A stretch of 64,000 bases of DNA. Source: Roseithermus sacchariphilus (GTDB lineage: Bacteria > Bacteroidota > Rhodothermia > Rhodothermales > MEBIC09517). Numbering within the stretch: position 1 is the first letter of the stretch; each line of letters starts with the position of its first letter. The notes under the pieces were generated by a model. It saw only the letters and a list, made by a program, of their open reading frames with translations, was not told the DNA's origin and ran no database searches. Shown here in pieces: positions 1 through 64,000 of the stretch. The stretch covers positions 4,698,449 through 4,762,448 of the forward strand of contig CP030158.1 in NCBI GenBank assembly GCA_003285105.1, given 5' to 3'. Position numbers and translations under genes: made by a program.

Positions 1-674
1 TAAGCGTCGGGGCGGTCGTCGGCCAGGAAGGCATCGATCTCCTCGATGGTGGGCGGCAGGCCGGTCAGCGCAAAGGTCACCCGGCGGATCAGCGTTTCCC
101 GGTCGGCTTCGGGGGAAGGCCGCCCGCCTCTTTCGCTCAGCGTCGCCCGCACGAAGCGGTCGATGTCGTTGCGCACCCATGCCTCATCGTCGACGGGAGG
201 CGGGGCGGGCCGTTCGGGCGGGATGAAGGCCCAGTGCGGCTTGTACTCGGCCCCCTGCTCGATCCACCGGGCCAGCAGCGCGATCTCCTCGGCCGAGAGG
301 CTCAGGTTCGACGCCGGCGGGGGCATGCGCTGCTCCGGGTCGTCGCTGACGATGCGGCGGAAGACCTCACTGCGGCGCAGGTTGCCCGGCACGATGGCTC
401 GCGCGCCCGGGTGCTCCGGCAATTCGGCGAAGGCCTGCTCCGCCACGTCCAGGCGTAGCCCGGCCTCCCGCGCGTTGGCGTCCGGCCCGTGGCAGGCGAA
501 ACAGCGGTCGGACAGGATCGGCTTGATGTGCCGGTTGAAGTCGACCCGCTCGGGCAGGTGCCGCTCGGCCTCGGCGACGGCCGGCGGCTTCTGCGGACCG
601 CAGCCGGCGAGCAGCAGCCACACGACCACCAGCGAAGCGCTTCCGGAGCAAGCCAGAGAACGAGAGGGGACCAC
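1..674 (-). CDS. PSD1-type cytochrome c lipoprotein (DUF1549/DUF1553 family), 3' end outside window
   Basis: This is the N-terminal part of a planctomycete-type PSD1 protein; the frame stays open to the window edge, so the C-terminus is missing. From a GTG at 674 the protein has a hydrophobic leader ending in a lipobox (L-L-A-G-C, Cys about residue 25). A heme c motif C-F-A-C-H follows at about 58-62, preceded by a typical D-F-N-R-H-I-K-P-I-L-S segment, then a segment resembling the start of DUF1549. Family members are large surface cytochrome-like proteins of unknown substrate. The gene lies 113 bp downstream of the TonB receptor on the same strand, so it may belong to the same sigma/FecR-controlled unit. 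A TTG at 707 is an alternative start, and no clear ribosome site decides between them. Confidence 0.8.
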   Translation of the reverse strand, partial: MVPSRSLACSGSASLVVVWLLLAGCGPQKPPAVAEAERHLPERVDFNRHIKPILSDRCFACHGPDANAREAGLRLDVAEQAFAELPEHPGARAIVPGNLRRSEVFRRIVSDDPEQRMPPPASNLSLSAEEIALLARWIEQGAEYKPHWAFIPPERPAPPPVDDEAWVRNDIDRFVRATLSERGGRPSPEADRETLIRRVTFALTGLPPTIEEIDAFLADDRPDA

Positions 675-787
675 GGCATGGACCGGTTGAGGACGGAAAG
701 GCCTCAATAATATACGATTCCCGACCGCGATTGCACGTCCTCAGATGCGGGAACGGCACGTCCTCGGCTCGGGTCACCAGGCCCGGG

Positions 788-3688
788 TTACCAGGCCAGG
801 GTCAGCGCCCACGTCGTCATCCGCGGATAGGCATGGCGCGCCTCCCGGCGGGGCGTCCCGTCTTCTCCGTAGACCAGCCGCCAGTCCAGCACGTTGGCGT
901 GGTCGAGGGCATTGAGCACCTCCAGGCGCCCCTGCACCTCGAAGCGGCCGAGGCGGCGGGTATAGGCCAGGCCCAGGTCGAGGCGGTAGTACGCGGGGAG
1001 GACGTGTTCGTCGGGGCGGCCCAGGTCATACGGGGGATGGTAGCGCACGGCAGCGTCCTGCGCCAGGTAGTCGTAATAGGCCTGGCGGAAGCCCCAGGCG
1101 CGGCCCCAGACGCCCTGCGCACGCAGGCGGACGGTGAGTGCCGGCACCGGGCGCCCGTCGACGGCGAGCGTGGCGCGGTGGGGTTCGTTCCAGGGCACCG
1201 GCACGGAGCGGCCTTCGAAGCGGTCCGCGCGCTGCATCGTCGCCCGGGCGGCCTCGTAGCGCAGCGCGGCCCGGAGGCGCTCGGTGGCGCGTGCCACTTC
1301 GAGGGAAGCGCCGGCCGCCCGGCCCCGCGCCGGCGCCAGAAACGCGGCCTGTTCGGAGAGGACACCGCCCTGGTACGACAGGCCCCCGCCCCCGGCCGCC
1401 AGGGCCGTTGCCTCCGGTAGCCGGTACGTCATCGTGAGGAGATGCGGCTGGCGCTTCCAGTAGCCCTCGCCCCGCACCGACCAGGCCCGCGCCGGCCGGA
1501 TCAGCAGCGAGGCGCTTAGGTGGAAGGCCAGCGGCGGGCGCACCGTGCCATCGACCGGCAGCCAGATCCGCACGGAGGGCACCAGCGCGCCCACGTTGAG
1601 CTTGCTCACGTCGAACTGCTGGACGAACTGCCGGTACATCCCGGCGGCCAGACGCCCGGCCCACCGGTCGCGGTCATGCCGCACGGCCAGGCGGGGCTCG
1701 GCATAGAGGGTCTGCCGCACGGGCAGGTAGGTCAGCCGCACGCCGGCTTCGGCGCGGGTGCGCGCGCTGAGGTCGACCTCGTCCCGCAGGTAGAGGGCGC
1801 CGCGTCCGACGCGGGCGGCCTGTTCGACGTGCTGCCGGGGTGCCGGATCGGCGAGCGGCCCGTCCCGGGAGGCCAGGTCGTCCTCGACGTCCAGCCCCGG
1901 CAGGTGAGCCGCCAGCAACGTGAAGCGGCTATCGGTCAGCAGCAGCTCCGCGCCGACCTGCACCTGATGCCGTCCCTGCACGTGGTCGAAGGTGCCGGCC
2001 AGCGCATACGTGCGCATCCGGTTCGCGTCCTGCACCGGCGTCGTGGTCACCCGGCTCAGGCTCAGCCCGTCGGGCTGGAAGAGCCACTCCAGGCTATCGA
2101 GCAGGTCGTAGCGGTGCGTCAGGTCGTAGGTGCTCACCCGGGCTTGCAGGCTTGCCAGGGATCGCCCCCCCAGGACGGCATCGTACCGGAGCTGCGCGGC
2201 CCGGGTCACTCCAGCCTGGTCGTCTTCCACGGTCACCGGCGTCCGGTAGGCCGTGCCCGGCGTCATCTCCTCCCGTTCGGTCTGCGCCTGTACCAGTTCG
2301 ACGGCCGCGAAGGGGCTTCCTCCGAGCCGGTGGCGTCCCTGATAGGCAGAGGCATAGAGCGTCCGCAGCGGGCTCAGGCGGTGGCGAAGCGCCAGGTGCA
2401 GGTCCGAGAAATGGAGGCCCGGCGGGGGCCGTCCGCTCCGTTCCCGCAGCACGTCCGCGGCATCGGCCAGAGACGCCGGGCCGTCCTCGGGCAGGACCCC
2501 GCCGGTCATTGCGGCCTGGAGCAGAAACAGATCGGGTGCGCTCCAGGCATTCAGCGTGGTCCGAAGCGGGCCGGGGCGGTAGAGGTCCCACACCCCGATG
2601 CGGGCCGCGGCCATCACCGACGTCCCGCCCGCTGCCGCGGGGGATGGCCCGGCCTGCACGCGAGCCTGCAGGCTGAGCGGGTCCGCCTGCACGAGCAGCC
2701 CCGTTGTGCCGCCCGGCTCCTGCCGCACGTCCACCACCCCGGCCAGCCGGCTGCCGACCTCGACGCCGAAGCCGGCCTTGTGCACGGCAATCCGGTCGAT
2801 GGCGAAGGGGCTGAAGGGTCCGATGAAACCGACCGTGCGGCGCGGCAGGTAGACCGGCACCCCGTCGAGGCGGACCTCGTGGGCGCCGGCATCGCCGCCC
2901 TGCACGTAGACGTCGGCGGTGACGTCGCTGACGCGGACGCCGGCGAGGGCTTCCAGGCCGCGCAGGGGGCTGGCCTCCCGGCCGTCGTACCCGGGCGGCG
3001 GCTCCCCGGCGCGGACCGCCCCGAGGCGCAGTCGCTCCGAAGGGCGGCTCCGCTGGAGCCCGTCGACGATCACCGGCGCGATCAGCACGGGCTCGGTACG
3101 GAGGGCGACGCGGGTGGTCGTCCGGGCGTCCGGCTCGACGTGGAGCGAATCCTGCCAGTCCCGGTAGCCCAGGTGTGTGATGCTGAGGGCGTAACGACCC
3201 GGCGGCAACGGCGGCAGGACGAACTGCCCGGCCGGGTTCGCGACCGTTCCGATGCCGGCATCGGCCAGCACGATGTGCGCACCGGGCAGCGGCACCCCCG
3301 TCTCGCCGTCCACCACCACCCCGGCCACGGTGCCATAGACCGGGGCGACCTCCGCGGGATGGGTGAGCACGTACGTCCCCGAAGACAGGCGGTAGAAGTC
3401 CAGGCCGCTGGCGGCGAGGATGCAGCGGAGGCCGTCTTCCGCCGTGCCGGCTTCCATGGCACAGAAGGCCCGCTCGCCGCGGACCAGCGCCGGGTCATAG
3501 GTCACGGCCTGGCCCGTCGTTCGCACGAACTGGTCGATCGCCTCGTCGAGCGGGACGCCGCGCAGCACGAGCGCGTAGGTGCGCTCCTGCGCGGCGGCGG
3601 GCTGCACCGGTCCGGCCGGCAGGCACGCCAGCAGGACCGGCAGCAGCGCCAGCACCCCCCTCCCGTATGTCACGGCGCGTCCGCGCAT
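788..3688 (-). CDS. TonB-dependent receptor with N-terminal STN signalling domain
   Basis: This 966-aa outer-membrane receptor has a signal peptide ending near A-A-A-Q-E. An STN (secretin/TonB short N-terminal) domain follows at about 35-100, then a carboxypeptidase-regulatory-like fold (about 118-200, V-A-G-V-V-V-D-G-E-T-G), a plug domain (about 215-340) and a beta-barrel reaching the C-terminal W. The STN domain is the part that contacts FecR-type anti-sigma regulators in FecA systems. That matches the fecR and ECF sigma genes upstream, so the receptor probably both imports a substrate and signals its presence. The substrate cannot be read from sequence. The ATG at 3688 originally lay about 28 bp after fecR; a tnpB element now separates them. 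Confidence 0.93.
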   Translation of the reverse strand: MRGRAVTYGRGVLALLPVLLACLPAGPVQPAAAQERTYALVLRGVPLDEAIDQFVRTTGQAVTYDPALVRGERAFCAMEAGTAEDGLRCILAASGLDFYRLSSGTYVLTHPAEVAPVYGTVAGVVVDGETGVPLPGAHIVLADAGIGTVANPAGQFVLPPLPPGRYALSITHLGYRDWQDSLHVEPDARTTTRVALRTEPVLIAPVIVDGLQRSRPSERLRLGAVRAGEPPPGYDGREASPLRGLEALAGVRVSDVTADVYVQGGDAGAHEVRLDGVPVYLPRRTVGFIGPFSPFAIDRIAVHKAGFGVEVGSRLAGVVDVRQEPGGTTGLLVQADPLSLQARVQAGPSPAAAGGTSVMAAARIGVWDLYRPGPLRTTLNAWSAPDLFLLQAAMTGGVLPEDGPASLADAADVLRERSGRPPPGLHFSDLHLALRHRLSPLRTLYASAYQGRHRLGGSPFAAVELVQAQTEREEMTPGTAYRTPVTVEDDQAGVTRAAQLRYDAVLGGRSLASLQARVSTYDLTHRYDLLDSLEWLFQPDGLSLSRVTTTPVQDANRMRTYALAGTFDHVQGRHQVQVGAELLLTDSRFTLLAAHLPGLDVEDDLASRDGPLADPAPRQHVEQAARVGRGALYLRDEVDLSARTRAEAGVRLTYLPVRQTLYAEPRLAVRHDRDRWAGRLAAGMYRQFVQQFDVSKLNVGALVPSVRIWLPVDGTVRPPLAFHLSASLLIRPARAWSVRGEGYWKRQPHLLTMTYRLPEATALAAGGGGLSYQGGVLSEQAAFLAPARGRAAGASLEVARATERLRAALRYEAARATMQRADRFEGRSVPVPWNEPHRATLAVDGRPVPALTVRLRAQGVWGRAWGFRQAYYDYLAQDAAVRYHPPYDLGRPDEHVLPAYYRLDLGLAYTRRLGRFEVQGRLEVLNALDHANVLDWRLVYGEDGTPRREARHAYPRMTTWALTLAW

Positions 3689-3741
3689 CCACCCGGTCCC
3701 CGTTCAGAGAAAAAGGTCAGGGTTTAGCAAAGGCAAGGAGC

Positions 3742-3762
3742 CTCCCGTCTTTCATGCGGGAG
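3742..3762 (+). repeat. left-end subterminal hairpin of the tnpB element
   Basis: The inverted repeat has arms CTCCCG (3742-3747) and CGGGAG (3757-3762) around a 9-nt loop. It lies 14 bp inside the proposed left end and resembles the right-end hairpin. In this group such imperfect hairpins are recognised by TnpA during single-strand transposition. Confidence 0.6.
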
Positions 3763-3799
3763 AGGAATGGCCCCTTGTTCTCGGCGATGTGACACGAGG

Positions 3800-3825
3800 T
3801 TGACACCCCTGCCACGGTATGTTTG
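3800..3825 (+). promoter_or_regulatory. possible tnpB promoter
   Basis: TTGACA at 3800-3805 is followed by TATGTTTG at 3818-3825, which fits the Bacteroidota -7 consensus TAnnTTTG. The spacing is shorter than usual, and the second element ends only 6 bp before the tnpB ATG. If real, the transcript would be nearly leaderless. This is a weak motif-only call. Confidence 0.25.
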
Positions 3826-3831
3826 CGGACG

Positions 3832-5010
3832 ATGGATGCCTTCCGAATCATCTCCTGCCCCATCGAGGCCACACCCGAGCAGGCCGCCAGGATCGAAGCC
3901 ACGCTTCGATCCTTCGCTCGCGCCTGCAACTACGTCGCCCTGCGTGGCAAGCAGGAGAAGGTGAGCGCGAAGCGGAAACTGCAGAAGCTCTGCTACTACG
4001 ACGTGCGCGAGCGCTTCGGCCTCTCGGCCAATCTCGCCATTGCCGCTATCCAGCGCGTGAGCATGGCGGTGAAGGCGTCGGGGACCCGCGAGGTGTCGTT
4101 CCGCCCCACGAGCGCCGCCTACGACGCCCGCACGTTCTCTTTCCGGGAGAGCGACTGGAGCGTGAGCCTCACGCTCGTCGGCGGTCGCGAGCGGTTTCCG
4201 CTCAGGATCGGGGTGTGGCAGAAAGAACAGTTGCGCGGCACGGAGCCCAGGAGCGCTGTGCTCTGCAAGAAGTCGAACGGGCGCTACTACGTGGACATCC
4301 GGCTGCGGCGAGAGCAGCCACCCAAACAGGAGTCTACGGGCACGCTCGGTGTGGACATGGGCGTGAAAAATATCGCGGTCACGTCCACGGGCACCATCTA
4401 CAGCAGCGAGGCGCTGAACGCCTACAGACTGGAGCGGCACCGGGTCCGCAAGTCCCTCCAGTCCAAGGCCGCGAAGGGCACGCGGAGCAGTTCGAGAAGG
4501 AACTGTCGAAAGGCCCTCGCACGCTTGTCGGGTAAGGAGCGCAGGCGCTGCAAAGAGGAGAACCACGTCATCAGCCGCCGCATCGTCCGCGAGGCGAAGG
4601 CCGGCGGGCTCACCATCGTGCTCGAGGACCTCACCGGTATCCGGGACAGGACGAACCAGCGTTTGCGCCGGAGCCAGCGGGGATTGCACAACCGGTGGTC
4701 TTTTTACCAGCTCCGGCAGTTCATCGAGTACAAGGCGGCGGATGCCGGTGTGCCGGTGATGGTCATCGACCCTCGGTACACGAGCCAGACGTGCGCCCGC
4801 TGCTACTGCATCGGGAAGCGGCGTGGCGACTCCTTCCATTGTCCAAACTGCGGTCATAACGATCACAGCGACAAGAACGCTGCGAAGGTTATAGCCGCAG
4901 TCGGGGGCGCCATGAGCCGCCCTGAACGATCTGCTGTGTACTGTGTCTGGCACGGTGCTGAAGGCAAGGTCGAAATCTCCCGTCTTCAGACGGGGAAGCT
5001 TAAGGGCTGA
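3832..5010 (+). CDS. tnpB: TnpB, RNA-guided RuvC-like nuclease of IS200/IS605 family
   Basis: The 392-aa protein has every recognisable TnpB landmark. The N-terminal helical/OrfB region comes first, then RuvC motif I G-V-D-M-G-V-K-N (Asp175), motif II L-E-D-L-T-G-I (Glu265), a zinc ribbon with Cys321, Cys324, Cys337 and Cys340, and motif III D-K-N-A-A (Asp347). Because all three acidic residues are present, the nuclease should be active. Characterised TnpB proteins cut DNA guided by a right-end RNA and help retain the element. The ATG at 3832 is preferred to an in-frame TTG at 3823. The last codons run through the right-end hairpin, and the stop (5008-5010) lies just beyond the proposed element end, overlapping the 3' end of the opposing fecR. 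Confidence 0.93.
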   Translation: MDAFRIISCPIEATPEQAARIEATLRSFARACNYVALRGKQEKVSAKRKLQKLCYYDVRERFGLSANLAIAAIQRVSMAVKASGTREVSFRPTSAAYDARTFSFRESDWSVSLTLVGGRERFPLRIGVWQKEQLRGTEPRSAVLCKKSNGRYYVDIRLRREQPPKQESTGTLGVDMGVKNIAVTSTGTIYSSEALNAYRLERHRVRKSLQSKAAKGTRSSSRRNCRKALARLSGKERRRCKEENHVISRRIVREAKAGGLTIVLEDLTGIRDRTNQRLRRSQRGLHNRWSFYQLRQFIEYKAADAGVPVMVIDPRYTSQTCARCYCIGKRRGDSFHCPNCGHNDHSDKNAAKVIAAVGGAMSRPERSAVYCVWHGAEGKVEISRLQTGKLKG

Positions 5011-5024
5011 AGACTTCGTAGCCC
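4890..5024 (+). ncRNA. predicted omega (right-end) RNA of TnpB; coordinates approximate
   Basis: In characterised TnpB systems the guide RNA comes from the 3' part of tnpB plus the element's right end, and the guide is the adjacent flanking DNA. Here the scaffold would end at about 5004 after the hairpin at 4979-4994, and the guide would begin GGCTGAAGACTTCG at 5005. That is fecR sequence, which in the reconstructed empty site lies directly next to TTTAG. The hairpin is visible; transcription and the 5' limit are inferred. Confidence 0.35.
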
Positions 5025-6130
5025 TGTGCGGTGCGGCGGTAGCGCAGGTCCAGCGCCAGGCAGATGTCGGACAGCACCGACGCCACCGAGGTCGGCGTGG
5101 GATTCTGGTAGGTATGCCGGCGGGCGGCCACCTCCGGCGAGGCGACCCGGATCGGGACGGCGTAGCGGCGTTCCAGGTGCCGGAAGATCACGCCCAGCGG
5201 CTGGTCGCGGAACCAGAGGGCGCCGGCGCGCCAGGCCAGCGCCGCCTCCACGGCCACGGCCTGCGGCGGGCGCGGCGCCAGCGAATCGCCGACGACGCGC
5301 GTGGCCTGGCCGGCCTCCAGCACCACCACCGGCACCACCACCTGCAACCGCTCGGCCGGGAGGGTCTGCGCCTCCGGCCGCCGCGCCGGAGCCGCCGCCT
5401 CCCGCGCCTCCGCCACCGGCGCCCCGCCCCCCGGCCGCGCCGCCACCTCCACACGCCCCTCCTCGACCGTCACCACCGTCTGACGCAGCAGGTCGTCCGC
5501 CCAGGCCGCCACGTTGAAGCGCGTACCCGTCACCCGGACGATGGCGTTGAAGGCTTCGACGATGAAGGGGCGGTCGGCGGCCGCGACCTCGAAGAACGCT
5601 TCGCCGTCGAGCTGCACGCGGCGTTCCTCCTGCCCCCACCGCCAGCGCCAGGTCAGCGTCGTTCCCCCGGCGAGTTCGACGTGGGACCCATCCGGCAGCG
5701 TCACGGCGGCCGTCCGTCCGTAGGGGACGGCGACCACCGTCGGGCGCAGCCACCAGCCGATGCCGAGGGCCAGCCCGAGCACCATCGCGGCGACGGCCCA
5801 GCCGGTCCGGCGCCCCGTCAGCCCGTGCGCCTGCAGCCACCAGCCGATCCGGTCCAGCGTCGTCGGCGGGGCCGGCAGGGCAGGACGGGCCGCCGCACGC
5901 CCCTTCGCCGGGGCCTCCGCCGCCACGGCCGCCATCACCCGATCCGCGAAGCCCGCTTCGAAGGCCCGGCGGCTGCGCAGGGCCAGCGTCGTCCGCAGAG
6001 CCTGCAGGCGGCGGCGCTCCTCGCGCGCCTCGGGCGAGACGGCCAGCAGCAGCCGCAGGCGGCGCTCTTCGTCCGGGCTCAACGGCCCGTCCAGCGAACG
6101 GTACAACAGGTCAAAATCCTTGGCGTCCAT
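5000..6130 (-). CDS. FecR-family anti-sigma regulator
   Basis: This inner-membrane regulator of 376 aa links the TonB/STN receptor to the ECF sigma factor. It has a cytoplasmic N-terminal segment (about 1-105) for sigma binding, one membrane helix (about 108-127, rich in A, V, L, G, W), and a periplasmic FecR domain. The latter includes the hallmark L-P-D-G-S-H-V-E-L (about 144-152) and the G-E-A-F-F-E-V and V-T-G-T-R-F-N-V segments. A C-terminal STN-like/DUF4974 domain follows (about 300-370). It starts 12 bp after the sigma gene and is surely co-transcribed with it. The present stop at 5000-5002 is supplied by the inserted tnpB element; the ancestral protein probably ended two residues later. 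Confidence 0.93.
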   Translation of the reverse strand: MDAKDFDLLYRSLDGPLSPDEERRLRLLLAVSPEAREERRRLQALRTTLALRSRRAFEAGFADRVMAAVAAEAPAKGRAAARPALPAPPTTLDRIGWWLQAHGLTGRRTGWAVAAMVLGLALGIGWWLRPTVVAVPYGRTAAVTLPDGSHVELAGGTTLTWRWRWGQEERRVQLDGEAFFEVAAADRPFIVEAFNAIVRVTGTRFNVAAWADDLLRQTVVTVEEGRVEVAARPGGGAPVAEAREAAAPARRPEAQTLPAERLQVVVPVVVLEAGQATRVVGDSLAPRPPQAVAVEAALAWRAGALWFRDQPLGVIFRHLERRYAVPIRVASPEVAARRHTYQNPTPTSVASVLSDICLALDLRYRRTAQGYEVFSP

Positions 6131-6142
6131 CGTGCGTCTCCG

Positions 6143-6757
6143 TCAAGATCCACGTCCTTCGTCCCGGAACCAGGGGGCCAGCACCGCGCGCAGCTTGCGC
6201 TGGGCACGGGCCAGGCGGGACAACACGGTGCCGGTGGGGATGCCGAGGATCTCCGCCGTTTCCCGTGTCGAATACCCCTCGACCAGCCGCAGCACCACCA
6301 CCGACCGGAACGGAGGGCTGAGCGTGTGCAGGGCGTGCTGGAGGACGGCGCCGTCGATGCCGTCCTCCAGCGGGCGCCGCTCGTCGACGGCGGGTTCCCG
6401 GACCGGATGCATCGGCTCGTCCCGGCTGAACAGATACAACCGACGCCGCCGCCGGCGCTTCAGCGCGTTCAGCGACAGGTTGATCGCGATGCGCGTCAGG
6501 TACGTCCCCACGGCGGCCTCGCCCCGGAACTGGTGGAGCGCCCGGTAAAACCGGATGAACGTCTCCTGCCCGACGTCCTCGGCCTCCGGCCCGGCCCCCA
6601 GCATGCCGATGACCGTGGCGGCCACGGTCGATTCGTACCGCTCGACGAGGTTTCGGAACGCCTGCTCGTCCCCCTGGCGCGCCCGGGCCACCAGGGTTTC
6701 ATCCGATGGCGATGCGGTCGATGAGGTCAAGAGGCTGGCCGTTTGATCTGCTGACAC
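6143..6757 (-). CDS. ECF-type RNA polymerase sigma factor
   Basis: The 204-aa protein has sigma region 2 (about 22-90, with D-E-Q-A-F-R-N-L-V-E-R-Y and the E-D-V-G-Q-E-T-F-I-R-F-Y-R-A-L core). Region 4 is at about 140-195 (L-S-P-P-F-R-S-V-V-V-L-R through the helix-turn-helix S-T-R-E-T-A-E-I-L-G-I-P-T-G-T-V-L-S-R). The start is a GTG at 6757, the only good start in this frame. It heads the leftward unit sigma-fecR-TonB receptor-PSD1 and is probably held inactive by FecR until the receptor binds its ligand. Divergent transcription of the DUF2867 gene begins 348 bp away. Confidence 0.93.
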   Translation of the reverse strand: MSADQTASLLTSSTASPSDETLVARARQGDEQAFRNLVERYESTVAATVIGMLGAGPEAEDVGQETFIRFYRALHQFRGEAAVGTYLTRIAINLSLNALKRRRRRRLYLFSRDEPMHPVREPAVDERRPLEDGIDGAVLQHALHTLSPPFRSVVVLRLVEGYSTRETAEILGIPTGTVLSRLARAQRKLRAVLAPWFRDEGRGS

Positions 6758-7105
6758 GGATCGATCCTGTCCTGTGCTGTGCCGTTCCTGCCGTCCGATG
6801 GCCGGGGACTCCGGGCGAGGATGCCCGCCGGCAGGACGTTAGACCGCCCATCCGGCTCCGGTATTCCCGGCCTCGTACGGTGTCCGGCCTGTTCCGACCG
6901 GCCCTGCGCGGCTCCCTTCGCCGCAGACGGCGTACCACATCTCGCCGTAGCTACGGCCACGACGCGATACGGTGCCGCGGCAGCAACGAAGCAGCTTCAC
7001 GCCTCATGCCTCGACGCACCCGTTCAGAGTGCCTCGACGCACCCGTTCAGACGGAACGCAGCACGAACGAGAAGAACCCCGTCGCACCCATCGTCACGAT
7101 GCCCC
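6758..7105. other. 348-bp divergent intergenic region
   Basis: This spacer separates the leftward sigma gene from the rightward DUF2867 gene. I find no convincing gene or RNA in it. It holds a 22-bp tandem repeat near 7007-7051 and presumably both promoters, none of which matches a consensus well enough to place. Confidence 0.5.
7007..7051. repeat. 22-bp direct tandem duplication
   Basis: The 22-bp unit beginning TGCCTCGACGCACC occurs at 7007-7028 and again, identical, at 7030-7051 with one base between. It lies 55 bp upstream of the DUF2867 start and could be a recent slip duplication or a doubled regulator site. Confidence 0.7.
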
Positions 7106-7603
7106 ATGATGACCGAGATGCGTCAGATCGACGTGGCGGCCTCGCCGGAGGTCACGTTCGAGACGATCCAGCGGCTCGGCGGAGAGACGGGCTGGCTCTT
7201 TGCCGACGGGCTGTGGCGGCTTCGGGGCCGGCTGGACCGGCTCCTCGGTGGACCCGGCTTCCGTCGGGGGCGTCCCCATCCGACCGAACTCCGTGTGGGG
7301 GACCCGGTCGACTTCTGGCGGGTCGAGGCCATCGACCCGGGGCGCTCCCTGTGCCTGCGTGCCGAGATGAAGCTACCGGGGGATACCTGGATCACCTTCG
7401 AGGTGCATCCGCTCGGGCGTCGGGCCTGCCGGGTGATCCAGCGCACCACCTACGTCCCTCGCGGCCTCCGGGGCCGGCTCTACTGGTACGCCACCCTGCT
7501 GCCTCACCGATGGGTCTTCGACGGGCTGATGCGTGCGCTGAAAGCCCGCGCCGAAGCCGCCGAACGCGCTGCGGACCGGGCGGATGGCCCCGATCAGCCG
7601 TAG
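7106..7603 (+). CDS. DUF2867 domain protein
   Basis: The 165-aa protein consists of a single DUF2867 domain, more often seen as the C-terminal part of SDR-type NAD-binding proteins. Typical segments are W-R-L-R-G-R-L-D-R-L-L-G-G-P-G, the G-D-P-V-D-F-W-R-V-E core, and the closing G-L-R-G-R-L-Y-W-Y stretch. The NAD-binding part is absent, so this is a stand-alone version with a probable START-like fold and unknown ligand. Two ATGs, 7106 and 7109, are possible. Its last ten bases overlap the 3' end of the convergent hisI gene. Confidence 0.8.
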   Translation: MMTEMRQIDVAASPEVTFETIQRLGGETGWLFADGLWRLRGRLDRLLGGPGFRRGRPHPTELRVGDPVDFWRVEAIDPGRSLCLRAEMKLPGDTWITFEVHPLGRRACRVIQRTTYVPRGLRGRLYWYATLLPHRWVFDGLMRALKARAEAAERAADRADGPDQP

Positions 7604-7983
7604 ACCTGCTTCGGGTCGAACACCGGCTCTTCGTCGACGGCGAAGGCGCCGTCGTCCCAGCGGCGGTAGAAGCAGGAGCGGTGGCCGGTGTGGCAGGCGG
7701 CCCCGCCGTGCTGGACGACCTTGAAGACGAGCGCATCGCCGTCGCAGTCGATGCGGACCTCGCGCACCTCCTGCGTATGCCCGCTGCTCTCGCCCTTGAC
7801 CCACACCTTCCGGCGCGAGCGGCTCCAGTAGGTCATCGTGCCGGTCTCCAGCGTCTGCCGGAGGGTGTCCGCGTTCATGTAGGCGACCATGAGCACCTCG
7901 TTGGTGCCGGCATCCTGAGCGATGGCGGTGACCAGCCCCTGCTCGTTGAATTTGACCTGGTCGATGAAAGCCTGTGCCGTCAT
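7594..7983 (-). CDS. hisI: phosphoribosyl-AMP cyclohydrolase
   Basis: HisI opens the adenine ring of phosphoribosyl-AMP in the third step of histidine biosynthesis. The 129-aa length matches the single-domain enzyme, without the HisE pyrophosphohydrolase fusion. Family motifs are present: V-A-Y-M-N-A, G-T-M-T-Y-W-S-R-S-R, W-V-K-G-E-S-S-G-H-T-Q, and the metal-binding D-C-D-G-D-A-L and A-C-H-T-G-H-R-S-C-F-Y. No other his genes are in the window. It converges on the DUF2867 gene with a 10-bp overlap. Confidence 0.95.
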   Translation of the reverse strand: MTAQAFIDQVKFNEQGLVTAIAQDAGTNEVLMVAYMNADTLRQTLETGTMTYWSRSRRKVWVKGESSGHTQEVREVRIDCDGDALVFKVVQHGGAACHTGHRSCFYRRWDDGAFAVDEEPVFDPKQVYG

Positions 7984-8214
7984 GGGAAAAGCGTAAAAGG
8001 GCGTCGAACGAACGAAGGACCGCAGCGGGGGCGGAAAGCGCCTCCCCCAACGCCCCGGCGCGGGAGCAGGTTTCGCGGCGCTTTCTGCGCACGGGGCGGC
8101 GGTTTTTTCCCACCGGGCCGGCGCGGTGCCCCACCGGCCGAGCTACGGCGAAGCGGGAATGCTCTTTGCCTCCGTGCCGGGCGTCGGCTCGTTCCACCTA
8201 CCGCCCTGCCCCCC

Positions 8215-8979
8215 GTGCGCATCGCCCTCGGCGCCTTCCTCGCCGGCCTGCTGCTCCCGTGCTCCGCCGTCGCGCAGGCCCCCTCCGGCCCGGCCGATCC
8301 GGACCAGGCGCTCACCCGCCTGCAGGCCCTGCCGCCCTATGCCATGGACGAAGTGCTGTGGCTGGCGCGCTGCATCCTGTCCGAGAGCAACCGGCCCGAC
8401 GAGCAGCGGCTGGTGGCGTGGGTCGTGCGCAACCGGGTGGAGACGCAGTACCGGGGCACGACGTACCGGGAGGTGGTGCTGGAGCCGCGGCAGTTCAGCG
8501 CCTTCAACGCGGACACCGAGCGACGGCGGTATCTGATGAGCCTCAACCAGACGTCCCGCTTTCTGAGCTGGCGGCGGGCCGTGGCCGTGGCGCTGGAGGT
8601 CTACCAGGCCCCGCCGACCGCCCGGCCCTTCGACCTGAGCGTGCGGCACTTCTACAGCCCGATCTCGATGCAGGACGGCCGGGTGCCCCCCTGGGCCCGC
8701 CAGGCCACCCCCCTCGACGCCGCCGCGCTGGGCGTCGACCCGCAGCGCTTCCGGTTCTATGCCAACGTCGACGAAACGCTGGACCCGCCGCCCGCTCTGG
8801 CCCGCGGCGCCGCCCCCACGCCGGCCCGCTCCGCCGTCTCCTCGCACGAGGACCGCCCCGCGCTGCGAACCCGTGCCCGCAGCCGCCACGCCCGCCTCAG
8901 CGGCCGCGTCGCCCGCCCGGCCCGGCCCACCACCCCCTCGGCCCGCCGGCCCACCTCCCGGCCCGACCACCGGCCCTAG
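8215..8979 (+). CDS. SleB-like cell wall hydrolase, secreted
   Basis: From a GTG at 8215 the protein has a clean signal peptide (about 1-21, ending A-V-A-Q-A). A domain of about 120 residues resembling Hydrolase_2 (SleB/CwlJ family) follows: R-C-I-L-S-E-S-N, where Glu aligns with the family catalytic Glu, then V-A-W-V-V-R-N-R-V and L-E-P-R-Q-F-S-A-F-N. The last 70 residues are a low-complexity R/P/A/S tail. The likely role is lytic cleavage of peptidoglycan glycan strands in the periplasm. Similarity is recognisable but distant, and the tail composition is unusual. The 231-bp spacer before it, shared with hisI, shows nothing else. Confidence 0.72.
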   Translation: MRIALGAFLAGLLLPCSAVAQAPSGPADPDQALTRLQALPPYAMDEVLWLARCILSESNRPDEQRLVAWVVRNRVETQYRGTTYREVVLEPRQFSAFNADTERRRYLMSLNQTSRFLSWRRAVAVALEVYQAPPTARPFDLSVRHFYSPISMQDGRVPPWARQATPLDAAALGVDPQRFRFYANVDETLDPPPALARGAAPTPARSAVSSHEDRPALRTRARSRHARLSGRVARPARPTTPSARRPTSRPDHRP

Positions 8980-9066
8980 CCGCCCGGCCGCGCACAGCCG
9001 CCCGCCGGAACCCCGATCCACGGCATCGTTTATACCCCGGTCGCCGCCGATCGCCTTCCCGACGCC

Positions 9067-9360
9067 ATGCTGCGCTTCCTGCTGCTCCTGCCCCGCCGGG
9101 CGATGATCGGGCTGGTCCGGCTGTACCAGCTCGTCCTCTCGCCGCACCTCAACACGAACTGCCGCTACGTGCCGACGTGCTCGGCCTACGCGGTGCAGGC
9201 GCTGGACGAGTACGGCTTCGTCCGGGGCACGATCCTCGCCGTCTGGCGCATCCTGCGCTGCCATCCGTGGGCCCCTCACGGCTACGACCCGCCCCGCTGG
9301 TTCGGCGAGCCGAAACCTCGCGACCCCTCCCTCCCCCCTGACGAGCCCGCCCGTTCATGA
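9067..9360 (+). CDS. yidD: membrane protein insertion efficiency factor YidD
   Basis: This 97-aa peripheral inner-membrane protein assists YidC-mediated insertion. The family signature is complete: I-G-L-V-R-L-Y-Q-L-V-L-S-P, then C-R-Y-V-P-T-C-S-A-Y-A-V-Q-A and G-T-I-L-A-V-W-R-I-L-R-C-H-P-W. Its stop overlaps the ATG of moaB in an ATGA junction, so the two are translationally coupled, although their functions are not obviously related. Confidence 0.95.
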   Translation: MLRFLLLLPRRAMIGLVRLYQLVLSPHLNTNCRYVPTCSAYAVQALDEYGFVRGTILAVWRILRCHPWAPHGYDPPRWFGEPKPRDPSLPPDEPARS

Positions 9361-9887
9361 GCCACGAGGAACACAAACTCCGCGCCCGCTTCCTGCCCGT
9401 CCGCTGCGCCATCCTGACGATCAGCGACACCCGCAACGAGACGACCGACCGCAGCGGCGGCATCATCCGCGCCCGGCTGCAGCGTGCCGGCCACGAGCTG
9501 GTCACCTACCGCATCGTCCCGGACGAGCCGCTCATCATCCGCGCCGCCATGAAAGAGCTCTCCGGCAAGGTCGAGGCCGTGCTCTCCAACGGCGGCACCG
9601 GCATCAGCAAGCGAGACAGCACCTACGAGGTGCTCTCGGAGCTGATCCAGAAACCCCTGCCCGGCTACGGCGAGCTGTTTCGGATGCTCTCCTACGAGGA
9701 GATCGGCGCCTCCGCGATGCTCTCCCGCGCCCTCGCCGGCGTCTACGACGACACGCTCTACTTCGCCATGCCCGGCTCCACCAACGCCGTCAAGCTGGCC
9801 ATGGACAAGCTCATCCTCCCCGAACTCAAACACCTCGTCTGGGAACTGATCCGCCAGGCCCGGATCGAGGAAGAAGACGCGGAGTGA
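9357..9887 (+). CDS. moaB: molybdenum cofactor biosynthesis protein B
   Basis: The 176-aa MogA/MoaB-fold protein adenylates molybdopterin or otherwise helps in molybdenum insertion. Motifs include A-I-L-T-I-S-D-T-R, T-D-R-S-G-G, the nucleotide-binding S-N-G-G-T-G-I-S-K-R-D-S-T-Y-E and A-M-P-G-S-T-N-A-V. Length and order match MoaB. The ATG overlaps the yidD stop. moaA lies 17 kb away on the other strand, so the cofactor genes are scattered. Confidence 0.93.
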   Translation: MSHEEHKLRARFLPVRCAILTISDTRNETTDRSGGIIRARLQRAGHELVTYRIVPDEPLIIRAAMKELSGKVEAVLSNGGTGISKRDSTYEVLSELIQKPLPGYGELFRMLSYEEIGASAMLSRALAGVYDDTLYFAMPGSTNAVKLAMDKLILPELKHLVWELIRQARIEEEDAE

Positions 9888-10058
9888 GCATCCGCGACGG
9901 GCACGCGGGAAGCGGGCTGACGGCGGCGGACGGGCGCTGCTTCCCGGACGGGTTCGCTCCCCGCCCTCTTCACCCGACCCTCACAGAGGCACCTTGCCGC
10001 CGGGGCCGGGTATAAGCGAGGCTCTGTTTCCCCCGCGACCCCAACCCGCCCGGCGTCC

Positions 10059-11573
10059 ATGTCCGACACGGCCCCGTTCCGCCTCTACAACACCCTCACG
10101 CACCGGGTCGAACCGGTCGAACCCCTCGAACCCGGCCACCTGCGCTTCTACTCCTGCGGCCCGACGGTCTACTCCTACGCCCACATCGGCAACTTCCGCT
10201 CGTTCCTCACCGCCGACCTGATCCTGCGCACCGCCCGGGCCATCGGCTGGAAGACGACCTACGTCAGCAACATCACCGACGTGGGCCACCTGACCGAGGA
10301 CGACGTGGCCGACGCCGGCGGCGAGGACAAGATGGCCCGCGCCCTCCGATCGCCCGAAGGCCGGCGCTTCGCCAACGTCTGGGACCTTGCCCGCTACTAC
10401 ACCGGGGCGCTGCTGGACGACTGGCGCGCGCTGAACCTGATCGAGCCGGACGTGCGCCCCCGGGCCACCGAGCACATGCGCGAGCAGATCCTGGCCGTCG
10501 AGCGCCTGATCCAGACCGGCCACGCCTACGAAACCGAGCGCGGCGTCTACTTCTCCGTCCCCAGCTTCGAGGGCTACGGCAAGCTCTCCGGCAACGAGCG
10601 GCTGGACCGCCTCATCGAAGGCGCCGCCGCCGAATCCCGCGACGTCGTGCAGGACCCGGACAAGCGCGATCCGCGCGACTTCGCGCTGTGGAAGAAGGAC
10701 CCGGCCCACCTGATGCAATGGTACAGCCCCTGGGGCTGGGGCTTCCCGGGCTGGCACCTGGAATGCTCGGTCATGGCGATGACCTACCTCGGCGAAACGC
10801 TGGACCTGCACGCCGGCGGCGAAGACCTCATCTTCCCGCACCACGAATGCGAGATCGCGCAGAGCGAGAGCCTCTCCGGCAAGCCTTTCGCCCGGATGTG
10901 GGTCCATACCCGCTTCCTGCAGGTCGAAGGCGAGAAGATGTCCAAGCGCACGGGCAACTTCTTCACCGTGCGCGACCTGACCGCGCCGCAGGCCGAGGGG
11001 GGGCGCGGCATCGACCCGCTGGCGCTGCGCCTGGCGCTGATCTCGGGGCAGTACCGCAAACCCTTCAACTTCACCTTCGACAACCTGAGGGCGGCGGCCC
11101 GGCACGTGCAGCGCTTCCGGGATGCCGACGAACGCGTCGCGGCCGCCCTCGCCGCCGACGCCCCCGGGGACGACATCGTCGGCGAGCGCCTGCAACGGCT
11201 CTACCGGCAGGCCCTCGATGCCATGCTGGACGACCTGAACACCCCCGCCGCCATCGCCGCCGCCCTCGACGGCGTCAAGCTGATCGGCGGCATCGGCGCC
11301 CGCCTCAACGGTGCCTCGGCCCGGAGTGCGAAAGCATGGCTGGACGACATCCACCGGCTGCTCGGCATCGTCCGCCCCGAATCGCCCACCGAGGCTCCCG
11401 AGACGGACCCCCTGGCCGAGCAGATCGACGCCCTGCTCGCCGAACGGCAGGAGGCCCGCCGGCGGCGCGACTTTGCCCGTGCCGATGCGATCCGCGCCGA
11501 CCTCGACGCGCTGGGCATCGAGGTCATGGACACCCCGGAAGGCCCGAAGTGGCGGCGGAAGCCGGCGGTGTGA
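10059..11573 (+). CDS. cysS: cysteinyl-tRNA synthetase
   Basis: This class I aminoacyl-tRNA synthetase of 504 aa charges tRNA-Cys. The N-terminal F-Y-S-C-G-P-T-V-Y contains the zinc-binding Cys, and the HIGH box appears as A-H-I-G-N. The middle W-H-L-E-C-S and [11 protein letters not shown] segments are family-diagnostic. The KMSKS loop reads E-K-M-S-K-R-T-G-N near residue 293. The C-terminal DALR domain is followed by the usual [12 protein letters not shown] segment. The upstream 171 bp shows nothing beyond a presumed promoter. Confidence 0.97.
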
Positions 11574-11652
11574 GGCACGCCGGGTCGCCCGCGACGCACG
11601 CCCTCCCTTCCCCCTTTCCGCTACCGTCTCATTCTCCCCCCTTCCTTCCACC

Positions 11653-12663
11653 ATGATCCCTCCCACGGCCCCCATCGCCTCGCTCCTCCATCGCCCGCGG
11701 CGGCTGCGCCGCACGGACGCCCTGCGGCGGATGGTCCGGGAGACGCGCCTCAGCCCGGATCGCCTCATCGCCCCGCTGTTCGTCGTCGACGGCCGGGACG
11801 TCCGCCAGCCCATCCCGTCGATGCCGGACCAGTTCCGGCTGAGCATCGACCGGCTCGTGCAGGAGTGCCGGGACCTGGCGGCCCTCGGCATCCCGGCCGT
11901 CGCCCTCTTTCCGAAGATCGACGAGGCCCTGAAGACGCCGGACGGCCGCGAGAGCCTCAACCCGGACGGGCTGTTCCCCCGCGCGATTCGCGCCGTCAAG
12001 GACGCCGTGCCCGGCCTGATGGTCGTCACCGACGTCGCCCTCGACCCCTACTCCTCGCAGGGCCACGACGGCCTCGTGCGAGGCGGGCAGATCGTCAACG
12101 ACGAGACGCTGGCGATCCTGGCCGAGATGGCCGTCGTCCAGGCCCGCGCCGGCGCCGACGTGATCGCGCCCTCGGACATGATGGACGGCCGCGTCGCCGC
12201 CATCCGCCAGGCCCTCGACGAGGCGGGCTTCACGGACACGGCCATCCTGGCCTACACGGCCAAATACGCCTCGGCCTTCTACGGCCCCTTCCGCGACGCG
12301 CTCGACTCGGCGCCCCGCGCCGACGACGACGTGCCGGCGGACAAGCAGACCTATCAGATGGACCCGGCCAATGCCCGCGAGGCGCTGCGCGAGCTGATGC
12401 TGGACCTCGACGAAGGCGCCGACATGGTCATGGTCAAGCCGGCCCTCCCCTACCTCGACATCGTCCGGCGCTTCCGGGACGCGGCCGACGTACCCGTGGC
12501 GGCCTACCAGGTCAGCGGGGAGTACGCCATGATCAAAGCCGCCGCTCGAAACGGCTGGCTGGACGAAACGGCGGCCATGACCGAAACGCTCACCGCCATC
12601 CACCGCGCCGGCGCCGACGTCATCCTGACCTACTTCGCGAGGACCTTCGCAGAGCGGTTTTGA
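11653..12663 (+). CDS. hemB: delta-aminolevulinic acid dehydratase (porphobilinogen synthase)
   Basis: HemB condenses two 5-aminolevulinate molecules to porphobilinogen in heme synthesis. The 336-aa length is standard. The two active-site lysines are visible: Lys204 in Y-T-A-K-Y-A-S-A-F-Y-G-P-F-R and Lys262 in M-V-M-V-K-P-A-L-P-Y-L-D. The L-I-A-P-L-F-V-V-D-G start and Y-Q-V-S-G-E-Y-A-M segment also fit. The ATG at 11653 follows cysS by 79 bp. The usual metal-binding cysteine cluster (C-x-C-x-C-x-C) is not seen near D-V-A-L-D-P-Y, suggesting a Mg-type rather than Zn-type enzyme. Confidence 0.96.
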   Translation: MIPPTAPIASLLHRPRRLRRTDALRRMVRETRLSPDRLIAPLFVVDGRDVRQPIPSMPDQFRLSIDRLVQECRDLAALGIPAVALFPKIDEALKTPDGRESLNPDGLFPRAIRAVKDAVPGLMVVTDVALDPYSSQGHDGLVRGGQIVNDETLAILAEMAVVQARAGADVIAPSDMMDGRVAAIRQALDEAGFTDTAILAYTAKYASAFYGPFRDALDSAPRADDDVPADKQTYQMDPANAREALRELMLDLDEGADMVMVKPALPYLDIVRRFRDAADVPVAAYQVSGEYAMIKAAARNGWLDETAAMTETLTAIHRAGADVILTYFARTFAERF

Positions 12664-12801
12664 GGGCGAAGGACGAGGGGCGAGGGGCGAAGGCCGGGCT
12701 CACGACCCCGTCTCCCGTCCGCCCTTCGCGCCCCGCTCCGCGCCTCGCTCCGAGCCTCGCTTCTTCGACCGTCCCCCGACCCTCGACACTCGACATTCTC
12801 C

Positions 12802-13311
12802 ATGCCCATCCCTCCTCTCGACTACGGCGACCTCGAAGGCGGCCTCGTCCGCATGATGAAGCGGTATCACGCGGAAGGCACGCTCACCGGCGACCCGGAG
12901 GCCGATGCCTACCTCCGCGCCGATGCCAACGCCGCGCTGCTGGGCTTGCTCTACGACCAGCGCGTCCGCGCCGAGTACGCCTTCACCGGCCCCCACCGGC
13001 TGCGCGACCGCCTCGGCCACCTGGACATGAAGCGGATCGCGGCGATGGATCCCGACGCCTTCCGCTCGCTGTTCGCCGAACCGCCGGCCGTCCATCGCTT
13101 CACGAACAAGATGGCGGACACGACGCAGCAGATCGCCCGGATCCTGACGGAGAAGTACGACGGCGATGCGGCCCACCTCTGGAACGACGGCGCCGACGCC
13201 GCCACCGTGGCCCGGCGCGTGCAGCAGCTACCGGGCTTCGGCCGGCAGAAAGCCGCCAAGATGAAGTACGTCCTCCACTACTTCGGCCACCGGGATTTTT
13301 CGGAGGCGTAA
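12802..13311 (+). CDS. small HhH-GPD family protein, DNA glycosylase-like
   Basis: The 169-aa protein resembles an uncharacterised HhH-GPD group related to base-excision glycosylases. A helical N-terminal half (L-L-Y-D-Q-R-V-R-A-E-Y-A-F) leads to a helix-hairpin-helix at about 142-155 (Q-L-P-G-F-G-R-Q-K-A-A-K-M). The catalytic Asp of active glycosylases normally lies shortly after the hairpin. Here the protein ends with H-R-D-F-S-E-A, leaving little beyond it, so catalytic activity is uncertain. The 138-bp spacer before it is rich in degenerate GA-repeats. Confidence 0.75.
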   Translation: MPIPPLDYGDLEGGLVRMMKRYHAEGTLTGDPEADAYLRADANAALLGLLYDQRVRAEYAFTGPHRLRDRLGHLDMKRIAAMDPDAFRSLFAEPPAVHRFTNKMADTTQQIARILTEKYDGDAAHLWNDGADAATVARRVQQLPGFGRQKAAKMKYVLHYFGHRDFSEA

Positions 13312-13343
13312 CGCCGGCGGCGTGGGCGGGGCGGCCGGCGGGC

Positions 13344-14855
13344 TCAGCGCCGCCAGAACGTGGGGACGAACAGGATCAGCACCGTGAAGAGCTCGAGGCG
13401 GCCGGCCATCATCAGCAGCGCCAGCACCCACTTGGCCAGCGCCGGCAGGTGGGCGTACGTCTCCGTCGGCCCCAGCGTCCCGAAGGCCGGCCCGATGTTG
13501 CCCACGCTCGAGATCGTCGCCCCGATGGCGCTGAGCAGATCCAGCCCGAGCAACGCCATCAGCAGCGTCCCCACCGTCAGGGCGGCGATGTAGAAGACGA
13601 TGAAGGAGAGCACGTTGCCCATCACGTCCGGCGGGACCACCTTGCCGTTGAGGCGGATGGGCAGCACGGCCTGCGGGTGGATCAGCTGTTTGATCTCCTT
13701 GAACGAGTTCTTGAAGACCAGCACGTGCCGCACCACCTTGACGCCGCCCCCCGTGGAGCCCGCCATGCCGCCGACGAAGAAGAGCAGGAAGAGGACGGCC
13801 ACGGCCAGCGGCGGCCACAGCTCGTAGTCGGCCGTGCCGAAGCCGGTGGTGGTGATGATGGCGACCGCCTGGAAGATGCCGTAGCGCAGCGCCTCCAGCC
13901 ACGAGCCGTAGCCGGCGAAGCCGCCTTCGCCGGCACCCGGCAGCCAGGCGGCCACCGGCTGCCAGAGGCTCAGCGTGATGAGCAACGTCGCGCCGAGCGT
14001 GATGCCGGCGTAGGCCTGCAACTCGGCGTCGCGGAAGACGGTGATGGCCTTGCCCCGCAGCAGCCGGAAGTGCAGGGCGAAGTTCATCCCGGCCAGAAAC
14101 ATGAACAGCGTGATCACCCCGTCCACGTAGGCCGAGCCGTAGTCTCCCACCGAGCCGTTGCGGGTCGAGAAGCCGCCCGTGGCCATCGTGGCAAAGGCGT
14201 GGTTGACGGCATCGAAGAATGACATGGCCGGCAGCAGCAACAGCACCTCGACGGCGGTGAGGCCTACGTAGATGTACCAGAGGCGCCGGGCCGTCTCCCG
14301 CACGCGCGGCGTGAGCTTGTCGGCCGACGGGCCGGGCACCTCGGCCTTGAACAGCTGCATCCCACCGACGCCCAGGATCGGCAGGATGGCGAGGGTCAGC
14401 ACGATGATGCCCATGCCGCCGAGCCAGTGGGCCAGGCTGCGCCAGAACAGAAACGCCTTCGGGAGGGCCTCGATGGCCGGCGTATCGGCCCCACCCAGGA
14501 TCGTCGCGCCCGTGGTGGTGAACCCGCTCATCGTCTCGAAGAACGCATCCGTGTACGAGTCCAGCACCCCGCCGAGAACGAACGGCAACGCCCCGACGAG
14601 CGACAGCACCAGCCACGCCAGCGCCACGATGGCGAATCCCTCGCGCACGCCCAGGTCGACCTCGCCCCTTGGCCCGCCGAGGCGGTACCAGCTCCCTCCG
14701 CCCAGGGCGAAGGCCAGCAGCGCCACGACGCCGAAGCTCCACCACGACGGCTCCCCGTAGAGGAGTCCGACGAGCATGGGCAGCAGCAGCGCCGCCCCGA
14801 GGAAGAACAGCAGCGCCCCCAGCGTTCCGGCGACGGCTTTCAGGTTCAGAATCAC
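13344..14855 (-). CDS. trkH: Trk-type potassium uptake protein TrkH
   Basis: This polytopic inner-membrane potassium channel subunit has about 503 aa. The frame runs further upstream, but the GTG at 14855 places V-I-L-N-L-K-A-V-A-G-T-L-G at the N-terminus, where family members start their first helix. Pore-loop segments are recognisable: F-F-E-T-M-S-G-F-T-T-T-G-A-T, F-A-T-M-A-T-G-G-F-S-T-R, I-T-T-T-G-F-G-T-A-D-Y and S-S-V-G-N-I-G-P-A-F-G. It lies 70 bp downstream of trkA on the same strand, and the two proteins form the gated Trk complex. Confidence 0.93.
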   Translation of the reverse strand: MILNLKAVAGTLGALLFFLGAALLLPMLVGLLYGEPSWWSFGVVALLAFALGGGSWYRLGGPRGEVDLGVREGFAIVALAWLVLSLVGALPFVLGGVLDSYTDAFFETMSGFTTTGATILGGADTPAIEALPKAFLFWRSLAHWLGGMGIIVLTLAILPILGVGGMQLFKAEVPGPSADKLTPRVRETARRLWYIYVGLTAVEVLLLLPAMSFFDAVNHAFATMATGGFSTRNGSVGDYGSAYVDGVITLFMFLAGMNFALHFRLLRGKAITVFRDAELQAYAGITLGATLLITLSLWQPVAAWLPGAGEGGFAGYGSWLEALRYGIFQAVAIITTTGFGTADYELWPPLAVAVLFLLFFVGGMAGSTGGGVKVVRHVLVFKNSFKEIKQLIHPQAVLPIRLNGKVVPPDVMGNVLSFIVFYIAALTVGTLLMALLGLDLLSAIGATISSVGNIGPAFGTLGPTETYAHLPALAKWVLALLMMAGRLELFTVLILFVPTFWRR

Positions 14856-14925
14856 GGCGGGCAGGAAGGAGAGTGACGGAACGGATTCACCGCCAGGGAA
14901 CGCCACGGCGTCCCCCGAAGGAAGG

Positions 14926-16275
14926 TCAGCGGCCGAAGTACGCTTCCACGTCGCGGATGCTCTGCGGCAGGACGAAGACGATGACGCGGTCTCCCGGAGC
15001 GATCTCGGTCTTGCCCGTAGCCACCTCCGCTTTGTCCCTGTGCAGCACCGCGCCGATGAGCACGCCCCGGGGCAGCGACAGGTCCTTGACCGGCTTGCGG
15101 GTGGCCGGCGATCGGGGGCTGACCTCCAGCTCGAGCACCTCGGCATCGAGGCCGTGGACCGTCGCCACGCTCAGCACATGCTTGCCCCGCAGGAACCGCA
15201 GGATCTGGCGCGAGACGGCCAGCTTCTTGCTCACCGCCGCATCCAGCCCGATGCTCTGGCTGATCGGGATGTAGGCCCCTTTGGAGAGCATGGCCACCGT
15301 CTTCTTCACGCCCAGGTGCTTGGCCATCAGGCAGGTCACCAGGTTCGACTCCTCATCGTCCGTGACCGCCACGAAGGCATCCATCTCGCCCAGCCCCTCG
15401 CGCACGAGCAGGTCGATGTCCGTGGCGTCGCCATGAATGACCAGGACGTCGGCCAGGTCTTCGGCCAGGCGGCGCGCCACGTTGCGGTCGGGCTCGATGA
15501 GCTTGAGGCGTTTGCCTTTGCTCTGGCTGAGTTGCAGCGCGATCTTGGCCCCCACCTGCGTCCCGCCGAGCACCATCACGTGCTGGATGCGCGTGTCGCT
15601 CTTGCCCATGATGCGCGCCACGTGCGGGATGAACTTGGGCCAGGTGAGCACGAAGACCTGGTCGTTCTTCTGGAAGCGCTCGTTCCCGCCCGGCAGGATC
15701 GTGCGGATGCCCCGTGCAATGGCCATCACCCGGAAGGTCAGATCGGGATGGGCCCGGGCCAGATCCTGCAGCGTCATGCCGAGCACGGGCGCGTCCGGGT
15801 CCAGCCGCATCCCGACCAGGTGCAGGCGGCCGTCGCAGAAGGTGAGCACGTCGGTGGCGCTGGCCCGGCGGATGAGTTGCACCACCTCGGCGGCGGCACT
15901 CTCCTCCGGGTGGATGACCAGGTCGATGCCGAAGTCGGACGTCTTGAGCACCGTCTGCGTCTGCGACAGTTCCCCCGAGCGCACCCGCGCCACGGTCGTC
16001 TGCACCCCGAGCCGGTCGGCCAGCATGCAGGCGACGAGGTTGACTTCGTCGATGGCCGTGACGGCGATGAGCATGTCGGCCGTGGCCGCGCCGGCGTCCT
16101 GAAGCACCGAGGCGGACGTCCCGTTGCCCTGGATGGTCATCACGTCGAGCCGCTCCTGTACCTGCGCCAGGGCCTCCGGGTCGAGGTCGATCACGATGAC
16201 GTCGTGCTGTTCCATGGACAGGATCCGCGCCACGTCGAATCCGACCTCTCCCGCACCGATGACAATGGCTTTCAT
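14926..16275 (-). CDS. trkA: Trk system potassium uptake regulator TrkA
   Basis: The 449-aa cytoplasmic gating subunit is built from two RCK units. Each starts with a Rossmann nucleotide-binding motif: V-I-G-A-G-E-V-G at about 4-11 and V-L-G-G-T-Q-V-G at about 235. Each is followed by a TrkA-C domain. The ATG at 16275 is unambiguous (M-K-A-I-V-I-G-A-G). NAD(H) or ATP binding here controls TrkH, encoded immediately downstream. The upstream spacer carries a 14-bp tandem repeat array. Confidence 0.95.
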   Translation of the reverse strand: MKAIVIGAGEVGFDVARILSMEQHDVIVIDLDPEALAQVQERLDVMTIQGNGTSASVLQDAGAATADMLIAVTAIDEVNLVACMLADRLGVQTTVARVRSGELSQTQTVLKTSDFGIDLVIHPEESAAAEVVQLIRRASATDVLTFCDGRLHLVGMRLDPDAPVLGMTLQDLARAHPDLTFRVMAIARGIRTILPGGNERFQKNDQVFVLTWPKFIPHVARIMGKSDTRIQHVMVLGGTQVGAKIALQLSQSKGKRLKLIEPDRNVARRLAEDLADVLVIHGDATDIDLLVREGLGEMDAFVAVTDDEESNLVTCLMAKHLGVKKTVAMLSKGAYIPISQSIGLDAAVSKKLAVSRQILRFLRGKHVLSVATVHGLDAEVLELEVSPRSPATRKPVKDLSLPRGVLIGAVLHRDKAEVATGKTEIAPGDRVIVFVLPQSIRDVEAYFGR

Positions 16276-16389
16276 GCTGCTGGTTCGTTGCACACCGGAA
16301 CGGGCGTGGGCGGGGCGTTTCCCCGGTCGCCCCCTCCGGCGCGGTACAGCCGCTGAAGATACCCTGCTCCCCGGCGCATTATCAAACGG

Positions 16390-16520
16390 CTGCTCGCTTC
16401 GGGCTGCTCGCTTCGGGCTGCTGGCTGACGGCTGGCCGCTGACGGCTGGCCGCTGACGGCTGGCCGCTGACGGCTGGCCGCTGACGGCTGGCCGCTGACG
16501 GCTGGCCGCTGACGGCTGAC
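16390..16520. repeat. 14-bp tandem repeat array with flanking TGCTCGCTTCGGGC repeats
   Basis: The unit GGCTGGCCGCTGAC is repeated exactly six times (16430-16513) with a partial seventh copy. Just to its left TGCTCGCTTCGGGC occurs twice. Both modules recur, in reverse orientation and degenerate form, at about 58870-58967. Because the unit is not a multiple of three, the six frames give pseudo-protein runs of S, R, Q, P and A that should not be taken as genes. Confidence 0.85.
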
Positions 16521-16599
16521 GCGGTCTGCTTGCCGTTGTGGCGCGGATGACGGATGTTGCGGGCACACGGTTCTCCTTCCACCCCATCCGCGGTTCGGC

Positions 16600-17496
16600 A
16601 TGCGCTGCCTCGTCCTGCTCTGCACCGTCTTCCTCACCCTGCTCGCCGTGCGGCCGTCCCCGGCCCAGTCGGTTCCCCCGCCGCCGGTGACCCTCCTGCT
16701 GTGGCCGGGCGACCTGCCGGCGCCGAGCGACGACCCGGACGCCCCTCGCCCCACGCTGCACGTCTACCGGCCCGCCCCGGACCGGGCCACCGGCACGGCC
16801 ATCGTGGTCTGCCCCGGTGGGGGCTACTGGTCCCTCGCCGCGACGCACGAGGGGCGGGACGTGGCGCAGTTCCTCAACGGCCTGGGCATCACCGCCTTCG
16901 TGCTGCACTACCGCCGCGCCCCGCACTACCGCCACCCGGCCCCGCTGCACGATGCCCTCCGCGCGCTGCGCTACGTCCGGCACCATGCCACCGACTACGA
17001 CCTCGACCCGCAACGCATCGGCATCCTCGGCTTCTCGGCCGGCGGCCACCTCGCCGCCACCGCCTCGACGCTCTACGACACGCTGCCGCCCCCGGACCCC
17101 GCCGACCCGGTCGACCGCACCCCGGCCCGCCCCGACTTCGCCGTGCTCGCCTACCCGGTGATCACCTTCACCGAGCCCTTCATGCATGCGGGCTCCAGGC
17201 GCAACCTGCTCGGCGAGGACCCGGATCCGGCCCTGGTGCGGTTGCTCTCGCCCGAGCATCAGGTCACCCCGCAGACGCCACCGACCTTCCTGTTCCACAC
17301 GAGCGAGGACACGGGCGTCCCGCCGCAGAACAGCATCGCCTACTACCTGGCCCTCCATGCCGCCGGCGTCCCGGCCGAGTTGCACGTCTACGAACGCGGC
17401 CCGCACGGCGTCGGCCTGGCCCCCTTCGACCCCGTCGTCTCCACCTGGGCCGACCGCCTGGCCGACTGGCTCCACCTCCACGGACTGCTCGACTGA
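16600..17496 (+). CDS. secreted alpha/beta hydrolase (BD-FAE/acetyl-xylan-esterase-like)
   Basis: The 298-aa protein has a signal peptide (about 1-23, ending S-P-A-Q-S) and an alpha/beta-hydrolase fold. The oxyanion region is C-P-G-G-G-Y-W, the nucleophile elbow G-F-S-A-G-G-H holds Ser at about 147, Asp lies in S-E-D-T-G-V-P, and His lies in G-P-H-G-V-G-L. This pattern is typical of periplasmic esterases that deacetylate plant polysaccharides. The substrate is inferred from the family only. The fumarylacetoacetase gene follows after 11 bp and may be co-transcribed, although the pathways differ. Confidence 0.85.
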   Translation: MRCLVLLCTVFLTLLAVRPSPAQSVPPPPVTLLLWPGDLPAPSDDPDAPRPTLHVYRPAPDRATGTAIVVCPGGGYWSLAATHEGRDVAQFLNGLGITAFVLHYRRAPHYRHPAPLHDALRALRYVRHHATDYDLDPQRIGILGFSAGGHLAATASTLYDTLPPPDPADPVDRTPARPDFAVLAYPVITFTEPFMHAGSRRNLLGEDPDPALVRLLSPEHQVTPQTPPTFLFHTSEDTGVPPQNSIAYYLALHAAGVPAELHVYERGPHGVGLAPFDPVVSTWADRLADWLHLHGLLD

Positions 17497-17507
17497 CGCC
17501 CCGCCCC

Positions 17508-18764
17508 ATGCCGTCCTTCCTCGACCTCGACCCCGACACGCCGTTTCCCCTGCAAAACCTGCCCTACGGCGTCTTCAAACCGCGGGACCGGAGCGCGCCG
17601 CGCGTGGGCGTGGCCATCGGGGACTTCGTGCTGGACCTGTCGGTGCTCGAAGAGGCCGGCCTGTTCGAGGATGCCGAGGTGCGGCGCCGGCGGCCGTTCT
17701 CCCAGGACACGCTGAATGCGTTCATGGCGATGGGCCGGCCGGTCTGGCACGACGTCCGACGCCGCCTCCAGACGCTGCTCGACGCCGGCACGCCCACGCT
17801 GCGCGACGACGAGGCCCTGCGCGACCGCGCCTTCTACCGCCGCGCGGACGTCGAACTGGTCCTCCCGGTCGACATCGGGGACTACACCGACTTCTATTCG
17901 TCGAGAGAGCACGCGACGAACGTGGGCACCCTGTTCCGCGGAAAGGACCACGCCCTCCCGCCGAACTGGCTCTACCTGCCCGTCGGCTACCACGGGCGGG
18001 CCAGCTCGGTGGTGCTCAGCGGCACGCCCGTGCGGCGCCCCCACGGCCAGATCAAGCCGGAAGACGGCCCGCCGGTCTTCGGGCCGAGCCGGATGCTGGA
18101 CTTCGAGCTGGAGATGGGCTGCTTCGTCGGCCCCGGCAACCCGCTGGGCGAGCCGATCCCCATCGCCCGGGCGATGGACCACGTCTTTGGCCTGGTGCTC
18201 GTCAACGACTGGAGCGCGCGGGACATTCAGAAATGGGAATACGTGCCGCTCGGGCCGTTCCTGGGGAAGAACTTCGCCACCACGATCTCCCCGTGGGTCG
18301 TGCCGCTGGAGGCGCTCGAACCGTTCCGGTGTGCCGGGCCGGCGCAGGACCCGGAGCCGTTGCCCTACCTGCAGCCGCCGGCCCCCCTCGGTGCCTTCGA
18401 CATCCACCTGGAGGTGTCGCTGCGGACCGCGCGCATGGAGGCCGCCTACCGCCTCTGCCGCTCCAACACCCGGCATCTCTACTGGAGCATGGCCCAGCAG
18501 ATCGCCCACCACACGGTGGGGGGCTGCAACCTGCGCCCCGGGGACCTGCTGGCCTCCGGCACCATCAGCGGCCCGACGCCCGGCAGCTACGGCAGCCTCC
18601 TCGAACTCACCTGGCGCGGCGCACACCCCGTCACGCTGCCCTCCGGTGAAACGCGCACCTTCCTGGAAGACGGCGACACCGTCATCATGACGGCCTGGGC
18701 CGAAGGCGACGGCTACCGCGTGGACTTCGGCGAGGCCGTCGGGACGGTGATCGGGGGAGGGTAA
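17508..18764 (+). CDS. fahA: fumarylacetoacetase
   Basis: FahA cleaves fumarylacetoacetate to fumarate and acetoacetate, the last step of tyrosine catabolism. The 418-aa size matches the eukaryote-like full-length enzyme, with the N-terminal F-P-L-Q-N-L-P-Y-G-V-F segment. The metal- and substrate-site motifs D-Y-T-D-F-Y-S-S-R-E-H-A, L-P-V-G-Y-H-G-R-A-S-S, E-L-E-M-G, L-V-N-D-W-S-A-R-D-I-Q and L-A-S-G-T-I-S-G are present. No hpd or hmgA gene is in the window. Confidence 0.96.
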   Translation: MPSFLDLDPDTPFPLQNLPYGVFKPRDRSAPRVGVAIGDFVLDLSVLEEAGLFEDAEVRRRRPFSQDTLNAFMAMGRPVWHDVRRRLQTLLDAGTPTLRDDEALRDRAFYRRADVELVLPVDIGDYTDFYSSREHATNVGTLFRGKDHALPPNWLYLPVGYHGRASSVVLSGTPVRRPHGQIKPEDGPPVFGPSRMLDFELEMGCFVGPGNPLGEPIPIARAMDHVFGLVLVNDWSARDIQKWEYVPLGPFLGKNFATTISPWVVPLEALEPFRCAGPAQDPEPLPYLQPPAPLGAFDIHLEVSLRTARMEAAYRLCRSNTRHLYWSMAQQIAHHTVGGCNLRPGDLLASGTISGPTPGSYGSLLELTWRGAHPVTLPSGETRTFLEDGDTVIMTAWAEGDGYRVDFGEAVGTVIGGG

Positions 18765-18787
18765 ACGCGGGCAGAACCCGGCACCGG

Positions 18788-19273
18788 TCAGCCGCCTCCG
18801 GGCCGGCGCCGGTAGAAGATGTAATCCGTCGCCGGCGGCGGGTGGCCGGCGATGCGCAGGATCCGGCTGACCTGCGCCCGATGGTGGGTGCCGTGGTTGA
18901 CCACGTGCAGCGCGATCTCGCCGAGGGTCGACGTGTAGGCCACGCCCTGGCTGTTCCGATAGGCGACCGGCTCGTCCAGGGCTTCCGCGGTGCAGGAGGC
19001 CAGATGCGTCCTCCAGGCCGTTACGCCGGCCCCGGCACGGACCCGGCATTCCTCCCGCGAGAAGACCGGCCAGATGGGCTGCCGGGCGGCCTCGGTGCCC
19101 TGTACCCGGCCCAGCCAGATCTCCTGCGCACGGGCGACGTGGCTCATCAGGCGGAGCGCTTCCCCGGCGGGCTCGGTGCCGTCTTCGAGCGCCTCCATCG
19201 CATCCAGGATGAGGTCGTTGGCCCAGCCGGTGTAGTCGAACAGATCGATCAGGCGTGACGGATCGGTCGGCAT
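18788..19273 (-). CDS. DinB-superfamily protein
   Basis: The 161-aa four-helix protein belongs to the DinB/YfiT-like metalloenzyme superfamily. It begins L-F-D-Y-T-G-W-A-N, contains L-R-L-M-S-H-V-A-R-A-Q-E-I-W and ends with H-V-V-N-H-G-T-H-H-R-A-Q. The three metal-ligand His positions are present. Members often act as thiol-dependent transferases (for example bacillithiol S-transferase); bshB1 elsewhere in the window makes that plausible, but the substrate is unknown. It converges on the fumarylacetoacetase gene. Confidence 0.85.
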   Translation of the reverse strand: MPTDPSRLIDLFDYTGWANDLILDAMEALEDGTEPAGEALRLMSHVARAQEIWLGRVQGTEAARQPIWPVFSREECRVRAGAGVTAWRTHLASCTAEALDEPVAYRNSQGVAYTSTLGEIALHVVNHGTHHRAQVSRILRIAGHPPPATDYIFYRRRPGGG

Positions 19274-19366
19274 GGACGTTTCTTGCTGCAGAGAAGGCCG
19301 ACGGAGAGGGTCCACCGGATCAGGGACGCCGCGGCGCTCGCCCCGTTCCCTGCCGTGCCCCGCTCG

Positions 19367-20419
19367 TCACTCCTCACCCGGAGGACCCTCACCCACGACG
19401 ACGAACTCCACGCGCCGGTTCAGGGCGCGCCCGGTTTCGGTGTCGTTGCTGGCGATGGGTCGCGCCTCGCCGTAGCCTCGTGCCGTGATGCGGCTCGGGT
19501 CGATACCGGGGAAGCGTTCCAGGAGATAATCCCGGACGGCGGCGGCCCGCGCTTCGGAGAGGCGCAGGTTGTACTCCGCCGGCCCCCGGCTATCGGCGTG
19601 CCCGCCCACCTCGATCCGCAGGTCCGGGTACTTCTCCAGCACCGCCCCGATGGCGTCCAGCGTCCGCTGCGACGGGGGCAGCAGCGTGGCCTGATCGGTC
19701 TCGAAGAGCACGTCCACCGTCCGGAACAGCCCCGTTTCCAGGATGGCCCGTTCGACTTCCCGGACGATGGGCGTGACGGCGGGCGGAGTCTGAGGCAGGG
19801 CCTCCGGCGTGCGGGGGAGGACCGGCGCGGGCAGGCGCTCCGTCGGCGGCGGCACGGCGGCGGCAGGCGCGGCCAGGGAATCGGCCGGCGGCGGGGTCGG
19901 CTCGGCCGTCGTCGCCGGCGGCACCGCCCCGGTCTGCCGCACGTAGACGCGTGCCGGGGCGGGCGCGGCCGGGTAGGTCACCTCCCGGAGGATCTGCCAG
20001 AAGAGATCGTCCACCTCATCCAGCAGCCGATCCTCGATGGCGTCAATGCGCCGCTCCAGCCGCTCGGCTTCCTCCTCGGTGAGGCCGCGCCGGTCGGTCG
20101 CCTCCGTCCCGGTCGTCGGCGGCGCCGTTGGCCGTTCCGTGGTTGCCGCACCGGCGGGCGCCGCCTGAGGCGCTGCCGCACCGGCCGTCTGGCGCAGACC
20201 CGCCTCGGTGCGGGGCGTTCCATGGCGGGAGCGGATGCGCACGCCGCCCGGACGCCCCATCCGCAGGTAGACGACCCCCTGCGCGGGCACGGGCACGACG
20301 ATCTGCCCCGGATCCGCCGCACCCGCCCGCAGGCTGTCGGCGGACTGGGCCTGCGCGGCCCGGCCGTCGCCGAGCCACGTCAGCGCCATCCATCCGGCTA
20401 TGAGCAGCCACCATCGCAT
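19367..20419 (-). CDS. OmpA-family peptidoglycan-associated outer membrane protein
   Basis: The 350-aa secreted protein has a signal peptide ending A-A-Q-A-Q and a Pro/Ala-rich linker region (about 70-230). The C-terminal OmpA domain (about 240-345) contains V-D-V-L-F-E-T-D-Q-A-T-L, G-G-H-A-D-S-R-G and N-R-R-V-E-F. The domain anchors the outer membrane to peptidoglycan. Near residues 40-56 the protein carries V-V-Y-L-R-M-G-R-P-G-G-V-R-I. This closely matches a segment in the protein encoded just upstream on the same strand, so the pair probably work together. The N-terminal half has no recognised barrel. Confidence 0.88.
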   Translation of the reverse strand: MRWWLLIAGWMALTWLGDGRAAQAQSADSLRAGAADPGQIVVPVPAQGVVYLRMGRPGGVRIRSRHGTPRTEAGLRQTAGAAAPQAAPAGAATTERPTAPPTTGTEATDRRGLTEEEAERLERRIDAIEDRLLDEVDDLFWQILREVTYPAAPAPARVYVRQTGAVPPATTAEPTPPPADSLAAPAAAVPPPTERLPAPVLPRTPEALPQTPPAVTPIVREVERAILETGLFRTVDVLFETDQATLLPPSQRTLDAIGAVLEKYPDLRIEVGGHADSRGPAEYNLRLSEARAAAVRDYLLERFPGIDPSRITARGYGEARPIASNDTETGRALNRRVEFVVVGEGPPGEE

Positions 20420-20480
20420 GGGCAAGAGGCGTCGTTGGAAGTCTTCGGCTACGAGGGTCCCGGCTCCGGGATGCCGGTGG

Positions 20481-22907
20481 TCAGAACCGGATCCGATAGC
20501 CCGCCAGGAAGCGGTGGATGTCGAACAGGTCGAGGGTGTTGTACTCGAGGTACGCATCGCCGGGGCCGAACGACACCGAGGCGCCCAGGATGACGTCGTA
20601 CGTGATATCCACCGTGGCGAGTTCGTTGTACGTCAGCAGCCCCAGCCCGAGGCCGGCATAGGGCACGACGGGAGCCAGCGCCTCCAGCTGCACCGGATAG
20701 ACGCCTCCCAGGCTCGGGTTGATGGCCGTCTCATTCTGCCCGAAGCCGAGCGTGAAGGCCAGCCGGAAGCGCGCCGGGCCGGTGAGCCGGGTGCTGTAGG
20801 TCCAGCGCGCGCCCAGCAGGAACTGGTCGGGGCCGCGCCCGAAGCCATAGCCCAGGAAGGGCCGCAGCCCCTCGTCGCGCAGGAAGGCCTCTCCGCCGGC
20901 AGCCTGGCCGGCCGGGCTTTCGACGCGGACGTCGACCGGGGGCGGAGCCTGCTGAGCCACCGCAGCGGCCTGCCGGGCCTGCGCCTCCCGCAACTCCAGG
21001 GCCTGCTGCCGGATGCGTTCCTGAAGGCGCTCCTCCATCTGATCCAGCCGCTCCCGGAGCTGCCGCTCCAGTTCCTCGGCGCTGACCGTGGCGGCGGGCT
21101 CGGCGGGGCGCTGCTGCTGCAGCTCGGCCCGCACTGTCTCCTGCACGATCTGCCGGATCTGCGCGGCCGTCAGCCCGGCCCCCGCCGCGGGCAGCGCCGT
21201 CGACGCGGCGGCCTGCGCGGTGTCGGCCCCGGCCGGCGACACCGGCCTGACCACCGGCCGGCCGCTCGTCTCCTCGAAGTAGGACTCGATGCTGACGCCG
21301 CCCGGCTGACCGAAGCGGATGTACAGCTCGCCTTCCTGCGGCACGGGCAGCGTCACCATCTGCGGCTGGCTCCCCCGTGCCGGGCGCACCACCGTCGGCG
21401 GCGGGGTGGCGGGCCGGACGGTGTCGGCGCGGGCGGGGGTGGCAGAAGGCGTCTGCGCGGCCGTCGCCGGCGTCGCGGTAGTGCGGGCCGGCTCGCCCCC
21501 CCGTTCGAGCAGCGCCTGCAGCGAATCCAGGCGGGCACGGGATGCCGCCAGCTCGGCCCGCAGCTCCCGCAGCTCCGCCGATTCGTCGGCTGCTCCCTCG
21601 GCCGCCTCGACGGCCTCGGCCGTCGGCGTTCCGGCCGGCAGGCCTGCCCGCGCAGAGCGGCCCCCCAGCGCGAACGTCAGCCCCGCCGAGTACAGGTAGC
21701 TGGCCTTGACGTCGCTCGGCTGCGAGATGTCTTCCGGGTCGTCGTCGCTCATCAGCAGCGCCCGGGCCATGACCCGGAAGCGCAACCGGTCGGACACCGG
21801 CAGGATGATGCCGGCCCCGCCCGTGGCGTACGGCGCATCGGACACCGCCAGGCTGTCGCGTCCGACGTAGGCATCGCCGGCGTCCAGGTACCCGCCGCCC
21901 AGCGTGATGAAGGGGTTGAGGCTCTGCGCCCCGTCACCGCCCAGGTTCAGGCGCAGCTCGCCCCCGTAGGCGCGGAGGTCCTCCGCCCCGGCCAGCGTAC
22001 CGCTGTCGAGGCTCTGCCAGTAGGTTCCCCGCACGCCGACGTACGAGCCAAAGTCCAGCCCCGCCTGCACACCCGCCACGCGATGGCTGCTCTGGTAGGG
22101 CAGCGAGGCGTCGAACTCGACCTGCCCGATGAAGGGCTCGACCGGGATCGTCAGCCCGCGCAGCCCCCGCTCAAACTGTTGCCGCAGCGCCTGGTCCACT
22201 TCCGTCATCGCACCGCGCTCGCGGCCGCCCAGGTAGAATTGCAGCGCGGCCCGGACGGCCCAGTTGCTCACCTGCACCTGATTGAAGTTCTGCGGGCCGA
22301 GGCCGAGGTCCTGCAGATCCTCGTCGCTGAAGAACATCGACCCTGCGTTGTAGCGATAGGTGAGGTTCTCCGCCGCCAGCGTCAGCGTGTACCGGCTGGC
22401 GAGGCTGAACTGCAGGCCGGCCCCCCCGGAGAGGTAGATGCGCTCGCTGCGCCCCCGGTTTTCCGGGTCGAAGCGCAGCAGCCCCGTGCCGAGCGTCACG
22501 AACGGCACGAACATCCCGACGGGCACGTTGAGCTTCAGGTCCCCGCCCAGGCGTGTCACATCTACCCGCCGTGCCGACAGCCCGGCCAGCAGCTCCTGAT
22601 ACACCGGATCCAGGCCCGAAAACGCCCCGAAGTTCGTCCCGAAGTCGCGACCGGTGAGATACAGGCCGTTCAGCTCGACGAACTCGCCGAAGCCGAAACC
22701 CAGCTGCCCGCCGTAGAGCAAGCCGGTTTCCAGCCCGGCGTTGTCGGTCCAGTAGACGCGCTCGGCCACGGGACCCAGCGTGTAGCTCAACCCCTGCACC
22801 TGCGCCCGGGCCGGTTGCAGCCCGGCGGCCGCAGGCCACCCTCCCGCTGCCAGCAGCAGCAGGAAGAGCAGGCGCACAGGGACACGATATCGCAACGAGG
22901 ATGGCAT
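20481..22907 (-). CDS. outer-membrane protein with two predicted beta-barrel regions and a coiled-coil linker
   Basis: The 808-aa protein starts with a signal peptide (ending A-R-A-Q). Residues about 35-410 are rich in alternating, aromatic-ended strands like a beta-barrel. A middle region follows with a short coiled coil (A-E-L-R-E-L-R-A-E-L), the motif E-L-Y-I-R-F-G-Q-P-G-G-V-S-I-E-S and a second, longer coiled coil (about 590-650, E- and Q-rich). The last 150 residues look like a second barrel-like sheet ending in F. I do not recognise the family. The shared P-G-G-V motif with the following OmpA gene, 61 bp away, suggests a common partner. A role in linking or shaping the envelope is inference only. 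Confidence 0.75.
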   Translation of the reverse strand: MPSSLRYRVPVRLLFLLLLAAGGWPAAAGLQPARAQVQGLSYTLGPVAERVYWTDNAGLETGLLYGGQLGFGFGEFVELNGLYLTGRDFGTNFGAFSGLDPVYQELLAGLSARRVDVTRLGGDLKLNVPVGMFVPFVTLGTGLLRFDPENRGRSERIYLSGGAGLQFSLASRYTLTLAAENLTYRYNAGSMFFSDEDLQDLGLGPQNFNQVQVSNWAVRAALQFYLGGRERGAMTEVDQALRQQFERGLRGLTIPVEPFIGQVEFDASLPYQSSHRVAGVQAGLDFGSYVGVRGTYWQSLDSGTLAGAEDLRAYGGELRLNLGGDGAQSLNPFITLGGGYLDAGDAYVGRDSLAVSDAPYATGGAGIILPVSDRLRFRVMARALLMSDDDPEDISQPSDVKASYLYSAGLTFALGGRSARAGLPAGTPTAEAVEAAEGAADESAELRELRAELAASRARLDSLQALLERGGEPARTTATPATAAQTPSATPARADTVRPATPPPTVVRPARGSQPQMVTLPVPQEGELYIRFGQPGGVSIESYFEETSGRPVVRPVSPAGADTAQAAASTALPAAGAGLTAAQIRQIVQETVRAELQQQRPAEPAATVSAEELERQLRERLDQMEERLQERIRQQALELREAQARQAAAVAQQAPPPVDVRVESPAGQAAGGEAFLRDEGLRPFLGYGFGRGPDQFLLGARWTYSTRLTGPARFRLAFTLGFGQNETAINPSLGGVYPVQLEALAPVVPYAGLGLGLLTYNELATVDITYDVILGASVSFGPGDAYLEYNTLDLFDIHRFLAGYRIRF

Positions 22908-23068
22908 GATGGTCTGACGGAAATCCGTTGGGATGGGAACGGGAACGGGCCGCACGACGGCACACCCGTGGCAGCATGCCGCCCACGCGAGCGGGGCGCA
23001 CGCCGGCCGAGCGGCCTGTGCGAAGGGGTCAGGGGCGAAGGGATCGGGCAGCGTACCGCCGCCCGGCG

Positions 23069-23605
23069 TTACCGCAGCGAGAGCCGGAGACGCAGCGTGC
23101 CGGGGACGGACGTCAGCCCTTCATAGCGGCCGGGCGAGAAGGCCTCCAGGTTGGCCGTCTTCGAGATGTCGGCCTCCAGCAGGCGGCGGTCGTTGGCGAC
23201 GCGGTTGAGCCGCACCTCGCGGTCGAGCAGCAGCGACTGCATCTTGGCCTGGTCGTCGGCATCGGCCGTCAGGTCGATCCGGTCCGAGCGCACGCGGAAG
23301 CTACCGGAGGCCAGCGACTGCACACCGCCCCGGAACTGGTATTCGAGCGCGAACGAGCCGTCTTCGAACAGCCTGAGCTGCGTCGTAGTCGCAACGAGCG
23401 TGTCGAGCACGTTGACGTCCGGGATGGCCGAGGCATTCGGATCGAAGGTGAACTCCGTGAACCGGTAGGTGCCGGCCACCTCGCGCGGGTCCGGCCCGTC
23501 GACCGGGTCGCCACTGTCACACGCGGCCAGGCCGGCCGCGAACACCAGCAGCACGACGCCGCCGAGGAGGCGGTGTACCGAACGAAGGAGGGGAAAGGAT
23601 CGCAT
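23069..23605 (-). CDS. putative lipoprotein, lipocalin-like
   Basis: The 178-aa protein has a lipoprotein signal with lipobox L-A-A-C at about residue 29. It then reads as a small beta-rich domain of the kind annotated lipocalin-like: V-A-G-T-Y-R-F-T-E-F-T-F, L-R-L-F-E-D-G-S-F-A-L-E-Y, G-S-F-R-V-R-S-D-R-I-D-L-T. Ligand and role are unknown. It stands alone between the double-barrel protein and the Gls24 gene. No function should be assumed from position. Confidence 0.7.
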   Translation of the reverse strand: MRSFPLLRSVHRLLGGVVLLVFAAGLAACDSGDPVDGPDPREVAGTYRFTEFTFDPNASAIPDVNVLDTLVATTTQLRLFEDGSFALEYQFRGGVQSLASGSFRVRSDRIDLTADADDQAKMQSLLLDREVRLNRVANDRRLLEADISKTANLEAFSPGRYEGLTSVPGTLRLRLSLR

Positions 23606-23773
23606 ATCGTCGATGAATCAGGTCGTCTTATCAGGAACACCGGTGAAACGTGACGGCCCGGCAGGACGGTTTCCCGTCAGAGGCCGTCCATCGCGGCGGT
23701 ACAGGATTCTCACAACCGGGTCGCACCGGCGAGCCCGCACCGGCGAGCCGGCCCGGGAGTACCGCGCCCGGGA

Positions 23774-24241
23774 TCAATGCACGCGCGGCGTTTCGGGCTC
23801 GGCCTCCGCCTCATCCTCCCCGAAGTACAGGTCGATGACGTCGACGTTGACCTCGACGACCTTCAGGCCCGTCATGGACTCGATGCGGTCGGCCACGTTG
23901 GCGCGAATCGCCGCGGCAATCTTCGGGATGGACATGCCGTAGTGGGTGATGACCCGCACGTCGACAGCCGCCTCCTTCTCGCCCACCTCCACGTGCACGC
24001 CGAGGTCGCGCATGTCCGTGCCGGTGACGGTCTTGGCCAGCGAGGCCACCTGCTGACCCGTCCCGAAGGGCACCAGGCGATAGACGCCGTCCACCTCCCG
24101 GACGGCCAGGCCGGCGATCTTGGCGACGACGTCATTGCGGATCACCGTCTTGCCGAGTTCTTCCTGGGTCACCATCGCCTCGCTGGACGACGCGTCGGCT
24201 TTCCGGGTCCGGGGGGTCGCGGTTTTATTTTGCTCTGCCAT
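23774..24241 (-). CDS. Asp23/Gls24 family envelope stress protein
   Basis: The 155-aa canonical Asp23/Gls24 protein has V-I-R-N-D-V-V-A-K-I-A-G-L-A-V-R-E-V-D-G-V at about 33-53. Further on come H-V-E-V-G-E-K-E-A-A-V-D-V-R-V and the closing M-T-G-L-K-V-V-E-V-N-V-D-V-I-D-L-Y-F. In Gram-positive bacteria such proteins are tethered under the membrane by AmaP and respond to envelope stress. It is the last gene of the leftward set that includes amaP, but a 192-bp gap with an 18-bp-arm inverted repeat and a TTAAAG motif precedes it, so it likely also has its own promoter. Confidence 0.93.
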   Translation of the reverse strand: MAEQNKTATPRTRKADASSSEAMVTQEELGKTVIRNDVVAKIAGLAVREVDGVYRLVPFGTGQQVASLAKTVTGTDMRDLGVHVEVGEKEAAVDVRVITHYGMSIPKIAAAIRANVADRIESMTGLKVVEVNVDVIDLYFGEDEAEAEPETPRVH

Positions 24242-24285
24242 GGGACACCTCTCTAAACATGAATACCGTGGGTTGCGGGTGGACG

Positions 24286-24328
24286 ACCGCCCTGAGTCCC
24301 GGCGCTCAGAGCCGGGACTCAGGGCGGT
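24286..24328. repeat. perfect inverted repeat, 18-bp arms, 7-nt loop
   Basis: The arms are ACCGCCCTGAGTCCCGGC (24286-24303) and its exact reverse complement (24311-24328). It sits between the DUF2273-like gene and the Gls24 gene. There is no T-run on either side, so it is not a classical intrinsic terminator. A mobile REP-like hairpin, an mRNA-stability element or an attenuator are all possible. Confidence 0.8.
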
Positions 24329-24363
24329 ACGCTCGTCAAATTGCCGGATGGCGTCGACCGGCA

Positions 24364-24395
24364 CCTTAAAGCCGCATTAATCCTGGATTAAAATC
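24364..24395 (-). promoter_or_regulatory. AT-rich putative promoter/operator upstream of gls24
   Basis: This AT-rich island in GC-rich DNA contains CCTTAAAGCCGCATTAAT (24364-24381), followed by the near-palindrome TTAATCC-T-GGATTAA. The first element closely matches CCTTAAAGCTCCATTAAA at 25934-25951 upstream of the other Gls24-like gene, in the same orientation relative to the genes. A shared sigma-factor or regulator site is inferred. Confidence 0.45.
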
Positions 24396-24433
24396 CGGCG
24401 GGACCGCAGCGAGGGCGAAGGCCTGCACCCGGA

Positions 24434-24754
24434 TCACGGTCTGCGCCAGAGCGCCTGCCAGGCATCGCGGACGTGGAGGCGTCCGTTCATCGCGGCGTGG
24501 ATCAGCCAGGCCAGGCCGGCGCCCAGCCCTCCGCATACGAGCAGGAACAGCGCCTCCCCCAGCCAGCCCAGCAGCACACAGAGCCCCACCCCGACGCCCA
24601 CGAGGAAGCCGGCCAGCGCCACGAGCGTGGCATCACGCACCGGCAGGCGGTCCAGCGGCGGTAGCCACGAGGCGTCCGGGCGCGGCGTCTCCGGAATGCC
24701 TGGAGACGCCGGGCGGTCGTGTACGTCCTGACGGAACGGATCCCTGGGGCCCAT
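24434..24754 (-). CDS. small two-helix membrane protein of the Gls24 operon (DUF2273-like)
   Basis: The 106-aa protein has a polar N-terminal third and two closely spaced hydrophobic helices (about 42-62 and 64-88, V-A-L-A-G-F-L-V-G-V-G-V-G-L and L-F-L-L-V-C-G-G-L-G-A-G-L-A-W), with a basic C-terminus. In Gram-positive operons a small two-helix DUF2273 protein lies beside amaP and asp23, and position and topology match here. Sequence similarity alone would not prove it. It starts 28 bp after amaP. Confidence 0.65.
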   Translation of the reverse strand: MGPRDPFRQDVHDRPASPGIPETPRPDASWLPPLDRLPVRDATLVALAGFLVGVGVGLCVLLGWLGEALFLLVCGGLGAGLAWLIHAAMNGRLHVRDAWQALWRRP

Positions 24755-24782
24755 GATGCGCTCTGGCTGAGTGACGGACGGA

Positions 24783-25391
24783 TCAACGAAGACGCCGGCG
24801 GGCGTCGAGGGCGGTCAACTGCGAGGCCACATCCACCCGGGCCACGGGCAGCCCCGTGTGCCGCTCCAGCGTCTGCTGCAGCGCCTCACGCAGGCGTGCG
24901 GTCACCTCGGGCAGCGGGCTGTCCGGGTGCACGGCGACCCGGCAGCGGACGTGCCAGCCGTCGCGCCGCAACTGTACCTGCGGGTCGGCTTCCCGGACGC
25001 CCGGCACCCGCTCGGCGACGTAGGCCACCAGCGCCTGGAGGCTGCGCAGGGCCACGGTGACGCGGCCACCGCCGTACGCCACCGCGTCGCCCCTCCCGCT
25101 GAGCACCACCTCCCGCCCGGCCTCGCCGGACCGGCGCAGCGCCGGGATGAAGAACAACAGCCCCCCCACCACCGCCAGCAGAGCGATGCCGACGAACGAC
25201 CAGACGGCGCGCACGGGCAAGGCCCGCAGATCCACCAGCAGATCCAGCCCCGGCCGGGTGAGCCGCACCGGACCGGCCCAGCCGGCCACGTGCAGCAGCA
25301 GCCAGCCACCGGCCGCCACGAGCCCCAGCCCGACCAGCAGCGACGTCAGCCGCCGGATGAACTCGAACAGGAAAGACGTCGAAGCGTGCAT
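24783..25391 (-). CDS. amaP: alkaline shock response membrane anchor protein AmaP
   Basis: The 202-aa protein has the AmaP layout: two membrane helices (about 15-35 and 63-82) separated by a short loop, then a cytoplasmic Asp23-like domain. The latter includes L-Q-A-L-V-A-Y-V-A-E-R-V-P-G-V and ends with L-Q-Q-T-L-E-R-H-T-G-L-P-V-A-R-V-D-V. In Staphylococcus, AmaP tethers Asp23 to the membrane. Here it starts 12 bp after the glycine-zipper Gls24-like gene, so the two are co-transcribed. AmaP in a Gram-negative-type genome is less usual. Confidence 0.85.
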   Translation of the reverse strand: MHASTSFLFEFIRRLTSLLVGLGLVAAGGWLLLHVAGWAGPVRLTRPGLDLLVDLRALPVRAVWSFVGIALLAVVGGLLFFIPALRRSGEAGREVVLSGRGDAVAYGGGRVTVALRSLQALVAYVAERVPGVREADPQVQLRRDGWHVRCRVAVHPDSPLPEVTARLREALQQTLERHTGLPVARVDVASQLTALDARRRLR

Positions 25392-25403
25392 GGGGACCAG
25401 CGG

Positions 25404-25853
25404 TCAGGCCGCCGAAGGGGAAGGGGAAGAACGGACGGGAACGACATCGGTAAACTCCACGTCGATCCGGGCGGCGTGCAGGCCCGTATGCTCCGCCACG
25501 GCCTGCTGCACGGCGTCCCGGACGGCGTCCGCCAGGGCGTGCAGGTCGGCACCCAGGCGGGCCGAGAGGCGCAGGCGGATGGGCACGGGCGTCGTCGCCT
25601 CGTAGAGGTGCTGCTGCTGCTGGTATCCTTCCAGCCATTGCGCCGCCGCGGCCCCCGCCGTGCTGCCCACGGCCGCCCCCACGGCCGCCCCGGCCGGGCC
25701 ACCCTGCACGAACCCCACCGTCCCCCCGAGCGTCCCGCCCAGCACGGCCCCGGCGATGAGCCCCTGCACGTCGACGACGTCGCGGACTTCGTACACCGTG
25801 GCCGTCACCACCTTGTTCAGTACCGCATCCGAGATGCGCAGGCGTCCTCTCAT
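25404..25853 (-). CDS. Gls24-like protein with internal glycine-zipper segment
   Basis: The 149-aa protein begins and ends like an Asp23/Gls24 domain. The start I-S-D-A-V-L-N-K-V-V-T-A-T-V-Y-E-V-R-D-V corresponds to the first helix and strand. The end D-A-V-Q-Q-A-V-A-E-H-T-G-L-H-A-A-R-I-D-V-E-F corresponds to the last. Between them, residues about 32-72 are a glycine-zipper-like stretch of repeated G-x-x-x-G (A-G-A-V-L-G-G-T-L-G-G-T-V-G, G-A-A-V-G-A-A-V-G). Such segments insert in membranes or pack as helical hairpins. It could therefore be a self-anchoring Gls24 protein. It is the first gene of the operon, 142 bp from the divergent regulator gene. Confidence 0.75.
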   Translation of the reverse strand: MRGRLRISDAVLNKVVTATVYEVRDVVDVQGLIAGAVLGGTLGGTVGFVQGGPAGAAVGAAVGSTAGAAAAQWLEGYQQQQHLYEATTPVPIRLRLSARLGADLHALADAVRDAVQQAVAEHTGLHAARIDVEFTDVVPVRSSPSPSAA

Positions 25854-25921
25854 GGGTTCGCGTTCCGGCTGGTCCGGGGGCCGTCGTTTCCTCCCGAAGA
25901 TGGATCCCGCCGGTGCGTGCT

Positions 25922-25951
25922 GCTTTAAACGGGCCTTAAAGCTCCATTAAA
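25922..25951. promoter_or_regulatory. palindromic operator/promoter candidate between gls24-like gene and regulator
   Basis: GCTTTAA (25922-25928) and TTAAAGC (25936-25942) form a perfect 7-bp inverted repeat with a 7-bp spacer, followed by CATTAAA. The right half, CCTTAAAGCTCCATTAAA, recurs with few changes at 24364-24381. It lies in the 142-bp divergent spacer between the Gls24/AmaP operon and an atypical response regulator, a natural place for that regulator's own site. This is motif-based only. Confidence 0.45.
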
Positions 25952-25995
25952 TTCAGCGACGCCTGTTCCCTTCGGGCCGCGCCCCCCTCCACCGC

Positions 25996-26919
25996 ATGCA
26001 GCCGACTCCCTTCACGATCTGCCTGGTCACGGACAGCCGCACCGTCCGCGACGCCGTCGTGCTGAGTTGCCCGCCCCCTCACCGGGTCCAGACGATGGGC
26101 CTGCAGGGCATCCTCGAACCCGACCACAGCCTCTCGGAGCAGGGCGAGGCCCTCCTGGAAGCCGCGGCAGACGCCGACGTCGTCCTCGTGTCCTGGTCGC
26201 TGGAACACGCCCCGCTGATCGGGACGTTGTGCCACCTCGTCCGGCAGGCCACGCGCCGCCCCATCCTGGCGCTCTGCGGCGGCTCTCAGGATGAGGTCAT
26301 CGCCGCGCTGACCACCGGGGTCGACGAGGTCGTGCACTTCCCCCTCTACCTGCCCGTGCTGCAGGCCCGCGTCGCCGCCCTCGAACGCCACGACGACGTC
26401 CTTCACCTGGAGGCCGCCCGCACCCTGAAGGCCTCGCTCCGGCATACCCTCGGCGCCGAGCCGGAAAACACGGACGGACACGCTCCGCCAGACGCCCGGC
26501 CGGCGGCCTCATCCGAATCCTCGCCCGATCCCGCCGATGCCCTCCAGCAGCTTGCCGCCGCCGTCCAGGATTCCATCGACGAGGTGCTGATGCCGGCGGA
26601 CCGAACCGAGGACGTCCTGACCGTGGGCCCGCTGCGGCTGGAGCGGCACACGTTCCGGTTCTTCATCCACGACGACGAGGTGGAGCTCACCCCCAAGGAG
26701 TTCGACGTGTTGCAGGACCTCATGCGCCACCGCGGCGAGGTGCGCACGCGCGACGAGATCCTGGAGGCGGCCTGGGGCATCGACTTCGACACGGGCACCA
26801 ACACCGTGGACGTCTACATGCACTTCCTCCGCAAGAAGCTCAAGGCCCACGGGGTGGGCGGCATGCTCGAAACCGTGCGCGGACGCGGGTTCCGGCTGGT
26901 GGAGCCGGATGCCGGGTAA
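25996..26919 (+). CDS. OmpR-type response regulator with degenerate receiver domain
   Basis: The 307-aa protein has an N-terminal receiver-like fold (about 5-130), a long polar linker and a C-terminal winged helix (about 210-305). The winged helix includes the OmpR hallmarks E-L-T-P-K-E-F-D-V-L, R-T-R-D-E-I-L-E-A-A-W-G, V-D-V-Y-M-H-F-L-R-K-K-L and V-R-G-R-G-F-R-L-V. In the receiver, the phospho-acceptor position after D-V-V-L-V is Ser instead of Asp, the acidic pair is reduced, and the switch Lys is replaced (V-V-H-F-P). It is probably phosphorylation-independent. It is divergent from the Gls24/AmaP operon and may control it. No cognate kinase is adjacent. Confidence 0.85.
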   Translation: MQPTPFTICLVTDSRTVRDAVVLSCPPPHRVQTMGLQGILEPDHSLSEQGEALLEAAADADVVLVSWSLEHAPLIGTLCHLVRQATRRPILALCGGSQDEVIAALTTGVDEVVHFPLYLPVLQARVAALERHDDVLHLEAARTLKASLRHTLGAEPENTDGHAPPDARPAASSESSPDPADALQQLAAAVQDSIDEVLMPADRTEDVLTVGPLRLERHTFRFFIHDDEVELTPKEFDVLQDLMRHRGEVRTRDEILEAAWGIDFDTGTNTVDVYMHFLRKKLKAHGVGGMLETVRGRGFRLVEPDAG

Positions 26920-26939
26920 ACACCGGGGGCGTCCCCCGT

Positions 26940-28046
26940 TCAACCGCCGATGGTGATCATCGGGCGGTTTTTCATCTCGGCCAGGTTGTACATCCCGGCG
27001 TGCCGCGCCCGCTTGCGCCCGACGGCCGCGCTGATGATCTCGCGCAGCTCGTCGTCGGTGGCACCGCCCCGCATGGCATCGCGCAGGCTGACCTCGGCGC
27101 TGCCGAAAAGGCACACCTTGAGGTGGCCGTCCGCCGTGATGCGGAGGCGGTTGCAGCCCTCGCAGAACGGCGTCGTCATCGAGGTGATGAACCCGATGCG
27201 CCCGCGGTGCCCGGGGACCCGGTAGGTCTTGGACGTGTCGTTGGGGCCGTCCTGCAGGCGCTCCAGCGGGAAGTGCGCCCGGATGCGCTCCAGCATCTGC
27301 TCGTAGGACACGAGGCGGCCGTCGTCCCAGCGGTTGCCGTCGAACGGCATGAACTCGATGAAGCGCACCTCGACGGGGCGGTCCCGGGTCCAGGCGACGA
27401 AGTCCGGCAGTTCGTCGTCGTTGAAGCCCGCCATGACGACGGCGTTGACCTTGACCGGGTCATAGCCGCGCGCCACGGCCATGTCGATGGCCTTCACGAC
27501 GAGGTCGAACCCCTGGCGGCGGGTGATCTCCTCGAAGCGATCCGGGCGCAACGTGTCGAGGCTGACGTTGAGGAGGTTGACGCCGGCGGCCCGGATGCGG
27601 TCCAGCTTCTTCGGCAGCAGCAGCCCGTTGGTGGTGATGGCCAGCGTCTGGAGCCCCGGCAGCGCCCCGATGGCCTCGGCGATGGCCTCCACGCCGGGAC
27701 GCAGGAGCGGCTCGCCCCCGGTGAGGCGAATCTTGGTGACGCCTTCGGCCACGAACAGCCGCGCCAGCCGCACGATCTCGGCATTGGTCAGCAGATGCTC
27801 GTCGGGCGTCCAGTCCAGCCCCTCCTCGGGCATGCAATACCGGCACCGCAGGTTGCAATGCTCGATGAGCGAGATGCGCAGGTAGGTGTGAAACCGGCCA
27901 AACCCGTCCGAGAGCACCCGGGCGTGCGACCGCGCCGGGTCGTAGGACAGGCCGAAGTCCTGCGGCACCTCCGACACCGGCGCCCGGCGCCGGCGGGCCG
28001 CCTGCGGCAAGTCGTCGTCGGAGAGCACCGGAAGCGCGTGAATCAT
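26940..28046 (-). CDS. moaA: GTP 3',8-cyclase MoaA
   Basis: This radical SAM enzyme converts GTP to the cyclic precursor used for molybdopterin. The 368-aa protein has the N-terminal cluster motif C64-x3-C68-x2-C71 (H-C-N-L-R-C-R-Y-C), the T-G-G-E-P-L-L-R motif, and the second cluster F-C-E-G-C-N-R-L-R with a third Cys in L-K-V-C-L-F. The C-terminus ends in the usual G-G. The ATG at 28046 (M-I-H-A-L) is chosen because upstream sequence lacks coding character. Residues 1-45 are an unusual polar extension before the radical SAM core. Confidence 0.95.
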   Translation of the reverse strand: MIHALPVLSDDDLPQAARRRRAPVSEVPQDFGLSYDPARSHARVLSDGFGRFHTYLRISLIEHCNLRCRYCMPEEGLDWTPDEHLLTNAEIVRLARLFVAEGVTKIRLTGGEPLLRPGVEAIAEAIGALPGLQTLAITTNGLLLPKKLDRIRAAGVNLLNVSLDTLRPDRFEEITRRQGFDLVVKAIDMAVARGYDPVKVNAVVMAGFNDDELPDFVAWTRDRPVEVRFIEFMPFDGNRWDDGRLVSYEQMLERIRAHFPLERLQDGPNDTSKTYRVPGHRGRIGFITSMTTPFCEGCNRLRITADGHLKVCLFGSAEVSLRDAMRGGATDDELREIISAAVGRKRARHAGMYNLAEMKNRPMITIGG

Positions 28047-28266
28047 GATGACAAACGGGAGCAACAGCCGGGGAGGCATCCAATGACCGGCACGCCTCGA
28101 AAGATCCGAGGGCTTCCACCGGGTCCTTTCCCCGGAAGGTACGGCACGGACGCCTTTCCAGACAGCCCCGTCTTGCTTCTCGCCCCCGGAGCCGTTTACT
28201 TCCCAACGGCGGCCCCCCACGATCCCGGTGCTCGCCCCCCTCCCATCCCCTCACCGTCATCGCCTC

Positions 28267-29181
28267 ATGAACCGACGCGCCTTCCTCCGACACACCGCCG
28301 CCGGCCTCGGCGTCCTCGGCCTGGGCTCCGGCCTGACGCGCACCGGCACCGCCGCCGCCGACCTCTACCGCATCTCCCTGGCCGAGTGGTCCCTGCACCG
28401 GGCTATCTTCGGCGGAGAACTGGATCACCTCGACTTCGCCCGCGTCGCCCGCCAGGAGTTCGGGCTGGACGGCGTCGAATACGTGAACCAGTTCTTCAAG
28501 GACAAGGCCCGCGACCAGGCCTTTCTGCGCGAGATGAAAACCCGCGCCGACGGCGAGGGCGTCCGCAGCCTGCTCATCATGTGCGACGGCGAGGGCCGCC
28601 TCGGCGACCCGGACGAGGCCCGGCGCATCGAAGCGGTGGAAAACCACCACAAATGGGTCGAAGCCGCGGCCTATCTCGGCTGCCACTCCATCCGCGTCAA
28701 CGCCGCCAGCGAGGGCAGCTACGAGGAGCAGCAGCGGCTCGCCGCCGACGGCCTCCGCCGCCTGACCGAGTTCGCCGCCGAGCACGACCTGAACGTGATC
28801 GTCGAAAACCACGGCGGCCTCTCCAGCAACGGCGCCTGGCTGGCCGGGGTGATGGAGCGCGTCGACCACGAACGCTGCGGCACCCTGCCGGACTTCGGCA
28901 ACTTCCGCCTCCGCGACGACGAGTGGTACGACCGCTACCAGGGCGTCGCCGAGCTGATGCCGTATGCGAAAGCCGTCAGCGCCAAGAGCCACGACTTCGA
29001 CGCCGAGGGCAACGAGACGCACACCGACTACGAGCGCATGATGACCATCGTGCTGGATGCCGGCTACCGCGGCTACGTCGGCATCGAATACGAGGGGCGC
29101 TCGATGCCGGAGATGGACGGCATCCGGGCCACGCGCGACCTCCTGGTGCGCGTCCGCGAGCACCTCGCCCCGCGCTACTGA
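28267..29181 (+). CDS. Tat-exported sugar phosphate isomerase/epimerase-like TIM barrel
   Basis: The 304-aa protein begins M-N-R-R-A-F-L-R, a twin-arginine signal, with a hydrophobic stretch ending T-A-A-A. An AP-endonuclease-2-type TIM barrel follows. Metal-site segments include the Glu of [21 protein letters not shown] and G-I-E-Y-E-G. Such exported xylose-isomerase-like proteins often act on oxidised sugars in the periplasm. The next gene, 19 bp on, encodes a lectin-like secreted protein and is probably in the same transcript. The substrate is unknown. Confidence 0.87.
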
Positions 29182-29200
29182 TCCCGACCTCCGAGGCCCC

Positions 29201-29929
29201 ATGACGCTCCTGCTCCGCGGTCTGATCGCGGCGGCCCTCGTCGGGGTCGCCACCGGCCGCCCCCCCGCCGCCCTCGCCCAGCACCGCCCGGCACCGCCGC
29301 AGACCCTCCACGGCCTGCCGCTGGTCTTTCACGACGACTTCGGCGGCGGTGCCGCCCGCTGGGAAGCCACCGACCCCGATGCCTGGATGGTGGTGCCCGA
29401 ACACCACAACCCCGTCTTTTTCCTCTACCAGGCCAGCCACTACGTCCCGCCGGTCCGCTCGCCCGTCAACCTCGCCTTCGTGCGCGATCTGTGGGTGTCC
29501 GACTTCGTCATGGACGTCCGCGTCAAATCGACCAGCCGGAGCTATGACCACCGGGACATGGTCTTCGCCTACGGCTGGCAGAGCCCGTCGCGCTTCTACT
29601 ACACCCACATCGCCCCGGATGCGGACGAGAACGACCCCCACGCGCATTCCATCTTCCGGGTCCACGACGCGCCGCGCGTCTCCATCGCCACCGAGCGCCG
29701 GCGCAACGGCCCCTGGCGGGACCGCACCTACCACACGGTCCGCATCGTCCGCGACACGCAGGCCGGCACCATCACCGTCTACTTCGACGACCTGACGGCG
29801 CCCATCATGACGGCCACCGACACGACCTTCACCTGGGGCCGCCTCGGCGTCGGCTCCTTCGACGACACCGGCATGATCGACGCGGTGACCGTCTGGGGCC
29901 GCACCGTCGAGCCGCCGTCCACCCCCTGA
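29201..29929 (+). CDS. secreted concanavalin-like (DUF1080-type) protein
   Basis: The 242-aa protein has a signal peptide ending A-L-A-Q-H. A beta-sandwich domain follows, with F-H-D-D-F-G-G-G-A-A-R-W near the N-terminus, V-S-D-F-V-M-D-V-R-V-K-S, the W-R-D-R-T-Y-H-T-V-R-I-V-R-D segment, and the final G-R-L-G-V-G-S-F-D-D-T-G. This order resembles 3-keto-disaccharide hydrolase/laminin-G-like sugar-binding domains. It follows a TIM-barrel isomerase gene, supporting a role in periplasmic sugar processing. Enzymatic activity is not demonstrable from sequence. Confidence 0.78.
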   Translation: MTLLLRGLIAAALVGVATGRPPAALAQHRPAPPQTLHGLPLVFHDDFGGGAARWEATDPDAWMVVPEHHNPVFFLYQASHYVPPVRSPVNLAFVRDLWVSDFVMDVRVKSTSRSYDHRDMVFAYGWQSPSRFYYTHIAPDADENDPHAHSIFRVHDAPRVSIATERRRNGPWRDRTYHTVRIVRDTQAGTITVYFDDLTAPIMTATDTTFTWGRLGVGSFDDTGMIDAVTVWGRTVEPPSTP

Positions 29930-29977
29930 CGCCCCGCACCGCCGGCTGACCGCCGGCCGACCGCCGGCCGACTCGCC

Positions 29978-30433
29978 CTACCCTTCCGGAACCGCCGCCC
30001 CGACCCGCTCCAGCAATGCGATCAGGGTGGCCCGCTCCGGGGCACTCAGCGGCGCCAGCATCTCCGTCGCCACGTGCTGGTAGACCTGGTCCTCCTCCGC
30101 CACGACGGCCTCGCCCTTCTCCGTCAACGCCACGAGCCAGACCCGGCGGTCCTCGTCGCTGCGCCGGCGCCGCACCAGCCCCTGTGCTTCGAGCCGGTCG
30201 ACGAGCGGCGTCACGGCGCTCTGGCCGACCCCCAGGTGCTCGGCCACCTCGCCCATCCGGCACGGCCCGCTGACCCGGAGCACCCCCAGCGCCAGCAACT
30301 CCTGCTTGCTGTACGTCTCGTGGGCGGTGGAATGCTGCCCCGCTATCCGCATGAACAGCACGCCGAGGCGACGGAGCGCCCGGGTAAAGGCCTCCAGCTC
30401 GTGCTGATCGATGGCGGACGTCGTCTCGGGCAT
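29978..30433 (-). CDS. MarR-family transcriptional regulator
   Basis: The 151-aa winged-helix regulator has the MarR core: L-A-L-G-V-L-R-V, M-G-E-V-A-E-H-L-G-V-G-Q-S-A-V-T-P-L-V-D-R-L-E-A-Q-G-L-V (recognition helix) and the wing R-R-S-D-E-D-R-R-V-W-L-V-A-L-T-E-K-G. The ATG at 30433 is preferred; an in-frame ATG at 30472 would add a Ser/Arg-rich 13-residue leader made from a short duplicated sequence. It is divergent from the metallo-hydrolase gene, and a palindrome lies in the shared spacer. Confidence 0.9.
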   Translation of the reverse strand: MPETTSAIDQHELEAFTRALRRLGVLFMRIAGQHSTAHETYSKQELLALGVLRVSGPCRMGEVAEHLGVGQSAVTPLVDRLEAQGLVRRRRSDEDRRVWLVALTEKGEAVVAEEDQVYQHVATEMLAPLSAPERATLIALLERVGAAVPEG

Positions 30434-30521
30434 CGCGGACCTCGATGAAGCAGACCTCGATGAAGGAAGCATGAACCGGCACGGCCGACCCGTTCGCCGT
30501 CTCTACCCGGCCCCGTCTCCG

Positions 30522-30557
30522 AAGTTTCATTATCGGATGATTCAATAATTGAAACTT
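30522..30557. promoter_or_regulatory. MarR operator candidate
   Basis: This AT-rich stretch in the divergent spacer contains AAGTTTCA (30522-30529) and its exact inverse TGAAACTT (30550-30557). Nested inside is TTCAATAATTGAA (30541-30553), a pseudo-palindrome of the size and look of MarR-family sites. It lies between the marR and metallo-hydrolase starts and probably overlaps both promoters. Confidence 0.5.
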
Positions 30558-30636
30558 TCGATTCAAGATGCAGTAGGATCCCCCCGAATCCGAAGCGTCC
30601 GCCTTTTCGCGGCCCTGTTTTCGCCCTGTATTCCCG

Positions 30637-31887
30637 GTGAACGCCCTGCCTCCTTCCGTGATGCCCCGAACCGATGCCGGCTCCGCCGCCCGGCCCGAAC
30701 GCCCCCTGCGGCGCCTCCTGGGCGCGACCCTCGCGCTCGTCCCCATCAGCCTCCTCTCGATCATGATAGATACCTGGTCCGCCCTCGGCACGAAGCCCGC
30801 GGGCGAGCGCCTCGCCCGTCTCGAACGCTCGCCGCAGTACCACGACGGCCGCTTCGTCAACGTCCTCCCGACCGTTCACTCCGGGCTGTCGCTGTCCACG
30901 GTTCGCGACCTCATCCGCGGCGGCAGCGACTACCGCCGCCCCGCCGCACCGGTCCCCGTCGTCCCGCGGACGGCCGCCGACTTTGCCGGCCCCGCCCCGG
31001 CGCTCCGCGTGACGTGGCTCGGGCACTCCACCCTGCTCGTCGAGATCGAGGGCGCCCGCGTGCTCGTCGATCCCGTCTGGGGCGACCGCGCCTCGCCGAG
31101 TTCGTTCATCGGGACGACCCGGTTCTACGCCCCGCCGCTGGCCCTGGCCGACCTCCCGGCGCTCGACGCCGTGGTGATCTCGCACGATCACTACGACCAC
31201 CTCGACGAACCGACCATCAAGGCCCTGGCGGCGCGTGTGCCCCGCTTCATCGTGCCGCTCGGCGTCGGTGCCCACCTGGAGTACTGGGGCGTGGCCCCGG
31301 AACGGATCACCGAACTGGACTGGTGGGAGCGGACGGAGGTCCGTGGCGTCACGCTCGTGAGCACCCCGGCGCGGCACTTCTCCGGCCGCTTCCTCAACGA
31401 CCGCGACGCCACGCTGTGGTCGGGATGGGCCTTCCTCGGGGCCGAGCGGCGCGTGTATTACAGCGGGGATACGGCGATGACGCCCCAGTTCGAGGAGATC
31501 GGCGCCCGGCTCGGGCCGTTCGACCTCACCTTCATCGAGGCCGGCGCCTACAACGCCAACTGGGCCGACGTCCACCTCGGCCCCGAGCAGGCCGTTGCCG
31601 CGCACCGCATGGTCCGGGGGCGACTCCTCGTGCCGGTGCACTGGGCGCTGTTCGACCTCGCCCTGCACGGCTGGACCGAACCGGCCGAGCGCGTCCGGGC
31701 CGCCGCCGGGGTCGCCGCCGGGGCCGCCGGCGTGTCCGTCGCCTTTCCGCGCCCCGGCGAGAGCATCACGCCCGGCGGCCCCCTTCCCACCGAACCGTGG
31801 TGGCCTTCCCTGCCCTGGCAGACGGCCGAGGAAGCACCGGTCGTCTCCTCCGGGATGCCCGCCCCCGCCTCCGGGGTCGTTCGCTGA
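30637..31887 (+). CDS. MBL-fold metal-dependent hydrolase (UlaG/NAPE-PLD-like)
   Basis: The 416-aa protein has one N-terminal hydrophobic segment (about 27-45) and a metallo-beta-lactamase fold. It shows T-W-L-G-H-S-T-L-L-V-E-I, the metal motif S-H-D-H-Y-D-H-L-D at about 183-191, His in T-P-A-R-H-F-S-G, Asp in Y-S-G-D-T-A and His in V-P-V-H-W-A-L-F. This arrangement is that of the UlaG/NAPE-phospholipase D branch, many of which are membrane-bound lipid or lactone hydrolases. The start is GTG at 30637; ATG at 30661 is possible. It is probably controlled by the divergent MarR. The C-terminal 40 residues are Pro/Ala-rich. Confidence 0.87.
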   Translation: MNALPPSVMPRTDAGSAARPERPLRRLLGATLALVPISLLSIMIDTWSALGTKPAGERLARLERSPQYHDGRFVNVLPTVHSGLSLSTVRDLIRGGSDYRRPAAPVPVVPRTAADFAGPAPALRVTWLGHSTLLVEIEGARVLVDPVWGDRASPSSFIGTTRFYAPPLALADLPALDAVVISHDHYDHLDEPTIKALAARVPRFIVPLGVGAHLEYWGVAPERITELDWWERTEVRGVTLVSTPARHFSGRFLNDRDATLWSGWAFLGAERRVYYSGDTAMTPQFEEIGARLGPFDLTFIEAGAYNANWADVHLGPEQAVAAHRMVRGRLLVPVHWALFDLALHGWTEPAERVRAAAGVAAGAAGVSVAFPRPGESITPGGPLPTEPWWPSLPWQTAEEAPVVSSGMPAPASGVVR

Positions 31888-32039
31888 ATCGGCTCCGCTT
31901 TCCGGCCCGCTGCCGGGCCGGCCGGCCCCGTGTTCTGCACGATCTTGACACGTCAGGGCCTCGATGGGCTTGCCCGGACCGGGGTCCCGGACCCATCTTC
32001 CCGTCATCGCGTTTCGATGAACCCCCGACGCTCCAGGCC

Positions 32040-33707
32040 ATGCCCGTGACGATGCTCCCGCGTTCCTGCTCGCCCTTTCTGCTGTTTCTCCTGCTGAGCC
32101 TGACCGCCTGCTCCGGCGACGCTCCGATGACCGATGCCCCTTCGCCCGAAGCCCGGGCCCTGCTCGACAAGTACACCACCGTCCGCCTCACGGCCGACCT
32201 GGGGGACCTCACCGACGGCCAGCGCCGCCTGATCGGTCTGCTGATCGAGGCCGCGCAGGAAATGGACGCGATCTTCTGGGTCGAGGCCTATGGCGACCGG
32301 GACGCGCTCATGGCCCGGATCGACGACCCCGGCCTGCGGCGCTTCGCGGAGATCAACTACGGCCCGTGGGACCGGCTGGCGGACAACGCCCCCTTCATCG
32401 AGGGCGTCGGGCCGAAACCGCCGGGCGCCAACTTCTACCCGGCGGACATGACGAAGGAGGCGTTCGAAGCGGCCGCGGCGGAGAACGAGGCCCTCCGCAG
32501 CCTCTACACGATGGTCCGCCGGGACGACGCCGGCCGGCTCGTGGCCATCCCCTACCACACCTTCTTCGCCGACCGCATCGAGCGGGCCGCCGCGAAGCTG
32601 GAAGAAGCCGCCACGCTGGCCGAGGACCCCGGCTTCCGGCATTACCTCGAACGCCGGGCCCGGGCGCTGCGTACGGACGACTACTACGAGAGCGATCTGG
32701 CCTGGATGGACATGAAGGACAACCGGATCGACGTCGTCATCGGGCCGATCGAGACGTACGAGGATCAGCTCTTCGGCTACAAAGCCGCCCACGAGACGTT
32801 CGTGCTGCTGAAGGACCTCGCCTGGAGCGAGCGGCTGCAACGCTACGCGACGCTCCTGCCGGCCCTCCAGCGCGGCCTGCCGGTGCCCGAGGCCTACAAG
32901 CGGGAGATGCCCGGCACCAACTCCGACCTCGGCGCTTACGACGCGCTCTACTACGCGGGCGACGCCAACGCCGGCTCGAAGACCATCGCCATCAACCTGC
33001 CCAACGACGAGCGGGTGCAGGCGGCCAGGGGCTCACGCCGGCTCCAGCTCAAGAACGCGATGCAGGCCAAGTTCGACCAGATCCTCGTGCCGCTGGCCGG
33101 CCTGCTCATCGCCGAAGACCAGCGCCCCTACGTGACGTTCGACGCCTTCTTCGGCAACACCATGTTTCACGAAGTCGCCCACGGCCTCGGCATCAAGAAC
33201 ACCCTCGACGGCGACCGGACCGTGCGCGAGGCGCTGCGAGACCTGGCTTCGTCGATCGAGGAGGGCAAGGCCGACGTGCTCGGCCTCTACATGGTCACCG
33301 AACTCATCGCGCAGGGCGAGTGGGACGGCGACCTGATGGAACACTACACCACGTTCCTGGCCAGCATCTTCCGCTCGATCCGCTTCGGTGGGGCCAGCGC
33401 CCACGGCACGGCCAATCTCATCCGGTTCAACTTCTTCCAGGAACGCGGCGCCTTCACGCGGGACGAGGCCACCGGCACCTACCGCGTCCACCCCGAGGCC
33501 ATGGCCGAGGCCGTCGATGCCCTCTCCGAGCGCATCCTGACGCTCCAGGGCGATGGCGACTACGACGCCGTCGCCGCCTTCGTCGACGCCTACGGCTTCG
33601 TCGGCGAGACGCTGCAGGCCGACCTCGACCGCGTCAACGCGGCCGGCATTCCCGTTGACATCGTCTTCGAGCAGGGGCCGGCGGTCCTCGGGCTGGACCA
33701 GCCCTAG
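32040..33707 (+). CDS. lipoprotein, M49-like (dipeptidyl peptidase III-type) zinc peptidase
   Basis: The 555-aa protein has a lipoprotein signal with lipobox L-T-A-C near residue 23. In the C-terminal half is H-E-V-A-H-G-L-G (about 380), a zinc HExxH, followed about 35 residues later by E-E-G-K-A-D, where the Glu would be the third ligand. This is the layout of the short M49 relatives; classical DPP III has a longer six-residue H-E-L-L-G-H motif. G-A-N-F-Y-P-A-D-M and E-T-Y-E-D-Q-L-F-G-Y-K-A are also typical of the group. It is probably a periplasmic lipid-anchored peptidase. The next gene begins 8 bp later. Confidence 0.82.
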   Translation: MPVTMLPRSCSPFLLFLLLSLTACSGDAPMTDAPSPEARALLDKYTTVRLTADLGDLTDGQRRLIGLLIEAAQEMDAIFWVEAYGDRDALMARIDDPGLRRFAEINYGPWDRLADNAPFIEGVGPKPPGANFYPADMTKEAFEAAAAENEALRSLYTMVRRDDAGRLVAIPYHTFFADRIERAAAKLEEAATLAEDPGFRHYLERRARALRTDDYYESDLAWMDMKDNRIDVVIGPIETYEDQLFGYKAAHETFVLLKDLAWSERLQRYATLLPALQRGLPVPEAYKREMPGTNSDLGAYDALYYAGDANAGSKTIAINLPNDERVQAARGSRRLQLKNAMQAKFDQILVPLAGLLIAEDQRPYVTFDAFFGNTMFHEVAHGLGIKNTLDGDRTVREALRDLASSIEEGKADVLGLYMVTELIAQGEWDGDLMEHYTTFLASIFRSIRFGGASAHGTANLIRFNFFQERGAFTRDEATGTYRVHPEAMAEAVDALSERILTLQGDGDYDAVAAFVDAYGFVGETLQADLDRVNAAGIPVDIVFEQGPAVLGLDQP

Positions 33708-33715
33708 CGACGGCC

Positions 33716-34183
33716 ATGTGGCGACGCGTGCCCGGCCTCGTCGTCCGGGGCCACGGGGTGGCTTCCGGCCGGAAGAACGACCCGCGCTTCCCTGGCGGCA
33801 CCCTCCGCATGCAGCTTCCGCACTTCCGTGCACGCGGGCTGGATCTGTCGGCCTACTACCGGGGCACGATCAACGTGTGCATTGCGCCGCACCGGTACGT
33901 CGTCCGCCGGCCCCGCTGCACCTTTCGCCACGTCCGCTGGCATCCGACCGAGCCGGCCGAGGACTTCTCGTTCTTCGACACCCGCCTGGAAACCGCCGAC
34001 GGCCGCCGCTACCCGGGGCTGATCTACTACCCTCACCCCGAAACCAAACCCGAACACGTCCAGCCGCCGGACGTGCTGGAGGTGCTGACCGTTTTCATCC
34101 CCGGCCTGCGCTACGGCGACCCGGTGCACCTGGAAACCGACCCGGCGCAGCTCGACATCGTCATCCGGGAGGCACCGGGCTGA
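33716..34183 (+). CDS. DUF120/CTP-dependent riboflavin-kinase-like barrel protein
   Basis: The 155-aa protein is not a standard bacterial family I can name. It can be laid against the archaeal CTP-dependent riboflavin kinase fold. It has a glycine-containing first loop (V-V-R-G-H-G-V-A-S-G), then Y-Y-R-G-T-I-N-V, matching the metal-binding G-T-L-N of those kinases. R-Y-P-G-L-I-Y-Y-P and P-P-D-V-L-E-V-L-T-V-F-I-P-G-L-R-Y-G-D-P-V follow, matching the kinase's C-terminal I-I-E-I-I-A-P and G-D-x-V. The kinase role is inference from fold motifs. It starts 8 bp after the M49-like gene, so the pair is probably one operon. Confidence 0.6.
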   Translation: MWRRVPGLVVRGHGVASGRKNDPRFPGGTLRMQLPHFRARGLDLSAYYRGTINVCIAPHRYVVRRPRCTFRHVRWHPTEPAEDFSFFDTRLETADGRRYPGLIYYPHPETKPEHVQPPDVLEVLTVFIPGLRYGDPVHLETDPAQLDIVIREAPG

Positions 34184-34198
34184 ACGGCCGGCGGCTCG

Positions 34199-35806
34199 CT
34201 AGCCCTCGCTCCGCACCTCCTCGCTTTCGGCATAGCCGTACCGGATGGCCCGGGCCCGTACCGTCGTGCCCGGCTCGACGACGAGCGGCTCGGTGTAGAG
34301 CAGCCAGTGGGGGTCGTCGCCCGTCTCCGTCGTATAGGCGATGGAGGCCCCCTCGGTGGGACAGGAGATGGTGACGGTGCCGTCGGCCGCACGGTCGACG
34401 ACCGGCGGCTCCGTGCGGGGCTGCGTGCCGCCCGGCCACATCTGCGCGACCATCTCGGCCTCCGGGATGTGGCCCATGTCGCCCGAGGCCTCGATCCAGC
34501 GGTCGAGTTCATTCCGCATCCGAAGCAGCACGTCGGCATACCGCGGATCGCCGGCGAGGTTGTGGATCTCGTGCGCGTCCGCGTGGGTGTCGTAGAGTTC
34601 CTCGGGGTCGCGCCGGTCGCGCAGCCACAGCGCCACCGGCCCCCGGGCCTGCCCGCTCGCCTGGAGGCGCAGCAGTTCCTGCATCGTCGGCATGCGGTTA
34701 CGGTAGGGCACGTCCAGGATGTAAGGCTGGTCCGGCATGTAGTTGCGGATGTACTTGAATCGGTCGTCCCGCACGGCTCGCACGTGGTCGTACGCCTCGT
34801 CGATGCGGTCGCGGGCGGCGTAGACGTAGGAACGCGGCGGGGCGGCCTGCTCACCCAGGAACGCCTGGCCCTGCATGTGCCCGGGGATCGGCACGCCGGC
34901 GATGGAGAGCACCGTCGGCCCCAGGTCCATGAGGCTGACGAGCCGGTCGGTCGTGGTGCCGGGCTCGATCTGCCCCGGCCAGCGGATCATCAGCGGCACG
35001 TGCAGGCCGGCATCGTAGAGCCAGCGCTTGGCGCGGGGCAGGCCGTCGCCGTGATCCGTCCAGAAGAACACGACGGTGTTGTCGGCCAGGCCGTCCTCCT
35101 CCAGCTGGCGCAGGATCACGCCGACCAGCGAGTCCAGCGTGGCGATGTTATCGTAGTGCTGCGCGAGGTCGCGGCGGACGACGGGCGTATCCGGATAGTA
35201 CGGCGGCACGGCGACGGCGGCAGGGTCGGTCTCAACCGGCTTTTCGCGCGGCCACACCTGGCTCTCGTGGGTGACGGTAAAGTTGAAGACCGCGAAGAAC
35301 GGCTGGTCCGGGTCGGGCCGGTTGCGCCAGTGAGCCTGGCGGCTGTTTTCGTCCCAGACCGTGCGGGGCGTACCGAACTGGTAGTCGGTCTTGACGTTGT
35401 TCGTCGTGTAGTAGCCGGCGGCACGCAGGTACTCGGGAAACGCCTTGACGTGCGGGGGCGGGACGGCCTCGTAGGGGCCGGGCAGGTGAGGGGCCTCGTG
35501 GGAGGTCCGCATGTGATGCGCGCCGATGGCAGGCTGGAACATGCCGGTGATGATGGCGGCCCGGCTGGGCGCACAGACGCCGGCGGTGGTGAACGCCCGC
35601 GTGTAGCGCAGGCTCTCCTCCGCGAACCGGTCCAGGTTCGGCGTCCGGGCGAGGGTGTCGCCGTAGGCGCCGAGGCGTGGGCTCAGGTCCTCGGCGCTGA
35701 TCCAGACGATGTTGGGCGGAGGCAGGGCGGCATCCGGCGAACCGGACCGGCACGCCGCACACAGGAACAGACCACCGAGGACAAGACCGAAGTGCAAACG
35801 GGACAT
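34199..35806 (-). CDS. sulfatase with C-terminal chitobiase-like beta domain, lipoprotein
   Basis: The 535-aa type I sulfatase carries the active-site sequence C-A-P-S-R-A-A-I-I-T-G, whose Cys must be oxidised to formylglycine by a separate maturase. The N-terminal metal segment N-I-V-W-I-S-A-E-D-L-S is slightly unusual (E-D instead of D-D). W-T-D-H-G-D-G-L and the C-terminal family blocks follow. Residues about 460-535 (S-I-A-Y-T-T-E-T-G-D-D-P) resemble the CHB_HEX_C beta domain. A lipobox-like A-A-C lies near residue 18. The ATG at 35806 is chosen; an ATG at 35821 is close. Neighbouring GH88 and SDR genes suggest sulfated uronic polysaccharide use. Confidence 0.92.
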   Translation of the reverse strand: MSRLHFGLVLGGLFLCAACRSGSPDAALPPPNIVWISAEDLSPRLGAYGDTLARTPNLDRFAEESLRYTRAFTTAGVCAPSRAAIITGMFQPAIGAHHMRTSHEAPHLPGPYEAVPPPHVKAFPEYLRAAGYYTTNNVKTDYQFGTPRTVWDENSRQAHWRNRPDPDQPFFAVFNFTVTHESQVWPREKPVETDPAAVAVPPYYPDTPVVRRDLAQHYDNIATLDSLVGVILRQLEEDGLADNTVVFFWTDHGDGLPRAKRWLYDAGLHVPLMIRWPGQIEPGTTTDRLVSLMDLGPTVLSIAGVPIPGHMQGQAFLGEQAAPPRSYVYAARDRIDEAYDHVRAVRDDRFKYIRNYMPDQPYILDVPYRNRMPTMQELLRLQASGQARGPVALWLRDRRDPEELYDTHADAHEIHNLAGDPRYADVLLRMRNELDRWIEASGDMGHIPEAEMVAQMWPGGTQPRTEPPVVDRAADGTVTISCPTEGASIAYTTETGDDPHWLLYTEPLVVEPGTTVRARAIRYGYAESEEVRSEG

Positions 35807-36134
35807 GGCAAAAAAACACATGGTGAACGAGGCCGGCAACGATGAAGCGGAATCGGAGAGAGGACGCAGCGGCACACCGACGCAGCGGCACACCGCCGCA
35901 CCGGCACACCGACGCAGCGGCGGCTCCGTCCAGCGGCGGCTCCGTCCAGCGGCGGCTCCGTCCAGCGGCGGCTCCGTCCAGCGGCGGCTCCGTCCAGCGT
36001 CGGCCGTTTGCAGTATACCGATCCGCCCCGACTCATTCCGCCGCATTATGCCCGCCTGCCGCATCGCGGAGCCTTTGAGGCGGCACGGCGTCTGTGATTC
36101 CACGCCGCCCGTATCCATTCGCTCGTGCGCCCCC
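35807..36134. other. 328-bp divergent intergenic region with repeats
   Basis: The spacer separates the leftward sulfatase from a rightward small secreted protein. The 16-bp tandem array (35918-35997) and degenerate GCGGCACACCG repeats to its left take up much of it. I see no gene; the coding-looking frames are by-products of the repeats. Confidence 0.6.
35918..35997. repeat. 16-bp tandem repeat, five exact copies
   Basis: The unit CGGCGGCTCCGTCCAG is repeated five times without change. The number of copies may vary between strains and could affect spacing of the sulfatase promoter. Translated frames give a 16-residue periodic peptide that is not a real protein. Confidence 0.9.
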
Positions 36135-36650
36135 ATGACCGCCCACCTGCGCCCCATCGTCCCGGCTCTGCTCCTGCTGCTCCTCGCGCCGACCGCCGCC
36201 CCGGCCCAGCCGGCGCCCGACCGCATGCGTGCCTCGCTGGAGGGCCTCGGTCCCTTCGCCGTGGTCGTCGACCTCGAAGGCAGCGTTTCCGTCACGTCGG
36301 ACGAGGGGCTGGACGTGACGGCGCTGACCCGGCAGGTGCTGGACCGGCTCGTGGAGGCCGGCCTGCCGGCGGTGCCCCCCTCCCCCGCCGCCCCCGAAGG
36401 CAGCGCGCCCTACCTCTACGTCCACCTCAACACGATGGAGCTGGAGCAGGGCCTCGTCCCGTTCGCCATCAGCGTACAACTGTTCCAGCCGGCACGCCTG
36501 CAGCGCGACAGCAACAGGACGGTTTCGGCGATCACCTGGGAGCACAGCGTGGTGGGCCTCGTCTCGCGGGATCTCCTGCCGTCCGTCGGCACGGCCGTGA
36601 TGAACCTGCTGGAAACGTTCATCGACGACTACCGGGCGGTGCATCGCTGA
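36135..36650 (+). CDS. hypothetical secreted protein
   Basis: The 171-aa protein has a strong signal peptide (about 1-24, seven leucines in a row region, ending A-P-A-Q). The mature part is a compact alpha/beta domain: V-V-V-D-L-E-G-S-V-S-V-T, Y-L-Y-V-H-L-N-T-M-E-L, and W-E-H-S-V-V-G-L-V-S-R-D. I do not recognise the family. It is rightward, divergent from the sulfatase, and followed after 71 bp by a DinB-type gene. Confidence 0.7.
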   Translation: MTAHLRPIVPALLLLLLAPTAAPAQPAPDRMRASLEGLGPFAVVVDLEGSVSVTSDEGLDVTALTRQVLDRLVEAGLPAVPPSPAAPEGSAPYLYVHLNTMELEQGLVPFAISVQLFQPARLQRDSNRTVSAITWEHSVVGLVSRDLLPSVGTAVMNLLETFIDDYRAVHR

Positions 36651-36721
36651 TCCGGCCCGCCGGACGCGCTCGTCCTTCCCCCGTACAACCCTCGACCGTC
36701 TCACCGCATCGCACGCACGCC

Positions 36722-37309
36722 ATGCCCGACCCGTCGACGCTCGACGTCCGCCATCCCCACCTTCAGCACTGCCTGGCCGAGGTCCGGGACGCCCTCGCCC
36801 GGGCTCGCGCCCTGGGTGCCACCTACAGCCCGGCTCAGCTCGCCTGGAAGCCGGAGCCGTCGGTGTGGAACATGCTGGAATGCCTGGATCACCTGATCGT
36901 GCTGGACGGGATGTACGTCCCCCACATCCGGGCCGCCATCGACGGAGCGCCGGAGGCCCTGCGTGGCAGCGAGGCCCCGTTCAAACCGTCGCTGCTCGGG
37001 CGGCTGTTCTACCAGATGGTCAAGCCCGACCCGGCCTTCCGCCTGAAGGCGCCACGCCCGTTCGCCCCCCGGCCCGCCCTGACCGACACCGCCGTGATCG
37101 ACCGCTTCGTCGCGCATCAGGAGACGCTGATGGACCTCATGCGCCGGGCGGACGGGCTGGACCTGCGCAAGGTGACGCTCCCCTCTCCCCTGAGCAGCCT
37201 GCTGCGGTTCAGCCTGGGCGACGTGTTCTGGTTTCTGCCGGCCCACCAGCAACGGCATCTCCGGCAGGCCGAACGCCTGGCCCGCCACCCCAATTTCCCC
37301 TCGGCCTGA
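36722..37309 (+). CDS. DinB-like four-helix protein
   Basis: The 195-aa protein is of the DinB/YfiT superfamily: N-M-L-E-C-L-D-H-L-I-V-L-D near residues 56-68 supplies one His, and H-Q-Q-R-H-L-R-Q-A-E at the end supplies two more. The C-terminal S-L-G-D-V-F-W-F-L-P-A-H-Q is typical. It may act as a thiol-dependent metalloenzyme; the substrate is unknown. It is only distantly similar to the other DinB gene in the window at 18788-19273. Confidence 0.82.
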   Translation: MPDPSTLDVRHPHLQHCLAEVRDALARARALGATYSPAQLAWKPEPSVWNMLECLDHLIVLDGMYVPHIRAAIDGAPEALRGSEAPFKPSLLGRLFYQMVKPDPAFRLKAPRPFAPRPALTDTAVIDRFVAHQETLMDLMRRADGLDLRKVTLPSPLSSLLRFSLGDVFWFLPAHQQRHLRQAERLARHPNFPSA

Positions 37310-37348
37310 GGCGGCCCGGCGGGAGGCTACGCGGGCCGCGCCGCTTCG

Positions 37349-38125
37349 TCAGAGTCGCGCCAGCGTCAGGCCGCCGTCGACCATGAGCACCTGGCCCGTG
37401 GAGTAGGGCAGATCCCCGCGCGCGAGCAGGGCGACGGCCTGGCCCACGTCCGCCGGCCGGCCCCAGCGCGGCTGCACGAGCAGCCCCTCCTCGATGAGCC
37501 GGTCGTACTTCTCCTGCACGCCGCGCGTCATGTCCGTCTGGATGATCCCCGGCCGGACTTCGTAGACGGGGATGCCGGCCGCTCCCAGCCGCACGGCGAA
37601 GAGGCGGCACGCCATGCTGAGGCCGGCCTTCGAGACGCAGTACTCCCCCCGGTTCACCGAGGCGACGGTGGACGAGACAGAGGTGACGAAGACGATGCAG
37701 CCGGCGAACGCGGCATCGGCGGCGTGCTGCTCCAGCATCCAGTTGGCGACGGCCTGTGTGAGGAAGTAGGGCCCCTGCAGGTTGATCCGCATCACCCACT
37801 CGAAGCTCTCCTCGGTGGCCTCCAGGAGGTCGTTGCGCTCCCGCGGGGCGACGCCGGCGTTGTTGACCAGCACGTGCAGCCGGCCGTAGTGGCGGCGGAC
37901 CTCGCCGAGCAGGCGCCGCCGGGCGTCGGGGTCGGCGACGTCGGCCACGGTGTAGAGCACATCGGCACCGCGGGCACGCAGCGCCTCGATGGGGTCCCGG
38001 ACGTCGGCCGGGTCGCGGCGGCCGCACAGGGCCAGGTCGAAGCCTTCGTCGGCCAGCGCCTCGGCGATGCCGAGGCCGATGCCGCGGGTACCGCCGGTGA
38101 TCAACGCCACACGTCGCACGGACAT
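37349..38125 (-). CDS. SDR-family oxidoreductase (FabG-like)
   Basis: The 258-aa classical short-chain dehydrogenase has the cofactor loop T-G-G-T-R-G-I-G-L-G at about 11-20, N-N-A-G at about 89-92, and the catalytic Ser and Y-C-V-S-K (Tyr/Lys about 162-166). The end is V-D-G-G. The sequence after the cofactor loop (C-G-R-R-D) suggests NADP preference. Family assignment cannot tell 3-ketoacyl-ACP reductase from sugar-acid dehydrogenase. The GH88 gene lies 42 bp upstream on the same strand, which favours an uronate-derived substrate. Confidence 0.88.
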   Translation of the reverse strand: MSVRRVALITGGTRGIGLGIAEALADEGFDLALCGRRDPADVRDPIEALRARGADVLYTVADVADPDARRRLLGEVRRHYGRLHVLVNNAGVAPRERNDLLEATEESFEWVMRINLQGPYFLTQAVANWMLEQHAADAAFAGCIVFVTSVSSTVASVNRGEYCVSKAGLSMACRLFAVRLGAAGIPVYEVRPGIIQTDMTRGVQEKYDRLIEEGLLVQPRWGRPADVGQAVALLARGDLPYSTGQVLMVDGGLTLARL

Positions 38126-38167
38126 GGCAGGTCGTCGGATGAAGGGAAGGGAAGCGAGCGGGAGCGG

Positions 38168-39559
38168 CTAGGCCGGGTCGCCCGGCACGGCGCCGAAGAA
38201 CGTCAGGTAGGGGCCGCCTTCGTGGAGGCGCTGGAGGTAGAGCGCCACCTCACGGAGGTGGTAATCGCCCCACATGGTGGCTTCTCCGCAGGCCACCTGC
38301 CGGCCCGGGGGCACGTGATCCCAGCGGTTCGGCCAGTGGTAGGCGGCGTGCAGGAGCAGCCCCTGGTGATCGGGATCGGTAGCCAGGTACGGCTCGTCCA
38401 GCAGCGTGTGCACGACGCGGAGGCCGGCCTTCCGGTAGCGCGTGCCATCCTCGCCGCGGGCGTCCAGGTAGCGACCCAGGCGCAGCAGGCCCTGCGCCGC
38501 AATGGCCGCCGCCGAGCTGTCGACGGGCTCGTACGGGTTGAAGGGGTCGGCGGGACGGCCGAGGTAATCGCCCAGGCGGTGCAGGTTGGGCGCGCCCGTG
38601 TCCCAGTACGGCACGCCGCACGTCGGCGTATGCTCGATGTAGAAGTCCGCCGTCGCCAGAGCGGGACGGCGCATCATCGCCTCGACGGCGCCGCGGCCGC
38701 CGTAGGGAGCCAGCTCGTCGTCGGGCAGCGTGGCGAGGAACTCCAGCTGCTCGGCGTAGCCGCAGAGCACCCAGGCCAGGCCCCGCGTCCAGGTGGTGAA
38801 CGGGCTGTAGCCCTGCTGCGTGCTCGGGCAGCGGTAGCGGCCGTCGTTCAGGTTGAAGATGCTTTCGTGGACGACGCGCCCGCGGACGTCGTAGCCGTCG
38901 CGCCCCTCGCCGTAGTAGACGTTGTACGTCGCCGTGGCCCGCGCGTGGTCGATCAGGCGGTGGAGCAGCGACACCCTTTCATCGTGCTCGGCCATCAGCA
39001 CGTGGCCGAGGCGGTGCGCCAGCGCCAGCGCCCGCAGCGAGCGGATCGTGTCCGAGAAGAGCGAATGCGGGCCGTTGAAGGAGTAGATGAAGCCGCCGCC
39101 GTCGTGGGTGCGCGTCCACCGGGCGGCCTGCACGGCCCCCGAGCACTTCAGCGCCAGCTCGTAGAAGCGGCGTTCCCAGGTCGAAGCCGGCAGGCGCCCC
39201 TCGTGCATCAGGCGCAGCAGGTTGCCGTAGGTGCTGACGTTGTTGAAGCCGTGGTCGTGCACGCCCAGGTGCGTCACGTGCGGCGCCATGCGCGCCACCG
39301 TCTCCCGCCGGCCGATCGCCAGGGCGTCCTCCTCCCCCGTGGCATCGAAGTGCAGCAGCGCCGAGCCGTACTGGAACCCCTGCGTCCACTCGGTCCAGCC
39401 GCGGGCGGTGTAGCGCCCGTCGACGGTGAACACCGGCGCTCCCTCCTCCGGCGTGCGGGTGGCCTCGATGGCCCGGATCTTCGGCCCGGACAGGCTCCAG
39501 AGCCGGCGAAGGCCCGGCGCCAGGTCGGCCGGCGTAAGGTTGTGGTTCAGGTCGATCAC
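38168..39559 (-). CDS. GH88-family unsaturated glucuronyl hydrolase-like protein
   Basis: The protein of about 463 aa has an (alpha/alpha)6 barrel of the GH88/GH105 kind: G-F-Q-Y-G-S-A-L, H-D-H-G-F-N-N, D-S-S-A-A-A-I-A-A-Q-G-L-L and the closing C-G-E-A-T-M-W-G-D-Y-H-L-R-E. Such enzymes remove the unsaturated uronic acid left by polysaccharide lyases. No signal peptide is evident from the chosen GTG (39559); an upstream ATG at 39628 adds a basic leader of poor coding quality. With the downstream SDR and nearby sulfatase it suggests degradation of sulfated, uronate-containing glycans. Confidence 0.88.
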   Translation of the reverse strand: MIDLNHNLTPADLAPGLRRLWSLSGPKIRAIEATRTPEEGAPVFTVDGRYTARGWTEWTQGFQYGSALLHFDATGEEDALAIGRRETVARMAPHVTHLGVHDHGFNNVSTYGNLLRLMHEGRLPASTWERRFYELALKCSGAVQAARWTRTHDGGGFIYSFNGPHSLFSDTIRSLRALALAHRLGHVLMAEHDERVSLLHRLIDHARATATYNVYYGEGRDGYDVRGRVVHESIFNLNDGRYRCPSTQQGYSPFTTWTRGLAWVLCGYAEQLEFLATLPDDELAPYGGRGAVEAMMRRPALATADFYIEHTPTCGVPYWDTGAPNLHRLGDYLGRPADPFNPYEPVDSSAAAIAAQGLLRLGRYLDARGEDGTRYRKAGLRVVHTLLDEPYLATDPDHQGLLLHAAYHWPNRWDHVPPGRQVACGEATMWGDYHLREVALYLQRLHEGGPYLTFFGAVPGDPA

Positions 39560-39644
39560 GGCGAAACAGCAGGATAACCGTGTGAAGGCACGGAAACGGA
39601 GGTGGAGCCGCCCGGACGGGACGGGCACCGCGGCGGGCGGCGCG

Positions 39645-39803
39645 TCAGAACAGCGCGTAGATGAACGGGGCCAGCGCCGAGCCCTGGGTCAGCACGATCA
39701 GCAGACTCAGCAGCACCAGCACGATCACGATGGGCGCCAGCCAGTATTTCTTGCGCACGCGCAGGAAATCCCAGAACTCTTTCAAGATGCGCAGCTTTCC
39801 CAT
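39645..39803 (-). CDS. small membrane protein, DUF5989 family
   Basis: The 52-aa protein begins M-G-K-L-R-I-L-K-E-F-W-D-F-L-R-V-R-K-K-Y-W, has one hydrophobic helix (about 23-40) and ends S-A-L-A-P-F-I-Y-A-L-F, matching the DUF5989 pattern. Family members often lie beside carbamoyltransferase or SGNH hydrolase genes, neither of which is seen here. It is well supported by pattern despite its small size. Confidence 0.85.
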   Translation of the reverse strand: MGKLRILKEFWDFLRVRKKYWLAPIVIVLVLLSLLIVLTQGSALAPFIYALF

Positions 39804-39862
39804 GGGTCCCCATCGGGCAGGTTCGACGTCGGGCAGGAATCTACGATACCGGCCGGGGATTT

Positions 39863-39919
39863 GCCCACCCGGATCGGCCACGCCCACCCGGATCGGCCAC
39901 GCCCACCCGGATCGGCCAC
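39863..39919. repeat. 19-bp tandem repeat, three exact copies
   Basis: The unit GCCCACCCGGATCGGCCAC is present at 39863-39881, 39882-39900 and 39901-39919. It is in the 255-bp divergent spacer between the DUF5989 gene and the first permease gene. I see no other feature in that spacer. Confidence 0.88.
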
Positions 39920-40058
39920 GCGCCGGGCGGAAGCGCACGGGCTGCCCCGGCGGGCGGTTCGCCCCGCTGCAACCCCGATCGCTCCTGCATCGTACAGCAC
40001 GCGTTCGCTCCGTCCGGCGGCCGTGCCGGGCGATCCCTTCGACCCGAGTCCCCATTCC

Positions 40059-41291
40059 GTGACGCGCTATCTCTTCGAACTCTGGGAAGGCCTGCTCATC
40101 GCCCTGCGGGCCATCGGAAGCCACAAGCTGCGCGCGGTGCTGACCACGCTGGGCATCATCATCGGCATCACGTCCGTGACGCTGATGGCGACCGTCATCG
40201 GCGGCATCGAGAAGCAGTTCGACGAAGACATGGCCGAACTGGGCACGGATGTGCTCTACATCGAGAAGTGGCCGTGGATGACGGGGCCGGGCTTCAAGTG
40301 GTGGAACTACATCAACCGCCCGAACATCGAGGCCCGGCTGGCGGACGTCATCAACGAGCGGTCGGTCTACGCCGTGGCGGCCGTGCCGGTGGTGTCGACC
40401 TCCCGCACGGTCCGCTACGAGGGCGTGACGATCTCCGGCGTCTCCGTCGAGGGCTCCACGTCGGCCTATCCGCTGGTGCGGACGGTCAACCTCGAGCGAG
40501 GGCGGTTTTATACGGACCTGGAGGTGCGCAGCGCCCGCGCCGTGGCCGTGATCGGGGCCGGGCTGGCCGAGCGGCTGTTCCCGCTGTCGGAGCCGCTGGG
40601 CAAAGAGATCCGGGTAGCGGGGCACCAGTTTCAGGTGATCGGCGTGATGGCCCGGAAGGGGTCCAGCGCCGAAGGCATGTCCGAAGACAACCAGATCAAG
40701 ATCCCGTTCACCACGTTCAGCAACCTGTTCGGGACGCGCTGGCGCAGCGTCTCGGTGCAGGTGCGGGTCGAGCCCGGCATGCTGGAGCGGGCCCAGGACG
40801 AGATCACGGGCATCGTGCGCGTGGCGCGCAAGCTGGATGCGCTGGAGGAGAACGACTTCGAGATCAACCAGCAGGCCAGTTTGCGGGAGCAGCTGGCCCC
40901 CATCAAGCTGGCCATCTACTCCATCGGCATCGGGCTGACGGCCCTGGCGCTGCTGGTCGGCGGGATCGGGGTGATGAACATCATGTTCGTCTCGGTCAAG
41001 GAACGCACCCGCGAGATCGGCATCCGCAAGGCCGTCGGCGCCAAGCGCCGCACCATCCTCATCCAGTTTCTCATCGAAGCCATCATCGTGTGCCTGCTCG
41101 GCGGGCTGATCGGCATCGGCATCTCGCTGGCGCTCACGGGCGCGATCAGCCTGGTGCTGCCGGCCTACCTGCCGGTCCAGACCATCCTGGTCGCCTTCGT
41201 CATCTGCATCACCATCGGCATTCTGTTCGGCCTGGCCCCGGCCTGGTCCGCCGCCAAGGCCGAGCCGATCCAGGCCCTGCGGTACGAATGA
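40059..41291 (+). CDS. ABC transporter permease, MacB/FtsX type (first of pair)
   Basis: The 410-aa protein has one N-terminal membrane helix (about 20-45, R-A-V-L-T-T-L-G-I-I-I-G-I). A large MacB-type periplasmic domain follows (about 50-280), then three C-terminal helices with V-G-G-I-G-V-M-N-I-M-F-V-S-V-K-E-R-T-R-E-I-G-I-R-K-A-V-G-A, the FtsX-family coupling region, and A-E-P-I-Q-A-L-R-Y-E at the end. The start is GTG at 40059. No ATPase gene is adjacent, so the ATP-binding partner must be elsewhere. These transporters move energy to the outer envelope, for example in efflux or lipoprotein traffic. Confidence 0.92.
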   Translation: MTRYLFELWEGLLIALRAIGSHKLRAVLTTLGIIIGITSVTLMATVIGGIEKQFDEDMAELGTDVLYIEKWPWMTGPGFKWWNYINRPNIEARLADVINERSVYAVAAVPVVSTSRTVRYEGVTISGVSVEGSTSAYPLVRTVNLERGRFYTDLEVRSARAVAVIGAGLAERLFPLSEPLGKEIRVAGHQFQVIGVMARKGSSAEGMSEDNQIKIPFTTFSNLFGTRWRSVSVQVRVEPGMLERAQDEITGIVRVARKLDALEENDFEINQQASLREQLAPIKLAIYSIGIGLTALALLVGGIGVMNIMFVSVKERTREIGIRKAVGAKRRTILIQFLIEAIIVCLLGGLIGIGISLALTGAISLVLPAYLPVQTILVAFVICITIGILFGLAPAWSAAKAEPIQALRYE

Positions 41292-41443
41292 CGCGGCGAA
41301 CCCGCGGCGAAGGGCGACGCGGAGCACGGCCCGCCGGTCCGGCCTCCGGGCGGTGACCTTCGGGCGGCGCCCTTCGCCCCTCCCCCCTCGCCCTCCCTGG
41401 CACCGGCTCGACGATCGACACCACAGACCGTCCCTCACCCCCC

Positions 41444-42670
41444 ATGAATTTCTTCGAAGCCATCCGGATGTCCGTCGGGTCGTTGCAGCAGAACAAGCTG
41501 CGGTCCTGGCTGACGCTGCTGGGCATGGTGATCGGCGTCTTCGCCATCATCACCTCGGTGACGGCCGTCAAAGTCATCGACGTCTACTTCCAGGAGCGGG
41601 TCAACTTCCTCGGGTCGGCGACCTTCACCATCACCCGGACGCCGGCGGTCCAGATCAATGACTCGTGGGGGCGCTACCGGAACCGCCGGCCGATCACCTA
41701 CGAGCAGGTGGAGCGGCTGAAGCGCTCGCTCGAGAGCCCGGTGATCGTCAGCGTCCTGGAGGGCTTCCAGCGGGGGTCGGTGCGGTACGGCGAGCGGGAG
41801 ACGGAGCCCAACATCTTCATCCTGGGCACCGACGAGAACTTCCTGGGCAACTACAGCTACGAGCTGGAGCAGGGGCGTTTCCTGTCGAGCCAGGACGTGC
41901 ACTACGCCCGGCCGGTGGTCGTCCTCGGCTCGGCCATCGCCGAGGAGCTGTTTCCCAACGAGACGCCGCTGGGCAAGGTGGTGGAGTTCGACGGCCGGCG
42001 GCTGCAGGTGATCGGCGTGCTCTCGCCGAAGGGGAGCTTCCTCGGCTTCAACCAGGACCAGCGGATGCTCGCCCCGATCACGTACCTGTTCAGCACCTAC
42101 GGCGGCGCGCAGCGGGACCTCAACGTCAGCCTGCGGGCGCCCGGCGTGGAATACCTGCCGGCGGCGATGGACGAGGTCATCAGCCGGATGCGGGTGATCC
42201 GCAAGGTGCCGCCCGGGGAGGACAACGACTTCGAGATCGAGACGAACGACGCCATCCGCAGCGTCTTCGAGAGCTTCACCGGCACGCTGACCATCGGCGG
42301 CGCGCTCATCGGGCTGATTGCCCTGCTGGCGGCCGGCATCGGCATCATGAACATCATGCTCGTCTCCGTCACCGAGCGCACGCGGGAGATCGGCATCCGC
42401 AAGGCCATCGGTGCCAAGCGGCGTGACATCCTGCGGCAGTTCCTGCTCGAAGCGTTCTTCCTGTGCCAGGTTGGCGGCCTCGTCGGGATCCTGCTCGGGG
42501 CGGCCGTCGGCAACGGCGTGGCGCTCTACTTCGACATCAGCGCGGCCTTCCCCTGGGGATGGGCCCTCGCGGCCGTGGTCATGGTCACCGGCGTCTCGTT
42601 CCTCTTCGGCGGCTACCCCGCCTTCAAAGCCGCCCGCCTCGACCCGATCCAGTCGCTGCGCTACGAGTAA
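41444..42670 (+). CDS. ABC transporter permease, MacB/FtsX type (second of pair)
   Basis: The 408-aa paralogue of the preceding permease has the same topology: helix about 17-40, periplasmic MacB domain, three C-terminal helices with G-I-G-I-M-N-I-M-L-V-S-V-T-E-R-T-R-E-I-G-I-R-K-A-I-G-A-K-R and D-P-I-Q-S-L-R-Y-E at the end. It starts 152 bp after the first; the pair likely form a heterodimer. It ends 32 bp before the convergent sensor kinase gene. The ATPase is not in the window. Confidence 0.92.
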   Translation: MNFFEAIRMSVGSLQQNKLRSWLTLLGMVIGVFAIITSVTAVKVIDVYFQERVNFLGSATFTITRTPAVQINDSWGRYRNRRPITYEQVERLKRSLESPVIVSVLEGFQRGSVRYGERETEPNIFILGTDENFLGNYSYELEQGRFLSSQDVHYARPVVVLGSAIAEELFPNETPLGKVVEFDGRRLQVIGVLSPKGSFLGFNQDQRMLAPITYLFSTYGGAQRDLNVSLRAPGVEYLPAAMDEVISRMRVIRKVPPGEDNDFEIETNDAIRSVFESFTGTLTIGGALIGLIALLAAGIGIMNIMLVSVTERTREIGIRKAIGAKRRDILRQFLLEAFFLCQVGGLVGILLGAAVGNGVALYFDISAAFPWGWALAAVVMVTGVSFLFGGYPAFKAARLDPIQSLRYE

Positions 42671-42702
42671 CGATCGGCCGATGCGACCGGCGCGTGGCCG
42701 GG

Positions 42703-45700
42703 TCATTCCTCGGCCAGCGGCAGGCGGATTCGGAAGATCGTCCCGCCCTGCTCCTCCGTCTCGAAGTCGATCTCGCCGTGCAGTTCCTCCACGCTCTTCT
42801 TGACGATGGCCAGGCCGAGCCCCGTGCCGCTGGTCTTCGTCGAAAAGTTCGGTTCGAAGATGCGGCTGCGTAGGTCTGCGGGGATGCCGCTGCCGGTATC
42901 CCGGACGGTGCTGAAGGCCCATCCGGGGCCGTCGGCCGGGCCGTCCGGAGCTTCCCGGCGGGTGACGACGTGCACCGTGCCGGCGGCCCCTTCGGGGATG
43001 GCCTGGAGGGCATTCTTGAGCAGGTTGATGTAGATGCGCCGCAGCTCCTCCCGATCGGCCATCAGCACGAGCGGCTCCGGGTCCAGATCGGTGGTGATGG
43101 CGACGCTCCCCCCTTCTTCCTGCATGAGGGCGACGGCCTCCCGCACGACGGCGTTCAGGTCCACCCGTTCGAGGATCCGCGTGGGCAGGCGGGCAAAGGT
43201 GGAGAAGTCGTTGGCGATCCGGGCGAGCGTGTCGATCTGCTCGATGAGCGTCGTCGTGATGCGGTCGAAGAGTTGATCGAACCGGGCGGTTTCGGCGGAG
43301 GCCCCATCGCCCCGGGCGGTGAGGCTCATGTAGGCCCGGCGCAGGTGCTGGACGGAGAGCTTCATCGGCGTCAGGGGGTTTTTGATCTCGTGGGCGACCT
43401 GCCGGGCCATTTCGCGCCAGGCCAGTTGCCGTTCCTGCCGGGCGAGCCGGCGGCGGCTCTCGGCCAGTTGTTGCTGCATCGTGTTGAAGGTCTGCACCAG
43501 CTCCCCGATCTCGTCGCGGGTGTCCACCGGCAGGCTGTGCTCGAAGCGGCCCCGGGCCACGGCTTCGAGCCCGGCCCGGAGGCGGGCGATGGGTTGCGCC
43601 AGGGCATTGGCCAGCAGCGACGCCGTCAGCATCACGACCACGACCAGCAGCAGCAGCGCGCCGAAGAGGTAGGCCACCGTGCGGGCGTGCTCCTCCTCGA
43701 TGCGCTCCTGTTCCGGCAGCGTGGGCACGGCGATGACGTAGCGTGGCTCGCCCTGCTCGTCCGGCAGCGCCCGGAAGCCGGCGGTATAGGGGAAGCGGCC
43801 CACCTGCTCGCGGGCGACCGTGAAGCGGTACCCTTCGAAGTAGAGCGCGTCGTAGACCTGGATGGGGAGGCGCTCGTCGATGAGCCGCTCGCGCACGAGG
43901 CGGGGGCGGCTGGTGCGGATGAGGTCCCACTGGCGGTACACGTTCAGGTCGAGCCCGACGCGGGCGGCCAGCGAGTCGATGGGGATGCGCTCGAGCACCC
44001 GGTAGGGCATCTCGTCCCCCCGAGCCTCCAGCGCCAGCGTTTCCTCGACCCGTTCCAGGTGCTGCTCCAGCCAGCTCTGGATGGCCTGCTCGCTGTTGGC
44101 CGTGCTCACCTGGAGCCCGACGAACCCGACCACGCCGACCGTGATGATGCCCACGGCGAGGAAGGCATTGAGCACTTTGTCCCGGAACTGCACGCGCGAG
44201 GCCGGGATCAGGCCGGCCCGCCAGCGCGCGTAGCAGCCCCCCAGGTAGAGCGGGAGCGCCAGCAGGAGGCCGGCCACGGTGAGCCGCAGCAGGTAGTACA
44301 GATGGTCGAACAGCGTGACGGCCGGCATCCGCACGGCGAGCACCCGCATCTGCAGGCTCGGACCGCCGGTGGGTCGGTGTTCGGCGGGATCCGTCTGCCG
44401 CTGGTAGTACGTGAAATAGGCCTGGCCCTTGACCGTCTCGGTGAGCCACAGCTCCGGCCGGGTTCGCAGCGCCTCCTGCACGGCCGGATCGAGGCGATAG
44501 CGGCCGAAGCTGCGGCCGAAGCTGCGCGTCAGCACGCCGTTACGGAAGTGGGCCACGGAGAGGTGCCCCTGCAGAGGGCCATACCCGGTGGGCAACAGCA
44601 CCCGGGGGAAGGGGATGCCGCCGCTGCGCAGGAACGGCCGCGGCTCGGCCCGGACCTGCACCCAGCCCAGCGGGGCCCGCACCCCGGCCGGCTGGACGGG
44701 CGCGATCCCGACGTACTGGAGCCGGTCCACCTCGCGCAGCCCCGTCTTCGGCGTCACGAGCAGCCCGGGCGCCCCGACCTCGTCGTACATCTGCGTCAGC
44801 CACGCAAACTCCTGCATGCTGAGCGGATCCAGGGCCGCGTAGTAGACGACCTGTTCGCCCTCGTAATGATGGGCCAGCGGCACGCCGGCGGTGTCGTGCA
44901 CGGTGAGCGTGACGTCGTAGGTCCCGAGGGAGGAGATGAGGGACCCGCGCAGCAGCTCCGCGGCAGCGCGTTGCATGCGGGCGACCCGCCCGGGGCCGGG
45001 GGGCTGCGCCAGCGCCTCCTGGATCGCCGGCTCGTCCGCCGCGTCTTCGAGCAGCTCCATCACGGCAAACTCGGCCCAGGGGTCCCGCCCGCCCTCGACG
45101 GCCGCGGCGGCGTCGAGCATCTGAGCGCGTCGCCGGGCGTCGATGCCGGCGTAGAGCAGCCCGTAGAGCAGCCCGGTCAGCAGGAAGACGGCCAGGAGCA
45201 CGTTGCGCAGCGTGAGCAGTCCGAGGACGTGGCCCTGCTTGACCAGGCTCCATCCGGCCAGCCCGAGGGCGGCGGCCAGGCACAGCAGCATCGCCGGCCA
45301 GGGCACCACCCCCTCCAGGCCGAACCCGGCATCGAGCCCGGCACGCAGGAGGACCACCACGGCCAGCCCCAGCCCCACCCCGACCGCCCCGCGCAGGGCC
45401 CTGCGTCCGCGCAGCCGGCTCCCCCCGCCTCCACGCCCACCGACCAGCCCGGCGACGATCCAGACGCCACCGACGGCCAGCATCAGCAGCGCCGCCGTCA
45501 GCAGCAGCAGCGCCCCGAAGACGACCAGCACCAGCCGCTCGGGCAGGAGCCCCGTCCGCGCGAAATAGTCGAGCGTGCTGTCCAGAATCGCATGGCGGGT
45601 CACGAGGGCCAGCCCATAGATCAGCCCCACGATGACGGCGACGACGAGCCCGCCCGAGCCGAGCACCCGAAGCGGGGCGCCCCGGGATCCCGAGATCGGA

Positions 45701-47018
45701 GCGGCAGCCGGGCGGGCGCGCCGGTGCACCGCGTAGTTCCGGAACAGCCCCGCGAGGTTCAACAGCGCCACGGCGAACAGCACCGCAAAGACGGCCGTCA
45801 GCAACAGATCGCCGGTGGACCGCATCAGCCCGCCGCCGAAGGTCGAGGCCAGGTGCGTCGGGTCGTAGAGCGGAGCCAGCGGCAGCTTGCCGCGCTGCCA
45901 GCGGTTGGGCACGTCCAGCGCGACGAAGGCGTAGCGCACCCCCCACCAGGCCAGGCCGGCGAGCAGGAAGTGCCCCAGGGTCCGGCGTAGGAGCGGCTCG
46001 ACGGAGGGATCGGTCGGGGCCTCGTTGGAAGCTCCGCTGGAGGCCCCGCTGGAGGCCCCGTTGGAAGCTCCGCTGGAGGCCCCGTTGGAGGCCTCGTTGG
46101 AAGCTCTGCCGGGGGCCGTACCGGCTTCCAGGGCCTGCACCGCCCGCCGCGCCGTGTGGTAGGTCTGCCGGTAGCCGGTCCAGATCCCGAGCATGACCCA
46201 GCCGAGCAGCAGCATCGCCCAGAAGGCCATAACCTGCTCGTAGCGGGTCCGGGTGGCCTCCAGGATGCGTTCCGCATCGGGCGGCTGGATGCGCACGCGG
46301 GCCAGCACCGTACCGTCGCGGCCCTGCAGCACCCGCACCCCCTGCGTCGGCGGCACCTCGCCCGTCACGTCGGGTGCCAGATCGACCTGCACGTTCAGCC
46401 CGGTGGCGCGGCTCCAGAGGTCGCCCAGGCTGTAGTGACGGAGGTACTGGTTCTGTTCCGAGACCCGCTGATAGACGAGCCGCAGGGCCCGGATGCCGCC
46501 CAGCACCTGCCCCCCTCGCGGATGGGCCACCAGACGACCAGCGCAGCCCGCCAGTCGGCATCGCGGACGACGGTGGTCTGGGGCGTCTCCAGGAAGCGGG
46601 GCGTGTTGATCGCCTCGTCGGCCGGCATGCTGAAGCCGTGCCAGGCCAGCAACTGCGGCGACGGGTCGTAGAGCTCCACGGAGATCCGTTCCGGCACCCG
46701 GAGCGCGGCGAAGACGTCCACCAGCAGCCCATCCGTGGCGGCGCCCTCGTCCCGGCGTGCCCGCAACGCCCGGCGGATCCGCTCGTCGGCTGCCCATCGC
46801 CGGGCGACCTGCACCAGCTCCGCTTCCATACGGACGAAGTCCGCTTCGACGGCATCCAGGGCCTCGCCCACGAGGGCGGCCTGCCGGGCTTCGAGGCCGG
46901 CCGCCACCCGGCTCACCTGTACGTGCCGCAGCCACCAGGTCAGCGGCAGCAACAGCACGAGCACGAGCAGGATGCCCCGGTATGCGGGCCGCCGATGATA
47001 TGGGATCGGGCTGGTCAT
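42703..47018 (-). CDS. giant multi-membrane sensor histidine kinase (NtrY-like), frameshifted
   Basis: Two overlapping frames together encode one kinase of about 1438 aa. The first frame (from ATG 47018) gives M-T-S-P-I-P-Y through W-W-P-I-R-E-G-G. The second continues Q-V-L-G-G-I-R-A-L and runs to 42703. They meet at a run of six C (46510-46515); a seventh would restore the frame. The intact protein would have an N-terminal sensor, a Ser/Asn/Gly/Ala repeat, about a dozen membrane helices, a second periplasmic region, HAMP (about 1130-1185), the H-box V-A-H-E-I-K-N-P-L-T (His about 1210) and a complete HATPase (N-L-L-K-N-A-L-Q-A, D-T-G-S-G-I-P, G-T-G-L-G-L). No partner regulator is adjacent. 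The frameshift may be biological or an assembly error. Confidence 0.85.
46019..46110 (-). repeat. in-frame 12-bp repeats encoding A-S-[S/N]-[G/E]
   Basis: About seven copies of a degenerate 12-bp unit encode a run of A-S-N-G/A-S-S-G tetrapeptides between the second membrane helix and the next one in the giant kinase. Units are multiples of three, so gain or loss would change linker length without breaking the frame. Confidence 0.75.
46510..46515. other. homopolymer at the frameshift point (six C)
   Basis: Six cytosines (six G in the gene's sense) lie between codons R-E-G and G-Q-V in the kinase. Seven would keep one continuous reading frame; six sends translation into a frame with about 40 more residues and a stop. 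Such runs are prone both to replication slippage and to sequencing error. Confidence 0.8.
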
Positions 47019-47069
47019 GATCGTCCCGCCCTCGCACCGCCGGCACGCGTCACCGGCGGGGGCGGGGCC

Positions 47070-47534
47070 TCACCGTCGGGCTCGCTGGTTGATACGAATG
47101 CTGCGTAGCGCCCAGGTGCCCGCCCGTTCCTGCAACCGCACGTAGATCCGAAACGGCTCGGCGCCGTCCCCGTGCCAGTACGTCCCCACCGCAAACCAGT
47201 CGGGGCCGTTGCGGGACACCTCTTCGAAGACGAAGCGCCGCGGGGGGAAGTCCCGAAAGAACGTGCGCAGGACGAGCTGGGCCTGTGCCTCGCTGTAGAG
47301 CATGTTGGCGCCGAAGAGCGCGATCTCGATGCGGTCCGCAGCCCGGCGCATGATCCCCTGCTCCGCGCCGCGCGCAAAGGCCGCCTCGATCTCCCGCAGC
47401 ACCTGCTCGCCCGAAGGCTGCGCCCGGACCTCCCCGGGCGTCCACACCGCCAGGGGCCATACCCCCACGAGGCCGAGCATCAGCAGGTACGCGCGTACCT
47501 GCCGTCTGAAACCAACCGCTGAGCCATGCTGCAT
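47070..47534 (-). CDS. DUF4783 secreted protein
   Basis: The 154-aa protein has a signal peptide (about 1-32, ending V-R-A-Q) and a small SnoaL-like domain. It contains I-E-A-A-F-A-R-G, the D-R-I-E-I-A-L-F segment, M-L-Y-S-E-A-Q-A-Q-L-V-L-R-T-F-F-R-D-F-P-P and Y-W-H-G-D-G-A-E-P-F-R-I-Y-V-R-L. This is the DUF4783 pattern, of unknown function. It lies 51 bp upstream of the giant kinase on the same strand and is probably co-transcribed, so it could be an accessory periplasmic factor. Confidence 0.85.
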   Translation of the reverse strand: MQHGSAVGFRRQVRAYLLMLGLVGVWPLAVWTPGEVRAQPSGEQVLREIEAAFARGAEQGIMRRAADRIEIALFGANMLYSEAQAQLVLRTFFRDFPPRRFVFEEVSRNGPDWFAVGTYWHGDGAEPFRIYVRLQERAGTWALRSIRINQRARR

Positions 47535-47953
47535 GGGCCTCGTTCCTGCGCCGCCGGCGCTCGATCGTGTGTGCCGCCACCTGCCCTGCAAAATACAATC
47601 CACCCGCAGAAAAACAGCACCCCGCCGGCGGGCTGTCATCCCGGCTGGACAGCACCGGCGTCCCCGGTGTACGCCGCCGGGGACGTCGCAGATCGACGCA
47701 ACGGTTAAGTCCTCGGCACCCGGGCCGATAGAAAAGGGCGGCAGCCCACTCGCTCCGCCGGATGCTCAGGAGAAACGCCTCCGGGGCCAGGGGCTGCCGG
47801 TATCGTGTAGTCCTCGGCAGAACCGCTCCCATGCCGGGTATCAGGCGCGGTCCGGCGGGGCCTGAAACGGGCCCCGCCACCGTGCTTTTCGCCGGTCGGC
47901 GGCCTGCCGCGCCCGCTCCAGACGCGGGCGATCATCTCTAGTCCCCCTTGCTC
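47535..47953. other. 419-bp divergent intergenic region with a strong hairpin
   Basis: The spacer lies between the DUF4783 gene and the large lipoprotein gene. It has a perfect 9-bp inverted repeat (GGCGGGGCC at 47854-47862, GGCCCCGCC at 47870-47878, 7-nt loop). The hairpin is followed on the plus strand by TTTT about eight bases later. I could not match the region to a known riboswitch or small RNA. Coding signal in any frame is weak. Confidence 0.5.
47854..47878 (+). terminator. hairpin, terminator- or attenuator-like
   Basis: The stem has 9 bp of almost all G:C pairs and a TGAAACG loop. No gene ends here, so if it terminates transcription it would act on a leader RNA or small RNA before the gene at 47954. 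The U-run is poor and displaced, which lowers confidence. Confidence 0.3.
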
Positions 47954-50719
47954 ATGATGCGCTCGTGGTACGAACGTCCCCCCGGCCTGCTGCTCCTCAC
48001 CGTCGGGATCGTGTTGCTCTTCAGCCGCTGCGACCTCCCGACCCAGGCGCCGGACTTCTCCTTCACGACGGGCGTGCGCACCCCCGTCATCTTTGACCAG
48101 ACCTTCGTCTTCATCGGCCCGGGCGAGGAGGGGATCGAGGCGCTGATCGATACGACGTCGGCCACGTTCGACTCGCTCTTCACCGTCGACCCGGCCGACC
48201 AGTCCCTCTACATCGTGGAGGAGGTGGACGACTTCGACCTGGGCGACCTCGACGGGGTGCTGCCGGAGGTGGACCTGAGCCCGGTCAGCGTGGAGGTGGA
48301 CCTGGGGGACCTGACCGATCAGCAGTTCGACACGAGCTTCGAAACCGAACTGGGCGTCTTCGAAAATCCCGGTCAGGCCCTCCCGACGGCCCCGCTGGCC
48401 GTGCAGGGCGGCGCGGCCGTCGTCACCATCCCGGCCGACCAGATCTTCCCCGCCCCGGAGTTCGACCTGATCGAAACCGATCGCACCAGCACCCCGCAGG
48501 AGATCGTCCTGACGGGGGATGCCGACGGCGTCAACGCCTTCCGCTTCGTGCTGACCAACGGCCTGGACGTGCCGCTGACGGACGGGACCGGCAACCCCTC
48601 CGCCCCGCCGCTGATCATCCTGGAGCGGGGCGACGGCACCGAGATCGCCCGCGGCCGGTTCGACCGGGTGCCCGCGCCCGGCGCCTCGGCCGAGGCCCGC
48701 GTCAGCGTGGCCGGGCAGACGATGGCCGGCGACCTGGCCTACCGCTTCGACATCAGCACGCCCGACGGCTTCGCCCCCATCGAGAACAACCCGGAACGCG
48801 TCACCGTGGCCTCCGAGCTGGAGCCGCTGCGCTATTCGGAAACCGTGCTGTCCAGCATCCCGGCGCAGGACGACATCGACGCCTCGCAGTCGGAAATCAA
48901 CCTCGCCGGGGAGGTCGACTTCAGCGGGATCGTGGCTTCCTCGGGGCAGATCACCATCACCATCACGAACAACCTCCCCATCCCGGTCCGCATCGACGAC
49001 CTGATCCTCCGCAACCTGGACGCGGTGGACACTTACCCGGCCGATCACGTGCTGCTGCAGACGCAGCTCGCCGGAGAGATCGCGCCCGGAGCCACGGCGG
49101 CGTTGCCCGTGGAGCTGGGGCAGACCGGCATCGCCCCCCGGCTGGCCGTCGAAACCCGCGCCTCCAGCGACGGCCTCGCCGGAACCGCCCGGCTGCGAGC
49201 CTCCGACGGGCTCGACGTCGCCGTCAGCGGGGACGTGCAGGTGGAGCGCCTCTTCTTCCGCCCGGGAGAGGAATCCTTCCTCCAGAGCGGCACCATCGAC
49301 CTGGACGTCGAGGACGTTTCGTTCACGCCGGGGGTGGATTTCATCGAACTCAAACAGGGCACGCTCCGCATCGAGGAGCTCGTCAACGAACTGGACCTGA
49401 CGCTGAGCACCCTGCAGATCAGCCTGCCCTCCTTCCGCGTGCCTCCCTACGGCCCCGGAGATTCGCTCGTGATCCGCTTCGAGGGCCTCTCCGAGGAGCC
49501 GGGCGCGTACAAGTTCCAGGGCATCGCGGCCAAGAGCACCCTCCGCGACCTCGCCATCGACCTGTCCGACCTCCGCATCTACCCGGACGGAAATCAGCTG
49601 CCCTACCACGTCTCGGCGCTCAGCCAGGCGGCCAGCAAGACGAGCGAGCTGAACGTCACCGACCGGATCCGTGCCTCCATCGGTGTGCGCGACCTCCAGC
49701 TGCGGCACGTGGCGGCCTCGGTCGAGCCCTTCTCGGTGAGCATGACGGAGGATGCCGACGGCGACGGCCGCCTGGAGTTGCTCTCGGAGGACGAAGCCGT
49801 GGTGGCGTCGTTCGGCGACTTCAGCGAGCTGAGCCGCCGCCTCGACGGGCTGCAACTCGCCGGCAGCGCACTCACCTTCAGCCTGACGACGAACCTGACG
49901 GCGGACCTGGACGTCTATGGCGCCATCGTGGGCACCACGGCCGACGGCGAGCGCGTCTTCCTCAGCGGCCGGGGCGACTATGCCGTGGCCCCGTCCGACT
50001 CCCTTGTCGGCCGGTTCACCCTCGGCGGCGTGCCCCTGCAGGCCGAGCAGCTCATCCGCTTCCGCCTCTCCGGCGCCGACGGCCCGGACCAGCCGCGGAC
50101 GAACACCATCGTCCTCGACGGCGACAACTCGACGGTGGACGCCTTCATCAGCAAGCTGCCGGAGAACCTGCGCTTCGTCGGCAAGGCCGTCGTCGCCTCG
50201 AACGGCCGCGTGGAGTTGCGCGAGCCCTTCGAGCTGGATGCGGCGATCCACGCCAACATCCCGCTCAACATCGGCGGCCGCTTTACGGTGGTCGATACGG
50301 TGGAGGCTGACCTGAGCGACCTGGCCGACCTGACCCGCCCGGACGAGACGGTATCGCTGGAGCAGGCGACGTTGCGCGTCTCCTATGACAACGGCATCCC
50401 CCTCGGGATCAGCGCGCAGATGGACGTGCTGGGGCCGCAGGGCGACGTGCTGCTGACGCTGCCGAACACCGAGGACGGGGTGCTCCGCCTCGCCGCGGCG
50501 CCGACCGACGAGGCCGGCCTGGCGACGGACCCGGCCGCCGGCGAGATCGAGTTCCCCGTCAGCCGGGACGACCTCCGCACGCTGGCCGAGGGCGAGCGCA
50601 TCCAGCTCCGTCTGACGGTCCAGCCCTCCGGGGATGAGGTGGCCCGGTTGCGGGCCACGGACCGCCTCCGCATCGCGCTGAAGGGGGACATCCGACTGAA
50701 CGTGCAGGCCGGGCAGTAG
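47954..50719 (+). CDS. large secreted/lipoprotein with repeated beta domains
   Basis: The 921-aa protein has a hydrophobic leader (about 12-27) ending L-F-S-R-C, a non-standard lipobox. The mature part is almost entirely beta-rich, acidic and without cysteine, with domains such as I-T-I-T-I-T-N-N-L-P-I-P-V and repeated L-D-L-x-D stretches. I do not recognise a named family. It is followed after 67 bp by an outer-membrane barrel gene, a pairing common in Bacteroidota where the barrel may help export or dock the large surface protein. The first of two adjacent ATGs is used. Confidence 0.8.
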   Translation: MMRSWYERPPGLLLLTVGIVLLFSRCDLPTQAPDFSFTTGVRTPVIFDQTFVFIGPGEEGIEALIDTTSATFDSLFTVDPADQSLYIVEEVDDFDLGDLDGVLPEVDLSPVSVEVDLGDLTDQQFDTSFETELGVFENPGQALPTAPLAVQGGAAVVTIPADQIFPAPEFDLIETDRTSTPQEIVLTGDADGVNAFRFVLTNGLDVPLTDGTGNPSAPPLIILERGDGTEIARGRFDRVPAPGASAEARVSVAGQTMAGDLAYRFDISTPDGFAPIENNPERVTVASELEPLRYSETVLSSIPAQDDIDASQSEINLAGEVDFSGIVASSGQITITITNNLPIPVRIDDLILRNLDAVDTYPADHVLLQTQLAGEIAPGATAALPVELGQTGIAPRLAVETRASSDGLAGTARLRASDGLDVAVSGDVQVERLFFRPGEESFLQSGTIDLDVEDVSFTPGVDFIELKQGTLRIEELVNELDLTLSTLQISLPSFRVPPYGPGDSLVIRFEGLSEEPGAYKFQGIAAKSTLRDLAIDLSDLRIYPDGNQLPYHVSALSQAASKTSELNVTDRIRASIGVRDLQLRHVAASVEPFSVSMTEDADGDGRLELLSEDEAVVASFGDFSELSRRLDGLQLAGSALTFSLTTNLTADLDVYGAIVGTTADGERVFLSGRGDYAVAPSDSLVGRFTLGGVPLQAEQLIRFRLSGADGPDQPRTNTIVLDGDNSTVDAFISKLPENLRFVGKAVVASNGRVELREPFELDAAIHANIPLNIGGRFTVVDTVEADLSDLADLTRPDETVSLEQATLRVSYDNGIPLGISAQMDVLGPQGDVLLTLPNTEDGVLRLAAAPTDEAGLATDPAAGEIEFPVSRDDLRTLAEGERIQLRLTVQPSGDEVARLRATDRLRIALKGDIRLNVQAGQ

Positions 50720-50786
50720 CACGGCGCGTCGGGTCACGGTCGGCCGACACTTCCGGACTCGACGTTTCCACCAAGCTTCCCGTACC

Positions 50787-52220
50787 ATGACGGCTTCGAT
50801 CCTGCGCCACACCGGCCTGTTGCTCGCCGTGCTCCTGCTGAGCCACGGAACCCTCCACGCCCAGGTAGGCACCCACGGCCTCCCGGCGCTCGGCATGGCC
50901 GGCGGCGGCCCGGCCTTCGTCCACGACAACGACGCGCTCTTCCTGAACCCGGCCAACCTGCTCTACCCCGGCCAGCGTGGCCGGGGCGTCCTCACGCTGG
51001 GCCAGACGCAGGCCTTCACGGGGGGAAGCCTCTACCAGTTCAACCATTACAACGCCACGTTCACCGGCGGGCAGCAGCTCACCGGCCACGACGTCACCGC
51101 CACGCTGGATGCCTGGTTCGGCGCGGATCGTCGCCGTGCGGGCGTCTTTGCCGAGGCCGTCCCGCTGGCCTTCTCCTACCGGCTGCCCCGCCGCGCCTTC
51201 GGGCTGGCCGTCCGCGCCCGCACCTACTCCCAGGCCGGCCTCAACCGGGGGCTGTTCGACCTGGTGCTGCGCGGCACGGAGGAGAGCCGCGAGATCCCGC
51301 TGGACCTGGAGTTTGGCCACCTGTCCACGGTCGACGTCTCGGTGGCCTACAGCCAGGCCCTGCTCGGCGGCCGGCTGACGGTCGGCGTGGCGCCGAAGAT
51401 CGTCTTCGGGCTGGAGTACATGCAGGCCGAGATGACCTCGACGGTGGTGGTCGAGGACGACGCGCTGGCCCACCGCTTCGCCTACACCGCCCGCGCGGCC
51501 GGCGGCGTCTCGGGCGGGCTCGTCGCCGGCTTCAGCCTCTTCCAGAGCGACCCGATGGCCAACGTCGAGATCAGCCCGTTCTCGGGCATCGCCGGGCAGG
51601 GCTTCGGGGTGGACCTCGGCGCCACCTTCGCCCTGCGCAACGACGTGCTCGTGGCCGCCAGCCTGACGGACCTGGGTCAGATCGCCTGGCGGCAGGATGC
51701 GCAGACGGTGACGCCGCTCGGCTCGGAATTCCGCTTCGACGGGCTGACGTTCGACCGGGATCGCCTGCGGGACGAGTACGACAACAGCGTGGGCGCCTAC
51801 CTGGAAGCCCAGCTGGACAGCCTGGCCCGCGAGGCCTACGCCGGGGTCGCCCGTGATCTCAGCGGCTTCACCTCCGCGCTGCCCGCGGCGGCGCACGTGG
51901 GCGGCACCTGGTTCATCACGCGCAAGGCCACCCTGGCCGCCGGTTCGTCGGTGGCGCTGAACCGGGCACCGGGCTCCCTCTCGCACCAGCCGTCCTTCTA
52001 CGCCGGGGCCGAGTACCGGCTCGGCGGGCGCGTTGCCCTGCCGCTTCGCACGGGCCTCCGCATGGGCGGCGAGGGCGCGCTCACGGTCGGCTTCGGCCTG
52101 GGCCTGGAAACCCCCGTCTACGACTTCGGGCTGAGCGTTGCGGCCACGCCGAAGACGGACGTGCTGGGCGCCGGCGGGCGCTACATGGTGGCCCTGTCCG
52201 TCGGCACGTTCCGGTTCTGA
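50787..52220 (+). CDS. DUF5723/PorV-like outer-membrane beta-barrel protein
   Basis: The 477-aa protein has a signal peptide ending L-H-A-Q. It then has N-D-A-L-F-L-N-P-A-N-L, the typical N-P-A motif at the start of FadL/PorV-type barrels. Fifteen or so amphipathic strands follow and the protein ends in F-R-F. The region resembles DUF5723 family proteins of Bacteroidota. It probably sits in the outer membrane and works with the large protein encoded upstream. Transport function is not established. Confidence 0.85.
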   Translation: MTASILRHTGLLLAVLLLSHGTLHAQVGTHGLPALGMAGGGPAFVHDNDALFLNPANLLYPGQRGRGVLTLGQTQAFTGGSLYQFNHYNATFTGGQQLTGHDVTATLDAWFGADRRRAGVFAEAVPLAFSYRLPRRAFGLAVRARTYSQAGLNRGLFDLVLRGTEESREIPLDLEFGHLSTVDVSVAYSQALLGGRLTVGVAPKIVFGLEYMQAEMTSTVVVEDDALAHRFAYTARAAGGVSGGLVAGFSLFQSDPMANVEISPFSGIAGQGFGVDLGATFALRNDVLVAASLTDLGQIAWRQDAQTVTPLGSEFRFDGLTFDRDRLRDEYDNSVGAYLEAQLDSLAREAYAGVARDLSGFTSALPAAAHVGGTWFITRKATLAAGSSVALNRAPGSLSHQPSFYAGAEYRLGGRVALPLRTGLRMGGEGALTVGFGLGLETPVYDFGLSVAATPKTDVLGAGGRYMVALSVGTFRF

Positions 52221-52254
52221 GCGAATGGCCCGGGGGAGGCGCCTGCCTCCCCCT

Positions 52255-53217
52255 TCACGCCACCCGGTACGGCACGTCGTCGGCGCCGCTGAGGACGGCG
52301 TGGATGGCCTCGCTGCACATCCGCGCCATCGCCGTGCGCGCCTCGACGGTCGCGCTGCCCAGATGAGGCGCCAGCACGACCCTCGGGTGGTCGAGCAGCC
52401 CCGGATGCACCTCCGGTTCGCGCTCGAACACGTCCAGCCCGGCCCCGGCGAGGCGCCCCTCCCGGAGGGCCTCGACGAGCGCGGCCTCGTCCACCACCGG
52501 GCCCCGGGCCGTGTTGATGAGCAGGGCCGAGGGCTTCATCTGCGCGAAGGCGGCCGCGTCGATGAGATGGCGGCTGTCGTCGTTGAGCGGGCAGTGTAGC
52601 GAGATCACGTCGCTCGTCGCCAGCAGCTCCTCCAGCTCGACGCGGCGAGCGCCGAGGCGATACTCGTCGGTGGGGTTGACGCGGTGGCGGTTGTGGTAGA
52701 CGACGCGCATGCCGAAGCCGAGGGCCCGGCGTGCCATCGCCTGCCCGATCCGCCCCATCCCGACGATGCCGAGGGTTTTTCCGGCCAGTTCCATGCCGAG
52801 CAGCTCCATCGTCTCCCACCGCTGGAACCGGCCGTCGCGGACGTAGCGATCCGCCTCGCGCAACCGCCGCGCCACCGCCAGCAACAGCGCAAAGGCAAAG
52901 TCCGCCGTGGCATCGGTAAGGACGCCGGGGGTGTTGGTGACGACGATCCCCAGGCGGTGCGCCGCCGCCACGTCGATGTTGTCGTACCCGACGGCGAATT
53001 GCGCGACAACCTTGAGCGAGGGGCAGGACGCCAGCACGTGCTCGGTGACGGGATCGGACAGCACCGTCAGCAGCGCGGCGGCATCGTGCGCCACGTCGAT
53101 CAACCCGGCCTCGTCGAAGCGGCTACCCGGCTGTGCGCCGTAGATGTGGACGTCGTAGTGATCGCGAAGCAGCTGGAGTCCTGCGTCGGGCAGGGGGCGG
53201 GTGACGGCAACCTTCAT
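52255..53217 (-). CDS. D-isomer 2-hydroxyacid dehydrogenase (glyoxylate/hydroxypyruvate reductase type)
   Basis: The 320-aa NAD(P)-dependent enzyme has the Rossmann motif G-M-G-R-I-G-Q-A-M-A at about 152. The catalytic Arg is in L-I-N-T-A-R-G-P-V-V-D-E, Glu in D-V-F-E-R-E-P, and His in A-P-H-L-G-S-A-T. V-G-Y-D-N-I-D and T-N-T-P-G-V-L-T also fit. The sequence is closest to GyaR/GhrB-like glyoxylate reductases. It stands alone with a divergent KaiC-like gene 240 bp away; that spacer has two copies of the near-repeat ACCGGCAA[A/T]TT. Confidence 0.93.
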   Translation of the reverse strand: MKVAVTRPLPDAGLQLLRDHYDVHIYGAQPGSRFDEAGLIDVAHDAAALLTVLSDPVTEHVLASCPSLKVVAQFAVGYDNIDVAAAHRLGIVVTNTPGVLTDATADFAFALLLAVARRLREADRYVRDGRFQRWETMELLGMELAGKTLGIVGMGRIGQAMARRALGFGMRVVYHNRHRVNPTDEYRLGARRVELEELLATSDVISLHCPLNDDSRHLIDAAAFAQMKPSALLINTARGPVVDEAALVEALREGRLAGAGLDVFEREPEVHPGLLDHPRVVLAPHLGSATVEARTAMARMCSEAIHAVLSGADDVPYRVA

Positions 53218-53457
53218 GCGGCCGGACCTGGGGGGATGGTGGGGATGGTTCACGGGCGAAGCTAACGAACCCGGCACGTCCGTACCACCCCCGCCGGCGG
53301 CTTCACCGGCAATTTGACGCGGCCGGTGCGAGGCCGGGCGCTCGCCCGGCACGGCCGTCAACGGTCGCGGTTTAACCGGCAAATTCGTTACCTTGGCGGG
53401 TATCCGCCCGAGGGCGACGGCTCCGGCGGCCCTCTTCGTTCCCGCGTCGGTATCCGT

Positions 53458-54846
53458 ATGGTATCCACTCATATCTCCCAACTGCGTGCCGGCATCGAGC
53501 CCATCGACCGGGCCTGGGGTGGCTTCTACCGGGGCGGCTCTTACCTCGTCTACGGGCCGCAGGGCAGCGGCCGGGACCTGCTGGGGCTGGCCTTCATCCG
53601 GCAGGGCTACGCCGAGGGCGAGCCGGCCCTGTTCGTCTCGCCACGCCGCCCGCGGGACCTGCGCATCCAGGCCGCCACGCTCGGCTTCGACCTGCGGGCG
53701 GCCTACGACGACGGCCTCGTCCGCCTCATGCGCATCCCCCCGCTGCTGACGCAGCGCCACCCCGGCGACGAGGGCATCGCCCGCGCGCTGGACGACCTGG
53801 CGGCCATCCTGCACACCTATCGGCCGGCCCGCGCCGTCATCGACGACTTCGTGCCCTTCGTGCAGTTCGCCGCCTTCGACCGCTTCTGCACGGCGTTCCT
53901 GGCGCTGCTGGACCGGCTCGACCCGCTGGACACGACGCTGCTGCTGGGTATGCCCGAGCCGGCCAACGCCGCGTCGCGGCAGGTGGTGGCCTTCATGCGC
54001 CGGCACGTGACGGGGACCATCCACACGGCCCCGCCGGAGGCCGGGGACGACGCCTACACGCTGCACCTGACGGCCACGCTGGGCCATCCCCCCCACCCCG
54101 TCGTAGCCTCCTGGGCCCCTCATCCCCCCGCCAGTCCTCCGACGCCCGCTCCGCCGCAGCCCCTGCCAGACGCGCCGCCTCCCGTAGCCGAGCCCGGCCC
54201 CGCCGAGCCGCCGGCGCCGGATCCTCCCGCCGAGCCGCCGGCCAATCGGCCAGTCGCCTCGCCCGCGGATGCGCCGGACGCCCTGCTGCCCGAGGTGGCC
54301 CCGCTGATCCGGGCCGTGCCGCTCGGGACGACGGCGGCCGGCCCGCCTCCTCCCTCGCCACCGCCCATCCCGGCCATCCCGCTCGGCCGCCCGGCTCCGC
54401 CGCCCCGCCCGGCCGGGTCGCCCCCCGACGGCGAGGACGAGGCCGGGGCCGACGGGCTGGATGCCTTCCGGGCACGCCTGCACCCGTACTTCCGGCAGCG
54501 CGACGAACAGGGCACGCCGTTCCTGCTCATCGCCCTGCACCTGACCCCCGAGGGGGAGGCTTACCTGCCGTTTGCCACGCTGCACGCGCTCGTCCGTGAC
54601 CTCCTGCAGCCCTCCGATGCCCTGTACGCCGATCCCCACCACCGCCGGCTGGTCGTCCTGCTCGTCGGCCGCGCCTCCGGCGCCGAGCAGCGCTTCTTCG
54701 AGCAACTCCGGGATCGGCTGGTGGCCACCGCCCCCCACCATGCCGACGCCCTGATCCACGAAGCCCTGATCACGGCGGCCGTCCCCAACGGCAAGCCGTT
54801 CGACAGCGCCGACGCGTTCCTCACGTGGGCGCTCTACGACGGCTGA
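53458..54846 (+). CDS. KaiC/RecA-like protein fused to a degenerate GGDEF-like domain
   Basis: The 462-aa protein has three parts. Residues 1-215 are a RecA/KaiC-like core with G-G-F-Y-R-G-G-S-Y-L-V-Y and a P-loop written G-P-Q-G-S-G-R39-D40, where K-T/S of the Walker A is replaced. Its Walker B-like strand is R-A-V-I-D-D-F. Residues about 220-350 are Pro/Ala-rich. The last 110 residues resemble a GGDEF fold (F-R-A-R-L-H-P-Y-F through L-L-I-A-L-H-L and F-F-E-Q-L-R-D-R-L) but have D-P-H-H-R-R instead of the catalytic motif. ATP use is therefore doubtful; a signalling or scaffold role is inferred. A small membrane protein gene follows. Confidence 0.75.
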   Translation: MVSTHISQLRAGIEPIDRAWGGFYRGGSYLVYGPQGSGRDLLGLAFIRQGYAEGEPALFVSPRRPRDLRIQAATLGFDLRAAYDDGLVRLMRIPPLLTQRHPGDEGIARALDDLAAILHTYRPARAVIDDFVPFVQFAAFDRFCTAFLALLDRLDPLDTTLLLGMPEPANAASRQVVAFMRRHVTGTIHTAPPEAGDDAYTLHLTATLGHPPHPVVASWAPHPPASPPTPAPPQPLPDAPPPVAEPGPAEPPAPDPPAEPPANRPVASPADAPDALLPEVAPLIRAVPLGTTAAGPPPPSPPPIPAIPLGRPAPPPRPAGSPPDGEDEAGADGLDAFRARLHPYFRQRDEQGTPFLLIALHLTPEGEAYLPFATLHALVRDLLQPSDALYADPHHRRLVVLLVGRASGAEQRFFEQLRDRLVATAPHHADALIHEALITAAVPNGKPFDSADAFLTWALYDG

Positions 54847-54875
54847 CCCGGCCCCGGCTGACTCCCGCGCCCCGC

Positions 54876-55292
54876 ATGGACCTCGCCACGACCCTCGCCC
54901 TCATCCTGCTCATCGGCGCCGTCATCCTGGCCGTCGTCTCGGGCCTGGCGTACCTGCTCTACCGGAACGGGCTTCGCGCCCCGGCGCTCCCCCCGCGGCC
55001 GCCGCTGCCGCTGCACCTGGACGTGCCGGCTCCGTCGTCGTCGCCCGTCCCGTCGCCCGTCCCGTCGCCCGAACCGATCCCCGCCGACGGCGCCACGACC
55101 GAGGCCTGCTGCGCTCGGCCTCCGGCGCGTACCTGCCCGGAGGCCGAGCCCCCGGACGCCCCGCCCCGGGACGCCTTCCTGGAGTACGACGGGGAAACCT
55201 TCGTGCCCGTCCACCCGGACCGCCTCGCCGCGCCCCCTCCCGGCGAGCACACCGACGCGGAACGCCCCGCCGGCGGGTTCGCCTGGCGCTAG
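54876..55292 (+). CDS. small membrane protein with Pro-rich tail
   Basis: The 138-aa protein has a single N-terminal membrane helix (about 5-27, L-A-L-I-L-L-I-G-A-V-I-L-A-V-V) and a Pro/Ser/Ala/Glu-rich tail with two Cys and a near C-terminal E-Y-D-G-E-T-F-V-P-V. I do not recognise a family. It starts 29 bp after the KaiC-like gene and is likely co-transcribed. Its final four bases overlap the bshB1 stop on the opposite strand. Confidence 0.65.
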   Translation: MDLATTLALILLIGAVILAVVSGLAYLLYRNGLRAPALPPRPPLPLHLDVPAPSSSPVPSPVPSPEPIPADGATTEACCARPPARTCPEAEPPDAPPRDAFLEYDGETFVPVHPDRLAAPPPGEHTDAERPAGGFAWR

Positions 55293-56062
55293 CGGAACGG
55301 CTTTGGCCGTGCCAGCACCTGCACCAGATCGCTGACGCCGACGGGGCCGTGGCGGTACAGGAAGGGCTCGCCGTAGGTCGCGCCGATGCGGTAGCCGTAG
55401 GTCCGCGCCCGGGCCTCAACCCACTGGAGAAAGGCCGGGTTGGAGATGAACGTCTCCGGCTCTCCCTCGGCCGCCTCGTAGCCCGGATGGTAGAACTGCG
55501 ACCGAAACGCCAGCAGCGCCTGCATACGCTGCTCCCACACCGCACTCACGTCCACCACGAACGTCGGCTCGAAGTCGAGCGCCTGCATGTAGTGCAGCAC
55601 GTGGTGCGGGCGCCAGGGCTCCTGCGGGGTCCCGTCCGGTCCGGTCGTCTCAATGGCGCGCAGGCCGCTGTAGAAGAGCGCCTCGACGGCCAGCCGGGTG
55701 GCGGCGCCGTGATCGGGATGGCGGCAATGATCCGGCGGCGCGCCCACGAGCACGATGTGGGGGCGATAGCGACGGACGACCTCGATGACCCGCTCCCGGT
55801 GCGCCCGTGTGTTGGTGATGTCCCCATCGGGCAGGCCCAGGTTTTCCCGGGCCGAGAGGCCGATGATGGCCGAGGCGGCCCGGGCCTCCTGCCTCCGCAG
55901 CGCCGGCGTCCCCCGCGAGCCGAGCTCGCCCTGCGTGAAGTCGACGATGCCGACGCGGTAGCCCTGCTGCACGAGCAGGCACACCGTCCCGCCGGCGCAG
56001 AGCTCGACGTCGTCGGGATGCGCGGCGAGCGCGAGCACATCGAGCGTGGGCGTGTCCGTCAT
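55289..56062 (-). CDS. bshB1: bacillithiol biosynthesis deacetylase BshB1
   Basis: The 257-aa zinc-dependent LmbE-type deacetylase removes the acetyl group from GlcNAc-malate in bacillithiol synthesis. The N-terminal A-H-P-D-D zinc motif (about 14-18), the H-P-D-H pair at about 108-111, F-T-Q-G-E-L-G-S-R-G-T and L-G-L-P-D-G-D-I match BshB1. Bacillithiol is the low-molecular-weight thiol of many Firmicutes and Bacteroidota relatives. bshA and bshC are not in the window. leuS starts 52 bp away on the same strand's upstream side. Confidence 0.93.
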   Translation of the reverse strand: MTDTPTLDVLALAAHPDDVELCAGGTVCLLVQQGYRVGIVDFTQGELGSRGTPALRRQEARAASAIIGLSARENLGLPDGDITNTRAHRERVIEVVRRYRPHIVLVGAPPDHCRHPDHGAATRLAVEALFYSGLRAIETTGPDGTPQEPWRPHHVLHYMQALDFEPTFVVDVSAVWEQRMQALLAFRSQFYHPGYEAAEGEPETFISNPAFLQWVEARARTYGYRIGATYGEPFLYRHGPVGVSDLVQVLARPKPFR

Positions 56063-56114
56063 GGGGGGCCTGGGGGGATGGCGATGGGGGCGGCGCGTCC
56101 GGCCGGATGGCGCG

Positions 56115-58772
56115 TCAGCTCACCACGAAGTTGACGATCTTGCCGGGCACGTAGATCTCGCGGCGCAGCGTCTTGCCATCGAGGAAGCGTCGCACGTTGT
56201 CCTCGGCCTTCGCCCGCGCCAGGATCGCCTCCTTGTCCGCATCGGCCGGGACGGTGATGGTGGCGCGCAGCTTGCCGTTGACCTGCACGGCCAGGGCGAG
56301 CTCCTCTTCTTCGAGGTAGGCCTCGACGACGGCCGGCCAGGGCTCATAGGCCAGGCTCTCGGCGTGCCCGAGCCGCTGCCACAGCTCCTCGGCCAGATGC
56401 GGGGCGAACGGGCTCAGCAGCAGCACGAACGGCTCGACGACGGCTTTCGGCAGGGCCTCCCACTTCATGGCGGCGTTGACGAACTCCATCATGGCCGCGA
56501 TGGCCGTGTTGAAGCGCAGCCCTTCGATGTCGTCGGTGACCTTGCGGATGGTCTGGTGCAACGTGCGGAGCTGCTCCTTCGACGGCGCGGCGTCGGTGAC
56601 GGCAGCGGCCAGGCCGTCGGTATCGTCCGTCACGAGGCGCCAGACGCGGTTCAGGAAACGCGAGACGCCCTCGACGCCCTTCATGCTCCAGGGCTTGACC
56701 TGCTCCAGCGGCCCCATGAACATCTCGTAGAGCCGCAGCGCATCGGCCCCGTAGCGGGCCACGACCTCGTCGGGGTTGACGACGTTGCCGCGGCTCTTGC
56801 TCATCTTGTGCGAGCGGGCATCCACCAGCACCTGCGGGTGGCTTTTCAGGACGAACCCGTCGCCGCGCTTCTCGACCTCGTCTTCGGCCACCTTCCGCGC
56901 CGTCACCGGCTCGCCCGTTTCGGTGTGCACCCCCTCCTTCACGAACGCCGCCGAGACGGGGTGCCCGTCGCCGTCGTAGTAGGCCGTGTACTCCATCTCC
57001 CCGAGGATCAGCCCCTGGTGGACCAGGCGCGTGAACGGCTCGGGGGTAGCAACGACACCGGCGTCGTAGAGCACCTTGTGCCAGAAGCGGGCGTAGAGCA
57101 GGTGCAGCACAGCGTGCTCGGCCCCCCCGATGTAGAGGTCCACCGGCATCCAGTAGCGCTCCTTGTCCGGGTCCACGAGGCGCTCGTCGTTGTGCGGGTC
57201 GATGAAGCGGAGGTAGTACCAGCACGAGCCGGCCCATTGCGGCATGGTGTTGGTTTCCCGGCGCGCGGGCTTGCCCGTCTCCGGATCGGTCGTGTGCAGC
57301 CAGTCCGTGGCGTTGGCGAGCGGGCCCTCCGGCGTACCGCTCGGCTTGAACTCGGCGAGGTCCGGCAGCGTCACCGGCAGCACATCCTCGGGCAGCGGCT
57401 TCGGCTGGCCGTCGACGTAGATGATGGGGAACGGCTCACCCCAGTAGCGCTGGCGGCTGAAGAGCCAGTCGCGCAGCTTGTAGTTGACCTTCCCCTCGCC
57501 GCGTCCGTGGGCTTCGAGCCATGCGATGACCTTGCGCTTGGCCTCGGCCACGCTCAGGCCGTTGATCGAGAAGCCCCGTTCGGCGATGCCCGGGATCTCG
57601 CGATCCTCGCTGGAGGAGTTGATCAGGATGCCGTCGCCGGTGTAGGCCTCCTTCGAGACGTCCCCGCCGCTGACGACCTCGCGGATCGGCAGGTTGAAGG
57701 CCCGGGCGAAGGCGTAGTCCCGCTCGTCGTGCGCGGGCACGGCCATGATGGCGCCGGTGCCGTAGGAGGCCAGCACGTAGTCCGCCACCCAGATCGGCAC
57801 GGCTTCGCCGTTGACGGGGTTGATGGCATAGGCGCCGGTGAACACGCCGGTCTTTTCCTTCTGCAGCTCGGTGCGCTCCAGGTCGCTCTTGGCCGCCGTG
57901 GCGCGGCGGTAGCGTTCGACGGCCGGCCGGTGCTCGTCGGTCGTGATCGTGTCGACGAGCGGGTGCTCGGGGGCCAGCACGAGGTAGGTAGCGCCGAAGA
58001 GCGTGTCCGGGCGCGTGGTGAAGACGCGGATCTGCTCGTCCGGGAAGCCGGCGACGTCAAAGAGGACATCGGCCCCTTCGGAGCGGCCGATCCAGTTGCG
58101 CTGCATCTCCTTGGTGCTCTCGGGCCAGTCCAGCTCGTCGAGCCCTTCGAGCAGACGCTCGGCATAGGCGGTGATCTTGAGCATCCACTGGCGCAACGGC
58201 CGGCGCTCGACAGGGTAGCCGCCGACCTCGCTCTTGCCGTCGATGACCTCCTCGTTGGCGAGCGTCGTGCCCAGCGCCTCGCACCACCAGACGGGCACCT
58301 CGGCCTGATAGGCCAGCCCGCGCTCGTAGAGCTTCAGGAAGATCCACTGGGTCCAGCGGTAGTAGGCCGGATCGGTCGTGTTGATCTCCCGGTCCCAGTC
58401 GTACGAGAAGCCGAGCGCCTTGAGCTGACGCCGGAAGGTGGCGATGTTGGCCTCGGTGGTGATGCGCGGGTGGGTGTTCGTCTTGAGGGCGTGCTGCTCG
58501 GCCGGCAGGCCGAAGGCGTCCCAGCCCATGGGATGCAGCACGTTGTACCCGCGCATGCGCTTGTAGCGAGCCAGGATGTCGGTCGCGGTGTAGCCCTCGG
58601 GATGGCCGACGTGCAGCCCCGCCCCGCTGGGGTAGGGAAACATATCGAGCACGTAGTACTTGGGCTTGTTCGGATCGAAGTCCGGGTCGCCCGGCCCGGG
58701 GGTGCGGAAGGTGCGGCGCGCCTCCCAGTAGCGCTGCCACTTGGGTTCGACGGTTTCGAAGGGGTAGGACAT
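56115..58772 (-). CDS. leuS: leucyl-tRNA synthetase
   Basis: This class Ia synthetase of 885 aa charges tRNA-Leu and edits wrong amino acids. The HIGH box reads H-V-G-H-P-E-G-Y near residue 55. The CP1 editing domain (about 225-430) includes [22 protein letters not shown] and the K-M-S-K-S-R-G-N loop (about 655) follow, and the C-terminal anticodon-binding helices end G-K-I-V-N-F-V-V-S. Size and domain order are standard for bacteria. The bshB1 gene lies 52 bp downstream. Confidence 0.98.
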
Positions 58773-58867
58773 GTTCGGCCAACCGGAACAGGGGTGTGCA
58801 CAACGAAGGGAGGGAAGCTACACAATCTGCAACGGGAATGTTCGCCAATTTCCGGTAAGGAAGCGGC

Positions 58868-59530
58868 GGGCTGTGAGCCGTCAGCTGTCAGCCGTCAGCC
58901 GTCAGCGGTCAGCGATCAGTCCGAAGCCAGCAGCCCGAAGCCAGCAGTCCGAAGCCAGCAGCCCGAAGCTAGATCCTCCCCTTGCGAAGGGGAGGTGTCG
59001 CGCAGCGACGGAGGGGTAGACCCCGGCGATGGCGGCTTCGCGGCGGGGGTGCACCCCCTTCCCCCTGCGGGGACTTCCCCCTGGCCGCGTGGCGCGGCCA
59101 GGGGGAAGAACTCGTTCCGGCCCGAAGCCAGCAGCCCGAAGCTAGATCCTCCCCTTGCGAAGGGGAGGTGTCGCGCAGCGACGGAGGGGTAGACCCCGGC
59201 GATGGTGGCTTCGCGGCGGGGGTGCACCCCCTTCCCCCTGCGGGGACTTCCCCCTGTACGGCCGCGTGGCGCGGCCAGGGGGAAGAACTCGTTCCGGCCC
59301 GAAGCCAGCAGCCCGTAGCCAGATCCTCCCCTTGCGAAGGGGAGGTGTCGCGCAGCGACGGAGGGGTAGACCCCGGCGATGGCGGCTTCGCGGCGGGGGT
59401 GCACCCCCTTCCCCCTGCGGGGACTTCTCCCTGTACGGCCGCGTGGCGCGGCCAGGGGGAAGAACTCGTTCCGGCACGAAGCCAGCAGCCCGAAGCCAGC
59501 CACCCGTAGCCAGCAGCCCGTAGCCAGCAG
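58868..59530. repeat. composite intergenic repeat region: GTCAGC/CGAAGCCAGCAGC modules and three copies of a 173-177-bp unit
   Basis: The 916-bp spacer between leuS and the hybrid regulator gene begins with short GTCAGC repeats and CGAAGCCAGCAGC repeats (58868-58967). It then has nearly three copies of a long unit starting at 58968, 59141 and 59318. Each unit starts GATCCTCCCCTTGCGAAG and includes a hairpin-forming CCCCTTGCGAAGGGG, a second GC-rich pair, and ends with GGGAAGAACTCGTTCCGG. Copies two and three carry a 4-bp insertion. All frames translate into low-quality basic peptides; I see no gene. The short modules also occur at 16390-16520, inverted. Confidence 0.88.
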
Positions 59531-59688
59531 CCGGCCGCCATCTTGCACCCCGGCACTCGCTTTGCTATCGTGCCTTCCCGCCATGCCGGAGGCCCACCAC
59601 CGGCGCGGGCGGATGTATCGACCCGCGATGCAGGCAGGGTCGGCCGGACAGGTATTCCGCCGTTGCCCCCCGGATCCCGCCAGGTTCT

Positions 59689-62600
59689 GTGTCCCCCACC
59701 GCCTCCGACGAACGCATCACCCGATCCCCTGCGCAACCTCCCGGGGTCTCGGCAGCCTGCCCGGGGCCGGATCCGGCCCGGACCGGGTGGCCGATCCGCC
59801 TGCTGGTCGGGGGTCTGGCGCTGTGGTGCATTGTGGGTACGGCCCGGGCGCAGCCGGAGCCCGCCGCCCGCCTGGCCGTGCCGCCGGTCTTCTCGGCGGA
59901 GGCGGGCCGGCCGTTTCGCCTCTATGTCACCCCGAACGAACACGGCGGGCACGCGCAGACGTGGTCGCTCTTGCAGGATGACCGGGGCCTGATCTACGTG
60001 GGCAACAACCACCGCGTGCTCGAATACGACGGCGCGACGTGGCGGCACATCCCCATCCCCAACGAGAGCATCGCGCGCGGCCTGGCCGTCGACGCCCACG
60101 GCACGGTGTTCGTCGGGGCGCAGGACGAGATCGGCTACCTGGCCGCCGGGCCGGACGGCGCCACCCGCTTCGTCTCCTTGCTGGAGGCCCTGCCCCCGGA
60201 AGACCGCGCCTTCGGGGACGTGTGGCGGGTGGTGGTGCTCTCGGACGGCGTCTACTTCCAGAGCACCCGGCAGATCATGCGGTGGGACGGCCGCCCTCCG
60301 ATGCGGGTGTGGCGCACCGCGACGCGCTTCCGCCCGGCCGCGGCGGTGCGGGACACGCTCTTCGTCTCGGAGGACGGCCGCGGCCTCCTCGCCCTCGCCG
60401 GCGACACGCTGGCGCCGGTGCCCGGCGGGGATGTATTCGCCGACAGGCCGGTCTACACGGTGCTGCCCCTGCCGGATGGCGACCTCGTCGTCGGCACGGC
60501 CGGCGACGGCCTCTACCGCCGGGCGGGCCGGGCGTTCGTCCCGATGCCCACCGGAGCCGACGACGTACTCCGCGACGGCTTCCTCTATGCCGGGGCCGTG
60601 CTGCCCGGCGGCCCGCTCGCCTTCGGGACGATCCGGCGCGGCGGCGTCGTGATCGCCCCGGACGGCCGGCTCCTGCGGCGGCTCGACCCGTCCGCCGGCG
60701 TCCCATCCGATCCCATCCTGAACCTGGCCCTCGACCGGGAAGGCGCGCTCTGGGTGGTGCAGGATGGCGGCCTGGTCCGTCTGGAGACGAACAGCCCGAT
60801 GACGGTCTTCGACGAGGCGCTGGGCATTGGCGGGACGGTGGGAACGGTGGCCCGGCACCGGGGCCGGCTCTATGCGGCCACCCGCGAGGGCCTCCGTCGG
60901 CTGGAGGCCGGTCCGGAAGGAGGCTCCCGCTTCGCCCCCGTGCCCGGCCTCGACGGCCAGATCTGGGACCTCGCCGATGCCGGGGAGACGCTGCTCGTGG
61001 CCGGCACGGGCGGCGTGTTCACGCTGCGCGACGGCCGGGTTGAGCGCCTGCTGTCGGCGGGTCACGCCTACACCCTGTATCTCGACCCCGACCGGCCGGG
61101 CCGCGTCTGGGCAGGGCTGAACGACGGACTGGCCGTGCTCGAACGCCGGGCCGGCCGCTGGGTGGCCGCCGGCCGCGTCGAGGGCGTCACCGAGGAGGTG
61201 CGCTCCATCGCCCGCACCGGACCGCGGACGCTCTGGCTGGGCACGTCGTATCAGGGACTCGTCGAGGTGGTCTTTCGCAAGGACGAAAGCAAACCACCCG
61301 CCGTCTACCGGTACGGTCCCGACGACGGCTTGCCCGAGGGCCGCATCTACCTGTTTCACGGAGCCGGACGGTGGAAGGCAGGCACGCTCCAGGGTCTGTT
61401 TGACTTCGGCAGCGAGGCCGGGCCGGACGGCACCCGGCGCCTCGTGCTCGCTCCGGACACGGTCCTGGCCTCCGCCCTCGACGATCCCGCCCGCGACTTC
61501 TTCCGCATGGCCGAGGACGCCAGGGGCCACGTGTGGGCACGCCTCGACGACGAGACGGGCGTCTTCCTCCGGCAACCCGGCGGCGGCTACCGATGGGTCT
61601 GGGACGGCACCCCCCTGCGCCGGATCTCCAGCTCGACCTTTTCCTTCTTCCCGGAAGCCGACGGCGTGGTCTGGATCGGGCGCGGCCGGGACCTGATCCG
61701 CTACGACACGCAGCCGGCCTTCACCGCGACGGTGCCGGGGACGGTCGTGCTCCGGCAGGTGATGCCGACGGACCGGGACACGCTGCTCTTCGGCGGCGGG
61801 CGTGTGGCCGAACGCACCGCGCCGGTGCTTCCGTACGCGCTGCGCAACCTGCGCTTCACCTATGCCCTGCCCTTCTTCGATGCCTCCGACGCCACGCGCT
61901 ACCAGGTACGCCTGGTGGGGTTCGAGGAGGAATGGTCCGCCTGGAGCGCGGAGACGTACCGGGACTACACCAACCTGCCCGAGGGGTCGTACCGCTTCCT
62001 CGTCCGGGCGCGGGATGTCTACGGGCGGGTCAGCCAGGCGTCGGCGTTCGCGTTCACGATCCGGCCGCCGTGGTACCGGACGCTCTGGGCTTACCTGGGC
62101 TACCTGCTGGCCGTGCTGGGGCTGGCCTATGCCGGCGTGCGCTGGCAGCAGCGACGCCACCGCGCCCGCGAGCAGGCGCTGGAGCAGCAGGTCCGGGAGC
62201 GCACCGCCGAGGTGGCCCGCCAGCGCGACCAGCTCGAACGGCAGGCCGTCCGCCTGGCCGAGCTCGACCGGCTCAAGTCCCGCTTCTTCGCCAACGTCAC
62301 GCACGAGTTTCGCACGCCGCTGACGCTGACGCTCGGCCCGCTCGAAGACCTGCTCGACGGCGGCACGCTCGACGAGGCGGACGCCGACCAGGTGCACCTG
62401 AGCCTGCGCAACGCCCGCCGCCTGCTCCGCCTGATCAACCAGATCCTCGACGTCTCGCGCCTGGAGGCCGGGCGGATGCGCCTGCAGGCCCGCGAGGGCG
62501 ACCTCGCCGCGTACGTCTACGAGCTGGCGCAGGCGTTCCTCCCCCTGGCCGAGCGCACCTGCGTGATGCTGCTGGTGGAGGTGCCGCCGGAGCCTGTCTA

Positions 62601-63876
62601 TGTCCACTTCGACCACGACCAGATGGAGAAGGTCGTGGGCAACCTCCTCTCGAACGCCTTCAAGTTCACCCCGGCGGGCGGCACGGTGCAGGTGATCGTA
62701 CGCGCCGACGCCGAAGCCGCCGAGGTGCAGGTGAGCGACACCGGACCCGGCATCCCCCCGGACGACCTCGACCACATCTTCGACCGCTTCTACCGGGCCG
62801 ACGAGCGGACGGCCCACCGGCAGCCGGGCACCGGCATCGGGCTGGCCCTCGTGAAGGAACTCGTGGAGTTGCACGGCGGGACGATCCGCGCCGAGAGCAC
62901 GGTCGGCGAAGGGACGACCTTCCGGGTCCGCCTGCCGCGCGGGAGCGACCATCTCCACCCCGATCAACGTGCCGACGCAGACGTGCCCGAAGAGGACGTC
63001 GAGGCGGAGGACCGGCTTACGCGCTATGCCGATCTCCCGTCGGGGCCTTCGGGCGATGAAAACGCGTCGGCAGGAGACCCGGAGGACGCCGCCCGCGAGG
63101 ACCGCCCGCTCGTGCTCGTCGTGGACGACAACGCCGAACTGCGGGCCTTCCTGCGGCAGCACCTGGAGCCGGACTACCGCGTCGTCGAAGCCGAGGACGG
63201 CGCGGCGGCGCTCGAGAGGGCCCGCGAGGCCGTGCCCGACCTCATCGTCTCGGACGTGATGATGCCCGGCCTCGACGGCGACGCCCTCTGCCGCGCCGTC
63301 AAGACCGACCCCGACCTCGACTTCGTGCCCGTCATCCTGCTGACGGCCCGGGCCTCGATGGAGGGGCGCCTCCAGGGCCTCGAAACGGGCGCCGACGACT
63401 ACCTGACGAAGCCCTTCGCCATGGCGGAGCTCCGCGCCCGCATCGCCAACCTGATCGCGCAGCGCCGCCGCCTGAAGGCCCGGTGGCAGGGCAACGGCCT
63501 GCACCTGCTCACCACCGTGCCGGAGGTGACCTCGGCCGACGAGGCCTTCCTCCAGTCCGTCCTCGACGCCATCGGGGCGGCGATGGACGACGAGGCGTTC
63601 TCCGTCGCCCGGCTGGCCGAAGCCGTCGGGCAGAGCCGCGCCAACCTGCACCGGCGCCTCAAGCAGCTCACGGGCAAGACGCCGTCCGAGTGGATCATGG
63701 CGCTCCGGCTCGAACGGGCGGCCGCCCTGCTGGCCGGTGGAGCCGGCACCGTCTCGGAGGTGGCCTACGGCGTCGGGTTCAAGAGCGTCTCCTACTTCTG
63801 CAAGTGCTTCCGCGAGCGCTACGGCACCACCCCGGCGCGCTACCGTGAAACGTCCGGGGACGAGACGGGCCGGTAG
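59689..63876 (+). CDS. hybrid two-component system sensor/regulator (propeller-HK-REC-AraC)
   Basis: This 1395-aa one-protein signalling system has an N-terminal hydrophobic segment (about 35-55). A long periplasmic region follows, with two-bladed beta-propeller repeats of the Reg_prop kind (for example Y-L-D-P-D-R-P-G-R-V-W-A-G-L-N-D-G-L-A-V) and a Y_Y_Y domain at about 710-790. After a membrane helix (about 795-815) come a His-kinase domain (H-E-F-R-T-P-L-T, His about 872), an ATPase (N-L-L-S-N-A-F-K-F, D-T-G-P-G-I, G-T-G-I-G-L-A), a receiver (D-D-N, phospho-acceptor in S-D-V-M-M-P-G, K-P-F) and an AraC helix-turn-helix. It likely senses a glycan fragment and controls its use genes; none lies nearby in the window. 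The GTG start at 59689 is uncertain. Confidence 0.93.
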   Translation: MSPTASDERITRSPAQPPGVSAACPGPDPARTGWPIRLLVGGLALWCIVGTARAQPEPAARLAVPPVFSAEAGRPFRLYVTPNEHGGHAQTWSLLQDDRGLIYVGNNHRVLEYDGATWRHIPIPNESIARGLAVDAHGTVFVGAQDEIGYLAAGPDGATRFVSLLEALPPEDRAFGDVWRVVVLSDGVYFQSTRQIMRWDGRPPMRVWRTATRFRPAAAVRDTLFVSEDGRGLLALAGDTLAPVPGGDVFADRPVYTVLPLPDGDLVVGTAGDGLYRRAGRAFVPMPTGADDVLRDGFLYAGAVLPGGPLAFGTIRRGGVVIAPDGRLLRRLDPSAGVPSDPILNLALDREGALWVVQDGGLVRLETNSPMTVFDEALGIGGTVGTVARHRGRLYAATREGLRRLEAGPEGGSRFAPVPGLDGQIWDLADAGETLLVAGTGGVFTLRDGRVERLLSAGHAYTLYLDPDRPGRVWAGLNDGLAVLERRAGRWVAAGRVEGVTEEVRSIARTGPRTLWLGTSYQGLVEVVFRKDESKPPAVYRYGPDDGLPEGRIYLFHGAGRWKAGTLQGLFDFGSEAGPDGTRRLVLAPDTVLASALDDPARDFFRMAEDARGHVWARLDDETGVFLRQPGGGYRWVWDGTPLRRISSSTFSFFPEADGVVWIGRGRDLIRYDTQPAFTATVPGTVVLRQVMPTDRDTLLFGGGRVAERTAPVLPYALRNLRFTYALPFFDASDATRYQVRLVGFEEEWSAWSAETYRDYTNLPEGSYRFLVRARDVYGRVSQASAFAFTIRPPWYRTLWAYLGYLLAVLGLAYAGVRWQQRRHRAREQALEQQVRERTAEVARQRDQLERQAVRLAELDRLKSRFFANVTHEFRTPLTLTLGPLEDLLDGGTLDEADADQVHLSLRNARRLLRLINQILDVSRLEAGRMRLQAREGDLAAYVYELAQAFLPLAERTCVMLLVEVPPEPVYVHFDHDQMEKVVGNLLSNAFKFTPAGGTVQVIVRADAEAAEVQVSDTGPGIPPDDLDHIFDRFYRADERTAHRQPGTGIGLALVKELVELHGGTIRAESTVGEGTTFRVRLPRGSDHLHPDQRADADVPEEDVEAEDRLTRYADLPSGPSGDENASAGDPEDAAREDRPLVLVVDDNAELRAFLRQHLEPDYRVVEAEDGAAALERAREAVPDLIVSDVMMPGLDGDALCRAVKTDPDLDFVPVILLTARASMEGRLQGLETGADDYLTKPFAMAELRARIANLIAQRRRLKARWQGNGLHLLTTVPEVTSADEAFLQSVLDAIGAAMDDEAFSVARLAEAVGQSRANLHRRLKQLTGKTPSEWIMALRLERAAALLAGGAGTVSEVAYGVGFKSVSYFCKCFRERYGTTPARYRETSGDETGR

Positions 63877-64000
63877 CTCCACTTCACGCCCAGACCCTTC
63901 TTTTCGCCCGTTTCCGGGCAGGTTGCGACCAGAGTGACATCCTTTGCGACGTGAGCGTTACGTCGGCACGGGGTGGATGAGCGAGACTTACAGGCACCGC

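Follow-up and report, generated by a model that had tools for sequence, protein, structure and literature searches.

This locus raises the question of how an Asp23 module, usually called Gram-positive, functions in a bacterium that has an outer membrane. The module is built into a diderm genome, that of Roseithermus sacchariphilus, nearly all relatives in the lineage are without it, and the island that holds it is a testable case. The window analyzed was a stretch of 64,000 nucleotides, to which all coordinates refer. The host was taken as a diderm because it encodes Omp85/BamA-type proteins. Profile searches returned seven Omp85-family matches in the genome (best 113.8 bits), bearing out the first-pass annotation, which had an outer membrane encoded. 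LptD (PF04453) gave no match in the genome, and the same model also missed a control Bacteroides. Four leftward genes make up the module:

25404..25853, minus strand: gene 1, an Asp23 domain broken by a glycine-zipper helical hairpin (GZ-Asp23)
24783..25391, minus strand: gene 2, AmaP-like, a predicted membrane anchor with two N-terminal helices and a cytoplasmic Asp23-like C-terminal domain
24434..24754, minus strand: gene 3, a two-helix membrane protein, DUF2273-like
23774..24241, minus strand: gene 4, a canonical Asp23/Gls24 protein

The same order of the four genes recurs in three other genomes. The limits first proposed, 23774-25853, enclosed genes that are real but were too narrow, the conserved island being 19367-26919; the wider island, in which the module is accompanied by an outer-membrane unit and a regulator of its own, had been missed. 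The sequence itself shows the families to which the island proteins belong, their linkage, the operators and the promoter geometry. The larger gene island is probably co-regulated, and the reading somewhat favored here is that of a self-regulated diderm envelope-stress island, in which Asp23 on the inner face of the inner membrane would be co-expressed with the outer-membrane unit.

Gene 1 matched Asp23 (PF03780) at 35.3 bits (cut-off 28) in two stretches flanking the glycine zipper. Its counterparts in two relatives scored 44.9 and 46.7 bits, so that the cut-off was passed in three genomes. Profile-profile comparison with Asp23 spanned both halves (97.3%, E 2.6e-11), although the N-half of the window protein taken alone showed weak Asp23 similarity. 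Against Gly-zipper_Omp the protein scored 22.2 bits, and the relatives 30.5 and 29.7 bits. Hydrophobic segments are predicted at 31-49 and 53-71, and no signal peptide or lipobox was seen in the gene 1 product. The earlier term "Gls24-like" is thus right as to family and is modified by the glycine-zipper insert. Searches of solved structures found no Asp23 relative, the best match to a mixed profile being a designed helix bundle, and single-sequence structure prediction of GZ-Asp23 was of low confidence (pLDDT 46.8). A plasmid search with GZ-Asp23 gave no match; five viral-contig matches were confined to the glycine-zipper stretch and were judged to be composition-driven.

Gene 2 scored 59.2 bits against the AmaP model NF033218, above the curated equivalog cut-off of 55, with its orthologues slightly below at 54.8 and 49.9 bits. 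It has strong hydrophobic segments at 18-36 and 67-85 and a weak match of the tail to Asp23, and tblastn reached AmaP genes adjoining Asp23 in Bacillota with E down to 5e-11. Gene 4 matched PF03780 over model positions 2-106 of 108 (90.8 bits, E 9.7e-26, cut-off 28). Its reading frame is open from 24364, and the likely start is the ATG at 24241, preceded by the ribosome-site-like AGAGAGGTG. The original calls of AmaP and canonical Gls24 were confirmed by these two models.

For gene 3, two hydrophobic helices are predicted, as had been noted, and the MGPxDPF start of the product is kept in three of the four genomes. The window copy had no Pfam match. The sole match of the orthologue in L010 was to DUF2273 (PF10031; 21.5 bits, E 2.5e-4), and the gene 3 profile met staphylococcal DUF2273 with E 2.9e-4 and a probability of 41%. 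As the curated DUF2273 cut-off of 25.4 was not reached, the protein is named only DUF2273-like, an assignment weakly suggested by orthologue and position. Gene 1 falls within the family first assigned to it, and gene 3 barely so.

The gene order amaP, DUF2273-like, asp23 is the staphylococcal order, in agreement with the first-pass annotation. The Staphylococcus operon, which is regulated by SigB, and the island share three families in the same order on one strand, with the canonical Asp23 last (two staphylococcal records), as well as a predicted AmaP-type two-helix anchor with an Asp23-like tail. Unlike that operon, the island adds a leading glycine-zipper Asp23 gene, an outer-membrane unit and its own OmpR/PhoB-type regulator, and it resides in a diderm host. 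In S. aureus, filament-forming Asp23 is attached to the membrane by AmaP, and cell-wall stress genes are induced when Asp23 is lost (PMC6954212). The Tsukamurella/Streptomyces cluster (Asp23, two-helix protein, Asp23-DUF6286 and AmaP, with an ECF sigma factor) also contains several Asp23-type paralogues, a small two-helix protein and AmaP, and holds the closest Asp23 by sequence, with up to 50% identity. It differs in its reversed gene order, in having a sigma factor instead of a response-regulator-like protein and in a host without the island host's kind of outer membrane; a glycine-zipper Asp23 was neither annotated nor found in this cluster in Tsukamurella and Streptomyces. Bacillus YloU and YqhY have the Asp23 domain family in common with the island, but their operons are without an AmaP or DUF2273 partner.

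The linked outer-membrane unit comprises three genes:

23069..23605, minus strand: small lipoprotein with a LAAC lipobox
20481..22907, minus strand: multi-barrel outer-membrane protein with two homologous tandem barrels, a coiled-coil linker and a third, C-terminal barrel-like segment
19367..20419, minus strand: OmpA-domain protein (PF00691, 80.8 bits), a predicted peptidoglycan binder

The multi-barrel protein ends in YRIRF and matches OMP_b-brl (63.7 bits in G010), and its barrels 1 and 2 are homologous to each other (98.9%, E 2.4e-17). Searches of solved structures found no relative of it. A YLRMGxPGGVRI motif region is shared with the OmpA-domain protein, which the barrel-protein profile also matches (3e-4). 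A lipoprotein homologue adjoins the barrel gene in the majority of the examined genomes of the order, with or without Asp23.

The other end of the island is occupied by the regulator gene:

25996..26919, plus strand: OmpR/PhoB-type regulator, divergent, with the winged-helix DNA-binding domain intact and the receiver degenerate

Trans_reg_C was matched at 81.2 bits (95.5 and 90.7 bits in orthologues), and the regulator had no Response_reg match. A regulator profile of 306 positions aligned to PrrA (1ys6) over both domains. In this alignment the conserved Thr/Ser is replaced by Cys and the Lys by Phe or Leu, and the position of the phosphoacceptor Asp is S, H or A in three orthologues. The protein thus resembles PhoB/OmpR-type response regulators in its C-terminal winged helix and in the 11-bp phased direct repeats that are the presumed operator of the island, and departs from them in a receiver without the phosphoacceptor Asp, the conserved Thr/Ser and the Lys. 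The gene adjoins the Asp23 module in all four bearer genomes, and no histidine kinase gene is adjacent to it. The repeats and the associated promoter element are as follows:

25925..25951, minus strand: operator 1, TTTAA-N6-TTTAA-N6-TTTAA upstream of gene 1, no mismatches
24366..24392, minus strand: operator 2, TTTAA-N6-ATTAA-N6-TTTAA upstream of asp23, one mismatch
25895..25902, minus strand: predicted -7 element (CATCTTCG), 22 nt past operator 1

Allowing two mismatches, the triple-TTTAA pattern is expected 0.01 times per window. With at most one mismatch there are only two sites in the 4.8-Mb genome, both in the island, and reversed-pattern controls gave none. In G010 and G020, a box occupies the position corresponding to operator 2. 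In each of these genomes two of three triple-TTTAA sites lie within the island, G451 having weaker boxes, and the lipoprotein-barrel promoter carries the same operator type in G010 and G451. The repeats are spaced by 11 bp and extend into the -33 region of the putative island promoters. Over nine aligned sites, a TAnnTTTG-like score for the Bacteroidota-type -7 element peaks at a fixed 22 nt past the operator, a peak reached by 0 of 5000 circular-shift controls. A sigma-70 scan gave no match, as expected for promoters of Bacteroidota type. PhoB itself binds 11-bp direct repeats (PMC2648988). Neither regulator nor TTTAA boxes occur at the 18 Asp23-free barrel loci read, and among all loci read the repeats are confined to those with the regulator gene. 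No box lies in the 168-bp gap between asp23 and the lipoprotein gene in this genome, so that co-expression of the outer-membrane unit would need read-through over the gap or another promoter.

In the proposed working of the island, an outer-membrane unit already in place would have been combined with an Asp23 module of staphylococcal/actinobacterial type, the module being under one dedicated regulator. Having no phosphorylation site, the regulator may respond by means other than classical phosphorylation; it would bind the three TTTAA repeats, set 11 bp apart and overlapping the -33 region, and activate the island promoters. AmaP, the DUF2273-like protein and GZ-Asp23 would be inserted into the inner membrane, and with these proteins as anchors Asp23 would polymerize along the cytoplasmic side of that membrane. 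The lipoprotein, barrel and OmpA proteins would be made together with Asp23 and act at the outer membrane and wall. We infer the regulator-operator pairing, the topology, the polymerization and the envelope function, as we would any contact between the membranes. A direct protein bridge is not claimed, since the periplasmic loop of AmaP has only about 30 residues. A role of the module in inner-membrane organization or stress, as first suggested, is plausible. More tentative is a cross-envelope stress system in which GZ-Asp23 anchors a lattice of Asp23 in the inner membrane and the phosphorylation-independent regulator couples this lattice to the multi-barrel/OmpA unit, so that reinforcement of both membranes would rise and fall together.

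Asp23 was found in 4 of 245 genomes of the class, from four families. The module adjoins the outer-membrane unit (tandem-barrel protein, lipoprotein and OmpA-type protein) and the regulator in all four, the island of G020 being without the lipoprotein. Of 114 genomes of the order, 36 carry the barrel family, 32 of them without Asp23; with so few bearers, the module must be dispensable for the barrel unit. Between bearers, most island proteins share no more than 35-50% identity (Asp23 about 60-70%), and recent horizontal transfer of the island was set aside for this reason. In the tree, Asp23 of the four bearers forms one clade (100/99), which a long branch joins to the actinobacterial and staphylococcal types in an order without support. 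This amaP-linked grouping stands apart from most Bacillota Asp23 (99/97), which fall in the other half of a tree that left out Bacillus YloU and YqhY. On the barrel-protein tree, the Asp23 label must change two or more times; the tree is compatible with one gain and losses or with a few island transfers, and does not decide between them.

Could GZ-Asp23 have no relation to Asp23 and be a glycine-zipper protein of the surface or outer membrane, its C-terminal match arising by chance? Its middle matches glycine-zipper families of outer-membrane lipoproteins, but the lack of a signal peptide or lipobox, the Asp23 similarity on both sides of the hairpin above the Pfam cut-off in three genomes and the profile comparison over both halves, even with a weak N-half in the window copy, make this highly improbable. 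The TTTAA repeats might be AT-rich promoter elements for polymerase, or sites of another factor, with the neighboring regulator not involved. Such a role would suit their overlap with the -33 region, and the pairing with the regulator is drawn from sequence. It is nevertheless rendered unlikely by the presence of only two sites in 4.8 Mb, each of them an island site, by empty reversed-pattern controls, by confinement to regulator-bearing loci among those read and by an 11-bp phase that fits PhoB-type binding.

The module could also be a horizontally acquired passenger that came to lie beside the barrel unit by chance and kept its Gram-positive job, functionally unconnected with the outer membrane. 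Its patchy distribution and the absence of Asp23 from most barrel units accord with this, as does the placing of its nearest outside relatives among modules of actinobacteria and staphylococci (one of them plasmid-borne in Tsukamurella, 50% identity). Linkage has, however, been kept in four families at identities far beyond recent shared transfer, and the lipoprotein-barrel promoter of G010 and G451 is predicted to be driven by the same operator type; we hold the passenger view to be doubtful, though the least so of these alternatives. A role in fatty-acid supply rather than in a membrane lattice has a precedent in YqhY, an Asp23 protein tied in Bacillus to accBC, acetyl-CoA carboxylase and fatty-acid synthesis (PMC5437119). 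Here, the only Asp23 genes of the genome lie in the island, none adjoining accBC; they are encoded together with membrane anchors and group with the amaP-linked type, and such a role is quite improbable.

Placement of the module outside the Gram-positives, as originally claimed, is correct but not a first case. Asp23 is already on record from diderms, with reports in Deinococcus/Thermus, Chlamydia, Thermotoga and Bacteroides/Fusobacterium (PMC5437119). Matches to Asp23 were also obtained here in control genomes of Thermus, Deinobacterium and Thermotoga. The architecture, linkage and operator of the island appear to be new. For the working of Asp23 and AmaP, the diderm version, with a regulator of its own, an Asp23 predicted to be integral to the membrane and an outer-membrane unit linked to it, is a compact natural experiment. 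It predicts one specific operator, regulon and anchor.

An Rfam search of the island gave no match. One further element was predicted:

24286..24328, minus strand: stem-loop of 18 bp lacking a T run, within the predicted 5' leader of asp23

A stem at this position is absent in G451 and present, with differing sequence, in G010 and G020. The fold in the window has a z-score of -3.7, and 0 of 200 shuffles were as stable.

Four leftward genes had been described in the first-pass annotation as encoding a Gls24-like protein, AmaP, a two-helix membrane protein and a canonical Gls24 protein in a genome with an outer membrane. All four were found in the window, and the host is diderm, given seven Omp85 matches in the genome. 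Judged by its genes and type of promoter, it probably belongs to a high-GC lineage close to Bacteroidota/Rhodothermota. The Asp23 domain of gene 4 is canonical (PF03780, 90.8 bits, E 9.7e-26). The first gene is Gls24-like as claimed, with an Asp23 match weaker than that of gene 4 (35.3 bits vs a cut-off of 28), and gene 2 lies above the NCBI cut-off for AmaP (59.2 vs 55). Gene 3 has the expected two strong hydrophobic segments. The window copy showed no family match of its own; its orthologue in G020 (locus L010) matched DUF2273 as its sole family at 21.5 bits (E 2.5e-4), below the cut-off of 25.4, and profile comparison of gene 3 with staphylococcal DUF2273 gave E 2.9e-4 at a probability of 41%. 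Gene 3 is therefore named DUF2273-like rather than DUF2273.

The four-gene limits are too narrow, and the conserved island is larger. The following neighbours are common to all four genomes bearing Asp23, each from a different family (window coordinates):

25996-26919, plus strand, OmpR/PhoB-type regulator
25404-25853, minus strand, GZ-Asp23 (gene 1)
24783-25391, minus strand, AmaP (gene 2)
24434-24754, minus strand, DUF2273-like two-helix protein (gene 3)
23774-24241, minus strand, Asp23 (gene 4)
23069-23605, minus strand, lipoprotein
20481-22907, minus strand, multi-barrel protein
19367-20419, minus strand, OmpA-domain protein

The G020 island has two Asp23 copies and is without the lipoprotein. 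That of G451 is split over two contigs, each ending within AmaP, and the contig ends before the OmpA-domain gene. All bearers have the module in the same place with respect to the barrel gene. The place of the regulator gene varies: it is divergent and ahead of the island in the window, comes first in G020, and separates asp23 from the lipoprotein gene in G010 and G451.

In a phylum-wide, even sample, 2 of 394 genomes carry Asp23. The count is 4 of 245 for the class, 4 of 114 for the order and 3 of 40 for the near relatives, a set that includes the genome of the window. Of the order's 114 genomes, 36 have a member of the barrel family. At 18 Asp23-free barrel loci, a lipoprotein or OmpA gene flanks the barrel in most, none has Asp23, AmaP or the regulator beside the barrel gene, and the upstream genes inspected were unrelated; one of these loci (G005) is on a short contig, so further neighbours are possible. 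Thus, the barrel unit occurs without Asp23. Asp23 without the outer-membrane unit was not seen in the class (245 genomes).

The multi-barrel protein (808 residues) contains two mutually homologous barrel domains (hhalign 98.9%, E 2.4e-17, 22-sequence alignment), a coiled-coil-like linker and a distinct third, C-terminal barrel-like segment ending in YRIRF. It was matched by general barrel models only and by no solved structure. In the OmpA-domain protein (80.8 bits), the peptidoglycan-binder region NxxLSxxRA is retained. A stretch around YLRMGxPGGVRI is common to both proteins, and the barrel profile picks up the OmpA-domain protein (3e-4 in the window, 2.7e-6 in G020). The conserved form in both, PVPxxGxxYxRxGxPGGVxIxS, is perhaps a shared interaction segment.

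Glycine-zipper families match the middle of the gene 1 product. Its 30 N-terminal residues align to the start of Asp23, followed by two glycine-zipper helices (31-49 and 53-71) and the C-terminal half of Asp23. In two relatives, GZ-Asp23 exceeds the cut-offs for both Asp23 (44.9 and 46.7 bits) and Gly-zipper_Omp (30.5 and 29.7 vs 25). The alignment of a three-orthologue profile to Asp23 spans both halves (97.3%, E 2.6e-11). With the N-half alone, the L010 copy was clear, as 0 of 500 shuffles reached its match to each of four Asp23 sequences; the window copy had less support (0 to 53 of 500). No signal peptide was seen. The predicted architecture of GZ-Asp23 is an Asp23 domain in which a membrane hairpin replaces the middle loop. 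A structure model from the single sequence was too poor in quality for use.

In S. aureus, Asp23 is filament-forming and is tethered to the membrane by AmaP; cells that lose Asp23 switch on the cell-wall stress response (PMC6954212). By homology, an Asp23 lattice would be expected under the inner membrane, with integral GZ-Asp23 as an additional anchor, and would be co-produced with a unit that reinforces the outer membrane. The periplasmic loop of AmaP seems not long enough to bridge the periplasm.

The divergent gene encodes an OmpR/PhoB winged helix. Its N-terminal, receiver-like part has S, H or A at the site of the phosphoacceptor in three orthologues; alignment to PrrA shows substitutions of both the switch residue and the lysine. 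Three TTTAA words with 11-bp spacing precede gene 1 and asp23, in the intergenic region of each. With at most one mismatch, this triple occurs at two sites in 4.8 Mb, both in the island (reversed control, 0). Repeats, partly weaker, were also found at island promoters of asp23, GZ and the lipoprotein in G010, of asp23b and the regulator in G020, and of GZ and the lipoprotein in G451. Two of three genome-wide sites fall inside the island in G010, as do two of three in G020 (one overlapping cluster). Two Asp23-free genomes had no site, and a third (G002) had one vs two for its reversed control. In 14 Asp23-free genomes, no sequence ahead of the outer-membrane unit scored above 11 of 15; bearer sites score 11-15, most at least 13.

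A TAnnTTTG-like element peaks 22 nt past the third repeat (score 31/54, nine aligned sites), a value reached by 0 of 5000 circular-shift controls (maximum 27). The Bacteroides promoter consensus has TAnnTTTG at -7 (PMC7366714) and 11-bp direct repeats are the PhoB binding target (PMC2648988), so the repeats are placed where a PhoB-class activator would touch the -33 region. The linked regulator is predicted to be an activator acting at them.

The sole off-island operator-like site in G010 (L113 1501-1527; G010:C1:3085397-3085423) is found some 60 bp ahead of a gene resembling those of universal stress proteins, which may also belong to the regulon. In G020, asp23 is tandemly duplicated (L010 10138-11367) and an operator of four TCTAA repeats at 11-bp spacing precedes the second copy only. 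Between operator and asp23 start, three of four bearers have a stem-loop without a T run, unrelated in sequence (window 24286-24328; L009 about 9862-9892; L010 10800-10870). It is strong in the window and L010 and of ordinary overall energy in L009; protection or pausing of the asp23 mRNA is a possible function.

Asp23 outside Gram-positives, including Bacteroides/Fusobacterium, was already noted in 2017 (PMC5437119), and a 2020 paper still termed the family exclusively Gram-positive. No account of a glycine-zipper Asp23, this island or its operator was found in the literature searched. The order's five Asp23 sequences form one clade (100/99), which sits in the tree half with actinobacterial and staphylococcal amaP-linked Asp23 (99/97), apart from most other Bacillota sequences. 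The nearest outside match (50% identity) is on a Tsukamurella plasmid, in a cluster that also has an ECF sigma gene, a two-helix gene and AmaP-like genes. These data would fit a single old acquisition in the order with either later losses or a small number of transfers of the island, and the barrel tree is compatible with both courses. In G451, an extra small gene lies between GZ-Asp23 and AmaP (L044 3054-3387) and resembles by eye a 107-aa Asp23-tail-like protein of the Tsukamurella cluster (L062 4408-4731).
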